Below are positions 1-64,000 of a stretch of 64,000 bases of DNA, in pieces. This DNA comes from Anaeramoeba flamelloides. Lineage: Eukaryota > Metamonada > Anaeramoebidae. The DNA lies in the NCBI GenBank assembly GCA_027625915.1, contig JANTQA010000036.1:7833001-7897000 (forward strand), read 5' to 3'. Below the pieces are notes generated by a model. The model did no database searches and was not told where the DNA came from. It saw nothing but the letters and a program-made list of their open reading frames with translations. Position numbers and translations under genes: made by a program. Numbering within the stretch: position 1 is the first letter of the stretch; every line of letters starts with the position of its first letter.

Positions 1-501
1 CAAGGAATCCTTTGGTGTACGCGTTCTTTGGTTTGTAAACCACCTCGCAACTCTTTTAACCCCCCAACCAAGAACTTTGGCAATCTCCTGCAACTGATCA
101 ACTGACATCTTTGAATTTTCCACAAATTTTGATCGCAAATACTCTTTTTCTTTTTTTGTTGTTCTTCTCCTTACTACGGGCTTTCGTCCTGTTTTCTTTT
201 GATCCTTTTCCTTTTGATCTTTTTTCTTTTGATGAATTTTCTTTTTTTTTTGGTTTAAATTTTGGTTTCTGTTTTTGAGCTGGTGATGGCTAGATTTCTT
301 GAATTTATCATTTCGGTTTGTTTGGTAGGTGCGCTTTCTTGATCCCATGTTTGTTGTTCTTAAATTCGATAAGGTCAGCTGGTTTTGGTAGAAATATAAA
401 TTATTTAATAATGGCAGAGACGTTGGGGGTAATATAGTTCTATTTGATTGTTCAAACTGTTGGCCAGAGTTTGAAAATATTGTTGGTTGCTCATTTGTCA
501 T
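1..501 (-). CDS. Homeodomain protein, 3' end beyond the window
   Basis: Reading leftward from the ATG at 499-501, 167 codons stay open to base 1, so the gene continues past the left edge. Residues 1-51 are Asn/Gln/Ser/Leu-rich. Residues 52-106 are a strongly basic Lys/Gln linker. Residues ~107-164 form a homeodomain: a basic arm starting RKPVVRRRTT, helix 1 around EYLRSKF, helix 2 around DQLQEIAKVLGW, and recognition helix VKRVARWFTNQRTR. The diagnostic W48, F49, N51 and R53 equivalents are W154, F155, N157 and R159. The position-50 equivalent, which steers base preference, is Thr156. Homeodomains bind DNA as transcription factors, so a nuclear regulator is inferred. A second in-frame ATG at 346-348 would also give a complete homeodomain; the upstream one is chosen because the frame is open and the composition protein-like. 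The class (TALE or typical) cannot be set from this fragment. Confidence 0.85.
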   Translation of the reverse strand, partial: MTNEQPTIFSNSGQQFEQSNRTILPPTSLPLLNNLYFYQNQLTLSNLRTTNMGSRKRTYQTNRNDKFKKSSHHQLKNRNQNLNQKKKKIHQKKKDQKEKDQKKTGRKPVVRRRTTKKEKEYLRSKFVENSKMSVDQLQEIAKVLGWGVKRVARWFTNQRTRTPKDSL

Positions 502-1207
502 TCGAAGACAAAGCAATATTTGGTGTTTGAAAAAGAAATAAATGAAAAAAAAAAAAAAAAAGGGAATTCTGAACCAAAACAAAAAGATCTCGATTGATCT
601 CAAACCAACACTGCTTTATAAACTTTCTCATTTCTGGCATTAAAAAATTTGTGTTTTATTTATGTCTTAATTTTTTGAGTTAAAAAACATTTTCTTTTTG
701 AGAAAGTATGATGAAATTTAATAACTTTTCGAGTGCAGTTTTTGAAAACCCAAGGTGTTTTTATTGAATTTTGGTTCGGAAGTCGAGTAAAAGATCAGAA
801 AATAATTGAAATTTAAAGTTGTTCTAAAATTTTAACTGATCAAATCCTAAATGTAATTAGTGAGTAGTCATATCACAAATACTTATCTTCTCCTTCTTCG
901 AAGACAAATATTATCTAGCTTTCAATAGATCCTTTAAAACCAAATCAGTTCTTGACAAGAATACAAGTGTTTTTAGATAAACCGACCAACTAATCAATAA
1001 GAATTCAATTAGATGGCGTTATTAAACAATTTAAAATTCAATTTTTTTCTCAGCTACTTTTGGATCTCATTGCCAAAGCTCATTCCAAACACCTTTGGTT
1101 TTCTTAACCCCTCGAATATGTTCCATTTTAAATATCTATAAATTCCTTTCAGATTATTGATCTTTTGAGTAATAAATTGAGAAACTTTTAATAGATTTTT
1201 TATTTAC

Positions 1208-1665
1208 TGTTGAGAGAAAAATGTTGGATACAGAAAAATGGTTGGACACCATTTTTAATTGGGAACATTACTGAAATTGAAAATCAAATCCTATTGATAA
1301 CTAGGTGACTTTTAGATAAATCCAGGTTTAAAGGTGTTAAAAGTTCATTAATCTGTGGTTTGTGTAGAATACTCATTTGAATGGTTGATAACTAAAGTAG
1401 ATCATGCTATTTTAACTAAAATCCAAGTTTTAGTAAAGTTTACTATTAATTCTGAAAATGGTAATTTTTAAACTTGATTTAGATTATAAGAGATAAGGTT
1501 TTGAAAAAGTAGAATTACATTAATCGTTATTCTAATAAGTAGATTATTGTTATTTTCTTTAGTTATTTCACAAATGATTGAAATTAAAAATCATTTTCAG
1601 TAATGTTCCCAATTAAAAATGTTGTCCAACCATTTTTCTGTGTCCAACATTTTTCTCTCTACAGT
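1208..1665. mobile_element. TIR element related to family B
   Basis: An ~83-bp terminal inverted repeat: the left arm (1208-1290) begins TTGAGAGAAAAATGTTGGAT and the right arm (1583-1665) is its near-perfect reverse complement, ending TGTCCAACATTTTTCTCTCT. The interior around 1375-1465 resembles the interiors of the family B copies at 41588 and 42963, although the outer TIRs differ. It has no coding capacity, so it is a MITE-like non-autonomous element. Confidence 0.75.
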
Positions 1666-1667
1666 TA

Positions 1668-2687
1668 CCGTCAAATCTAAAACCTGGAAATTTCTGAAAC
1701 CAGGTAATTCCATTTTTCTGATCAATTGAAAATATTAGTAAAAAGTCAAAAATATACTCCCATTTTACAGACAATTAACCTAATTACCCAGCAACTTATA
1801 ATCCATCCAATTGGGGTATTGGTTAGATATTCTGAATCCACCATTTTTAACTCTTTGGTGAATTCAGAAATCAAAAAAAACCAAAATTTGTAAAATTAAT
1901 TGAGAACATTACTGAAAATTGAAAATCAAATTTATTGCGATTTTCCCTTTAGATAAATTCTAAATTTATTAGGAATCATCTTTATAAGGATTATTTTGTT
2001 ATTGCATTTATGAAATAAGTGTTTTATTTACTTTATATCTTTCTTTTAATAATTTTTTCAAAATTTAAAATTTCTATTGGGAATCTTAGAGGATTTATTT
2101 TTTTACAAAATGGTTTTCATAATTTAATGAAAATTTACAATAATCAAACACCTCTCTCAAATTCAAATGCTTTAAAATACAGTCAGTTTCACTTTGAAGG
2201 CACAAACTTACAACAAAATTTAAGGCACAAAAAAATCTCAAATTAAGGTACAAAATTTGTAATATTTTTTTTTTACAATTAATTTTTACTAGAATCTGAA
2301 TTTTGTGCCTTAATTTGAGATTTTTTTTGTGCCTTAAATTTCGTTGAAAGTTTATGCCTTAATAGTGAAACTGACTGTATTTTAAAAGTATAAAAATGTT
2401 TTTTATTTCTAAATTTAAAATCAAAAGTGGATTTTCATTTTCAGTAATGTTCTAAATTAATTTTACAAATTTTGGATTTTTTTTATTTCTGAATTCACCA
2501 AAGAGTTAAAAATGGTGGATTCAGAATATTTAACCAATACCCCAATTGGAAAGGTTATAATTTGCTGGGTAATTAGGTTAATTGTCTGTAAAATGGGAGT
2601 ATATTTTTGACTTTTTACTAATATTTTCAATTGATCAGAAAAATGGAATTACCGGGTTTCAGAAATTTCCGGGTTTTAGATTTGACA
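1668..2687. mobile_element. Long inverted-repeat element with nested MITE
   Basis: Arms of about 268 bp (1668-1935 and 2420-2687) are reverse complements with scattered mismatches. The outer ends start CCGTCAAATCTAAAACC, and TTA lies on both outer sides, consistent with a TA or TTA target duplication. The central part holds the family A MITE at 2180-2377. The left edge abuts the preceding element at 1665, suggesting serial insertion. No protein is encoded. Confidence 0.75.
2180..2377. mobile_element. Family A MITE, copy 1 (TA target duplication)
   Basis: A 198-bp element, nearly palindromic overall, beginning CAGTCAGTTTCACTTT and ending in its reverse complement (GTGAAACTGACTG). It is flanked on both sides by TA, the target duplication used by Tc1/mariner-type transposases. 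The interior repeats TTTGTGCCTTAATTTGAG-like segments. Three more copies lie at 27131, 28648 and 57431. Confidence 0.85.
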
Positions 2688-2841
2688 GTTAAACAACCCA
2701 TAAATACCCTTAAGGAAGTATTGTAACCAAAAAAAAACTCCCGAAATTGAAGTTTGTGAGACGTTATTCAAAAAGATATTGGTGTTCGTAATTTCAAGCC
2801 TTTCCAAAACTTTTTAAAAAATAAAAAATATTACCATTGTG

Positions 2842-3694
2842 AAAAAAATTTGGGTAATTAAAAAAAATTGGGTCAGTCAAAAATTTGTTTTCGTTTTTTA
2901 AATAATAAATATTTGCAAAATGATTTTTGATCAAAGTAAAATTTTATGAACAAATCTTACATTTAATAAAAAACCAAAGTCATTATCAATAATAATTTTC
3001 AAATGCAATATTAAATTGTTGCATTTTAACCTTTTGGAATTACTGTGGAACTCTAAAAAACAAAAAATTATTTTTAATTGTAAACTTTTCTAAAAATGTT
3101 AATTTTTTTTTTATTAGAAAACATTCCAAGATCAAGTTAATTATTGTTTGGGAAGACCAAAAATTAATAACAGTTTTAAATTAAGGTTTGTCTATGAGGA
3201 TTTTTAGTATTTAAATGGTTTCTGAAATCTTGATATTTAAGTATTTTGAAGTTTTGATTGTAAACATTAGTGGAAAACAACCTCTTTTGAAAAAATATCT
3301 TTTTTTGGAAGAATTTATGATTCAATTTGGTTTAAAAGGATATTTAAGATTAACCGTGATAAATTTGCGTTTATTAACAATGATAAATGTCTTATTGAAT
3401 TAATATATTTTAATATTTCCTATTAAATAGTTCTCTTATTTTTAGTAAAGTTTACAATTAAAAATAATTTTTTGTTTTTTAGAGTTCCACAGTAATTCCA
3501 AAAGGTTAAAATGCAACAATTTAATATTGCATTTGAAAATTATTATTGATAATGACTTTGGTTTTTTATTAAATGTAAGATTTGTTCATAAAATTTTACT
3601 TTGATCAAAAATCATTTTGCTAATATTTATTATTTAAAAAACGAAAACAAATTTTTGACTGACCCAATTTTTTTTAATGACCCAAATTTTTTTT
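2842..3694. mobile_element. Long-arm inverted-repeat element
   Basis: Arms 2842-3090 and 3446-3694 (about 249 bp each) are close reverse complements. The termini read AAATTTGGGTAATTAAAA outward-in, followed by AATTGGGTCAGTC. The 355-bp centre has no recognisable gene. Arm length against total (about 853 bp) suggests a foldback or MITE-like element. No second copy was noticed in this window. Confidence 0.75.
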
Positions 3695-4362
3695 AAAATG
3701 GATAGACTTTAAATTGACTAATAACCACAATTAACATTTCGGAGAAAAAATTAACAAAAAAAACATTATTAAAAAAATTTTTGTGAAATATATGTAATTT
3801 TTTTAAGAGACCTTTTTTTTGAGATCTAATAAATTAATACATTTTATTTTAATTGTGAGATTGTATTTCTTGTATATTTTGTAATTATTTGAACTTAATT
3901 TGCTTTTGAAATGTTATCCAAATTCAAATATTTTAGATTTTTTTAAAAAAAATGCTCGATCTGCTTTAAAAAAACTGCATCAAAATATTCCTTTTATTTT
4001 TAAGTTTAATTTATACCTTTGAATCACAAATAAATATAAAAATTTTTTCATGTAAAAGTAAAATACAATAATTATTTTTTATTCTGATGGGCCGATATTC
4101 AAAGAATCATTAGCTAAAAAAAAAAAAAAATAAGAAGAAATAAAATAAAAATTAAATCCAAATAAAGATTCAAAGAAAAAACTGATTTATTTTTTAAAAA
4201 ATAAAATATCAATGAAGATCGAGATAATAATTCATTAATTTAATATAGGGATTAGCAAAATATTGAAGATCAAGATAAAAAAGAGAAATAATTCCGGTAA
4301 TATCATATTTAGAAATTCAAAGAATAGAAACGCAAAAAAAAGAAAGAAAAAGAAAAGAAAAA

Positions 4363-7300
4363 TTATTGGCTAAGTTGGATAAAATACATTTCATCTTTAT
4401 TCATGCATGCTGCGGCTTCTTGTTCTCTAACAGAATCACTGCAATCAATAAGGTTTAAATTTAAATCATAGCAAAATGAAAATGAATGTAAAGCAGTCTT
4501 ATCTCCCCATTTAACACAATGGATAACAGGTTTTTTTAAAGTTTGAGAGATGATAGCGTCATCAAATCGATCATAAGTATACGATGTGGTGTTTGAAGGA
4601 ACAATCGCTGTATCAATCATCATTTTTTCAACATCCATAGCTGTTTTTAACACTAAACCAGCTTCAAAAAAGTTATATTCATTTTTGAAAATAGGTAACG
4701 CGCAGGTTCCATGTTTAGCCCATATTTGTGCCCAAAATGCTATTCAATAATTTTAATTAATAAATATTTTAAATTGTTTAAAAATTATTTGCATTATAAT
4801 TTAGCTATATATTTTTTTTAAAACTTAAAATTTTTATTTGTAAAAATTAAAAGTATATAATTCCTCATAACTATCGATAAGAAAGAGATTAGAACACTGA
4901 AAAGTTTAGGATAGTATTGTATCCACTGTGGAAATATTTTGGTAAATCATTAGGTTATTAGGCAAAGTTTGGAAAATTTTCGGATCTTCTTTTTTTGAAT
5001 TGAATTTGGGCAAAATAGGAAGCATATTACTAATAAATTTAGACTTTAAAAATGTTATTTAAAGTTATTTTAGAATAGTTTAAACAATTTTTTTGATACG
5101 TTGTTAATCTCATAAATCCCAAAAGATCGCACCCCGTTCAAGGATTTATGACATTGAAAATTTTATTTGGTTCAAGTAACCCAATTATTTGATCAATAGA
5201 CGACAAAGTTAAAAGTCCGACAATTTTCCCTTAAATGTTGCAAATTGAATGAATTCCCTTTCTTTGTTTAAAAATAATGCCGAAAACCAAACAGTGTTTT
5301 TGTTTTTGGTTTCATTGTAATAAATATCATTTTTAAAAAAATAAAAAATATTTGGTCTCTTTTTTTTCATCGGAAAAAGAGAAAAGATATCATTTAAAAG
5401 AAGATTTTCAAAATGAGAAAAAAACATAATTACAAATTTATTTTCCGAAAAAAATTAAAATAAAAAAACATTTTTTTTTTACAATGTCAAGTCAAGAATT
5501 TTTAGAGGAATGCTTCAAAATCAGTTACTGTTAAGTACACACAATAGATGTGGGATTTTATGTTTGATCGCATTCGGTTGTTTCTTAACAAGCATGAAAT
5601 CAAAGGTTAGAAGAAACTCATTGAAAAGTTGGACGATCTAGTTTGTCTATGTTGGATTTTAAACCAAGTTTTATCCTCAATGGATGAAAATGTAAAATTT
5701 AACTTCAGTATTTTCAATAATTTGATTGGGAGAAAAAGATCCTTTGAAGAAAAAGTTCTTCAAAGTACCATTGAAAAATAACCAATTGGTTTTTACTTGT
5801 TTAAATTTGTTTGTTTTTTTATTTTCTTGTTGTGTAGAGTTAGATCCTGAGTTTAAAAAATAAAAAATAAATAGCATCTTATATTGTTTCATTTGTTCAA
5901 AAATCACCAGTTATAATTCCTCGTTTTGGATCCCCTTCCAGTGACTCAAAATATGAGATTGTTCTGGTGCTAAGAGGATATTAATCGTCGTTCTTCGAAC
6001 TACACAATATCATCTTATATCACTTCGAATAATATCATATGTCCATTTCTTCCAGGCCAAACTCATAACATAACAAAGTGACTGCATCCAAATCAAAACA
6101 ATAAAGACAGTTATTATTTAATTTTGATATATTTTTAATATTATATTTTTTTTTGATTACAAAAAAATACAAATAAAAAACAATTTGAAAAAGTGGAAAA
6201 AAAAAAAAATCATTTATCAAATACAAATCTTAGTTTAATATAGAAAATGACGAAAAAAAAAATTTAATTTTGATATTAAATTTTAAAATCAAAATTTTCT
6301 TATAAATGTAAAATATTTGTATGTATTCTAATTTGATAAAGGTGTTTGATTATTTTATATTTAAATTAAATTAATGAAAACTCTTTTATTAATAGATTTT
6401 TCCTCTGTTGGTATTTGAATAATAAAGGGGAAAAAAAATTTTCACAGGATTTTTCAGTTTTTTCTTTTACAAATGATGAGTTTCAAAGAAATTGTAATTT
6501 CTGTTTGTGATCTCCATTTATTTGTTTAGTCTCTTTTTTATGCAATATATTGGATAAGACAAGAATCCGAAATGAAGAAAATTTTTCAAAACTGTAAGAA
6601 GATATACTGCTGAAATTTTATCCCTTTTATTATTCAAATACGGTAAGTTCCCAATTTAAGGGTAAAATTTTGATAAAACAATTTATTAAAGGAAAGATCT
6701 AAAAAAAAATAAAACTCTTATTTCATGAATGTAAAAACAAAAGTAATTCTCATAATAAATGTTTTCTTATTAATTGATAATTTATCTAAGGGATAATCAC
6801 AATAAATTAGATTTTAATTTTCGTCATTTTCTAAACTATTTTTCTGTCAAAGGGGCCCAGTTGTAATGGGTATAATACATGTGTTTAAAGGGTTTGCATA
6901 GATATTAGAAGAAAAATTTTATTTTGGAAATTTTCAAAATTGAAATCATTTTTTCACATTTTTACACATCTTTTTTTTTTTCGATTTTGTTTTAAAACGT
7001 CATTCAGTTGCAAAAAAATTTTTTATTGCAAGATCAATAGTCACTTGGTAAAAACGTGTTATTCTAAGGTCATTGAAACCATATAAAGATTGTTGAGAAA
7101 TCATATTGATTTCTATTGCAATTCTATTCGATCTTTGATCTTGATATTTGTTTAATAAATGTGAAAAATTTTCACTTCATTTTCATTTCCTTTTTCAAAT
7201 AGAGAACACAAATACCAACAAACTTCGTTTTGGTGCTTAATTTCTAAAAGAAAAGTATGGAAAATGAAGTGAAAAATGTTTCATATTTATTATTCAAATA

Positions 7301-9320
7301 CCAGTAGAAGTTCAAAACGAACATTTTTGTTTTTCTCAATAGGGCCCGAAGAATTTGAGTTTTTCAATTTTCAAGAAAATTTATTGATTAATTAGTTTTT
7401 TTTCAGACATAGATCAACAATTCTTTGATTTTTATTATTCTGTTTATTTCTTATTTGTTCTTCAAAGGTCAATTATATAAAATAATTGATATTTGAAAAA
7501 AATGTTGGGCGCCTTTGACTGGAACAGAGTTTATATTAATTGAAGATTTGTGATTTTTTTGATTTCGATACTGATAAATTCAAATATATTTAATAAAATT
7601 TTTAATTCTCTTTCCCATTTTGTAATCTCATATCATTCAACTTTTAAAACAACTCAAGAGAAAGAACCTTTGAAGCACAACCAATTTTACAAAGTTTTTT
7701 GACACTTAAAAGAATAAAATGCTTTCTTCAAAGCTTGTGTAAAAAAATTTGTAAAATGGAAAATGAAGTAAAAATTTTATTAAATATATTTGAATTTATC
7801 AGTATTTACCAAAGTGTTAAAATAGGTAGATTTTGAATATTTAAACAAGATGACAATTGAAATGGTTTCAAGTTATGGAATAATTTATATCTAAGGTATT
7901 TCCGAAAAAGAAGGGCATTTTTTTTTTACATTAGAAAGATCATCTTTTTTAGTGGCGTTGTTCTAAATTTGAGATATGAAATTGAGTTAAATATTAATAA
8001 TGATTGAACCAACACCTATGGTATTTATTTCCAAATATGTTTGTTGAAATATTCCCAAAAAATGAAAAAAAAATAGCACTTTTTTTGGAGAAAACAATAT
8101 AAGGCCATTTCAATAAAAAACGATTAAGATGACAAGGAAACAAATGATTTTTCAAAACATTAAAATATCGTTATATGGTTTTTCATTCTATAGGAAATTT
8201 GTTGAGATTAAATAATTTATAAAAACAATTTTTTGATCAAAAAGAAAATAATAAATAACAATTTTCATCCCTAAAAAATATCAGATAAAGCTGAGAACAG
8301 AAAATTTAATATATTTTTTTTTAGGTAATACCATACTAAGAAAACAAATTGAATTGTTATCAAGAATCAATAAATCGTTGTTAATGATTTTTTATATTTA
8401 AATAGTTTCTTGACGATTTAGTCTAATAAAGATATTTTAAAATAAATTTTCCCCACTTTTTTGATTGTAGCCGATATCTTCAAAAGGAGGTAATTTTTTG
8501 AATTTTCGACAATATTTTCGCTGAGACTAGAAACTGGAATTTTTTGTTGTTTTTGGATTTGACACGATTTTCACCAAAAAAAGAAAACAAAAATTTAAAA
8601 AAAAGTCAATTTTCTTCTTGACAAATCCAGAACAAGAGAAAAAAAACAACACCACATCGAATTTATTAAAGCAACATTTCAAATTAATGAAAATCCGTAA
8701 GAACGATTTTAATCAAAAGAAAATCTTTACATCTCTTTTTTGTTCATTCATGGACGGTTTCATTTTTAAATTCAAAGACAAAAGAAAAAAAAAGAAAAAG
8801 AGATCAAAAAGAAAAAGACAAGAGAATTAATTATTCTACAAACCTTGAGGTTCATCCCAATTCCAAAAATCTGGCCATTCAAGAAACATTTCTGGAACGA
8901 GTGATTCGATTTCGCCAATTGCAAAAGGATAATCGTTATCACAAAAGGTTGGAATGTATGTATCATTACGGTTTTGGAAAACATGAAGAGAAAATTGTCT
9001 GTACCAGTTAGGAATTGAACACTTGTGACTCAAACAATCAGTTGGACCCCTTTAAAAAAATAAAATCAGGAAAACATGAAGAGTTTTTTTTTTCTCTTTT
9101 TTTTAATTTTTTTTTTTGTTCAAAAAAAAAGAAAAAGTACTTACCACCTATTAAATTAAAATTGGAAAGCATTCAAATTCTACAGTATAAAAATTGTTTG
9201 TATTGAAAATTTAATTAATAATAATTACATTTGTCTTAAGTATAAGTATTCGTTTGGGATTGCTGATTGAACAAAAACAAAAATACCAAAAAGAAGGAGT
9301 AATGAGTTAATAATTTTCAT
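4363..9320 (-). CDS. Secreted RNase T2-family protein, three exons
   Basis: Exons on the minus strand are 9320-9229, 9049-8844 and 4739-4363, giving 224 residues. Introns run 9228-9050 (179 bp) and 8843-4740 (4104 bp), with borders GTAATT...AG and GTTTGT...AG. Phases match exactly: AT+G gives Met31 and G+CA gives Ala100. The start ATG (9318-9320) opens a signal peptide, MKIINSLLLLFGIFVFVQSA. RNase T2 landmarks follow in family order: YLYLRQMGPTDC, a CAS-I region with His53 (FSLHVFQ), TFCDNDYPF, a Trp-Pro (EWPDF, 88-92), CAS-II FWAQIWAKHGTC (101-112), and a C-terminal HSFSFCYDLNLNLIDC. The length is near the family's usual ~230-250. CAS-I is degenerate (HVFQ for HGLWP) and CAS-II lacks the usual His-Glu before Trp (QI instead), so RNA cleavage is doubtful. 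Family assignment is strong; activity is open. Confidence 0.85.
6405..6648. mobile_element. Family E TIR element, copy 1
   Basis: The left end reads GTTGGTATTTGAATAATAAA and the right end TTTTATTATTCAAATACGG, its reverse complement. About 244 bp, non-coding. Related copies are at 7139, ~9990 and 62376. Edges are accurate to a few bases only. Confidence 0.65.
6834..7531. mobile_element. Family I TIR element with nested family E insertion
   Basis: Terminal repeats: left AAACTATTTTTCTGTCAAAG then GGGCCC, right GGGCGCCTTTGACTGGAAC, with TA outside both ends (6832-6833, 7532-7533). The same termini occur at 20181-20745. The right half is found reverse-complemented at 34671-35030, where the internal insertion at 7139-7308 is absent. 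Confidence 0.75.
7139..7308. mobile_element. Family E TIR element, copy 2, nested in family I
   Basis: Ends TTGATATTTGTTTAATAAAT and ATTTATTATTCAAATACCAG are inverted repeats, followed inward by inverted TCACTTCATTTTC / GAAAATGAAGTGA blocks. It splits family I sequence that is continuous at 34671-35030, so it is a later insertion. Confidence 0.7.
7571..7802. mobile_element. Family D MITE, copy 1 (TA target duplication)
   Basis: A 232-bp element with inverted ends CTGATAAATTCAAATATATT ... and its reverse complement ending AATTTATCAG, flanked by TA on both sides. The interior matches the copies at 54587-54818 (also 232 bp) and 58032-58267, including a CATTTTATTCTTTTAA-like block. Confidence 0.8.
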
Positions 9321-11257
9321 ACGATCAAAAATATAAAAAAAATGAATTTGCTTTTTTCTTCATTTTCATTTTTCAGGTATGAGTGAACTATATTTTAACC
9401 CTTCAAAAGTGATCTGTAGTCGTTTAAAGAGATTGGGTAGGTGGAGAAAAATTATTCTTAGATTTTGAAGACTATTTTCAAAACGTATTACCAAAAAAGC
9501 TTCAAAATTCTAGATAAGAATGTTAATATTTGATGATTAATTTTATTTGTATCCTCACATCTTTTTAATTCAGTTCGAAAAATAACTCTTTTTAACTTGA
9601 TAAAAACTGTGTAAATTTTAAGCTAGGTTTCTTATTTCAAAAAGGTTTTTACATTAAAAGAATCAAGAAATCAACAATAAACATTCTGTAACACTGTTTA
9701 TAGTTTATGGTAGTTCTGTTACCATCATAAAAGTACTCTCAAAAATAAAATGTTTCTTAAAAGATAGGGATCTTTTTGAGAAAATTTTAAACATCAAAAA
9801 AAAGCAAAAAATTGAGAAATATTATGAAAAATATTTAAACATATCCACTGACTAATTTAAAAAAAGTAACAAAATTTATATGAGGTAACTTTCAAAATGA
9901 AATTGCACGTGAAATTAGGTTGATCAAATGAAAAGTTAATAAAATGGTGTTTCGGACCAAAAATAAAAAAATAATACTCTTTCTTGTGTTCTTTGAATTC
10001 TAAAAGGGAAAATATTTTTACTTCTTTTTTCAGATTGTTCTTTTTTTATAAATTGAGTTCTCAAAGAAGTAGGCAGTGGTTTGAAAAATCAAAAAGAAAA
10101 TGAAGTGAAAATTTTACTCATTTATATTTCCAATACCTGTATGTTAAAAAAAGAACTTTAAACTCAAAACCTCTTATTTCATGTCACTCCTTATTTTAGA
10201 CTTTGGACGCAAGTGGAAAAATCATTTTGAATTCTCAATAAAAGTTGGAAGAAACAGATAGAAAGTGTCAGAAACAAAAACAGATTGAAGTTGTTCACTT
10301 TTTTCTCAAATAGCCCGATTATGAAAGGTCAAAACTTGGCCAGAAATGCATAATTCATAGAAACGATTTCAAAACTTTTTGGAACTTTCCCTCATGCCTT
10401 GAGATCCTTTTAAGACTGGGAGACTATTTCAACATTTTTCAAATATCACAAAGGCTACAAAAGTTTTTTCAAGGACAAAAAGATTGTAAAATAGATAAAA
10501 TTTTAGATTTTATTCGAACTTTCGTTAAGTTATCTAAAAGTAAAAAATATATTGTTTGACTTTCAAAAATTAGAAACTGTTTAACCAAAAAAGTGGTTTC
10601 AGTTTAGTTTTTGGAAGTTTTCAATTGTAAAGAATTTGAAATAGAAAGCTATTAGATTCGAATCTTTTTGTTATATATTTCAAAAATGAAATAATTTCAA
10701 GGAACTAAGATAGAGTAACAAAAAGTCTCTCACTATTTTTGTACTTTTCTTTTAGTGAACACAACAAGAATTGTACAATCTGTACAAATACTTTCAAGAC
10801 TTTTTCCAAACTTTCAGACTGACTGTCTCCAAGACTTCAGTCTCTTATAATCAATCATATTTTTTCAAATTTCAGATACTTAAAACACTTTTATAAACAA
10901 AAAAGGGTAAAATAAATAATAATTTACAAAAGATAACATTTAGATTTTAATTGAAATTTTAGAAAGTTATCAAAAAGCAAAATATTTATTGAATTGCAAA
11001 CGACTTGTCACTATTTTTATGAAAACCTAAAAAGTAAAAAGTTGTTTAAATTACAAGTTTTAAAAGTTTGATCTTGTAAAAACTTTTAAAATTTAAAGCG
11101 ATTGGATTTTGATCTTGAATTCCTTTCAAAATTTGAGAACAATTTCAAAAAAACCAAAGAGTTGGTAATTTAAAAAAAGTGACTTCAATTTTTGTGTTAT
11201 TTTTGTCGTGAAAATAATTGTAAATAATCATTTTTTATTATTTGTTCCCTTTTTTTG
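9321..11257. other. Divergent intergenic region, RNase T2 / four-TM gene
   Basis: This 1.9-kb stretch separates the starts of two divergently read genes, so both promoters must lie here. No clear TATA or other element stands out against the A/T background. A worn family E element lies near 9990-10141, its right end reading TGAAGTGAAAATTTTACTC and ...TTCCAATACCTG. No other gene is supported. Confidence 0.55.
9990..10141. mobile_element. Family E TIR element, copy 3, worn
   Basis: The right half keeps the family's GAAAATGAAGTGAAAATTTT block and the AAT(A)CC terminal motif. The left end is poorly kept, so the start is approximate. Confidence 0.4.
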
Positions 11258-11672
11258 ATGTCATATTTTGTTAATAATCTCAAACAGCATAAAATTGAAG
11301 TTGGCTTTCATTTTTTGAATCTGTTTGGATGGCTTTTCAGTATTTCTGCAATTGGTAGTTTTGGCTTTGATATTGAAAAATATTGGTCATTATACACCTT
11401 TGTAATTGTCATTACTCTTTTTCTTTCACTTGCATGTTTAATTTTGATTGGGAAAGAAAGTTATGGAGACAAAACTCGTTATGTTTTAAACCATGTCCTT
11501 GTAATAGTCTTAGCAATTAGCTTACTTGGCGCACAAGCAATTAATGATGAATATTGTTTACTTCCAGAAAAATGTTTAAAGAAATCTGTTGTTGCAGTGT
11601 TTGGGATCAGTGTCCAATTGGTTGCTTTGGTACGTTTTTGTTTTTTACAAACCAATTTTTTTTTATTTTTAA

Positions 11673-11714
<42 letters not shown>

Positions 11715-14700
11715 AAAAAAAGATCCAAAACTCCTTCAAAAATTTTTAACAAATCTCACACACACGAAAACAAAAAAAAGGATTTTAAGTCTTGGTGTGC
11801 CCGTTTTGTTTTTCAAACTTTGGATTTATTTTGGATCCTTCTTTCTTTCTTTATTTTTTTTTTTTTCTTCTTCAAAACAACCATCCTGAATTTTTTTTTT
11901 TACGTGTCGTTATCTGTTTGATTATAATTCAAAAAACACACCAGTTTTTTTTTTTAAATTAGAAAAGAACAGTAAATTTTATTTTTTTAATAACTCGCAT
12001 TTTACAGTTGACTTTTCCTATAAGAACAATCTTTTTCTTTGGATACATCTAATTTAGTTGAAATTTGAAGTACCATTAAAGGAATTCTTCAGGAATATGA
12101 CTTTAGGTCGAAACTGTGGAATTGTTGATAAAAACGTTCTTGAAAGAGTTCCATAATCTCAGTTAAATTTATCCACCAAGAATTTCTTTTATAAAAAAAT
12201 GGAAAATTTTCACAATTTTTACGTCTTAGATCCATATCCAAATTTTGATTTTAATATTTCGTTATTTCCATTTCAAATCTTTAAACACAAAACAATTACA
12301 ACAAGCCGTTCTAAATTGTTTTTAGTTACTTTTATAAGATTGAAAATTTGAACTTGTACTTGAAAAGCCCTTAAAGTCATTTTTTTTAAAAAAATGTTTT
12401 TTTTTTAAATATCTATTTGAAAATTTTTTTTTTTTTGTTTTGTTTTTAACTTTGGAACGATTAATTTTTTATCCAATTTCTTCATAATGAAAATTCTTTT
12501 TGAGAAGTGAATTGTTAAATAACACAACAACTAAACACCCTTCCAGGGTGGGAACATAGTCCTTAATGTATAAAAACAAAATTTTGTATTTTTTTAAATT
12601 TTCTTTTTTATAAGTTCTCTCAAACAAATGCCTATTGGAAGATAATATTAACCTTTATATTTACACAACAAAATCCACCAATCTAAATAATTTTCAAGTA
12701 ACTTGAAAGAACCTCTTATAGTATAAAAATAAAAAAGAGGACTTTTTTTAATGTTATGCTTTTTTTTTCAATTTCCTTTTTTTAAAAACTTTCATCAAAC
12801 AAAAGCCCATCAGAAGATAATATTAACCTTTATTTTAAAACAAGAAAATCTTCTATTCTAAATAGTGTATACATTACATTTTTTTTTTTTGCATTTTTTG
12901 TTTAATTATAAAGAGGGATTTTGAAATTAAAATTTAATTTTTTTCTCAAAATTTATAAAGTATATGTTAGTTTCAATAATATATTATTGAATAAATAATA
13001 ATAGCAGTATTATAATTATCAATAGTTGGTTAGTCAGAAAAGCATAATTAAAAAATAATAAAGTTCATTAAATTGTATCATTTTTTTCAAAAGTTTAAAT
13101 TTTGATTTTATAGTATTGATAAAAATACCCAGACATGAAAATAATCCCTGACAAGATTTTTAATTGTTAACATTAGTAAAATTGTTGTGAATAATTAAAA
13201 TCAAATCCTTTTGATAAATAAATTAAACTTTTTAAAATTATAACCCACCTACTTATTAGAATGATTATTAATTAAATTACACTTGTAAAAAACAATATTC
13301 AATTAATCAAAAAACGAGAAAAAAAATATACCTTTTCCAAACTTATAGCAAACCTCTATAAAAGTCTAAGGAGTTTCAAAATAAGTTGATCTACTTAGAG
13401 CTATCAAACAATTACTCGAGTATTCTATTGAAACCCCCACTTTAATGAATTTTAGATACTTTTATTACTCGGTTCATAAAAAATTTGGTTATTTAAAAAA
13501 AGGATTTGATTTTAAATATTAAAGCAATTCAACAATAATTTTCCTAATATTCACAATTAAAAATATTGTCAGGTATTATTTTCATGTCAGGTATTTTTTT
13601 CAATACTCTTAATAGTTAATACCTCTATATTTGATAAAATAACAAAAACACCATTTTTTTTTTTTTATTTTGGGATTCATTTTTAAACTATTTGGATTAT
13701 TTCTGTTCAATACTTGGGTAAAGAGATGTATGTACCGAAAGGTTTAATTTTAAATTTAATTTTTTTACCAGTTATCTTTTTTTTTCAAAAGATTCAAAGA
13801 CTTTCATTTATTCATTTAAATCAAATCTACTGAATCTTTCCCAAAAAAAAAAATTAGCATTAATTTTCTTTTTAACAATAAACAAATATTTTTGGAGAAA
13901 AGATGTATTTTATAAAGTATGAAAAAACGATTTATTCCCCCCCACCTCCTATTAAAACTCTTACCGGAAAATCAATTAATTTTCAAATTTCAAGCATAAA
14001 ATATTCTAGTTTAAAATAATTTTAAAGTTTATCATTTTTCAGATACTCTTTGTTTAACTAATTTAGAATTAGTAAAACGCCAAAGTAACTAAATTGAACT
14101 GGCTTGTGATAAATAAAAATCAAAAAGTAATCAAATTTTGAGATTCTGTTTTCTGGTTTCTGTGATTTCTGTGATTTCTGTGATTTCTGTATTTTCTGTA
14201 TTTTCTGTGATTTTCTGTGATTTTTGTGATTTTTGTGGTTTCTGTGATTTCTGTGATTTGTTTTTTCAAAAATCAATGAAAGTTGATTGATTCTTCTTTT
14301 TAATTTTAGAATGAAAATCTTCAAAGATCTTTGATATTTTTTTGTTTTAAAGTTTGGTTTGTCAAGTTAAGACATCTTGTTTAATGAATGACAAAAAAAA
14401 TTTTGTTTTTAAAAATTATTGATTTTTTTCTTATTTGACTTCTGAAAACTTTTTAAAGACTAAGGTTTTGTAGAATCTTCGATTAATTTCTCAAATTTAA
14501 TGTTCTGGATTCAAGTTTTATTTATCAAGAGATTTTGTTAAATTTTATTCTCTGAAAAAGTGAATTAATATTTTTAATACAATTTCTCTTGGATTTTGGG
14601 CATGAAGAGTCAGAAAAATTTGAGAAGAGATCAAAAAAGGATTCAAGATATTTCACATTTGTTTGCTATTTTATGTTCGAAGACATGGAAATTCTAACTA

Positions 14701-15622
14701 TGAGTTTCTCATCTTTTTTCCACTAATATCCTTTTGTAACATTAACAGTGCTTTTTTATCTTTTTTGTTTTATACAGCAGACACCAAAGAGAGAATACAT
14801 TGAAAGAATTTGTTATTTGGTATTCAATTTAAACTCTAAAAAAAAACAAAACAGTTTCTAAAATGGAAAAGTAACAGATTTGAAATTTATCCTTTGCAAA
14901 ATTAAAATCAAGATTAATCCTATTTACCATAAAGCCATTTTCTAAAACCTTTTAGACTTTGATTAGACATTTCTTTTAATACCAATCTCCAAAAAGTGCA
15001 AAATATCTAATTTTCAAAATATTTACCAAAAAAATTGCAATGTAATAATAATAAAAAAAAACAATATTTATTTTAATTTTCATTGTGAAACATTATAAAC
15101 AAATTCCCATGATTTCAAAACAAATTCTCATTATTTGAAATAGAAATTTTTTTATATAACTTTAATCACCATTTTTGGTTTACTACTGATAAACTAAAAG
15201 TATAAATTACCTTCTCGTGACTTATCCAAGAGAAGAACGCCACTTCTCTATTCTGAATTATTAGTTTCTATGCTCATTTATTTAAAAATGAAAAATTTTT
15301 ACTTGATTTTTTTACATTCCGTTTCAATTAATTTTTTATATTTATTTTTATTTCTTTGTTATTATTCTAACTTTAATAGGGCGCAATTTTAATTTGTAAT
15401 ATTGTAATTTATGATAAAAGAAGTGAATACCAAAGCAACGACGTCGAACAAAAAAACGATATGGATCAAAATCATGAATCTTCAAATGAAAATTCATCAA
15501 AAGAAAAATCTTCAGAACAAGAAAATATCGAGCACTCAGAAAAATCAGAAAAATCAGAAAAATCAGAGATACAAGAAAAATCAGAAAATACAGAAACCTC
15601 CCAAAACAGTGACAATATTTAA
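11258..15622 (+). CDS. Four-TM (MARVEL-like topology) membrane protein, two exons
   Basis: Exon 1 is 11258-11629 (124 codons) and exon 2 15380-15622 (80 codons plus stop), giving 204 residues. The intron is 11630-15379 with donor GTACGT and acceptor TTTAATAG, preceded by a CTAAC branch-like motif at about 15367-15371. It falls between codons (phase 0), in the middle of TM4, and joins SVQLVAL to GAILICNIVIYD to make one continuous helix. TMs lie at about residues 17-38, 45-66, 75-95 and 110-136. The loop before TM4 has Cys residues (EYCLLPEKC) that could pair. After TM4 comes a hydrophilic tail with repeated SEK units (HSEKSEKSEKSE), probably cytosolic. Topology matches MARVEL/tetraspan-like proteins, but no family motif is decisive. 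A TTG just before the ATG is ignored. Function unknown. Confidence 0.75.
12075..12545. repeat. Family G dispersed repeat, copy 1
   Basis: Collinear with 56675-57165 over about 480 bp, sharing blocks such as GTTGATAAAAACGTTCTTGA versus GTAGATAAAAACACTCTTGA, and both ending ...TAACACAACAA / TAACACAATAA. No terminal inverted repeat is seen. The class is unknown. Confidence 0.6.
12569..12870. repeat. Two-copy tandem duplication, ~150-bp unit
   Basis: Copies at about 12569-12720 and 12721-12870 share TATAAAAA..., TCAAACAAA(T/A)GCCCAT-like and GAAGATAATATTAACCTTTA blocks in the same order. Divergence is moderate, so the duplication is not recent. Confidence 0.6.
13111..13608. mobile_element. Family B TIR element, copy 1 (in intron)
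   Basis: The left end TAGTATTGATAAAAATACCC follows TA, and the right end is GGTATTTTTTTCAATACT. Second-level inverted blocks ATGAAAATAATCCCTGACAA / TTGTCAGGTATTATTTTCAT lie inside. About 498 bp, non-coding. Copies of the same length are at 41588 and 42963. Confidence 0.8.
14155..14260. repeat. Imperfect ~10-bp tandem repeat in intron
   Basis: Roughly ten units of TTCTGTGATT / TTCTGTATTT in a row. On the minus strand it reads as an Asn-His-Lys and Ser-Gln-Lys repeat frame, which I treat as accidental because it is intronic. Confidence 0.7.
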
Positions 15623-16490
15623 AGAATTTATCTTATTTTTTATTATTGATTAAATTAATATTTCAAAAAGAAAAAAAAAAGAAATAAATAATTAAACTAT
15701 TATTCAGAAATTAAGAGAAAAATAAAACACCAATCCTTTTTCTATTTTTTTTTATAAAATTGATAATTTTTTTTTTGATTCATAATCAATACTGATTGGT
15801 TATTTTAAGGATAAAAAATAAGTTTAAGTTTTTTCTACACTATCTTTTTTATTGGTAAATTAAAATGGCTATGTTGTTTCCTTTGTTTCTGATCTAATTA
15901 TCATCTCATTAACATGTACATATTGGATTGCTTTCACAAAAGAATAAAAAATTACGATCTGATAATTTTGTTAGATAAATCTCTTTCAAAAATTGTTACT
16001 CATCTGAAATAATAAATTGAAAAAAAAAATATATATCCTTTAGTATTGAAAGAACAACTAATAATTAAATCTTATTAATAATTAACTTTTAAACCACTCT
16101 AATATCGAAAAATCTGGGATTTCAAAAATTAAAAAAAATAAAACCAAAAACTATAAAAAAAGTGAGTTACAATTTTTGAAATTAGCATTACAGATTTATT
16201 ATAACATGAAATTTCACTGAAAAAAAGTTGAATAACAAAGATTTTTTGCTAAATAATTAAATTCATTTTTAAAAGAAATTACATATTCGAAATTATCTAA
16301 GTGATTATTTTTCTTTTCAAAAATTTTTTTTTTTTCCACATGATCTTTTTTAAAAAAAAAGATAAATAACAAAAAAAAAAGAAAAATAATTTCGAAAAAA
16401 TGAGAAAAACTAAAAAAGAAAACAAAACAAAAACAATTTGAAACAAAAATTTTCAAAAAATTAAAATCAAAAATTAGAAAACGCAAAACT

Positions 16491-16659
16491 TTGAAAAGAA
16501 TTTTTGATAGGAATATTCGAATAAACCCTCAAAACAACTCTCATTCGCATTATAAAATTTGCAAAATTAGAAAAAATGATTCAATTTATAAATTTGAAAA
16601 TAATTTGTTGACAAGAATATGTGACCAACTGTTAAAAAAACTTCCATTAAAACTACAAC
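16491..16659 (+). other. Possible unrecognised exon
   Basis: A stretch whose translation is free of the usual A/T-noise pattern (segments such as IRKNDSIYKFENNLLTRICD and QLLKKLPLKLQR). It ends at a donor-like CAAC-GTGAGT at 16660. No start, partner exon or family could be assigned. It may be the remnant or middle of a split gene with the islands at 18422 and 19638. Confidence 0.2.
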
Positions 16660-16948
16660 GTGAGTTAAAATTACTAAAAAATAGTTTATTTTATCATTTC
16701 AAAATAGATTTTTTTTTTTTTCTTTTTTTTTTATCAAACCTTATTTATTTCATGTTGTGTATTATCTCTAAAAGCATTTCTTCCATTTTAATCTGAATTG
16801 TAAATGTAATGTGGACGGATCTAATTTTTTTATTTGACTCAAGAAGTATCATTATAAATTTGAAAGGATTTAATCAATTTTGATTACTATTTAAATTTCC
16901 AAATATGAAGCAGTATAATCATTTTGTTTAGTAACCAAAAAATATATA

Positions 16949-17481
16949 GAAAATATATTCCAAAAATTTGGACACAGTTTAAACAGAGGAAAGAACAACA
17001 ATACTACACTTTAAATTAAATTTAGAAAGAATTTTGATTTTACAAACTATTTAATTTTTTGTCTTTTTTGTTTTGTTGTCATTTCCTTTTTTGTAGTTAC
17101 GTAATCTGTTTCCTTTAAGCTAGGATTTTTTTTCAATGGTTGATAAAAAGTTAGTATTGTATTTGTTATATTGAAAAATAACATACAATTGGTTGATGGT
17201 ATCTTAACTTTTGATCGATCAACAATTGTTGGTGAAATTTCAACAAATATATCAATACATTTTTTATTCCGCCCGTTTCATTATTTTGGACACACCGGTT
17301 TTTTTTTAGTATTAATTTTTTTATTCTTTTATTTGTATTAAAATGATTACTTATTAAAACATTAAAACTGGGTAAGTTAAATGTTGTTTTATATTAGGTT
17401 TGAAAAAAAACAATAAATTGGGTTTTTTTTTGCCTATTTTTGATTTTAGATGTGTCTGAATTTGAGGAATGGGGTTTATAT
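16949..17481. mobile_element. Family C TIR element, copy 1
   Basis: Collinear with 53383-53913 over its whole length (blocks GGACACAGTTTAAACAG, TGATCGATCAACAATT, TTCATTATTTTGGACACACC). Its terminal repeats, AAATATATTCCAAAAATTTG on the left and a worn reverse complement on the right, are less well kept than in copy 2. Confidence 0.75.
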
Positions 17482-18421
17482 TGGGATTTTACACGATAAA
17501 AATACAAATATTAAAAAAAAATAGATTTTTTTGTGCAATTGATGTACCCTTTTTAGAGAATTTGAACCATAAAATAATATTATTTTAAACCCTATAACGG
17601 AACCCCTTTGACTGGAAAATGGTTCATATGTCGTCAGTGTGATTTTTAAGTAAAGAACTACCCTAGAAATTTAAAACACAAAAAATCACATATTTAAGTT
17701 GAATAATTTGGATTCTATGAAAAAAAACCTTTAAGTCGTACAAAAAATTCGAAAAATTCTGTATTGATGTATTTTTTTGAAATATAATTCTGATCCAAGA
17801 TATGTGTATTGAATGTAACCCTAGTTTACATATTTAACTTTTTTCTATTATTAAAAGTGATAAAAATTTATATTTAAATATTAATACAATTGAGGTTTTG
17901 AATTTTTAATTTGACTTATTTATCTTTATATTTTCTTTTTTTTTTGCTGTGTTTTTTTCCTAAAAAAAAAAAATGATATATTTACAGAATAAAACAGAAA
18001 ACTTCAAGAAAGTCTCTAATAGATTTTTTTTGATTATTTTATTATTATAAAATGGGTATATTTTCGAAAACAAAACTAGGTAAAAAAAATCGTTAGCTTT
18101 TGTAAAATTTGCAAGAATCGAGTAACATATTTCAATTTTTCTTCACATATTTGAATTCCTTAATAGATATATACTCAATGGGTCTTCCCTCATTTGGTAA
18201 ATTGTTTTAAAATATTTTAAAAGATTTGATTACATCTTTATTATTCATGATGTTAAATAAATACATTAAATCTTCTTGATTAATGTTATTAGATTATTCT
18301 TTATTTTTGATAATTAGAAAAATATTTTGTTTTTAATTCAGAAATATAGATTTTATGATTAATTTTCCTAGGTTTGATAGTTTAAGAGAAAACAGTCCAA
18401 ATCTCTAATAATATTAAAAAA

Positions 18422-18697
18422 TTGAAATTATTTAAAATTTTTGTATTAAAATATTATCAAGGGGAAATTTGGAATTTTTCAAGGAGGCCCATTAAAGTCG
18501 TTTTTATTTACTCATATTTCACATTTTCTTTTACTAAAAAATATAGTCATTTACAAATTGGTATCAAATATTTACCGATTATTTTAATCTTCATTAAAAA
18601 AGGAAATAAAAATCAATTAAATCAGAAATTAAATTTAGTTTATGAAATTATTATTCAATTTGTATTAAAAGTTAAGAACGAAAAAACAGTTATTTAA
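18422..18697 (+). other. Possible unrecognised exon
   Basis: A 91-codon open stretch ending in TAA, with varied composition (RRPIKVVFIYSYFTFSF; KYSHLQIGIKYLPIILIFIK) that could be a hydrophobic protein segment. There is no family match, and the only possible start in frame is a TTG. Listed because it is longer than its surroundings predict; chance in A/T-rich DNA is a real alternative. Confidence 0.2.
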
Positions 18698-19637
18698 TCC
18701 GTTTTTTTTTTTAAAAAAAAATGGTATTTATTTCGATAAAATACCCCTTTACAGTTTATAATTTGGAAAAATATTATAGAAATCTATATAAAAAATGTAA
18801 ACAATTATTCAATAACAATTCTCTGTAAAATATATTAAAAATTAGATTGTTAAAATATTGTATATTAAGCCAATTAACACATGTATTAGAAATATCTACT
18901 CTGAAATAAAAACTTTAAATTAGTTAAATTCTTGGATTAATTCATGTATTACTGAAAAATATAAAATAATCCGAAATACATCAATAATTATTTATAAATA
19001 GAATTTAAAATTGAAAATATAATGTGTTCAGTAAATACAAAAATATCAAATTAAAAAATAAATTAAAAAAATTATTTCTCCCTTATTAGGAAAAATTAAT
19101 AAAATTTAATCATCAAATAAATAATAAAATCAATTCAAAGTCAAAATATTTTCTCAAAATAACAAAAAAAAAAAGAAATATGTAAATATACATATAATAA
19201 GTTACAGAATTCCACAAGTTGGGAGTATCTTTAAGTTTTTTTAAATTTTCGAAATAAAAAGAAAATTTAAGAAATTTTCAGTTTGTTTCTTAAATGAAAA
19301 AAAATCTCTGGTACTTTTTGTTGGGTTTCCGAAAATTTGACTAAAAGTATAGAGAAAAATCTTTGATTTTACTCTATTTTTTTATATTTTGGGAAACATA
19401 TTCACTTGAATTTACCCCCCAAAAAATTTCACAATAATTAAAAAATAAAAATATTTATATAAAATATTTAAATATTTACGTTATCTGTCAAGATCAACAA
19501 TTATAAATTTCAGGACATTTAAAACGGCTTAAATAGGTATTACTATGTAATAAATAAAAATACAAGTAACAATTTTTTCATGTATGTTTAAAGTATAAAC
19601 AGAAGGAAATTAAACAAAAAATGATAATTTTTTATGA

Positions 19638-19826
19638 GTGTGTCATTCCTATGAAAAAGTTAGATCAATATATCAAAATAAATTAAAAGAACTAAATATT
19701 AATGAAATAATTTTAAATTATGGTCGTTCGAAATTATTTTCAATAATTAATAATTGTGAAATATATGATTCCACACTTAAATTATTGAATGAAGATTTAG
19801 ATCAAGGGTATCTAGAATATAATTAG
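19638..19826 (+). other. Possible unrecognised terminal exon
   Basis: Sixty-two codons ending TAG. The translation is protein-like and balanced (YEKVRSIYQNKLKELNINEI; GRSKLFSIINNCEIYDSTLK; NEDLDQGYLEYN), and the DNA lacks the poly-A/T runs of its flanks. No ATG starts it; the frame opens right after a stop. It might be a 3' exon or a gene remnant. AATAAT/AATAAA-rich sequence follows, as in a 3' untranslated region. Confidence 0.3.
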
Positions 19827-20180
19827 CACTTCCTCCTCAATAATAATAATAATAAAATAATATCAAAATTTTTTATCTAATTGAAAAAATCTTTATTTTA
19901 GTTTATCATTATTAATTGGGAAAGAATAAATATTTAAATAATATATCTTTTTCGAAATATATCGAATGTATGGCAAAATACAATTCTTCTATTCAAATTT
20001 CAATTATTTTTTAATAAATTGATTTTTTTATCAAAATATTTACAATTGAAAGGGTTAATTCGACATAAAAATTAATACAGTTTATATATTTTTTGTAAGT
20101 TTTTTTGTTGTGAAAGATAAAATTTTGTAAAAAAAAACTCTACATTTTTAACTCAATATTATTTGTCAATTTTTAATATA

Positions 20181-20745
20181 AACTCTTTTTCAGTCAAAGG
20201 GGTCCGATTTTATTGGAGAAATGGAGACATTCCATGAGTTTAATTCATTACTCTTATCAAACTAAAATTTTCAATTTTTAGATCAAAATCATTTTTTCTC
20301 ATTTTGTAAAATTTTGTTTTTTTTGTTTTTAGCTTTTTGCTTTGTTTTTTTTTTTTTTTTTTTTTTTTTTTCTTTTTTTTTTTAAAAATTAACTTTGAAA
20401 AAAAAAAAAGTTTGAAAAACGAAATAAATATTAAGAAAAGTTAAGCTTTGTAGGTTCTTTTAAAATTCATATATTTACAAGTAAAAAATCTAATTATCAA
20501 CGATTTTAATTTCCTAAAGAAATTGAGAATTTTGCACGAGACTTTCCAATGAATGGGTCCGAAAAAATTTTTTAACATTTTTTTTTTTGAAATTTATGGT
20601 TTGTTCAGGGGTTTCTTTTATAATTATGGACTCCTATATGAAGTTTATTATTTCTCGTATTTCTAAACAATCTAATTTTAGCTGATTCTTAAAAATAAAG
20701 TGACTTTTTCATTTTTGGCTGGGCCCCTTTCAGTGAAATGGAGTT
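20181..20745. mobile_element. Family I TIR element, copy 2
   Basis: The left end AACTCTTTTTCAGTCAAAGG (then GGTCC) and the right end GGGCCCCTTTCAGTGAAATG (then GAGTT) are inverted, with TA outside on both sides. About 565 bp. The interior is non-coding with a long poly-T run. Confidence 0.75.
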
Positions 20746-22308
20746 TAATTATTAATTTTTGATAATTACCAAATCATTAGATGAATCAGGTTTTTAGTGA
20801 ATATAAAAATAAAAAAGTTTTTAAATTTTTGTAGAACAATAGACTAACCTCCGATATAAATTATTTTTTTTAAAAAAACAAACAAAAATTAAATAAAAAT
20901 TTCACTAAAGATTGGATTAAAAAAAAAAATTGGTTATTATATTGATTTAGTTAATAAATTAATCACCTCCTTTCAATTAACTTAAAGAATAAATTGATAT
21001 AACATATTGATTACCGATCCATAATATCAATATATCTTTTAATAAAAATAAAAAACTTTGGATAATATCAATTTACTTGATTTTATAAATTTAGAAGTCT
21101 GTATTTAAAGAATTTTCTCAATCATCTACCATTTTAAGGCAAATTCTCATTTCGCAGTCTTTCTTTGTATCATATGTTGATATAAAAACCAAATAATTTA
21201 AGTACAATCAACCACGTTACAATTCTATATTTGATTTCCCGGGCTATACAATTTTATAAAGTATCTGGAACACTAAAATGGATGGAACAATTTTTTAAAG
21301 CTTTTTCGAGTATATAACAAGTCATTCAGAAATTAATAATAATTACTTAAAATGTTCGTTTTCTTCTTTTCTAGTTTTTCATATTGAAAATATATCAAAA
21401 TGAAAGTTGAAATGTTTTTTTTCTAATTGGTTATTTAAATTTAAATAGAAATTTCTTCTTCTGGAGAATTTATTTTTTCAGCTTAAAAAACTTTCCAAAG
21501 AAAACTCTTCTTTTCTCGATTTCTATACCTTTTACTCCAATTGGTTATTAATCGTTTGTTTGACCCAGAAATATAGAATTTTAAATTTTTTTTCAAAAAA
21601 ATCTTTATCACGATTTTATTTTTTATAAAAATAAATTAAAACACAATTAATATTTTGAAATCTTTGGTTTTGATTTTATTTCTTAAAATATTTTTTTAAA
21701 TTTAATATCAGAAAAAAAAAGATCTTTTAAAATTTTTTTCACACAAACTCTTTTATTAGATGATTTTTTTTAACAGAAAAAAGTACTTTTTGTGAAAATC
21801 CCAAATTTTCTACTAAAAAACACGACTAATTTGAGAAAAAATTATTTATCAACGAGAAAGTATTTATTAGTAAAAAAAAATATTTTTTTTAAAAAAACCT
21901 ATTGATAAGCAAAAAAAAAAAAGAGTCTCTTGTAAATAAGTAATAATATCCACGTTTTTTTCTACTTTTGAAGGGAAAACTTAATTTTTAGAATTTCAAA
22001 AAACATTTATATTTCTACAAGAATAATATTTTCATATTTAAAAGAATTTTAGAGAGGGTGTAAATAGAAAAATATTATTTTGTATTTTTATTATTTTTTT
22101 TAATATTATTTTTTTTTTATTTTATCTAAAAAATAAAAAAAATAAAAAATAAGAATAAAAAGAGGGGAAAGTGTATGTAAGAGTTATAAAAACGATTGAT
22201 AAAAAAAAAGTTTTAATAAAGAAAGAATAAAAATAAATAAAGTATATTTTTATACTAAAATATTGTAAAATTACAAAAATATTTAATTTATTATAAAAAT
22301 TTTCAAAA

Positions 22309-24615
22309 TTAAATTTGTAATTCATTTTGTTGATTATTAGAATTCTCATTTGAAGGGAATATACCAAAAAGTTTTTCATAGGCAATAGTAAGAATGATCA
22401 ACCCAAAAGGAATCGAAAAGAGGATCCCAATTCCAAAAAACAGGCCACCGATGACATTGAGGCCCAAGATTAATAGACAGAAGAACATTGTTTCAAAGAA
22501 ATTTTTATTCACGATTTTAAATGAAAGCGAAAGGGAATAAAAAAATTTAAATCTGGAATGGTTATTGACCCAAAAAGGAATTGACCAAATTAAAACAACA
22601 TTTAAATAATATTGTGAAAATGTTAAAATGAGTGGTGATATGAAGGGGATAAACGTAATGGCATCCTGGAGTATCTTGATTAAAAGCACGCCAACGAAGG
22701 GGTTTTTCCCGGTATTAAAAGTTTTAAAGATATCAAAATATGCAATTTTTTTGAGATTTTGGTCTTCTGAATTATAATAGTTTTCAACAGCTACAAAAGC
22801 AATTTTATATCCAGAAACATAAAAAAATGATGTGAAAATTATTGTGCATATTTTGATAATTATTCGTTGGTAAATTGGTAATTTCTTGCTTAAAAAACTA
22901 TTTGATACACTATCGTTTTCATTTGCAGAATCACCGCTCCCATATATAATTTTATGGATTTCGTTTTCATCGTAATCGTTTACTTTGGGCTTTTCCTTTG
23001 AAACATTTAAAAATACATTTCCAAAGCTTTTGAAAGACTTTATTATTGATCCAATTTCATTTTTCATTTGTTGATAAATTGCTTTTATTGTTTTACTTTT
23101 TAGTTTATTGTTACTATCATCTTCATTTGCATTATCATCTGTATCGGCATTCACATTACCCTCTGTATTATCGTTGTCCTTTCCTTTCCCGTCACCGCCG
23201 AATTTTAAAGTTAACACAAAATTATCAAAAAAATGTGATTTGAAATTGGTTATTAATTCATTTTCTCTTTCATTTTCATTTTCGTTTTTTAAATATTTAA
23301 TATTTATTACTATACTTTGGATCCAACTTCTAAAAAGGGATTTTTCTCGATAATTTTTAACAAAGTTATTGATTAGTTCTTTTTGGTTCAAATTGTTTTC
23401 ATTTTCTTTTTTAAATTCAAACCATTTATTTAAAAAATTTTTCCATATAATATCATGATTTATTTTTTTTCTCAGAATTTGAAAAAAGAATCCTTTTTGA
23501 TTTTGATCTTTTTCTGTTGTGATTTGGTCCCATTTTAAGTAATTTATTTTAACTTTTTCAAATTTTGATTGTACTTCCATGGTATTGGATTTTAAAAATT
23601 CTTGAAAATATTCATAAAATAATGATATTTCTTCTTCATTCAAAACAATTTTGTTTTTTTTTAGAGTTTTAATTTGCTTTTGATTTTTGTTTTGGTTTAT
23701 GTTTTGGTTTATATTTTGGTTTTGGTTTTGGTGATCATTATGATTCTGGCTCTTTAAATTTTCTAGTGATCGTTTAAAAGTTAATAAAATTTGTTTTTCA
23801 TTTTTTTCAAATTTAAGCCACTCATAAAATAAATTTTTAATTTCCAGAACATCTTGATTCGTCAAATGGGATTGAATAAATAACTGGACACTTTCAATGC
23901 GTTCTAATTGGTTTTCTCTTTCTGATTTTGATCCTTGTAAAAATATATGCCATAAATTTGCACTCAAAATTTTTTTATCTTGGTTTTGTTCGTTTGTCTG
24001 CGGAATGGTTTTACTTTTTTGATTATAATTTCCAAACCTCATCAAATTATCGCTTCCCATTCCGTTTACATTCCCATTTAATTTCCCATTTATGTTATTA
24101 TTCAAATTCTCTTCGTTTTGTTCTTGCAGTGTATCATTTGAATTGTTTGGTATCTTGAGTAACACCCCTAAAAAGCTATAAAGAACGATAGCAATTAAAA
24201 ATACTGTGGCAATTATGGCAAAAAGTACTTTGTAGTGTTGTTTAAAAATACTCCAACTGTCAACGATAAACTGGTTTGAATTTAAATGGTAGTTTCTGTC
24301 TTTAATCCATTGGACATATTCATTTGGGTTTGATGAAAATTCTTCCCCGTTACTATTGTGATACACTTGGTAACGCTCTTGATTTTCGTTAGCAAGTACA
24401 TCGTTCTGATTTAAGTGTGTGTTATTATTGTTGTTTGGAAGGAACGTGCTTGTAAGAAGCGGGTCATTATTTAATGGGTTTTGTAACAGATTTTCATTCG
24501 TGTCATTTTGCTGTGATCGCAAGGTTGCGAACAGATCATTGGAATTGTATATTTCGTTGTCCTCAGATCCTATTTTCTCTTCGTTTGAGTCCTGGTTTAA
24601 TGGTTGGTAGCTCAT
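22309..24615 (-). CDS. 768-residue multi-pass membrane protein, DUF975-like C-terminus
   Basis: The start ATG is at 24613-24615; the frame stays open slightly upstream but without another ATG. Residues 1-110 are Asn/Gln/Asp-rich and hydrophilic. A first membrane segment (~129-153) follows the phrase DSWSIFKQHYKVLFAI. Residues ~160-585 are a very hydrophilic, Lys/Asn/Glu-rich region with NQN repeats and an acidic Asp/Asn block. The last ~180 residues have four or five hydrophobic segments, ending in an FFGIGILFSIPFGLIILTIA helix and AYEKLFG. That combination (a 'lumped' Trp-x-x-x-Phe start, then GIG...IP...AY at the end) recalls bacterial DUF975/DUF2189-type integral membrane proteins. Here the fold would be interrupted after its first helix by ~430 polar residues. 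This is inference from pattern, not a confirmed family. Intronless. Confidence 0.75.
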   Translation of the reverse strand: MSYQPLNQDSNEEKIGSEDNEIYNSNDLFATLRSQQNDTNENLLQNPLNNDPLLTSTFLPNNNNNTHLNQNDVLANENQERYQVYHNSNGEEFSSNPNEYVQWIKDRNYHLNSNQFIVDSWSIFKQHYKVLFAIIATVFLIAIVLYSFLGVLLKIPNNSNDTLQEQNEENLNNNINGKLNGNVNGMGSDNLMRFGNYNQKSKTIPQTNEQNQDKKILSANLWHIFLQGSKSERENQLERIESVQLFIQSHLTNQDVLEIKNLFYEWLKFEKNEKQILLTFKRSLENLKSQNHNDHQNQNQNINQNINQNKNQKQIKTLKKNKIVLNEEEISLFYEYFQEFLKSNTMEVQSKFEKVKINYLKWDQITTEKDQNQKGFFFQILRKKINHDIIWKNFLNKWFEFKKENENNLNQKELINNFVKNYREKSLFRSWIQSIVINIKYLKNENENERENELITNFKSHFFDNFVLTLKFGGDGKGKDNDNTEGNVNADTDDNANEDDSNNKLKSKTIKAIYQQMKNEIGSIIKSFKSFGNVFLNVSKEKPKVNDYDENEIHKIIYGSGDSANENDSVSNSFLSKKLPIYQRIIIKICTIIFTSFFYVSGYKIAFVAVENYYNSEDQNLKKIAYFDIFKTFNTGKNPFVGVLLIKILQDAITFIPFISPLILTFSQYYLNVVLIWSIPFWVNNHSRFKFFYSLSLSFKIVNKNFFETMFFCLLILGLNVIGGLFFGIGILFSIPFGLIILTIAYEKLFGIFPSNENSNNQQNELQI

Positions 24616-25119
24616 GTAAGTAAATTTCGATTTTTGTTTTTTAAACAAGTAAGTTGCAAAGGTTGTCTGCGGTTGGTTTCCGAAAGCGTTAGGTTTTATT
24701 TATTTTACAAATTTGGAGAAGTTAAAGTAAATAAAAAATGATTACTTTACAGATACCGATTAGTCACCTGACTTAAGACACTCTTGTATCTGAAATGGAT
24801 TACAAGTGTCAAAAACAGATTTGAGTTCAAATAGATTTTGAAAATGCTAATTAACAAAAATAAATTACACCACAACTTAACACAACAAAGAGAATTTTTG
24901 AATTTTAAAAACACACCTCCTGAAAAAAGAATCAACTGTTTTGTTTGAAGATACAATTATGAAAAAAAAAAATGAAAGTTATTTTTGATTCTGTTTTCTG
25001 ACAAATCGTGATTGTTAAGAAGGGACAAAAAGACCAACTGGTCCTTCAATAATGGTCTTAAAGGAATACAAAATTGTTCTTCAATTGGTACCAAAAAATA
25101 GAGAATTGAAAAAATAATG

Positions 25120-26200
25120 GGTGTGTAATTGAATGTCAATCAAGTCGTCCTGAATGGTTCAACTACTTCTAAAAATCCGAATTAGTAAAGTCGTACTATT
25201 TGTTGAAATCATCAATTCTAAATGATCATGATTTCTGTTACAATTTCAAGAATTTCAGAATAAAATATGCAATTTGTCACAAATTTAAAAATGAGAATTA
25301 TCAATATTCAGACTACAGAGTAAAAAATGATCTTTCTTACATTTGTCTCCAAATGTAGATTAGTTGCTCAAAAATTCAATATTTTTAAAAAATTAAATAA
25401 TTAACGATTCGAATATTTGTACACTATTCTTTTCAAATACTGAGAAACTATTGATAAAACAATTCCCCTTCTAAAATGGGAATAAAAACAACCAGTCTTT
25501 CGAGTTTTTTAATTAATAATTATTGATTTAATCTTTGATTTAAAAATTAAAAAAATAATAACTTTTGGAAATTGGAAATAAGTATTATAAACTGTTATAC
25601 TATTATTTGGAGTTTTTCTTTTCGAATTTGTAAAAGGACTTAAAAATCAACAGTCAAAATTCAAATGTGAATTGTAATCACTCTTAAAAAAAACCCAATA
25701 ATTTACATTCAATATTCCTAAAAAAAGATTTGGTTAAAGTTATTTGAACCATAAAAAAACCTATTTAGTTTATCTTTAAGTAATACGATCTTTAATGATC
25801 TGGAAGCAAGTCGTAAAGTTAATTCTTTATTTTATTTACTTTCTAAAGCGATAGCCATCCCCAAAGGAGAAGTTTAAGATTAAAGTATGTTGTTGTTGTG
25901 TGTAAATCACATTTGTTCTAAATGGATCAAATGTCTCTAAAAATTCGATTAGTTAGGGAGTACTATTTATTGATCTTCATCAATTAAAAATGATCTTAGT
26001 ATTAAACCCAAAGAATTTTTAAAAAAAATCTAATTTTTACCACAAATTTAAAGGTTGAACTATCAATATTCAGACTCCAAGGTTGCAAAACAAATTTCTT
26101 AAATTTGTATTTATATGTAGATTAGTTACTAAAAAATTCAATTCTTTTAAAAAATTAAATAATTAACAAATAGATTTTTTTGACAATTATTTCAGAAATC
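25120..26200. repeat. Diverged direct duplication, ~760 bp apart
   Basis: Copies at about 25120-25450 and 25893-26200 share the ordered blocks GTACTATTT(G/A)TTGA, TATCAATATTCAGACT and CAAAAATTCAAT / AAAAAATTCAATTC, and AAAAAATTAAATAATTAAC. No terminal motif or primer-binding site suggests a transposon; this is probably an old segmental duplication. Confidence 0.55.
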
Positions 26201-27130
26201 TTGTAAATATATTGATGATACAATTAGCTTTATAAAAAGGAAACAAAATTAATAAGTATTTAGGGTTTTTTGGGGTATAACATTAATATCAATATTGGTA
26301 AAATTGAAAATTTTCATATTTTTGAAGAGTTTCTAGATTATTATTATTTGTATAAAAGTTTTTAATGATTTTTAATAATTGTGATCGGAAAATAAGATTA
26401 TTTAGTGATTGTGTAGTATTTCATTATTTAAATTCTCGAAAATCCAAAATCTTGAAATCATCAATACAAAATATTTTTAAATTTTTTTTTAAAACCCAAT
26501 TTTAACACAAAATGTTAATTGGAATTTTTTTTTCTTAAAACAAGTGGAAAAAGTCTAATTGGCCTCTTAATTATTATTTTTTTTTCTAAAACCTAGCTAA
26601 AATTTTAAAGAATATCATCAAAACCACCCAAAAATACTCTAAAATACTATAATATACCCTAGAAAAACCTTAACCTACCCGTAAAGGGGTTTTTAAATAC
26701 ACACAGAAAATATATTTCAATGGAATTTATAATTTTGCGAAAAAAACGAAAATTTGAGCAGATTTAAAATTTAATAATTTTCCCTTTTCAATAGCTATAT
26801 CAGTATCTATTTTTAATATTTTAAATTATATTCAACAACATATCTGTAAAAAATGAAGAAAAATAAATAAATAATTTATTTAACCAATATTTTAAAATTT
26901 AGGTAATTCAGATTGTTTATACTAGACCAATTTACATTTGGGTTAAAAATATACAATTATAAAAAAAAAATAATAACAAAATATACAAATCCTTTGATTA
27001 ATGTACCTAATAGTGAAATATACAAAATAAACTATTCAAATTAAATTTTTGTTTAATAAACATATGTGAATTATGAAAATTTCAAATTTGACTTGAATAA
27101 AAAGAAATTTAAATCTAAAAATAGAATATA

Positions 27131-27323
27131 ACATTCAGTTCCACGTTTGAGGTACACACTTTTAACGAAATTTAAGGCACAAAAAAATCTTAAATTAAAG
27201 CACAGAATTTGGAATTTTTTTTAGAATTTATTTTACTAGAATCTGAATTTTGTGCCTTAATTTGAGCTTTTTATTGTGCCCTAAATTTCGTTGCAATTTG
27301 TGCCTCAAAAGTGGAACTGACTG
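27131..27323. mobile_element. Family A MITE, copy 2
   Basis: The right end GTGGAACTGACTG is followed by TA, and the left end CATTCAGTTCCACGTTTGAG is slightly altered. The interior has the family's TTTGTGCCTTAATTTGAG block. Confidence 0.75.
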
Positions 27324-28647
27324 TATTCAAAAATTATAACTCACCTAAAAATGATATTGAAAGTTTTTTTAAGAGTTTATTCCATATTCTTATAAAATTT
27401 AATTTCAATTTTTAGATCATAATCATTTTTTCTAATTTCTTCATTTTTTTTTTCTTTTTCTTTTTGTTTGCTATAATTTCTTTTTTTTTTTTCCAAAGAT
27501 TAAGTGAGGAAAAAAATACTATTGAAAAGAAAAATAATTATTTGGAAAATTGAGATAATTTAATATCTATTTAAAATAAATTTAATTAATTGTAAAATGT
27601 CATCTTTTCACCCTTTTTAAGTGAACTTTTAGCAATAAAAAAATGTATAATGATCATTTCAAAAATTGCGAATCACTTTTTTTTTTTCGTTTTTGGTTTT
27701 ATTTTTTATTTATTTTTTTGAAATCACCTTTTTATATATTTATAATGGTAAAAAAATGAAATAATGATCAGATTTAATAATAAACTATTCTTGAACACTA
27801 AATTATGTATATAAATACCCAATTTACATTTTAAAATTTATTATTTCAAGTGAGAAAATTTTTTGAAAAAAGAGTTTATTATAATAAATAGTTGTTTCTT
27901 ATCTTGAAAAATTACAATAAATTAAATCAAGTTTTAAACTTAAAAAAATATTGGAATATTTAAAACTTCTTAAAAATGGAGTTTATAATTATAATAAGTA
28001 TTTTAATTCTACTATCCAGTGAGAAGATTTGATATTTTCGAGTTTTCAGTCATTTTAAAAAATCGAAAAAAAATCTAAATAGAAAAAAAATTAAGAAAAC
28101 CCTATGATAATTGATTTTGATTTTGAAAATAACCGGAAAATTTATCATTTTTTTTCAATTCTTTTAAATTCTGGAAAACCAAACAACATTTCCACCCTCA
28201 ATTATTTATTAATTTTTTAATTCTGAAATTTTTCTAACCAATTTCTAGCATTTTCAAGTTCTTTGAAATACCAATTAATATTTTTAATTAAAGGCCAAAT
28301 TCCCAAAAAGGAAATTTGTTAATTATTTCATCCAAAAAATGGATTTTTAACATTTAAAATTAATTTAAACTGTCATCATATATTGTTCTTCTCCCAAAAT
28401 AAAATTATAATTATGTTTTAATAATGTGTGTTAATGGATGTGTGTTGATTAATAACCATTTTTTTTAATTTTTTACGAATCCAATTCTAATGATTAAAAA
28501 AAGTAAATCAAGATATAAAACACACGTTTTAAAATTAATTTGTATTTTTTTCTCGTTTGAAAATTGAATTTAATTGACTAACAATATATTTTTTATAAAT
28601 GAAAATCAATTTCCAATATAAAATCTTTGAAAAATTAAGAAAATTTA

Positions 28648-28839
28648 CAGTCAGTTTCACTTTAAAGGTACAAACTTTCACGAAAATTATTACACAATAA
28701 AAATCCCAATAAAGACACAAATTTCAAATTCTAGTAATAATTTATGAAAAAATAAATTTCAAATTTTGTGCCTTAATTTGCAGTTTTTTTGTGGGCAAAA
28801 TTCCATTGAAAGTTTGCATCTTAAATTTGAAACTCACTG
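28648..28839. mobile_element. Family A MITE, copy 3, diverged
   Basis: The left end CAGTCAGTTTCACTTTAAAG follows TA. The right end AAACTCACTG is mutated and the right TA is now CA. About 192 bp, and the most decayed of the left-intact copies. Confidence 0.7.
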
Positions 28840-31171
28840 CACATTAGAAATGAAATTTGTTATTTTTTTTTTCAAATTGAACCTATTTTTTCTATTTCTA
28901 TTTTATTTTTAAGATAAAATTTTTACTTAGTGGATAATATTTTTTTTAAAAAAATTTAAATCTTGCTATGATCTTGAAAAATTATTTTTTTATAATTTGT
29001 GTTTCGACTTATGAAATGAATGAGTTAACCCCATTTAAACAATTTATTAATTTGATTATTTTTTTTTGAAATTCAAAATTTACACGTTTTCAATATAATT
29101 AAAAATGATAACTATTATTTTTATGAAAAATAACTTAATACTGAAAATATGTACAAAATATTTTCATTTATAATTATTGTTGAATAGTCTTGATTTTTAA
29201 CGAAATTTTTTTATTTTGTTATTATTTTTAAGTTTTAATATTTCAATTTAAATTTCGGCAAATAAAACTAAATCAGGAATATAGGTGATTTAATAGATTA
29301 AAATTTGGTGGAAGCCATATTACCATTTATCAATAAATTTGAGATCTATAATGCAATTATTATTCTTTAAATTTTTTAAAAAAGTCAATTTTCTTTTTTT
29401 CAAAAAAACAAAAAAAAAAAAAAAATAAAGAATTTTTAATTTTGAAATTTTTTTCAAAAAACTGTTTGGCCTTATTCCTATAAATATATATAACAAATTA
29501 AATCATTTTTGTAAGAAAACAATTTATTTTGAAATCTGAGAATAAAAGTACCAAATTCCCAAATACTTATAAGAAAATTGTATTTTGAAAAATCAAATTT
29601 CATTTTAGAACAAAAAAATAATTTCAAAGTAAAATTTGTAAATGATTAACAAATTTAATTTTTATAAACACCCTTCTTAATAAAATAAAAATATTTTTCA
29701 ATTAGTTCACAAATTTTTTTTTTTTTTGGCTAAACAAATTATTTCAAAAAAAAAAAAAACAATCTAAAAATTAATATTTCTGGTAATAAAGATTTGGTAT
29801 TAATTAATAATGATGGTAATGATAATATACATGATAAAAAAGCGTTAGTATTGAAATAAATAATGTGAATTTAAAAGTTTTCTTTTTCCCATAAAAAAAA
29901 TGGATGAAAAAAAATGATCTCATTTCACTCTAAAACTTTCATTTTTTGGGTTTCTAAGTCTAGTAGAATTTTTTCTACTTTTAGACAAAATTTGTAAGTA
30001 AAGATATTACCACTAACATTTTTTAAAATATTGACCCTAGTTGTCAAGTGCAGGTTCATAAATTATTCTTTCAGTCTTGAAATAAGAGCTGTAAATATCT
30101 AAACATAGAGGAATTTTTAGAAACTACTTTGATTTTGGTCATATTTTTTTTAGAATAACCAACAATAAGGGAGAAATTGAGTGTTAGGAGTATCAAACCC
30201 AGACCTTTTTTTTTCTTCTTATTCTGATTCAAGATCTTGTTAATTAACTAAGGGTATACTACAGTAAAATTTATTCTGAAAGTAATCTCTTGATATTTTG
30301 AGAAATATTTCTTATTAAGAATTGAAATAGGATACATAATTTCTTAATTATCTATTTTTTTGGAATTTTTCTTAATTGTTTCAAAATTTTTGTATTCTTG
30401 AGGATGTTTTTCTCCAAATTTTTCCATAATTGTACCCATTTTTTGAAAAAAATTTTTACCATTAATCCTTCATTTTGAAGTATTTCTTTTTTAATATTAG
30501 AACTTTCAGAAACCAACACCATATTTTATGTAGTTTAGTTTCGAATTCTTTGATCATTTAATGTATAGTTCTTCTATAAAAAAGCAACACAGCTTTTTAT
30601 TTTGTTACATTCATTTTACCAATTCTTAACATTTTATTTCACCAACAGTTTTGACTTGAAACATGATTTGTACCAAGTAGGAACGGATTATATTAACATT
30701 ATGAGACACTGAAATGTTTTTTAAAATTGAATTTAACTTTATCAAGGCTAAACTTATAAACTTTTGATTGATTTAACCAAACACCCTTATCAAAAAAATT
30801 TCTTTTTGAATTTAATTAATAAAGTAAAATTTTAAGTTTCTGAATTGGATGCAATTTTTCTTTTACAATTGTTACGAGGGTATGAAAGCCACAAAATTAA
30901 AAATTGAATAATTTAGCAAATGACAGGTTTGCTGTTTCATTATTTAAAATCTTGATTTGTTCAGAATTAACATCGGTAGAAATTTGTTTTGATAAAACCT
31001 TGAGAATTTAAAAAAGGTAATGAACAAAGAGTACAGAATTCAGGGGGAAAATACCTCAAAGAACAAACCAACAAAACAAAATTCGGTTTTTTACTTGACT
31101 CGTTCATTTCTGGTGAATTTAAGAATTTGCCTCTTTTTTCATTTTTTTTTAATTCAAATTAAAAAGAGAAA

Positions 31172-34100
31172 ATGAGCTTTCGGAATTTTTCTTATTATTT
31201 TTTCTTTTTCTTATTTATTTCGCAGTTGCTCGCCAAGGATCCGTGTTCGATTTCTTTGAATTCTATTATTTCCTATTCACAATTAAATGAATGTTTTTCA
31301 AAGGTTGAAAATGCCCCTCTGAATCAGCAAAAAGTTGTCGATACGACATTAGGTGTCTTAGAGCAGTATGTCTTTAAGGACATTGTACAAAACTCTGGAA
31401 GCCCATATAACATCAAGGTCAATTTGGTTTCAGAATTAGAAAAAATTAGATCGTCCGATTATAACAAGGATTTTGATATGCACCAAGCAATCAATTCACT
31501 GCTTGCGGAGTTGTTAGATCCACACACAATGTATTTCAAGCCTTCGTGTTACTCTTCTTTTTGGATTCTTAATCCCTTTCAAATTACTGCGTTTCCAAGT
31601 CCTGTAGAAAACGAAGACCCACTCATCTATATTACCGGAACAAATTTTGATAACTCAACCGATTTTATTAATTTTTATCAGGGAATTACAGGTATCGACA
31701 TCAAACCCTTTGTGGGCAAACAAGTTGAAGCAATTAATGGTATCAATGCTTGGGACTACATCGTCACAGAGTCAAAAAAAGTCTGGGTTTCAAAAGACCT
31801 TTCCTCTCAGATCAACGAATATCTCGCATTAGATTGGAACCAGAGACATCTAGCTTTCGAGTCAGTACCCTCACACAAAAACATATATTTAACAATAGAA
31901 GAAGAACAGTTTCCCTTTGAGTATGTTGCGTTTTCAACAAACTCTTTTGATGACTCAGACAATTTTAAACAAATCTGTTTAAGTAAGTTTGCAACTTTTA
32001 ACTTTTCTTTTTTTTTTTTTTTTTTAATTTTTTTTTTTATGTTTGTTAAAACAAACAGTTTCTATCTGAAGAACTTTTTTGTTAAAAAAAGCATAAAAAA
32101 GAAATTCTTTGAGCAAAGTTGATAACCCTGCAATATTATTCTATTCCAATCTTAGAAGTTTAAATTACTGAAAAGTAAACAAAAATCGAGTGTTTTATAA
32201 GATTCATTTATAATTTCATATTTTGAATCTGTAATCTCAAAATTCAAAAAACGACGCAGCTGGGACAATGCCGAGAATTAAATGAAAAGCGAGAAACGAA
32301 AAAAAAAAGAGAAGTTTTCCAAAAATTGCTATATCTCTCAATTTCGCAATTAAATTTTGAATTTTTGACAAAATTATTGTCTCACTTTTTTGACGTGTAC
32401 CAATTTTTTTTCACAATAGCTATTATTGAGGAGAGGCAATTCAACAAAATTACCCCCTATTTACCGTTAGGTTTATTTCAAAAGTGGCTAGTCTCTATTA
32501 TTTTTTTTATGACCAATTTTTATATAAGGATTCCTTATCTAGAAATATATTTAATATTGAAAATAAACAGGGTTTGTCAAATCTCAGTAATTGGTAAAAA
32601 ATTTTCTCAATCTCTATTAAAATTAGGTAAAAAAATTTAAGAGAGATTAGTCCCTTAAATTAAAAAAAAAATCGTTGTTAGCTTTTCCAGAATTTAAAAG
32701 AATTGAGTAAAATCTTTGATTATTCTCAATTCTTTTAAATTCTGGAAAACTGTCGTTAACTTTTTTTTAATTTGAGAAATAAAAAGAAAATTTTTTAAAT
32801 TAAAAAAAAAGCTAGGCACTTGACAGCACTCTACGACATTTGACGGCACTCTACTACACTTTACGGCACTTTCTGAAACCCTGGATTTATTTTGAGTTTT
32901 TTATCCTAGTTATAATGTAGGCAAGATTATAGCTCAAAAAAATTAAAATTTTTTCAAATTGATCTCTTGTTTGATTCAAATTTCCATTTTCTGTTTTTTT
33001 AAAATTTTCAACATACCAAATCAGGTAAAACGAATTTATCTACTTTGACTTTAATTTTAAAAACTGAATCTGAAAGCAATCCAATTTCTTGACTTCTTTG
33101 TTGATCTCCTTTTCCTTTAATTTGTTAGAAAATTTGAAAAACAAAGGATGCTTTTGAAATCGAAATTGAACAAAAAAACTTCAAATTGTAACACTAACCT
33201 ATAGTTGGGAAAATTCCAAAAAAAAACAATCCCAAATCGCACTAACTTTGAAGATCGGAAAAAATTCATTTGAAATTTTGAACTATTGAATTCTCAAACT
33301 TTTGCCAACATTAGAAATTCATTTCGACAATTTAGAAACTTTTGAAAAGGGACACTGAAGATGAGAATAGTTGTGTTTGTGGAACTTGTTTAATAATTAT
33401 AAAAAAAACTTCAAATAGCTTTTTTAAAACTTTTTTGTGATATGTCCTTAATAAAATTAAGCACTATGTTTTTCTGATTAATATTTTTCGAAATCTAGCT
33501 TCAAACTTAATTCAATCAACCACTGTGATAAATTTTTTTAGAATAAAAACACTCTCAACTTTTGAATATCAAAATTATTTTATGAAATTACTGTACACTT
33601 TTTTATTTTTTTTTTGAAAAATTGGGGTTGAGAAAAGTTTGAAATCAAAGAATAAGTTAATATATTAAATTAGAATGCTTTTCCAGAGAGTTTATCCTTT
33701 TAGTTTAACTTTTTTTTAATTTTACCATTTAAAACTAAAAAAAACATTTGAGGACCAAATTAGTCCCTTTTGTGAAAAGAAAATTCCCCATAATTTAGAA
33801 TTTGTTTTAGTAAATAAGTTAAAACAAGATACTGAATCTAAAAATATACATAATTTCAAGTGTGAATTCAATGATTTTGGCAAAAAATGTTTTCAAGAAT
33901 AAGTTAAATTGAAACTTTATTTATTTTTATTTTTTCATTTAGTTTTTTTAATTGTATTAATGGAAAGTATTTGACCAGTTTTCCATTTTTAGTGTTTTTT
34001 GGTTCGTAGGGACATATTATAAGAATCAAAACTTTTTTAAAGTTTTTTTTTTAAAAAAGCATATTTCTTCCAACTCCAACCACTATATTACATTTAAAGG

Positions 34101-35088
34101 TTTAGTCTACATTTTTTTAAAAGTTTATTTTTTGAAAAGTTTTTATTCGAAAAAAGTTCACTCTTTTCTTTTCTAAAACAGAAAACTTGATAAAAGTTTT
34201 AAAAAAGACAATCTCAAAAAAAAAAAAAAAAAAAAGTACTAATCTTTCTAAAATAGAAAACCTTAAAAAAGTTTTAATTCTTACAATAAATATAAAAAAT
34301 TACTCACTTTTTTAAAATGGATGTACATAGAAGGACATCAATTTTTCTAACTCTATTTCAAGAGATTTTCCAATGTGAAAATGGTCAACTTTCGCAAAAA
34401 TATCAAATCAAACTGCAATTCCTAAAATAGTATTAACTGATTCACTTAAAAATAAAAATTCAAATAAAAAAAACTTCCTTTTTACCAGACTAGTTCCCTA
34501 GTAACAAAAAAAAATGATCTCGACATAAAAATCACATAAAAAGTAAATTTCACCTATGTTCATTATGAAATTCTCAAATTTGGAAAATTGAAGATACTTT
34601 AAATTTTGATTCCAATTTATTTATTGTATTCTATTTGAATTCTCAGAATCAAATTTAATTTTTTGACTTAAACTTTGTTTCAGTCAAAGGATCCCAGCAT
34701 ATTTTTCAAATATCAATTATTTTTTATAATTAACCTTTAAAGACAAATAAGAAATAAATAATAATATACATCAAAGAATAGTTTAAAAACGTATGAAATA
34801 AAACTAAGATAATCAATAGATTTTCTTAAAAAATAGAACAACCCAAAATTCTTCGGTCACCTATTAAGAAAAACAACAATGTTCATTTTGATCTTCAATT
34901 AAAGATCAAATAAAAACCCAATAGAAATCAATATGATTTCTCTAGAATCATTTTCACTGTTTTAGTAACATTAGAATAACACGTTTTTGCCTAGTGGTTA
35001 TAGTTCTTGCAATAAAAAAAACCTTAATTTTCAACAAAAAAATACCGAATTCAAAAATATCTTTTTACCAATCTTTTAACATAAATCT

Positions 35089-35134
<46 letters not shown>

Positions 35135-36723
35135 TCTCTAATTATATTATAAAAGATGGGGAAAAAACAGAAAAAATTTTAACAAAAAATATCAATTTTA
35201 AAGAATATTTACATAATAATCCAATTTTAAAAAAAAAGCAATTTAAAAAGAAATTAGATGAATATTTTCAAGGGTTAGAAGATCCAGAATTTGAAAAGAC
35301 AAATAAAAACAAGCAAATTATAAATGATGAAGAAAGTAATTTAAATGTTATTATTCCTAGGACACATGAAGTTGGATTAAGTATTTATCGAGACACAAAC
35401 CATCCTGGTTCTATCAAATATGGTATTTTAAAAATATATTCATTTAATCCAGAAATGATGTCCACATTTCGAGACACCATTGATAAATGTTTTGATTATC
35501 TTGCTAACCATGCTGTGAAATATTTAATTATTGATGTTCGAGACAATGGAGGAGGGTATATTGATTTAGGATATCAATTGTTTTATTATTTATTTGAAAA
35601 TCAAAAGGATAAATTCACCCCGATGATCTCAAATAATGATGTAATTCATTCAACATTACATGATGAATTTTTTACAAAATGCGCTCAGAATGAAATTTGT
35701 AAAGATGACGATACAATGCCATTCTCACCAAAAGGTTGGTATGATATTAATGATAAACAATTTACAAACATTGGTATTTATAAACCAGGTAAAGAGTATC
35801 ATCGAGGGGGCGGAGTTCCACGTACATTTTCTACTTTCTTACATGAAAAGGTTGATTTGTCTTGGCAAAATAAAAATCAATTATATTTTGATAAAGATCA
35901 TTTATTAATCCTAAGTGATGGTAGATGTGGCTCAACTTGTGCAATTTTCACTTCAAAAATATTCCAAAATGATTTGGCAAGAACAATTACAATCGGCGGT
36001 TCTTCGAAAAAAAATTCAAAGGCAAGTGCAATAAGTTTCCCAGGCGGGCAAGTTTTGGATGATTATTTTTTCCAAGTGGTTTATCTTTATTTTACTGACA
36101 ATTTGCAAGTTCCAATAGATAATATGTTTGACGAATATCCTTCTGATCAATCACTTTCGTTTACTTGGAGAGAACTTTATCCAATGGATAAAAATCCAGA
36201 GGGAAGTAACCCCATTCCCATGGAATTCCTTTTTTACCCTTCAGACATACGTATTTTAAATTGGGATTTTAATAACGATGAAAAAATCATTGCAGAAACT
36301 GTGCCATACTTTCAAATGGGTGGACCCACGCCCACGCCCACGCCCACACCCACAGTAAAACCCAACCCAACACCAAGCAACGATACTTCTGATATTACAA
36401 ATAAGATCAAATTATTAACAAATGGAATGTCTGCTTTAATCGTTCTTTTGGTAATTTCAGTCGTAATAATATTAATTCTATATGTTTATTATAGAAAATT
36501 GAAAAAACAACAAGATGGCGATCATTTTTTAGAAGGCGAGAGTGAAGAATTTGAATTTGAGACAGATAAAAATTCCGATATTGAAAACGCAAATGGAGAT
36601 AAGAATGATGTCAATAATGAAAATGATGACGAGAATGATAATGAAGAGGTAAAAGAAAAAGAAAAAGAAAAAGAAATTAAAGATAAAGAACAAAATAATG
36701 GAAATGAAAAATTAATTAATTAA
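31172..36723 (+). CDS. Membrane-anchored S41-family (tail-specific/CPAF-like) protease, two exons
   Basis: Exon 1 is 31172-31982 and exon 2 35156-36723, 792 residues in all. The intron (31983-35155) has donor GTAAGT and acceptor TATAAAAG; A+AT gives Asn271. A signal peptide (MSFRNFSYYFFFFLFISQLL) is followed by an N-terminal domain with LLDPHTMYF (His118), resembling the DPHSxYF of tail-specific proteases. Exon 2 carries the crotonase-fold core: KYLIIDVRDNGGGYIDLG, then ILSDGRCGSTCA, where Ser530 in Gly-Ser-Thr is the expected nucleophile. After the catalytic region come a Pro-Thr repeat stalk (PTPTPTPTP), one membrane helix (~692-716, SALIVLLVISVVIILILYV) and a ~75-residue acidic Asp/Glu/Asn/Lys tail. 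It is thus predicted as a type I protein with the protease outside or luminal. Substrate unknown; the general-base residue was not pinned down. Confidence 0.85.
32660..32885. repeat. Family F repeat, copy 1, with stem-loop
   Basis: Contains a ~26-bp-arm hairpin (about 32690-32745; TTTTCCAGAATTTAAAAGAA and its reverse complement), then AATTTGAGAAATAAAAAG, then the family tag CTAGGCACTTGACAGCACTC. The tag and hairpin parts recur at 37365, 44515, 47060 and 59795. Confidence 0.6.
34671..35030. mobile_element. Family I element, partial, inverted, no nested insertion
   Basis: The left end ACTTTGTTTCAGTCAAAGGA follows TA. The interior is the reverse complement of the right half of the 6834-7531 copy (e.g. 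AATAACACGTTTTTGCC against GTAAAAACGTGTTATT). The other terminus is missing, so the copy is truncated. It lacks the family E insertion. Confidence 0.65.
35090..35134. repeat. (CT)n(TA)n microsatellite by splice acceptor
   Basis: About 11 CT units run into about 11 TA units, ending ~20 bp before the exon 2 acceptor AG at 35154-35155. A CTAAT branch-like motif lies between. Confidence 0.85.
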
Positions 36724-37364
36724 TTCAGAAAAATCTTATTAAATATTTTTGAATGTTGATTTATTTCAAATATCTTTTTTTATTTTTATTTTATTTTATT
36801 TTTTTTTTTTTTTTTTATATAGTGCTTTAAAACCAAATCCTGTTTCACATTTTTTGGAAATATTTTAAAGAATATTTAATACAATTTACTTTTGAGGTTA
36901 AAAGAAGATTAAGTACTACACCCTACACTTATTTTATCACAATCAAAATGTTGCGATTGAAAATCGTAAAATATGAAGTAATTTTTGCTTTCGAGACACT
37001 AGTATGAAAACATAAAATTGAAGAAAATTCCAAGTTAGACAAACCTATTACTACAATTATCATTTCACTGTTGTTAATCGAGTTTATTCACAATATAATC
37101 AACATTCCAGTTCCTTAACAAAATTGGGAGACTGTTGTATATATTGTTGTTAATAGAACTACCATTTTTAAAAGTCTCTCGTGAAAAAAAGGTCTATTTT
37201 GGGGTAAAATTTTTTAAATAGATGTATTGATGAATTTTCTAAAAATTCAACTTTAGGATATTTTTTTGAATAGATAATAACTAATAGTTTTGAAAACAAT
37301 CTACTCACCTAAAAAAACTCTAATCTGAAAAAAAAATAACTGATGATAAATATTTCGTGTACAT

Positions 37365-37640
37365 CAAGTACCGTAGAATTTCGTAGAGTGCCTAGGTTTT
37401 CGTTTTTCTTTGTAAAAAAAACCCAACAAAAATCTATTCATTTTCCAAATAAATAGAAAAATCAAGAAAACCTAACCTGAGTGTCCATCAAGTGCCATAG
37501 AGTGCCTTCAAGTGCCTAGGTTTTCATGAGGTTTTCTGTTTTGTTTCAAAAAGTTAAAAAAACCTAACGAAAATCTATTGATTTTACAAATAAACAGAAA
37601 ACTCAAGAAAACCTAACTGCTGTTTTTTTTTACTTTTTAG
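37365..37640. repeat. Family F repeat, two tandem copies
   Basis: GTGCCTAGGTTTTC occurs twice (about 37389 and 37508). Each is followed by a poly-T/A section and an AACAGAAAACTCAAGAAAAC-type end, spaced ~120 bp. Confidence 0.6.
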
Positions 37641-38378
37641 AAGAAACCAAAAAATTCAAAAATTTTCTTTTTATTTCTGAAATTAAAAAAAAAAAAACTG
37701 AGTAATCAAAAAAAAAATATTTTTTTTGAATTTAAAAGAACAAATAATTCTTTAATAGTCCAAATAATTGATAACCTATTTGAAATATCTTCAGTAGATT
37801 TAATATGCTTTTAAAATATAATAGAATGACTATTTATATAGAAGCAAAAAACTTTTCAAATTATTTACTATTAAATTGAAAAAAAATATTAATAGAACTT
37901 GGAAAATTGAATTTTTCAACTTTAATTATAAAATATCTTTAAAAATATTTTTTAATCATATATCTTTTATTAACCAATAGTAATTAATTATAATTGAAGT
38001 TGTTAAAAAGCGTAAAATTAATAAATATTTGATTTTTTTTGGAAAAATTGTTTCAATGATTGTGGACCCATTCCTGTTTGATTTTAAATAAAATTATTGT
38101 TTTATTTGTTAATTCATTCCAATAAAAAGATAATATTATAATCATTTGTCTCCTAACTGTTATCAAACCCCCTTTGATTTTGTTACTTATGATAATCTCA
38201 ACATTTGAAACCAATTCATTTAAGGGCCGAGTTATTACGGTGAAATTTTTTTATTCTGAAATGGAAAAAAACTTTTTAGTAATTTTATTGATGACCTAAC
38301 ACCAATCAAAAACCAACCAACCTATGATGTACTACCGATCTCCAAAAATCAACAACCAAAAATGAGGACATTGTTAGA

Positions 38379-38483
38379 AAAAAGCGCCAAAGAGCGACAC
38401 TCAATTTCCAATTAGAATGGTTGTGAATTACAATGTTGAAAACAACACTGTTAGTTTTGAAGTGTCGCTCTTTGGCGCTTTTT
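38379..38483. repeat. Short palindrome with perfect 23-bp arms
   Basis: Arm 38379-38401 (AAAAAGCGCCAAAGAGCGAC plus ACT) is the exact reverse complement of 38461-38483, separated by 59 bp. The arms are G/C-rich for this DNA. It could be a tiny MITE, a hairpin RNA or a solo pair of ends. Confidence 0.8.
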
Positions 38484-41012
38484 GAAATCTGGGTGACTTT
38501 TTTTTTCTTTTTTTTCTTTTTTCAAATGAGTTTTTTTTATTGAAAGAATATTACATAATCCTTACTCGGTCAAATTTAGACGGTGAAAAAATAACCACAA
38601 ATCAGACTAAATCGAATAAAATTGATTGCGAAATACAAGAAAGCAATTTGTTTTAAATTAAAGAAATTTGAACCTTTAGAAAAAGAAAATGAGAATTTTT
38701 TTTTTAAATTTTGATTTTTTGAAATTGAGAACTCTTTTTCTTCGTTGAATTTTTTGTCAAAGATGATCCAATGGAATTTTTTTTTTGTTATTTGATTTTT
38801 GTCAACCAAAAGAAGGGCTATTTCACAATACCCTTTTTGGTCTCAGGTCACCCCTTGAGTATGGTGCATTTTCACAGTAAATGACTAGACCTTTAAAAGT
38901 TAAAATTTTTTACAAAGTTTATACTTAAAAAAAAATTCATTTAATTAAGAACTTTAATAGTATTTCAGTTATAAAAGTTACTGTTTTTATTTCAACAATC
39001 AAACCCTTTTTTTTTTTTTTTTTTTTGAAAATCATCATTAAATAACTTTTTTGAATTCAAATTATCAAAAATACAGCCATCTAAAATCAACTCAAAAATG
39101 TATTTACCCATTTGAGATCGATATTTATAAAAACGAATTTTTAAAAGAATATAAAACGATTCATTTCAAAGTATCAGCAAACTGTTAATCATACAACGTA
39201 GATGGTAATTTTTAGATATAGAAAATTTTTTTCATTACTTTTTAGTTGGAGTTTTCTTTTTTCTTTTGTTTAGTTTATATTTTCTTTTTATTAGTGGATA
39301 TAAAGGAAGTAGGAACATTTTTACAGGTTTAAAAGTTTTATTTGTAATATAATTATACTGAAAAATACTTTTTTTAGCACAAAGGTATATTGAAACTTTG
39401 AAAATATCATACCATTCAGTTCTACATTTGTGAAAAGAATTAAATTAATTTTAAGTTAAAATCTTTAAAATGTCAATTTTTTGAGAGTTTTTATATAAAA
39501 TTTTTGGTTTTATTAAATATAAGTTTTGTAACAAGTAAAGTTTAAAGATTTATTGTTGAAATTAACTAATTAATGAAAAAAAAAAAAAAAAAAAAAGACA
39601 CGAACAGGTGTGTAATTGAAGCAAATCTTTTCTTATCAAACCCATCCAGAAAGATCACCTTTTCGAAATAATATTGTTAGAATCTATTGTGAAAAAAATC
39701 AACCAAAATTCTATATTGGAAGATAAATTCTTTTTTCTGTTACAGATTTTTATATCATTCTTAAAGATTTCTTATAATCCAATACTTGATAAATTTTAAC
39801 ATAATTTAGCAATATTTTGAAAAAAAAACAAATAATAATTTAATAAACATAAAGATCTTGACAAAAAAACAATTTATTTTGAAAACTGAATCAAAAAACA
39901 AAATTGAATCAATAATTAGAGACAAATATAATTTTCTTTTGTTTTATGGTTTTAAAGTTGAATTGGTAGAAGATTTACATTTCAATAATTATCTTTTAAA
40001 AAATAAAAATTTATTCTCTACCTATTAACATATTAGAAACTACGTTCAAATACAAATTCCTTAATACTAGAAACTATTATGTCTATTTGATAATTTAAAT
40101 TTTTGTCCTTTGAATAATTTTTTTTTTGAAAGAATTGTTGTCTTAAAAAAGCAGTTTATATTCAAAATCTTTCACAATAAGTTAATCATACCATGTTAGA
40201 TCTGAAGATTGTTTATGATCAATCTTTTTCTCCATTTTTTTTTTTAATTTTTTGATCTAACTCCTACTGTATCTTATAAATTTGAGAGTAAGTTTACTTA
40301 TATTCATATTGTAATACCAAAAGTCAAAATTTACATTTTATAATTAGATCCGAAAACTATATTATTGATTTTTTTTCTATTGGTTTTGTTTGATTTTAAT
40401 CATGAAAAGTATCATCTTTAAAAATAATTTTATTGAAAATAGAAAGCAAAATACCTTAATAGCATGTTCAGACAAGAAAAAAAGGGAAACCCATTCAACC
40501 TTTCACAAAGTGTATAAGAACTTTCAACTTTATATTCAATTGTTATCTTTTATTCTATGTTTGAAAAAAAGTGTGATAAAATATTTTTCAAAAAGTACTT
40601 TTGTTACTTAAAAAGATAGATAAATAAGTAAAAATTTTGGTTTTCAATTCTTCTTTTTAAATTTCTAAAAAGCAAAAAATAGTACTTTATGGTTGTTATT
40701 CCCTTAATTAATAAATTAGGTTAAAAGTCATACAATTTGGCGGGTTTAAATAATTCTGGAGAGAACTCATACAGATCTATAGTCTCACTTTATTAAACAA
40801 TTTCTCTAAATCTAAATTCATAAAAAGGGTACAGGTAACTTGTTGGGTTTCTTTTGGAAAAAAAAAAAATCAAATTGACTTTTTTTTCTTCTATAAAATC
40901 TAAATTTAATGATTTTCATTTTCAGCTTTATTCTTTTTTTGTTTTTGTGTTATTATTAAATGTTTGTCTTTAAGTACTCGTCTTCAAAAGAATTCTTAAA
41001 TTGACAGGAATA

Positions 41013-44000
41013 ATGAAATTTAACATTCATTTTTTCATAGTTTTTCAAATGTCTATGTTTGGTTTTTGTTTCGAATGTGCTTTTGTTTTCTTTCTACTTC
41101 TTTCGTTTGCTCTTTCAAACGTCTATTTTCAAGAAACCTTTGATCAGGATTGGAAGGAAAGATGGACGATCCCAAACGAAGATCTTGGGGAATGGCAGTA
41201 TACCACAGGACCATATTATGGAAGCCCCGAATTAAATCATGGTATTCAAACAACAAGCGACAAAAAACATTATTTAATAAGCTCAAAATTTCAAAAGCCT
41301 CTTAAAACAACTCTTAACAAAACCCTAGTTATACAATATTCATATCGAAATGTTCAAAAGTTAAAATGTGGAGGAACTTATTTTAAATTATTTGATACAA
41401 ATTTTAGTCCAGAGAATTTTTCTGCAGAGGATCAATACTTGTAAGTAATTTTGTCAAATTCTTTACAGCAATTAATATTTCTGTTTCTACATTTTTCAGA
41501 ACAAATCTGGTGATGAAGTCAAACCAAAAAAGAAAAATATTTCCTCAAAAGAAATTTATGAAAATCTTGTGTTATTTCTTAAAGTTATAGTCCCGAAAAA
41601 AAATACAGGACACGAAAACAATCCCGTACAAGATTTTTAATTGTGACTATTAGGAAAATTGTTGTATAATTGCAAATATTTTAAATCAAATCTTTTTTTA
41701 AATAACCAAATATTTTATGAACTCAGTAATAAACCCACCTAAAGTCCATCAAAGTGGGGTACTCTATAATACTCAAATAATTGTTTGATATCCTAAGTAG
41801 ATCTACTTTTTTTGATAAACCTTATAGACTTTTATAGAGGTTTACTATGAGTATGGAAAATGATAATTTTTTTTATCGTTTCCTAATTGAACAAATGGTG
41901 TTTTTAACAAGTGTAATTTCATTAATCATCATTCTAATAACTGGCTGTGTTATAATTTGAAAAGTTTGATTCTTAAAAAAAAAGGATTTGATTTTAAATA
42001 AAAGGAATTACATAACAATTTTCCTAATATTCACAATTAAAAATCTTGTCAGGGATTTTTTTAATGTACGGGTATTTTTTTCACTACTATAGATCAAATT
42101 TTTTGGTAATTAAAAATTAATTGTTCAGTTAGTAGGAGCTAGATCGAAACAAAATTAATCTAAAAAAAATGCTATAGATAAATTTTAATTTCTGTTTGGA
42201 AATTTTTTACTTGATTTTCCTTTTTGAAATTATTATGTTCAAGCTTTGAATAAAGTATTTTATGAAGTCAAGTGATAAGAAACTCTCTAAAATTAGTTGT
42301 TCTTGTAAATATTTTTTGGTGTGGACTGTTAGATAAGTAACAGTTCAAAGATTATGGAAAAAGAAAAGAGTGAATTTTTTCAAATAATTTGATTTTTGAA
42401 AATATCTATACCAGAAAAAAATTACAGCACTTTAAAAAAGCGCTATTTGTTGCAAAATAAATGAAACAAAATTGTCATTCTACTTTCCAAAAAATAGGTT
42501 TTAAAAAGCTGAAAAATTTCAATTTTTTAATTCTCATAAATCTGTTTAAAATATTGCTTTTCTCTTATAGGACTGGGGTCCTTTGATGGTTTATTTTAAT
42601 TCATGGAATGTGATTATTTTGGAAAGCTTATTGAATATTTTGATCTTTTTATTTTATAATTAAAAGTATTGATTAGTTGTTTTAAAGAGAGAAATAGACA
42701 GTTTAGGTAACACCATATAAAACTTTGTTCCTTACTTTTGAAAACGGTAGTTCTAAAAATTTTCAAGTTTGGTTTCTATCATTATTTTAGTAATTTAACA
42801 CACAACAGAAATAATTCAATCATAACCTTTACGCTGATAATACCTTTGATTCGTATGTGACCAGAATTTGAAAAAAAAATATCAAATTACTCTTTAAGGG
42901 CTATTCATATTATATGCTCTGTTGGGATTGAAATACAAGAACTTGACAGAAAATATGATTTATAGTATTGAAAAAAATCCCTGAGATGAAAATAATGCCT
43001 GGCACGATTTGGAATTGTAGATATTAGGGAAATTGTTGTGTAATTGTGAATAATTTCTTTTATTTAAAAATCAAACTTTGAAAAATATAACTCGCTACTC
43101 ATTAGAATGGTGATTACTCAAATTATACTTGTTTAAAAAAATATTCAATCAATCAAAAAACCAAGAATAAAAATTATCATTTTCCAAATTCATAGCAAAC
43201 CTCTCTATAAAACTATAAGGTTTATCAAAAAAAGTAGATCTACTTTAAGCTACCAAACAATTGAATGAGTATTCTATAGACAGCCCCACTTTAATGAGCT
43301 TTAGGTGGGTTTATTACTAGAGTTCCTAAAAAAAAAATGGTTACTTATAAAAAGGATTTGATTTGAAATAAAAGAAATTATTAAGCAATTACCCTAATAT
43401 TCATAATTAAAAAACTTTTCTGGGATTATTTTCATGTCTGGATATTTTTTTTCAATACTATAAAAGAAATACAATTAAGGGTCAGTAAACAAAAAAAAAT
43501 CTTCAAGTAAATTTAATAGCAAATTCAAAAAAAAAAATTACCACATCTTTAAATTGAAAAACCAAAGTAAAAATCTGATTACTACAAGGGCCAAAATAAT
43601 TTTCATTGCTATTTCCAAAAATGAATTATTGTTTTTAAAAAATTTTATCCATTTTTTCAAATTTTTGAAAAGTTCAAAATTCAACCTTTTGTAATTATTT
43701 CAAAAAAAATATTTCGTTAGAAGAAAGAAATTTTATTATCTTTGACGGAAATGTACAAAAATATATCTTTAAAAATGAAACCGCCAAGTTCTAAAATAAC
43801 TCAATATAAAAAATCTACTTAATTTCAAAAAAAATTTCAATAATTATTTTAAACTTGAAAAAAATATAATTTTTTTGATTCAAGAACAGTTCGAATCAAT
43901 TTTTTCTTTTTATTTAACAAAAAAAAAAATTCGTGAAAAAGAACCAAACAAATCATTAAATTAAGAATTCACCATAAATACTTTTTTAAAACCTAGAAAA

Positions 44001-46105
44001 TTCAACTTATAACCTAAAGAAATACTTTTTAATTTGATTATTTTTAATTATTAAGTAATAACCCAATTTTAATTCTTTTGGTGAGTTATTAAATACACAA
44101 AGATTAAGCATATTGATAGATTTTATTATTATTTCTCAATTTTTTAAAATTTTTTCAAACAAATTAAAATCAATTCCAATTAATAATTCTAATAAAAAAA
44201 AAAAAAAAAAAATAGATATTCTCAAATAACCGATTTTAATAATAACACTTCGTTGTTTATACTTTAATATTTGGAAAAGAATATTACCTAATCTTTTAAA
44301 TGTCAAGAAATTAAATTAATATTTGTGAAAATAAAATAAAAGATCAATTTTTTCTGGATCTTCAGGGATTTAATTCTTGATTTATTTTATTTTAGTTTTA
44401 AAAAAAGATTTAATTCAAGGAGTTTTTTTGGTAATTAAATTTTTGGAAAAAAAAAGAAAAAAAATCCCGATTAACTTTTCAAAGTTTTTAATTATTTTGA
44501 AAAAAATTTGAAATAAAAATTTAGGAATTCGGGAAAAGCCGTGGAGTGTGGTCAAGTGCCTGTTTTTTTTTTTTTTTTAATTTCTAAGAGTAAAAATAAC
44601 CTAACGGTGGTTTTCTTGAGGTTTTCTGTTTTATTTGTAAAATCTATCGGTTTTAGGAATAAACAGAAAACTCAAGAAAACCTAACAAAAAAACAATAAG
44701 AAATAAAAACCCCTCCCTTAAACAATAAAAAAAAAAGGTTTTTAATTTTTTTACGAATAATAAATAATTTGTAAAGATATTTCTAAATTTTGAATTTTTA
44801 AAAATTCTAACGTAATATCACTTCTGTGTCTATAATGACCGATTATTGGCAAGTAACAAAATATAATAAAATAAATTTTAATATTTTATAAATATAAATA
44901 ATAATTAATATAGAATAATGTTTGGTCCAGATGAATGTGGTGTTAATGGAACCCCTCTTCATATAATTTTAAATTATCGTGGCAACTATTATAAGTGGCG
45001 AAAAAATGCAAATTTTAAAATTGGAGAGCGTACAAAAATTTATACACTAGTTTTCAATCCTAATAATACATACCAAGTTTATATTGATATGGAAATGATA
45101 GATTCAGGGGAAATTTTTCATGATTTTGGTGTCTATACAACAAAAACAATTTCTAAAATTTTTTCAAATGAAAGGGACTCCGAAATATATTTTACAGAAA
45201 ACACCGAACATGAAAATAACAGCGAAAGTGAAAGTGAAAGTGAAACCGAAACCGAAAGTGAAACCGAAAGTGAAGGTAATAGCAAGGAGGAAATTGAAAT
45301 ATTATTTGAAGAAGCTGAACAAATTGATAATCCAAAATATGTTTCACCAAACGAATTGCATGTTTTTGAAAATTTAGATTATCTTGGAATTGATATATTC
45401 CAGGTAGAATCTGGTACAATTTTTGATAGTTTCTTAATTTGTGATAATTTCACTTATGCAATGGAATTTGCAAACCTAGTCTGGAAAAATCAAAAAAAAA
45501 ACGAAGAAAAAAGATGGTTTATACATCACCAGGAACAGCAAAAATTATTACAACAGCAAACTTATCAAATACATCTTGACCAATATACGAGAGATGTTGA
45601 AAGATTAGAGCAAAATTATGAATCGATGTTTAAACTGGCAGATCAAATCTTTCAAGATCGAAAAATAGTTGATGAAAAAAAACAACAATTGCAACAATTA
45701 GAAGATAAAAGTAAAATAATTCAAAAAAGGAAAAAGAAAGATAAAGAAATGTTAGATCAAGAAATTTCTTTATTAAACAACCAACTTTTAGATCTAAATA
45801 ACACTCTAGAAATAAAATGTCGGGAAATTTATCTTAAGGCAAGAAAATATTTAGGAACGGATTTTAGAATAGTAAAAGATGGAACAAAACGTATAAAAAT
45901 TAAAGAATTATATGAACGGGTAGATTCTTTAAAAATTTCAAAAAAAAAATTAGATAAAATTTATCAACAAATAAAGGATATTTATGAAGGTGGAATGGAA
46001 TGGAGAAATAAAAAATATTTTGAAAGGCAAAAGGAAAAAAAACAAAAGGAAAAAAAACAAATGAAAAATAAAGAATTTCAAATAAATTCTAAAAAAGAAT
46101 TATAA
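41013..46105 (+). CDS. Calreticulin-family protein without a recognisable P-domain, two exons
   Basis: Exon 1 is 41013-41440 and exon 2 44914-46105, ~539 residues. The intron (41441-44913) has donor GTAAGT and acceptor AATATAG; TT+A gives Leu143 and restores the motif DQYL-IMFGPDECG (calreticulins: SEYNIMFGPDICG). Signal peptide near residues 13-35; ATG 41049 could be the true start. The lectin domain shows VYFQETFDQDW, GIQTTSDKKHY, CGGTYFKLF, IYTLVFNPNNTYQVYID and GIDIFQVESGTIFDSFLIC. Both cysteines of the family disulfide and the Tyr/Lys of the sugar site are kept. The tandem PEDWD / GEWKP P-domain repeats are absent; about 245-265 is a Ser-Glu/Thr-Glu repeat followed by one QIDNPKY remnant. 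Residues ~345-530 are a long charged, probably coiled-coil tail ending KKEL, a plausible KDEL-like ER-retention signal. No TM follows, so calreticulin rather than calnexin. The usual ERp57-binding arm would be missing. Confidence 0.9.
41588..42089. mobile_element. Family B TIR element, copy 2 (in intron)
   Basis: TA precedes TAGTCCCGAAAAAAAATACA and follows GGTATTTTTTTCACTACTA. About 502 bp. The inverted inner block AAGATTTTTAATTGTGA / CACAATTAAAAATCTTGTCA is well kept. Confidence 0.8.
42963..43460. mobile_element. Family B TIR element, copy 3 (in intron)
   Basis: TA precedes TAGTATTGAAAAAAATCCCT and follows ATTTTTTTTCAATACTA. About 498 bp, the same length as copy 1. Lies 870 bp from copy 2 in the same intron. 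Confidence 0.85.
44515..44695. repeat. Family F repeat, copy 3
   Basis: Has GCCGTGGAGTGTGGTCAAGT and inverted GAGGTTTTCTGTTT / AACAGAAAACTCAAGAAAAC blocks, as in the 37365 copies. Confidence 0.6.
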
Positions 46106-47059
46106 CACAAACAATTGTTTTCTTAGAATTATAAATTGATATTATTCAACGATAATAATAAAATTAATCATTTAAATGTAATTTAAAAATTCTCCCATTT
46201 CATTCATATTTAAAAATATATAAATTTTACTGTGTGCATTTTTATATTTTTTATTTAAATGTAATAAGCCCCTAAAACAAAAAAAAAAAAAAAAAAAAAG
46301 GAAGAAGAATTCAAGCCGAATTTCAGAAAAATAATTTTTTCTTATAATTTAGTTTCAAATAAGTGTAAAATACCAATTTAAAGAAACAGTATTAAGATAC
46401 TTTGTTTAAAAAAATGTGAATATAACAATCCATCAATAAATAAAATATTTTTTCATAGTTTTTTATTTTTCCTATTTCGGTTAATTATTTAATTTTTTTA
46501 TCTGAAAAGCCATATTTCGAGACTATTTTAAGATAGATATTTTTCAACTTTGAAATTTGAAAATTGCTGGTTAAATCTTTAAATGTATTTTGAATTGCAG
46601 ATTTTTAAATATTAATTGAAAAAAAAAAATTGCAGAGAATCTTTGATAAAACCCAACAAAACCAAATAGGATAACATTATGAATGAGTCAAATTTTTTGA
46701 AAAATAGTTTATTTTTATTTTTTTTCAAAATATTTATGTTATTAATTATTAATTTTTCAGAGTTTTTTATTTTATTATTATTATTCAAGATGGGTGATTC
46801 AATAAAAATATATCATTTTAGTCCCCTTAGGTTTTTTTTTTAATTTAATTAATAAACCAAAAATTGAATTAATTTTCGTTTTATTACTCAAATTAATAAA
46901 AACTTGACTTTTTAATATGTTTTTTTTTTTTTTGCTTTTTGTTTTGATTGAAAAATCAATATATTTTCGAAATAAAACCAAGAAGTAAAAAAAAAACAAT
47001 ATTATTTTTTTTTTAATTTAAGGAATAAGAAAAAAAAATCAAGAAATTATATTTATATT

Positions 47060-47300
47060 TCTTAAATTAAAAAAAATCCTGGTTACTTGATGGTGCTCAA
47101 CAGCACTAGACAGCACTTCAGGTTAGGTTTTCCCAAATTTCATAGAATTACGTAAAATAAAAGATATTTCTCTCTTCTTTTGAATTTTGGGAAAAGCTCA
47201 TTTACGTTTTTTTTTTTACTTTTAGAAATTTGAGGATATTTTCTTAAATTTTCTTTTTTTTTCTCAAATTAAAAGAAAAAACTAGACACTTACCGTCCTT
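47060..47300. repeat. Family F repeat, copy 4
   Basis: The tag GGTGCTCAACAGCACTAGAC and GCACTTCAGGTTAGGTTTTC are followed by a worn hairpin and the poly-T / TCTCAAATTAAAAGAAAA end seen in the other copies. Confidence 0.55.
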
Positions 47301-47997
47301 TCATAAAATTTTTTATATTATTTCGAGTTATTTGCCCAAAATCTAATGTTGACAAGAGAATATATTATGGTTTTAGTTTTTCTTTAAAAAATGAAAAGAA
47401 AAAGTATTTCTTCAACAAAAACAAGAAAAAGAAATAAAAACACAAAAAAAGGATAGTGTCAAAAAACTGAAATAAAAAATGAAAACTTGATTAAATTTTC
47501 TTTTATTTGTGTTGAGTGTTTATTGGGTTGTTATTGTTATGGTTTCTTTTTCTATTGGAACTCTACTATACTCTTTTTAATATAGAGATATATAATTGAA
47601 CAATCATAGATTGAATAAAATATATTACTTTATTAAGTTATAAATTAGAACTTAATATATAGGTTTCATCGAGATAGTGCAGAATTTTTAAGAATAAGAA
47701 TTAGTTTTGCAGATTTTTTTTTTAATTGCTTTACTTTGTTTTTTTTTTTTTTCTTTTTTTATTTTGTTTCCGAAATCTTGTTTCCTTAAAATCCCAGTAC
47801 AAGAAACCGATTCGACCGTTTTAACCCAACCCAAGTAACTGAATCACCAGATTGCACAAGAAGAACAATTAGATTCAGTTAAATTGGTTTCCAATAATTT
47901 CATTTGCTCCAGTTGCTTCCTTCTGAAGTGTGAAATTTAAGTTCTAATTAGAACAAATTCATTTTGATTAAGTTCTAATCATTAACAATTTTACAAT

Positions 47998-48015
47998 ACA
48001 TACATACATACACAT

Positions 48016-48051
<36 letters not shown>

Positions 48052-48052
48052 T
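47998..48052. repeat. Compound ACAT/AC/AT microsatellite
   Basis: ACATACATACAT, then about nine AC units, then about nine AT units. Confidence 0.9.
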
Positions 48053-48435
48053 CCCTTTCCCACCTCCAAATAAATAAAAAAAAGAAAATAAAAGAGGATA
48101 AACACAAATGTCATAAAAAAGGGGGGAATTTGGAAAAAAAAGTTTAAAAAATAAAAAATGAATAAATTGAAATATTATATTTTATTGTTTTATTATTTTT
48201 TATATTATCTTTTATTAATTGTTTTTTCTAAGTTTTTTTATTTTTTTTACTACTCTTGTGAAAATTATAAATTTAAGAAATTAAGTCCATAGAATTTGAA
48301 TTAATTATCGTTCTTTTATAAATTCACTATTTATTTCAAAAATAGTTTTAAACTTATTTTCAAAAAAGATGGAAAAAAATTAAAAAAAAAATAGCTCAAT
48401 TTACTCTTTAATTATTATTAAATTAAAAATAATAA

Positions 48436-50215
48436 TTAGTTCAAAATGACTTTAAAAATTCTATAATTTTCCGATTCCCAAATTTTTGGGAATTTAAAAC
48501 GCTCAATAATGGAATTATGTATTTTAGATTTACTATCCATGATATAAGTTATCTTAAATTCGGCAAATAACTCCTTCAAATGATTTTGATGTTGTCCATA
48601 TTTAATTCCCTTATCTAAATAATTAGTTACGGACTTTCTTTCGCGTGTAGGTTGTATTCCGTGACTCCAAAGCCAGCCTTCATAGCCGATGAAGAGTTGT
48701 CTGCCTGCAAGGGTTGTTACTGGGTTTCTATGGAAATTTGTATCTGGCACTGCAAAAGTAGCATTTTTTTCAGTATTTTTTGAGACAAATTCACCCATTT
48801 GAATTAACTCTTGATCAAATATTTCACTTACGCCTGCTGACACCGTGATTATTGAAAGTAAAACAGGCAAAATTATGATTATACATAAGATTATTACCAG
48901 TAGTGTTGTTAAATAATACAAAATTCCCTCAAATTCTTTGTCCAATAAGAAGACTACAAATCTAGCCGTGGCTAGTGCAAAGATGAAATAGGGAGCATTT
49001 ATTAATTTTATATTATCAAATTTCCAAGGCTGAAGCATGATCAATATTGAAAAAATGAATAATAATACAAATGGGATCAAAAATTTGGTTTTATATCCAG
49101 TGTTGCATATTAAAGGCAAAGAAAAGATTCCAATTAAAAAAATTGGACCAAAGCTAAGGATAATATATGAGATTGGATTTGTCCATTCATTTTTCCAAAT
49201 TGGTTCAAATCTGATAAAATTGTCTTCAGAGACTCTCGAGAAAAATAGGTATAATTGCGGGAATGCAATAAGGTTTGAAAGAATTGCATAAAGGCAAATT
49301 GTTAAAAAATATTTTTTTTTGATTGCAAATTTATATTTTTTCGAAAATGGGAAATTCAGGATCAGGGCGATAGCTGTGATAAAGGCAATGATTAAATAAG
49401 AGTGTGTGTGGGCAAATGGAAGTAATCCTGTTAAGACGGATGCTAAAATTGAGATTTTCAATGTGTATCGAAATTTAATTCTGGCCCAATTTTGCGAAAT
49501 TAAATGATAAATTAAAATTAAAATAGCAACGGTAAGACAATACCCTAATAGCGCGCTACGCTGTGGAAGTATTGTTGCGTCAATAAATGGGAACCAAAAG
49601 AGTTCTCTGTTTTTTCCAATTGCTAAACTATAATCGAATTCAAATAAATGCGAGATTCCAATTCCTTGTTTGCCAAGTGGATTAAAAATTAGTCCTTTAA
49701 GCAAATAAACCCAACCAAAGCCCCCCCCTGAGATGATAAAAAAAATGGCTATCACAGAAGCCATTTGATTCCTGACTATCCTTTGGAAAAAAAAATACAA
49801 TAAAGTGAGTAAACAATAAAATTCTATTACAGCTGTAACAACTAAAGTTATTTGAAGTGTGCATTGGCACCCGCCATTGATAAGCGCAGTGTGGAAATCG
49901 GTAATAAATGGGTATATTAAAGCCGTGCCGCTATAGATTGGGAACTTGAGTGCCTTCAGAGAGCCCCATTCTGAATTGATTCCCTTTGTGAACGACTTTA
50001 TAATGTTTAAATGAAATGGCAAATCACCATAACAGTTTTTGGCTGTGTAATAGCTTTTTGTTTTCCAGTTGTAAGGCAAAAAGTGAAGGATCGTTAAAAT
50101 TAGAAAAAAAAAGTTTAAAATCGTTGCGATCAGAAAAAACATTTTGTGTGTTCGAATTTCTTTAATTAATAATTTCAGAATAATTTGTTGTAATTTCAAG
50201 AGGGTAGTACTATCG

Positions 50216-50265
<50 letters not shown>

Positions 50266-50712
50266 CTTATTGCTATTGTTGTTGTTGTTCTTATTGCTGT
50301 TATTGTTGTTGTTATTGATTTGCTGTTTTTTTTTTTGGTTTTTCGTTTCCTTTTCATTTTTTTTGTTGTGTTCTGGATTTTTTGAATTTTCTTTTTCATT
50401 ACTTTCTTCCTTCTCTTTTTCTTTTTTCTTGTAAGAGTGGTTTTGTGGTCGGCAATATTTTTTACAATTTAAAATTTGAAAATAAGACAGACTTAGTTGT
50501 AGAATAATGATTAAATAGCATAATTTTTCAGAGATCCATAGTTGGAAAATTGATCCTAAAAAATAGCCAATCCATGACGATATAACCACACCCAATGGGA
50601 ATGAAATACTTAAGCACTCACACAAAGTTAATGGTCTTCTATAAAAATAGCGTAAAAGAAAGACAAAAGGTAGTGCTGTTGAAGAAAAGATAAATAAAAC
50701 AAAACAAAGCAT
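48436..50712 (-). CDS. GT-C-like multi-pass membrane transferase
   Basis: Start ATG at 50710-50712; an in-frame stop lies just upstream, so no earlier ATG is possible. 758 residues, intronless. Two or three N-terminal membrane segments (to ~80), then a basic/acidic and poly-Asn cytosolic-type stretch (~90-168), then about ten further hydrophobic segments. After one of these (~192-212) comes YYTAKNCYGDLPFHLNIIKS, with an Asp and a His placed like the first luminal loop of GT-C glycosyltransferases. Other marked phrases are IYPFITDFHTALINGG, LPFAHTHSYLI, and a soluble-looking C-terminal part with TTLAGRQLFIGYEGWLWSHG. GT-C enzymes use lipid-linked sugars in the ER; that role is inferred. An uncharacterised protein of the same topology is the alternative. 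The Asn run is coded almost wholly by AAC. Confidence 0.65.
50215..50316. repeat. GTT/AAC trinucleotide repeat coding poly-Asn
   Basis: Sixteen or more uninterrupted GTT units followed by interrupted ones. On the coding (minus) strand they give AAC Asn codons with a few AAT, AGC and AAG. A/T-rich neighbours mostly use AAT, so slippage expansion, not codon choice, explains it. Confidence 0.85.
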
Positions 50713-50790
50713 TCCGATTTGTAACAATTAGGTAAGAAGAAAAAAGAGGAGAAAATGACTTATTTTTTATTTTTAAGGATTACCATAAAT

Positions 50791-51189
50791 AAAGCTACTT
50801 CCGTGGGTGTATATTTCAAAACATTGTGAGAATATCACTTTTATCTTTTTAGATCCAGAAGAACTATTAAATTTCCAATTTTTAGCGATTTTGCAAATTC
50901 TACCTGATCATATTCTTAATTGTAAGTCGGTATTGAAAACCAAAACTCAACCCTTTTTGTTCTAAATCGATTTTTTCAAAGGTTTTTTTTCGAAACTTGA
51001 TAATATTAGAAGTAAAATAAAAAGGGTTGAGTTTTGGTTTTCAATACCGACTTACAATTAAGAATATGATCAGGTAGAATTTGCAAAATCGCTAAAAAAT
51101 GGAAATTTAATAGTTCTTCTGGATCTAAAAAGATAAAAGTGATATTCTCACAATGTTTTGAACTATACACCCCTCACATTGGCTTTATT
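50791..51189. repeat. Near-perfect ~400-bp palindrome (foldback)
   Basis: Left arm ~50791-50958 and right arm ~51019-51189 are reverse complements. From about 50816 inward I see essentially one mismatch (TTTCCAATTTTTAG against TTTCCATTTTTTAG). The outer ~20 bp of each arm is less alike. The loop is about 60 bp. It sits 79 bp upstream of the GT-C-like start codon. Confidence 0.9.
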
Positions 51190-53382
51190 TTAGATAATCA
51201 TTAAGGCGAGGGATATTGGTGAACCATATCAACACTTCTTCAAAACTATCAATTCATGCACTATAATTTTTTTTGTTATTTTTTATAGGGTAATTATTTG
51301 TTTCCCGTGATTTATGTGAGCAAGTACATTTTACCATTTTGAAATATTTTAATTGTGTAAACTTTACTGAAAAATATTTTTGGATTATACAAGATATTAA
51401 AACTTTCAAACCAAAAAATCATTCGCTGTTCGATTTGTGAAACGAACCCAAAGTAATTCAGAGATGAATCTTGAAATTTTTTCAATTTTTTGAACATTTT
51501 TTAATCATATTTTTGGGGTTTATTCAATAAAATTTTGGATCTAGAAATGTGTGTATACGAATGAGTGAAATTAATCAAAGAGTAAATCAAAAAAAATGGA
51601 CCTGAAAAAAGTATATTTATAATGAATAACTTCTTTTATAAGTACAAATAAGAAAGATCACTTTTCCAAACACAGAAAAAAAAAAATTGTGTCCACAACG
51701 ACTATAATCCGTGTTTCAAAATATAACCCCTGCTTTTTTTCTTGTTTTTACGAAGCAACATCCTATTAACTACCAAATAGTAAACCAAAGTTCAAATCAA
51801 TTTTGAAATTAAAGTCATTGGTATTTTTAGTAAAATTTAAATAAGGAATGTATTTTGTTGAAACTTTTCCATAATATTCTAAATTTTTTTAAAATTTTTT
51901 GTTTTTTTGATAATAACAATTTTATCAAAAATTAACTCTATTTTTTAAGATAAATTTTGTTATTTGATCCTTCTTTTTTATAATTTCTATTTGAATATTT
52001 GAACTTTAAGAAATCAATACCATATTTATTTTGGGTTAATTGTTTGTTTCTTTCATCATTTAAGGTATAGACCTTCTATAACAAAATAAAAACATGCTTT
52101 TTATTTTGATACACTGATTAAATTTTAAGAATGCTTTATTTCGACTCGAGTAAATATATTGAAATCAAAAATGAAAAAAAAAATTGATAAAATGTTTATT
52201 GTCAAAGATTGTTTTCTTTTTCTTGTTTATTTGTATGAACCCAAACAATTTATAATCTTGAAATTCTCTCATCCATTACTATTTGTTTAACCTTTTACAA
52301 AAATTCTTTTACAAATTTGATTTCAAAATTCCTTTTTCAATAGTTTTATCAAAAAAAAAATAACAAAATCAAGAATTTTATTTCAAAAATTAAAATAAAG
52401 GAGTTGAATTCTCGGAATTAAAATACAATTACAAAATATTCTCAACAAAACAAAAGAAAAATTTTAGAAAAAAATTCAATCAGATTCAGAATTATTTTTA
52501 CGTTCTCATTTTAATGGATTATAAATAATTATAAAATCAAACCGATTTGTCCAAGAAATCTTTTTTACTAGATAGAAAACTAATAAATATCCTATTTTGT
52601 GAACCCAATCAAGAATTAGATAATTATATGAAAAAGGGATTTTTAAATTTATTTTGGAAATTCTTTTGAAATAAAAAGTAAATTTTATATTAAAAATTTT
52701 ACAAACAAAACTATTTCCATGAAGAATTAAAAAGAATAGCAAATTAAGAAGAAGTAATTGTATTAAATTTTGCAAATAAGATCAGGAAATTAATGATTTG
52801 TATATATTTTTTCTTGATTAATCTTTTCTTTTTTTTGAATTTCTATTTTTAATTTAGGATGAAAATATATTATACTAGGAGATATTCCACTTCTATATTT
52901 ATTAATGGAATCTTTTGGTTGAAGAAATGATTTGAATAATTAGTTTTCGCATATATGATGGCACTTGAAATTTGAGAAAAGTACTTACTTCTTTAATAAT
53001 TAATCAACTAAAAGTTAGATTCTGATCTCGAATATTATGTTAATAATAAGTTGAAAACCTCCCTAAGATTTAACAAAATCAATTTTATATTATATTTTTT
53101 TTTCGAATTTTAATTAAACTTCCTTCGTGGGCTTTGATATTGAATTGTATTTTGTTTAATTTGGTTTTATCATTATTATTTTTTAGTGAATAGTAGCTTC
53201 AAGTTTTCGTTTTTTTATAATTCATTGAAAAGAAAATTTAAGAATTTTGATTTGCAATTGTTGAAATAATCTGTGTTTACTTATTCAACCCTGTGTTTTG
53301 AATTGAAATTTATGTTTCTTTTTTCTAATAGATATTAATCTCTAAAAGAATCAAAGAAACCAAAAATAAAAGAGTTGTTATA

Positions 53383-53913
53383 AACTATATTCCAAAATTT
53401 TGGACACAGTTTAAACAGTCGAAAGAACATCATTACTACACTTTAAATTCAATTCGGTTTGGAATTTTGATTTTACAAACTATTTCATTTTTTATCTTTT
53501 TTGTTTTGTTTTGATTTCCTTTTTTCGAGTTACGTAATCTGTTTGGTTAGATCTGGGATTTTTTTTCAATGGTGATAGAAAGCTAATGTTGAGTTTTTTA
53601 AATTGAAAAATCACATTCAATTGGTAGATGGTATCTTAACATTTGATCGATCAACAATTTTTGGTGAAATTTCAACAAATTTACCAATACATTTTTTGTT
53701 CCGCTCGTTTCATTATTTTGGACACACCTGTTTTTATTTTTGAGTTTTATATTGTTTTCTTTTATTTGGATTAAAATGAAAACTTATTAAAACATTAATA
53801 CTAAGTAAGTTAGATGTTGTTTTGTATATTATAAGTTTGAAAAAATATAATAAATTGGGTTTTTTTTTGCTTATTTTGGAATTTAGATTTATCCAAATTT
53901 TTGGAATATAGTT
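53383..53913. mobile_element. Family C TIR element, copy 2 (TA target duplication)
   Basis: Left AACTATATTCCAAAATTTTG and right CAAATTTTTGGAATATAGTT are near-perfect inverted ends (about 21 bp), with TA outside both. About 531 bp. The interior has TGGACACA near the left and TTGGACACACC near 53730, plus TCGATCAACAATT. No transposase frame. Confidence 0.85.
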
Positions 53914-54586
53914 TAAATCATATTACTTTCATAAAATACAAAAATAGATCTTCAACTGAAAATTTAAATTGGGAACTGGAAAATTTTATTAAAATGTACC
54001 AATTTCTAAACAAAACTTGGGAAAAAAATCTAGACCTAAACTTGAAATCATCATCTAAATTCAAAATATAATTTTACTAAAATGGTTTAAATAAATATAC
54101 AAATGAACAAACCTAAATATATATATATATATATATAAATATAATGTTTGCATAGTGTAAAAGAAAAATTGATAGTGTAGACTATTTCAGATTGAGCAGT
54201 AAAAAAATATGAAAACAATAGAAGACAGTGTAAATAATAACCTCAAAAAAATCAAAAAAATTTGACTTTGGAATCATTGTCAAAGAAAATACAGATTATT
54301 TGTTGTGAAAAAATGTATAGAAAAGAAAATAATAATATTTTGAATCAAAAAGATCATATGTCCTTTTTAAAGTATTTACAAATAGAAAAAAATAATAACA
54401 TAAGAAGTAAAAGTGAAAATTTAAAAAAAAATCTGTTTACTTAATACAGCCTTAATCTTGAAAGAATACTAGAATGATAAATAAGATTATTAATTGTTCA
54501 AAGTCTCATTCGAATGGCTAACAGTCCGTATATATTAATTCTAAATTCAACAAATTAACTATTTATATTCAATAAATTTAACAATA

Positions 54587-54818
54587 CTGATAAATTCAAA
54601 TTAATATCTGAAAATTTTCACTTCATTTTCCATTTTATGAATTTTTTTACACAAGCTTTGAACAAAGCATTTTATTCTTTTAAATGTTAAAAAACTTTGT
54701 AAAATTGGTTATGTTACTAAAATAATCTCTCTCTTGAGAAGTTTTAAAAATTGAGCGATGAGATTACAAAATAGGAAATTAAACTAAAAATTTTATTAAA
54801 TTTATTTGAATTTATAAG
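54587..54818. mobile_element. Family D MITE, copy 2 (TA target duplication)
   Basis: Begins CTGATAAATTCAAATT after TA and ends TTGAATTTATAAG before TA. 232 bp, the same length as the 7571 copy. Confidence 0.8.
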
Positions 54819-55378
54819 TAATAAAAAGAAACAACTTCAATTGGTCATTTTTTTCTAATTTGAGTTAATAGAGTTTTTTTAATCAAGTTCGTCAGATTCT
54901 TCACAATTATCCAAAAAATAATGTTAAATTTTTTTTTACCCACTTATTATCAAAAAAATTTAAAGACTGTTTGTCAAAGTTGTTTGAGTGAAAATTTTTA
55001 CAAATGATAGAACTGAAACAATAATTACTAAAGCAGCCAAAAAAAGTCTTTTTCAAAACTAATTTTCATTGAGATGTGTTTCAAAGATAGAAATGCAAAA
55101 ATATGAAAAAAAGAAAATGATAAAATCAGATTAAAAGTATCCACATTTTGACAATTGCTGTAAAACCAGTAAAATCAAATATTCTATAACCTTATTCTGT
55201 TCAAATTCATCTTTGTATTCATTTTTTCTTATTTTTCTACCTCAAGTCAATTTTTTTCAAATAAAAAAGAGTTTCAAACAACTTAACAGTCTTTCGGATT
55301 CTTAAAAAACCAAACTACCAAAAATAAAAAAACAAAAAAGAACCCTTTTCAAAATAAAAAAAAAAAAAAGAAAAAAAC

Positions 55379-56443
55379 ATGCTTCAAATTTTCAACAAGC
55401 AAAGAAAATTATCACTTTCTTTATTAAGCCTCAACATGAGAAGCTTTGCAAAGCCATTAATTTTAAGGAACCAGTACAGTCCCTTTGAGCATATTGAAAA
55501 GGACAAAAGAGCAACTGGCTTTCATGAAAGGGTTGACTCAAAGCACTACCCGGTTAAGAAAATTCTTGCAAAAAAAAAAGAAATCTTCAAAAGGGGATCC
55601 CTTTTTCAAGAAGTAGGGCCGATTGGCAATATTATGATCATCTTGAATTACAAAATCCCAAAATTTCTACCTGCTTTATTTCACGACTCACATTTAGTCA
55701 TTTGTGCAGACGGGGGTGCAAATCGGCTCTATGACGCTGTGCCCGAGCACAATAGGGTTCACTACACACCAGATGTAATTTTAGGCGATCTGGACTCGAT
55801 CCGGCCAGAGGTCCGTTATTTCTATGAAAACCAAGGATCGACAATTCAGCATTTCAAAGACCAGTCCACAAACGATCTACTTAAGTGTATGCGGTGGGTT
55901 GACAATTGGCTTAAGAGTACATACGGCTGTGCGTTGGTCCTTGGTGAAATCGAAAAGGAGATGAAAAGAAAATTGGCTGTCAATAAGGACGACTATGTCA
56001 AAACCAATTTTTTCAACCTGTCAAAGGGGATCGATTACGGGATGTGCAGCTTTAACATGTTTGTTATGGGCGCGATGGGCGGAAGGATCGATCACGAATT
56101 TGCCAATTTCCATGCCGCCTTATGCTTCCAACAGCACAGAATCTTTCTCTTCAGTGACGGCAACTATACCCGTTGGCTACACCCCGGTAGACACCTGATC
56201 CACATCAACAAGCAAACGGAGGGGCCCGTGTGTGGGCTAATACCCCTCGCCTCAGTGTGCAGAAGCTGCTCCACTAAGGGGTTAAAATGGAATGTTGAAA
56301 ATGAGTGTTTGGAATTTGGCAAATTGATCAGTACTTCCAATGAAGTAGCTGACAACCACGTCTTTATCGAAAATTCAGACCCATTAATTTGGACAATACA
56401 ATTAAAAAAATTTTGGGAAAAAGAGCATTCAATTAAAAAATAG
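55379..56443 (+). CDS. TPK1: Thiamine pyrophosphokinase
   Basis: 354 residues, intronless, clearly richer in G/C than its flanks. It transfers pyrophosphate from ATP to thiamine to make TPP (EC 2.7.6.2). Family motifs appear in order: VICADGGANRLYD (107-119), DVILGDLDSI (132-141), KDQSTNDLLKCM (160-171), GAMGGRIDHEFANFHAAL (231-248), FLFSDGNYTRW (256-266), then the thiamine-binding C-terminus with STKGLKWNVEN (298-308), FGKLISTSNEV (313-323) and DPLIWTIQL (334-342). The C-terminus matches the animal/yeast type closely. The protein is ~110 residues longer than human TPK1 (243). There is an 80-residue N-terminal extension, whose first ~35 residues lack acidic side chains and are Arg/Lys/Ser/Leu-rich, and a ~35-residue charged insertion (about 188-222). 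The N-terminus could be an organelle-targeting peptide, but ATGs at residues 20 and later are alternatives. Confidence 0.95.
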   Translation: MLQIFNKQRKLSLSLLSLNMRSFAKPLILRNQYSPFEHIEKDKRATGFHERVDSKHYPVKKILAKKKEIFKRGSLFQEVGPIGNIMIILNYKIPKFLPALFHDSHLVICADGGANRLYDAVPEHNRVHYTPDVILGDLDSIRPEVRYFYENQGSTIQHFKDQSTNDLLKCMRWVDNWLKSTYGCALVLGEIEKEMKRKLAVNKDDYVKTNFFNLSKGIDYGMCSFNMFVMGAMGGRIDHEFANFHAALCFQQHRIFLFSDGNYTRWLHPGRHLIHINKQTEGPVCGLIPLASVCRSCSTKGLKWNVENECLEFGKLISTSNEVADNHVFIENSDPLIWTIQLKKFWEKEHSIKK

Positions 56444-56674
56444 TAGATTACCATCCAACCATGATTAGATTTTTTATGTTTTATTTTGCTATTATTTATC
56501 ATTTTTTAGATTAGTAAAAGATATAAAAATCGCTGAGTTTAAGTTTTTTATTTCCTAGGATTTAGTTTCTTTTGGTTAAATGCAATAAATACCAAATACA
56601 ATTGATTTAAATTAAAACAATTTTTTTTTTTTTTTTTTTTTTTTTTAGCTTGTAATTTCTTAAAGGAATACGTT

Positions 56675-57165
56675 TTTAGGTGAAAAAAGGGAAATTGTAG
56701 ATAAAAACACTCTTGAAAGAATTCTATAAGGTTAGTTAAATTTTACACACTGAGAATTTCTTTTGTCAAAAAATGGTGAATTTTCACAAAGCAAAATGTT
56801 CACACGATTCGGCTTTTCTTAGATCTTACCAAAAATTGATTTTAATTTTTCATAATTTCCATTTTAAATATTTAAAAATATAAAATAATTCCCCAAGCTG
56901 TTCTAAAAACTTTTAATTACTTTTAGAAGTTAGAAATGTTTTTAAAGTTTGAAATTATGTATAAAAATCTGGGTTAAAAGTCATTTTTGTTAAAACAATT
57001 TGAGATCATTCGAAAGTCTATTGAAAAAAAAAGTTTTTGTTGTTTGTGTTGTTTTTAATTCCCTCATTGTAATTTTTTTTATCCAATTTTATCAGAAAGT
57101 TAATACTTTTTGAAGAGTGAAAATAAAATAACACAATAAATCAATATCTTTTGAGTGTAAAAAGT
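56675..57165. repeat. Family G dispersed repeat, copy 2
   Basis: Collinear with 12075-12545 (see the block GATAAAAACACTCTTGAAAG near 56700 and AATAACACAATAAATCAAT near the end). Confidence 0.6.
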
Positions 57166-57430
57166 AGTACATTATATTTTGGAATTTTTTATTTTCTGAA
57201 TTTTGGTTATACTATTATCTGTTATACATACACAGAAGCTTTCTTGTAAAAATAATTTGAAGTCTGCACTTTTTTTATTATTTATAAACTTCTGGGATTT
57301 GAATTCTTTTTTTCAAGTAATGATACATAAGACTCTTTGATGATATCTATACTTGAGTCACGATAAAGTTGCAAAAATTATAATTATTTTTATCAAATAA
57401 TAATATTTTATAAAAAGGAAATATTCGATA

Positions 57431-57623
57431 TAGTTGGTCCAATTTTAAAGCAAAAACTTTGAAGCAAATTTTAGGCGCAAAAAAAATCTCAAATTATGGA
57501 AACAAAATTAAAATTCTAGTAGAATAAATTGTAAAAAAAAAAATTAAAAATGAGCCTCAATTTGAGATTTTTTTATGTATAAAATTTAATAGAAAGGATG
57601 TGCCTTAAAAGTGGAACTGACTT
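57431..57623. mobile_element. Family A MITE, copy 4, diverged
   Basis: The right end TTAAAAGTGGAACTGACTT is clear and precedes TA; the left end GTTGGTCCAATTTTAAAGC is worn. The interior CTCAATTTGAGATTTTTT matches the family. Confidence 0.7.
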
Positions 57624-58031
57624 TATTATTGCGATAATCTGAAAATCGTTATATTCTATAAAAAGCACATTAATTATTTAAGAATCTTGATAAAGGACAA
57701 AATATTGTGATTTAAAAGTAATTGTGATATAAAATTTTGATGGGGTTTTTGGGATAATTCAGCAATATTTTTAATATGAAATTTTTTCGATCAAAAACGA
57801 TTATGTTATTAAAAAAGTTATTCTTTTAAAAAATAACAAAAATGATTCTGGATTCAATCTAGGATCAGATCAAAGAGTTGAATTATTTTTTTTTTTTTGA
57901 TTAGTTTGTCAAACATATCGATCCTTTTAGATCAACAACAATAAGAAATAAAGAAAAAAAAAAAAAAAATTCTCAGTCAATCCTGGTGTTATAAATTGTT
58001 TTGAATAAAAGAGTGTCTAAAAGAACCAATA

Positions 58032-58267
58032 TTGATAAGTTTAAATAAATATCTGAAAATTTTTAGTTCTGTTTCCATTTTTGATATTTTTTTACACAAT
58101 CTTCTAAGAAAACATTGTATTAACATAAGTGCTTAGAAAACTTTTTAAAATTGGTTTGATTTCAAAAGGTTCTCACTATTGAGTTGTTTTCAAAAAGTTG
58201 AGATATGAGATTACATAAACGGAAATTGATTTATAAATTTTATAAAAAATATATTGAAATTTATCAG
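58032..58267. mobile_element. Family D MITE, copy 3
   Basis: Left TTGATAAGTTTAAATAAAT and right ATTGAAATTTATCAG ends with TA at both outer sides. About 236 bp. Confidence 0.75.
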
Positions 58268-59794
58268 TACTTTAAATTTTCTTTAAAGAATGTATTCAGG
58301 ACTGAAAACATTTTCAATATTCGAGGAAAGTTTAAAAGGGTTCAACAACATTTCAACATCTTTCACAAAAACCTTGTCAGATTATCACAAATGATAAAGA
58401 TAGTTTTACATAATTTTTCTTCTTATTTTTATTCTTCTCATTTCGTATCTTTGTATTGGGCAAAAATAAACGATTTGAGCTTAGAGGTTGTTGTTTATAT
58501 GATCACTGATAAGAAGGAAAATTATTCTTCATTTGTTAGTGTTATTGAATTTGTGAATGTAAGAACTCCATTTTTAAAATAACATTTATTATGTATTCAA
58601 GTACATTTCTGTAATGTGTTGTTATTAGTTTGATCATAAAATTTGTTCGAGTTTTTATAGCTTGTAAAAAAAAATGAAAACATAAAGAAATTTTTAATCC
58701 ACAACAAACTACAAAAAACTCAGACCCTTTAAAAAAGTTTTCATTCTTTCAAATTTTTCAAACACTTTCAAAGACAATTCACAACCCTTACAAAAACTTT
58801 CAAACCTTTTGAAAGAGGAAAACGTTGTAAAAGTATCAAGGCTTGGTAATTTCAAGAAGATTTTATTAAGGTGATTTCAAAAAAATAATTAATTATTTTA
58901 TCATGATAAAGTGAAATACCGCATTTTTATGATTTTTAGTAATAAAATTGGACTAATTGCCATTTCTTTAATATTATTGTGAATTAATTTCCAATATCAT
59001 AATAATATATGCTATCATCAAAACCTCTAATATAACCCGAAAAAAACCATTTTTTTCATTTGATATTGTATTATTATTCAAAAAATCTTGTTTATTTTAT
59101 TATTTCAAAATAAAATAAAATTTTTTATTTTTTATAGATTCGTTTTAGATAAGTAGGAAAACTTGTTAGTTTTGTTTTTGTATTGTTTTAAAATGTTTTT
59201 AATGTTTTTTTGTTTTAATAAAGTGAAAAAAAAAATAATAATAATAATTAACACTTTTCTTCCTTCACATCCTCTACATCACATTTCAAATGCTAGTCCT
59301 CGCTTGCTTAAAATATTAAGCTTTCAAAAAATTTTAATTTTTAAGATTTTTTCACTTTTTGAAAACATTTTTAAACTGTATTAATTGATATTTTATAAAA
59401 TCTTATTCTTAAAACCTCAGCAATTTATATATTAAAACCATCTATAAAGTTCTACACTAAAACTTAATAAAGTAACTTATTTCTCTCGATTTATAGTTGT
59501 TAAAATATTTAGAACTCTTTCGAAAAACAAATTATGGTGATTGTCAAAAAAAAAAAAGGGGAAACAACCGCTACCAACTCAACTCTGTAGACAAAAATAA
59601 ACTTTTTAATGAAGTTTTTACTTTTTTCTATTATTTTTTGACTCTCTTTTTTTTCTTGTTTTTCTTTCTCTTTTTCTTGTCTTTGTTTATAAATAATTTT
59701 TTTTCTTTTCATTTTTTAAAGAAAAGATATTCTGTGGGTTAGAATCTTTCCTAAATTATAGCTAGTATAGAAAAAAAACTTAAATAAAATTAAG

Positions 59795-59995
59795 AGTTTC
59801 AGGAAGTGTCGTAGAGTGTTGTAGAATGCCTAGGTTTTCCAGAATTTAAAGAATGGTTAAAAATCTTTGATTTTACTCAAAACTTTTAAATACTGGAAAA
59901 ACTAACCAGGGTTTTTTTTTTTAATTTGAGAAATAAACTGAAATTTTAATTAATTTTCTGTTTATTTCTCAAATTAAAAATAAAAATCTAACTAT
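59795..59995. repeat. Family F repeat, copy 5, with stem-loop
   Basis: The tag GTGTCGTAGAGTGTTGTAGA and GCCTAGGTTTTCCAG are followed by a TTCCAGAATTTAAAGAATGG hairpin and the TTTGAGAAATAAACTGAAA / TTTCTGTTTATTTCTCAAA inverted end. Confidence 0.6.
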
Positions 59996-61192
59996 AAACT
60001 GGAAATAATAATGTTGAATTACTTCTCTTCAAAAATAAATAAAAAAAAATAAATGTTATTTGCTATTTTATTTTAAAATATTTTTTTCAAAATTCCAATT
60101 AAATACTTGTTTTTTATAAAATCATTAATAAGGAAAAGATATTTATAAAAAAAATGATTGTGATTAGTTTAAAAATAGTAAATAAACACCGTTTCAATTT
60201 AAAACGGTTTTTTTTTTTTTTCATGATTTTAAATAATATCGAACAATTTTACTAATATTTATAGATATATATATATTATTCTATTATTGTTTTTTAATAT
60301 CTAAAATTGATAATCCACTATAGAAAATGTTTTATCTTTCATTACCAACATAATCTGAGACAGAATTTAATAATTCCTTTTTTAACAAAAAAAAAAAAAG
60401 TTCTTAATTTTTTTATTTTTTGATAACATTTTATATACGATCTTATTAATATTTTAATGGATTTGTATCAATTTCCAAACATTTCAGAACTTGATAAGGT
60501 TGCCCAAAATTGAAAGTAAAATCATTATTTGTTGGGTATTGGGTTTCGATGATTATTTTATTTTTCAAAGTACATCATCTATTCACATAGACGTTTTTTA
60601 GAAATCTCTCATAGAATAAATAAAACTATTTTAAAAAAGTGAGGTACTTTATTTGAGTTTTTTATTTTTAAACATTCTCAAAAATAAAGAAGGTCTCAAA
60701 AAAGTGATTACTTAAAAAAAATTCAAGTACTTTTCTTTTCCATTTCATCTTTGCCACACGCTCCAAAGGATAATTTCTTTCCTTTTATTAAAATCAAAAA
60801 GTCAGAAAAAATGTTTTTGTTGAAAAAAAAGTACTAACTTTTTTAAAGCAAGATTGTTTGGAAAAGTTTTAATTTTATCAATCTAAAAAAAAAAAATGTG
60901 TGGACTAAAAGTTTTATCAAATGATATCCAAATTCCTTAAAAGAGTAAAATGGGCAGTCTGGGGTACCAACAATAAAACTTTTAATTCCATACTTTTTTT
61001 AAAACAACTGAACTGGTTTATTTATTTTTTTTTTCATAATGATTGTGCAATCATAAAGAAAGATGAATGAAAATTTTCGATTACAAAAAGAATTCCCCCC
61101 CCCCAGAACAATCCACCAGAAGAGTAAAATTCAAAATTCAAAACTCAAAACTAAAATCAGTATTTCGATATTTCGGATTTTATGAAGGATAT

Positions 61193-62110
61193 TTATTTCG
61201 GTTTTCTACACAAATCGCAAAGGCAATCAAAACCCCAAATTAATCGGATTAATTGCTTTCTCATATTAGTGTCGTCTTGGTAAATGCCACCCAAATAATC
61301 AAAGCACAAATGATCGCCTTTCATAATTTTTTTTGTTGATTTAAATTGGATACTGTCACCGATGCCATTTGATGATTGGATTTTCAGGTTTGGTTGGCAA
61401 GAGTGGTTAATAAAAGAAGAAGCCAAAAATAAAGAGTATCTTCTCCCAACAAAGATGGTATTTACTATTGCTTTCCCAAAGCAGGAAAGCCAGAAACGAT
61501 CAGCTGTTTTCTTTATGTTTGGCTGGTGTGGTTCGAAGAGTTCGTTCCTTTCCAAAAACGCGGCTGGATCGAGCATTCCCTTTGTTTGCTGCGCTGCTTC
61601 GCACAGGAGCTCTAAATCCTTCGCCCAGTTTTTTGGGACCGTGTTCCCAAGATTTTGTGATTGCAGCGAGTCCACATAATGTAAATACTTTACACGATCA
61701 TGTTCGATCATCATTCGGCCAAATAGTTGCCCACTTAGCATAAACTGGTACCATAAATTCGGTGAGTTAAAATATGGCTGTGTTGATCTTTCAATCGCCC
61801 TTTCAACATAAGTCTTCATTGGGCTTGTTGATAAAAAGTTCTCCAGAAACGTTTTACTTTGCTTATTTGAGCTCGTGTAATACTCCTTGATCGCAGGAGT
61901 AATTTTTGATTTGGTTTCCTTTGCATTTTGGGGTTTTAATTCTGGTGTTTGAAGAAAGGGCTTTTCTTCAAAGAGGACTTGCCCTTTTTCAAAATTTTTG
62001 GTCGAAAGCGCTCCCCTAATTGTTAAATTGCCTAACTGTAACTTTTTAACCTGGAACGGTACCGTTTTTGAAAGAACAAAATCCAAGCATGGCTGAAGAA
62101 TTTGGTTCAT
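61193..62110 (-). CDS. SET-domain protein (SMYD-like core, no MYND finger)
   Basis: 305 residues, intronless, ATG at 62108-62110 with an in-frame stop a few codons upstream. The SET core is split in the usual way: N-terminal IRGALSTKNFEKGQVLFEEK (31-50), a ~175-residue helical insert, then SSFINHSCQPN (231-241), the pseudoknot motif that binds S-adenosylmethionine, and GDHLCFDYLG (265-274) with the conserved Tyr. A post-SET-like cysteine cluster, WGFDCLCDLC (292-301), ends the protein; the expected zinc is bound together with the NHSC Cys. The arrangement resembles SMYD and SET5-type lysine methyltransferases, but the MYND finger (normally inserted near residue 50) is absent. The target, histone or other, cannot be told. 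Confidence 0.88.
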   Translation of the reverse strand: MNQILQPCLDFVLSKTVPFQVKKLQLGNLTIRGALSTKNFEKGQVLFEEKPFLQTPELKPQNAKETKSKITPAIKEYYTSSNKQSKTFLENFLSTSPMKTYVERAIERSTQPYFNSPNLWYQFMLSGQLFGRMMIEHDRVKYLHYVDSLQSQNLGNTVPKNWAKDLELLCEAAQQTKGMLDPAAFLERNELFEPHQPNIKKTADRFWLSCFGKAIVNTIFVGRRYSLFLASSFINHSCQPNLKIQSSNGIGDSIQFKSTKKIMKGDHLCFDYLGGIYQDDTNMRKQLIRLIWGFDCLCDLCRKPK

Positions 62111-64000
62111 GGAGATCGATTAAGAAAAAACAATCCAATTCCAAAAAATGATTTGGGTTGCAAAACCAAAATGAGTCTGGAAAAACTTATTTCGAAAATA
62201 CTCTTAAAGGAAGTTTTTGAAATTATTCAGAGAATAATTTGATAATTTGGGAAAAAAATATTTCAACCCTTAGAAGTTTCTTCTTCTGCTTTGGAACCAA
62301 TTTTCAAATGACGGTTTGGAATTACTCGTTTATTTTCTTCGTTTATTCCCACAATCACATACGTTTTTACAATTGTGTGTAATACTGGTATTTGAATTAT
62401 AATTGGGAACAATTTTTCCTTTGATTTTCAATTTCCTTTTTCTTTTAGATACACAAATTACAACCTACTTCATTGATGACTCTTTTTGAAAAAACATAAA
62501 TCAGGAAAAGGAAGTAATAATTTTACTCATTTAGAATTCAAATACGAGAAAAAAGAAAATTCAAAAAAGTTCTGATAAGAGAAAAGATTTGAGAACAAAA
62601 AAAAGAGTTCCAAGAGTATATTTTTAATAAATGGGTGTTCTTAATTATCGAGAAATCTAATAAATTTGTGTGAAACGAAGGCTATTATTTTGATAAAAGA
62701 GTACAAATCAAAAATATTACTGTCTTTTTCTGATTATAGAAATCCAAGTTTCTCTTTCAAGTTCCCAAAATCATTGGGGTAATTGTTTGTTGACAAAGCC
62801 CAAGTTATTGTAAAAAATTAATGAGAGATGACTACCACATCTAATGCGATTTTTCTTACTGTCACTATCGAAATGTAAAAAATTAATTTGAATCTCAAAG
62901 TTTCAACAATAAAGGTTTTAAATTAAAAAAATCAAGGCTATCTTGAGAAATGATCTTATGAAAATCTTGGTTTTTTTTGGAATTATTCCACTCATTGGGG
63001 AAATATTCGATAGTCTGAAATAAAAATTTTAATATCTTGATGGGAAAATGACAGTCAGATAATTTTCCAATTAAAGAACGAAAATTTTTAGTTCACATTC
63101 CAAAATATTTTTCTAATCTTTTAAAAATGATATTTTTAGACAATAAATGTAACTTAATTTATATTAACTCTAAGACACAATTTTTACTCTACTATTTTTG
63201 GTTGTTACAGAAATTATGAATATACATTTCAGAAATTGAAATAAAAAATTCATTTATTAATTGGAAAATAACAATAAAACAGAACTGTACAAATGATCCA
63301 TTTGTAAAAAATCTTGTAACTGTTCTTTTATGAAAACAATTCTAATCGGAGAATATTTGAATGACGAACTAATTTTAATGGTTTCTTAACACTTTAACCA
63401 ATTAGACAGTTTATTCAAAGCTAAATACAAAAATTTCCAAAAAGAAAAAATTTAAACATACTTATCACCTTTTACAACGTATGGCCTTATATTACAACCT
63501 ATTTCTTTGAAAATTCTAATCTAAATAAAAATTAGAAAAAAATCGGTAAAAATTATTCTCTTTTATTCTGCAAACACCAGTATTAGCTATTATTTTAATT
63601 GCCAATCAACTCTACTTTTGGGAAATAATATTAACAAGATTTTGAGGGAATAAGATTCCAATTGTCAAAAACCTAAACAATTTTCAGAAAAAAATCAAGC
63701 AACCCACATTTGATTTTACACTTTTTGAAAAAAAAAAGTCTTCTTAAATTTGTAGAATCACATGAGAAAAGTTTTAAATGTTATTACCAAGTGCTTTTCA
63801 AAAAAAAAGTTTACCTTTTCCCAAATATCTTCGAGTATAAAAGTGTTAAAAATTGTCATACCAAAACAAGTATGATTTAATAATAGTATAACAATAGGGA
63901 ATACCAGTTGGCTTCTCTGTACTACATTTGATTGGTGCTATCTTTCATTTTTTCAATCTTTTCGTTTTAATCAATTGAATCCTGATTTTTAAATGAAAAA
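62111..64000. other. Upstream of SET gene to window edge
   Basis: Holds one family E element (62376-62551). The rest is A/T-rich and I see no gene. No coding frame runs off the right edge convincingly on either strand. Confidence 0.55.
62376..62551. mobile_element. Family E TIR element, copy 4
   Basis: Left ACTGGTATTTGAATTATAA and right TTTAGAATTCAAATACGAG are inverted ends. The inner TTTTCAATTTCCTTTT / GGAAAAGGAAG blocks match copy 2. Confidence 0.6.

Follow-up and report, generated by a model that had tools for sequence, protein, structure and literature searches.

In a window of 64,000 nucleotides from Anaeramoeba flamelloides, by which we mean the whole stretch of DNA analysed, one gene encodes a protein which belongs with the calreticulins and not with the calnexins (it groups across a branch supported at 100/99), but which lacks the P-domain arm. 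A natural calreticulin-branch protein without P-domain, in which the glycan site is mostly kept, would provide a natural test of the lectin domain alone, and the mirror case, calnexin-side proteins resembling calreticulins, occurs alongside it in this genome.

Gene structure and lectin domain

Joining of the exons 41013-41440 and 44914-46105 yields a protein of 539 residues, with a correct ATG start at 41013 and a correct stop ending at 46105 (Table 1). The intron begins with GTAAGT and ends with ATATAG, the codon split by it encodes Leu, and the exon joint reads ...AEDQYL-IMFGPDECG, as compared to ...SEYNIMFGPDICG in human calreticulin. Over 45490-46105, in the tail, the terminal stop is the only one in the gene's frame, versus between 6 and 20 stops in each of the five others; the open frame of the tail is not due to chance. 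By codon-usage score, the gene's frame is the highest in all five coding parts, only one of the remaining 25 frame scores being positive (0.14, for the Ser-Glu part read in the next frame). The single 1.2 kb intron piece scored was negative in all six frames. The second of the two intron stretches with inverted arms probably is a further copy of the first.

Table 1 Features of the gene and of its intron (positions in the window)
Feature	Position	Strand	Details
Exon 1	41013..41440	+	Signal-peptide-like hydrophobic N-terminus (~residues 1-35, by eye) and first lectin part
Intron	41441..44913	+	GT-AG, phase 2, 3473 bases, 22.4% GC
Repeat in intron	41586..42091		114-nt inverted arms, 81% complementary
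Second intron stretch	42971..43451		Related inverted arms
Exon 2, remainder of N-terminal lectin half	44914..45127	+	Residues 143-214; MFGPD, Cys137 equivalent
Acidic spacer in P-domain slot	45128..45325	+	66 residues (215-280), net charge -17
Ser-Glu/Thr-Glu tract within spacer	45221-45274	+	Residues 246-263
C-terminal lectin part	45326..45493	+	Residues 281-336; DNPKY junction, Asp317 and Asp328 equivalents
Basic helical tail	45494..46102	+	203 residues, net charge +17, pI 9.65
C-terminal KKEL	46091..46102	+	Identical last four residues in six soluble paralogs

Both lectin halves known from calreticulin are present, with Pfam PF00262 over its cut-off (in exon 1 over positions 1-117), and both were aligned by phmmer to mouse calreticulin 3rg0 (171.9 bits, versus 78.7 bits for dog calnexin 1jhn). 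Lectin identity amounts to 37-38% with each of four calreticulins and to 26-27% with each of two calnexins. A sequence-only reading of this DNA had considered the domain well kept, including the disulfide pair and the sugar-site residues, and the comparison largely bears this out: 9 of 12 glycan-site positions are identical to human calreticulin (the Cys105 and Cys137 equivalents and 7 of 10 others), among them Lys111, Tyr109, Asp317 and Met131. The substitutions are G124A, N154Y and W319F; two of these positions, Gly124 and Asn154, count as glucose contacts according to PMC5094443. The glycan site is mostly retained, and glycan binding is predicted. Of the predicted high-affinity calcium site, the side chain of Asp328 is conserved; the positions 26, 62 and 64, which bind through the backbone, are occupied by Thr, Leu and His.

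The P-domain slot and the basic tail

The P-domain of calreticulin carries three repeats each of type I and type II and has a Met-Asp-Gly tip. Five motif patterns, run in six frames over the whole 64-kb window with the intron included, gave zero matches, and the same scan found at least one motif in five of seven paralog loci; the earlier statement that PEDWD/GEWKP-type repeats are missing is therefore confirmed, and the tip residues are absent from the protein, too. The Ser-Glu/Thr-Glu stretch does stand in the place of the P-domain, inside the acidic spacer. That the domain was 'exchanged' is too strong as a statement on origin, because nothing shows the source of spacer or coil and the Ser-Glu tract is similar to many stretches elsewhere in the genome. 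Transcripts including a P-domain exon from the intron had been named as the finding which would speak against the loss; the intron precedes MFGPD and thus lies upstream of the slot, so that such an exon would be misplaced there, and no motif is found in it either. Met257-Asp258-Gly259 are described as instrumental for the binding of ERp57, cyclophilin B and ERp29 in PMC7687155. Because the tip residues are lost, an ordinary ERp57-type partner would be unusable by the window protein, and it follows that the protein would be unable to recruit folding enzymes via the known tip. A different partner or a structural role, as had been proposed, is possible.

Ordinary calreticulins end in an acidic calcium-buffer tail, rather than in a basic one as found here, which makes up 203 of 539 residues. 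The earlier description of a charged helical tail ending in KKEL holds, its length of ~185 residues being extended by the present cut. Helices are predicted at about residues 320-456, beginning in the C-terminal lectin part, and at 486-538. The structure prediction which had been called for brought out the long helix of the tail, not the lectin fold: single-sequence AlphaFold of exon 2 alone returned a single helix spanning 137 residues, the middle of which has a block pLDDT of 70-87, in a model with a mean pLDDT of 52 and the lectin part unfolded. The mean heptad-like spacing of the tail was reached by none of 1000 shuffles, while its best single heptad stretch was attained by 6.8% of them. 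No known domain in the tail exceeded the cut-off (DUF5713, E 0.046, 14.5 bits versus a cut-off of 27.3), and the solved-structure matches, two designed helical proteins (E 0.22 and 0.82), were read as composition. Following the lectin domain, no stretch lies above the hydropathy threshold for a membrane segment. KKEL, which may serve in retrieval, argues for the ER lumen; BiP-like proteins of this genome end in HDEL or YREL.

Placement within the family

A search with the family model and another with human calreticulin as a query (16 of 16 candidates scored) each returned 15 loci, the window included, and the remaining 14 were all entered in a lectin-only tree of 21 rows, together with four calreticulin and two calnexin references (one calreticulin and one calnexin sequence were entered by hand). 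The window protein grouped with the four reference calreticulins at 100/99, on a long branch (about 1.0) for which the tree program warns of long branches meeting; the same grouping was obtained from exon 1 alone (99/96) and exon 2 alone (100/98). Grouping of the window protein with the genome's own 14 was rejected by the AU test (p 4.8e-6), as it was without three long rows (p 0.0019), for exon 1 (0.0049) and for exon 2 (0.0003). An insertion, NPxTEEWEE, occurs in 9 of the 14 paralogs and in similar form in dog calnexin; it is absent from the window protein.

With exon 2 as a query (82 of 82 candidates scored), the window, 11 of the 14 paralogs at no more than 39.3 bits and six weak other matches were found. 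At the DNA level, exon 2 as a query gave 84 matches, with 40 of the 123 candidates scored, and no near-copy of the gene was seen; the self match reached 2150 bits and the others were short stretches of at most 84 bits, mostly of the Ser-Glu tract and some of query 761-836 and 1091-1187. A search for relatives on viral contigs gave 97 pattern matches, none of which was confirmed. As the window protein is alone in the calreticulin branch among 15 loci, the other 14 being calnexin-side, the genome would appear to contain a single calreticulin, which is armless, plus calreticulin-looking proteins of the calnexin side. The second, conventional calreticulin or calnexin which had been suggested as a check does exist as regards architecture, but all such relatives are calnexin-side.

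Six of the paralogs are soluble (L009, L010, L011, L012, L014 and L017), with P-domain repeats and a Ser-Glu acidic tail (net charge -19 to -31), and none of them shows a membrane-like stretch downstream of the lectin domain; such a stretch is found in 5 of the 14. A further family member, L021 (C18), is armless, too; it is of the membrane type, has an acidic tail and yields no P-domain motif. L022, a copy of an armless member other than the window protein, has stops both before and after its open part. A UGGT-type glycosyltransferase domain was found at four places in the genome (three at 429-450 bits), though this family, searched by a single domain, also turns up in 2 bacteria among the 14 control genomes.

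Possible working and known systems

It is an even call, in our opinion, that the protein is an ER-retained, possibly oligomeric glycan holder, the single calreticulin ortholog without P-domain and acidic tail. A single-copy, intron-bearing ortholog would have lost the arm and the acidic calcium-buffer tail and kept most of the site for monoglucosylated glycans. With its hydrophobic, secretory-type N-terminus and KKEL, both read from the sequence, it would stay in the ER and bind the monoglucosylated glycoproteins of a putative UGGT cycle. The basic coiled coil may form a dimer or higher oligomer, or dock on an acidic partner, so that client glycoproteins would be held or clustered while no PDI or prolyl isomerase would be brought to them; that ordinary task would have passed to the calnexin-side proteins, six of which presumably became soluble and calreticulin-like. 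The lectin fold withstands P-domain truncation in crystal constructs (PMC5094443), and suppression of aggregation is assigned to the lectin domain but reduced by truncation of the P-domain (PMC7687155).

Among the alternatives, a tethering protein that is no chaperone deserves some weight, although we regard it as unlikely. Its lectin domain would anchor it to glycoproteins and its basic coil would bind membrane, filament-type or acidic proteins, perhaps with no role in folding; the large basic tail, the three sugar-site changes and the loss of both partner arm and calcium-buffer tail agree with this, whereas the retained Lys111, Tyr109, Asp317, Met131 and disulfide cysteines, as well as KKEL pointing to the ER lumen, do not. 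Decay appears improbable: the sole calreticulin might have become redundant once soluble calnexin-side proteins arose, losing parts and drifting, in line with its long branch, the intron repeats, the low-complexity insert and the stops flanking the open part of L022, but 539 open codons with intact splice signals, coding-type codon use across the tail, most glycan residues and a KKEL exactly at the end speak against a relic.

We consider it very improbable that the gene is one of the genome's own calnexin-side paralogs which lost its arm. The large family of 15 loci, L021 as another armless member, of the membrane type, and the long branch, which aids an unplaced reading, could be taken in favour, but the AU test rejects this in all four data sets and the NPxTEEWEE insertion is missing. 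Hardly credible is a P-domain that is present and was missed through assembly error or misread exons; the gene model does come from sequence, in one assembly, yet the slot (about 45128-45325) sits within one uninterrupted open exon, and zero motifs on both strands of the window stand against the matches in most of the paralog loci. A bolder extension of the glycan-holder reading, which we rate as a long shot, is a role swap: the stripped ancestral calreticulin would be a lectin borne by a basic coiled-coil stalk and docked on those calnexin-side proteins that are soluble, via their acidic tails, one lectin clustering glycoproteins and the other bringing a foldase via its P-domain, with the standard calreticulin design re-evolved from calnexin. 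If true, two functions of one protein would be divided over a complex of two.

Regarding known systems, the window protein resembles calreticulin (CRT; PF00262) in lectin sequence, tree branch, disulfide pair, most glycan-site residues, the calcium-site Asp328, the hydrophobic N-terminus and a KxEL-type end, but differs from it in lacking P-domain repeats and Met-Asp-Gly tip and in its long tail being basic. Unlike calnexin, it falls outside the calnexin group and has no membrane segment. In PMC7687155, the P-domain is said to have the highest sequence identity of all parts of these lectin chaperones and to be the arm recruiting folding enzymes. No natural armless calreticulin was found in a limited open-access search, subscription papers being mostly outside it, and the one paper in it with a phrase on calreticulin without the arm, PMC6359024, refers to a laboratory fragment. 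P-domain-truncated laboratory calreticulins (human, mouse, T. cruzi and E. histolytica) likewise are lectin domains in which a linker takes the place of most or the whole of the arm (PMC5094443, PMC10040973, PMC6359024), but they are man-made, with a short linker and without coiled-coil tail. The soluble KKEL paralogs share the KKEL end and Ser-Glu tracts, which in their case lie in the acidic tail, and differ by their P-domain repeats, acidic tails and calnexin-side position. L021 shares the missing P-domain motif and a short charged segment in the slot, but lies outside the calreticulin group and has a membrane-like segment, an acidic tail and Arg in place of Ile147.

Gene model and placement of the window protein

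The gene consists of two exons joined across a GT-AG intron in phase 2 and encodes a product of 539 residues. The split codon specifies a Leu two residues ahead of MFGPD, and the protein surrounding the exon joint aligns with human calreticulin without gaps. In the AT-rich window (GC 24.1%), the gene's own frame obtained the highest codon-usage score in all five coding parts, the sole other slightly positive frame being one in the Ser-Glu part (0.14), and a 1.2 kb piece of the intron scored negative in all six frames. The tail contains a single stop in the gene's frame, the terminal one, versus 6-20 in each of the other five frames.

In a tree built from the lectin columns only, the window protein forms one group with the calreticulins of human, T. 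cruzi (5hcf) and Arabidopsis and with 8xvf (support 100/99); two calnexins (dog, Arabidopsis) and all 14 paralogs from the same genome lie on the opposite side of that branch. An 18-row tree, with three paralog rows absent and one untrimmed, returned the same calreticulin group (99/98). Placing the window protein among its paralogs was rejected: the constrained tree was 35 log units worse (AU p 4.8e-6), and its AU p was 0.0019 after removal of C18, C13 and C1, 0.0049 with exon 1 alone (without C13) and 0.0003 with exon 2 alone. Placement of each exon by itself on the calreticulin branch further supports their joining. Pairwise lectin identities of the window protein agree with the tree, amounting to 37-38% with the four calreticulins and 26-27% with the two calnexins. 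Because the tree program warned that long branches meet, we claim no order within groups.

The paralogs and their descent

Across the genome (254 Mb, 76 contigs), Pfam PF00262 and human calreticulin as query each yielded 15 loci including the window, and exon 2 recovered the window and 11 of the 14 others. Six paralogs (L009, L010, L011, L012, L014 and L017, on C64, C46, C32, C33a, C24 and C9) look calreticulin-like, being soluble with no membrane-like stretch downstream of the lectin domain, ending in KKEL and carrying P-domain cores (fewer repeats in C9) and Ser-Glu tails, yet they fall on the calnexin side. P-domain cores are followed by a membrane-like stretch after the lectin domain in C33b, C48, C61 and C17, and occur in C29 with neither this stretch nor a KKEL end.

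The calnexin-side placing of the paralogs rests on the lectin columns, the 12 outside C18 and C13 grouping with support of 92/90. Lectin identities of the six soluble paralogs (dog calnexin 33-35%, Arabidopsis calnexin 40-42%, human calreticulin 27-30%, T. cruzi calreticulin 32-34%) separate the families less sharply than those of the window protein. With whole human calreticulin as query, P-domain included, the soluble paralogs score above the window, and full-length L009 is slightly nearer to the structure of human calreticulin (239 bits) than to that of dog calnexin (233 bits). The less sharp identities and the full-length matches weaken the case for a calnexin descent of the set, which might also represent a third old branch. 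If the tree is right, the arm would have been lost more than once in this genome, in the window protein and in L021/L022.

Features of the window (C37:7833001-7897000) and paralog loci with altered P-domain
Feature	Position	Strand	Remark
RNase T2 ORF	4363-4743	-	
Hydrophobic-start ORF, then S41 peptidase-like ORF	31163-36723		first without Pfam match, second with membrane-like segment
Calreticulin-branch gene	41013-46105	+	
Related intron repeats	41586-42091 and 42971-43451		~500 bases each, with inverted arms
ORF of 763 residues	48436-50727	-	many hydrophobic stretches, long poly-Asn run
Thiamin pyrophosphokinase ORF	55358-56443	+	
SET-domain ORF	61193-62119	-	
L020 (C1)	G000:C1:2010000-2015500		HNEL end; degenerate P-domain, recognisable by eye alone
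L021 (C18)	G000:C18:266000-272000		membrane-like stretch, strongly acidic tail, P-domain absent
L022 (C13)	G000:C13:10151500-10157500		near-copy of C18, no P-domain; broken, stops before and after open part

Lectin site, P-domain slot and tail

Nine of 12 glycan-site positions are identical to human calreticulin (Cys105, Tyr109, Lys111, Tyr128, Met131, Asp135, Cys137, Ile147, Asp317) and three are changed (Gly124 to Ala, Asn154 to Tyr, Trp319 to Phe); Asp135 and Trp319 we take to belong to this site. Asp328, calcium-binding in human calreticulin, is retained, and the roles of the compared positions other than Asp135 and Trp319 are described in PMC5094443 and PMC7687155. Position 317 is Asp in the window protein and the human and T. 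cruzi calreticulins and Glu in 8xvf, Arabidopsis calreticulin, both calnexins and 13 of the 14 paralogs, and so does not discriminate between the families.

When the whole window was scanned in six frames, neither P-domain repeat motif (type I or type II) nor a tip motif was found. The same scan, applied to seven of the 14 paralog loci, found at least one P-domain pattern in L009, L013, L018, L019 and L020 (a single core pattern in the last) and none in L021 and L022; among the paralog proteins, the type I core is present in 11 and absent from C1, C18 and C13. L020 is the reverse case of the window protein, keeping a P-domain remnant but having lost lectin residues (Tyr109 to Ser, Lys111 to Asn, Met131 to Gly, Ile147 to Ser).

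The slot of the window protein is filled by a spacer of 66 residues with a net charge of -17, followed by the retained DNPKY junction. Its tail has a net charge of +17 (pI 9.65). By comparison, tail charges range from -19 to -31 among the six KKEL-ending soluble paralogs, C1 is neutral (0), and the 51 tail residues of human calreticulin that were compared sum to -25. Mean heptad-like hydrophobic spacing in the tail exceeded that of 1000 out of 1000 shuffles; the best single heptad stretch was matched by 6.8% of them. AlphaFold, run on exon 2 alone and with no alignment, predicted a helix at 179-315 (protein 320-456), a break containing a single short helix, and another long helix at 345-397 (protein 486-538). 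Mean pLDDT was 52 and the lectin part was modelled unfolded, which may reflect half a domain and single-sequence input.

As neither a P-domain nor an acidic tail was found, the protein is not classed here among the conventional calreticulins, and its most fitting description is a calreticulin-branch derivative without a P-domain.

Proposed working and surroundings

The sequence shows a calreticulin-branch lectin with a mostly kept site and the known recruiter arm absent, from which we infer residence in the ER, glycan binding and coiled-coil assembly. According to PMC7687155, tip residues are required for ERp57, cyclophilin B and ERp29, glycan binding is about 10x stronger than partner binding, and suppression of aggregation maps to the lectin domain, yet is lowered by P-domain truncation. 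These data suggest that an armless calreticulin would hold its clients without bringing a foldase to them via the P-domain tip. A plausible guess is that the basic tail serves as a docking site for the six soluble paralogs, binding them by their acidic tails.

In the literature searched, we found no natural calreticulin-branch protein without an arm; the armless form in PMC6359024 is a laboratory fragment. Expansion of the family itself has precedent, since calnexin expansions are reported for Trichomonas and diatoms in PMC7016017.

The genome has four sites with a UGGT-type catalytic domain, three of them at 429-450 bits, and this family search also matches two of 14 control genomes. Among 20 HSP70 loci read, L052, L053, L054, L069, L070 and L071, which have a hydrophobic N-terminus or BiP-like end, terminate in HDEL (L070 and L071 being the same gene), and L061 terminates in YREL. 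With five HDEL and one YREL BiP-like genes, the genome therefore uses more than one ER-type tail.

The intron repeats are possibly a small mobile element. The hydrophobic-start and S41 peptidase-like ORFs are possibly one split gene, and the sole match of the 763-residue ORF, below the cut-off, is to a vacuolar protease membrane domain.
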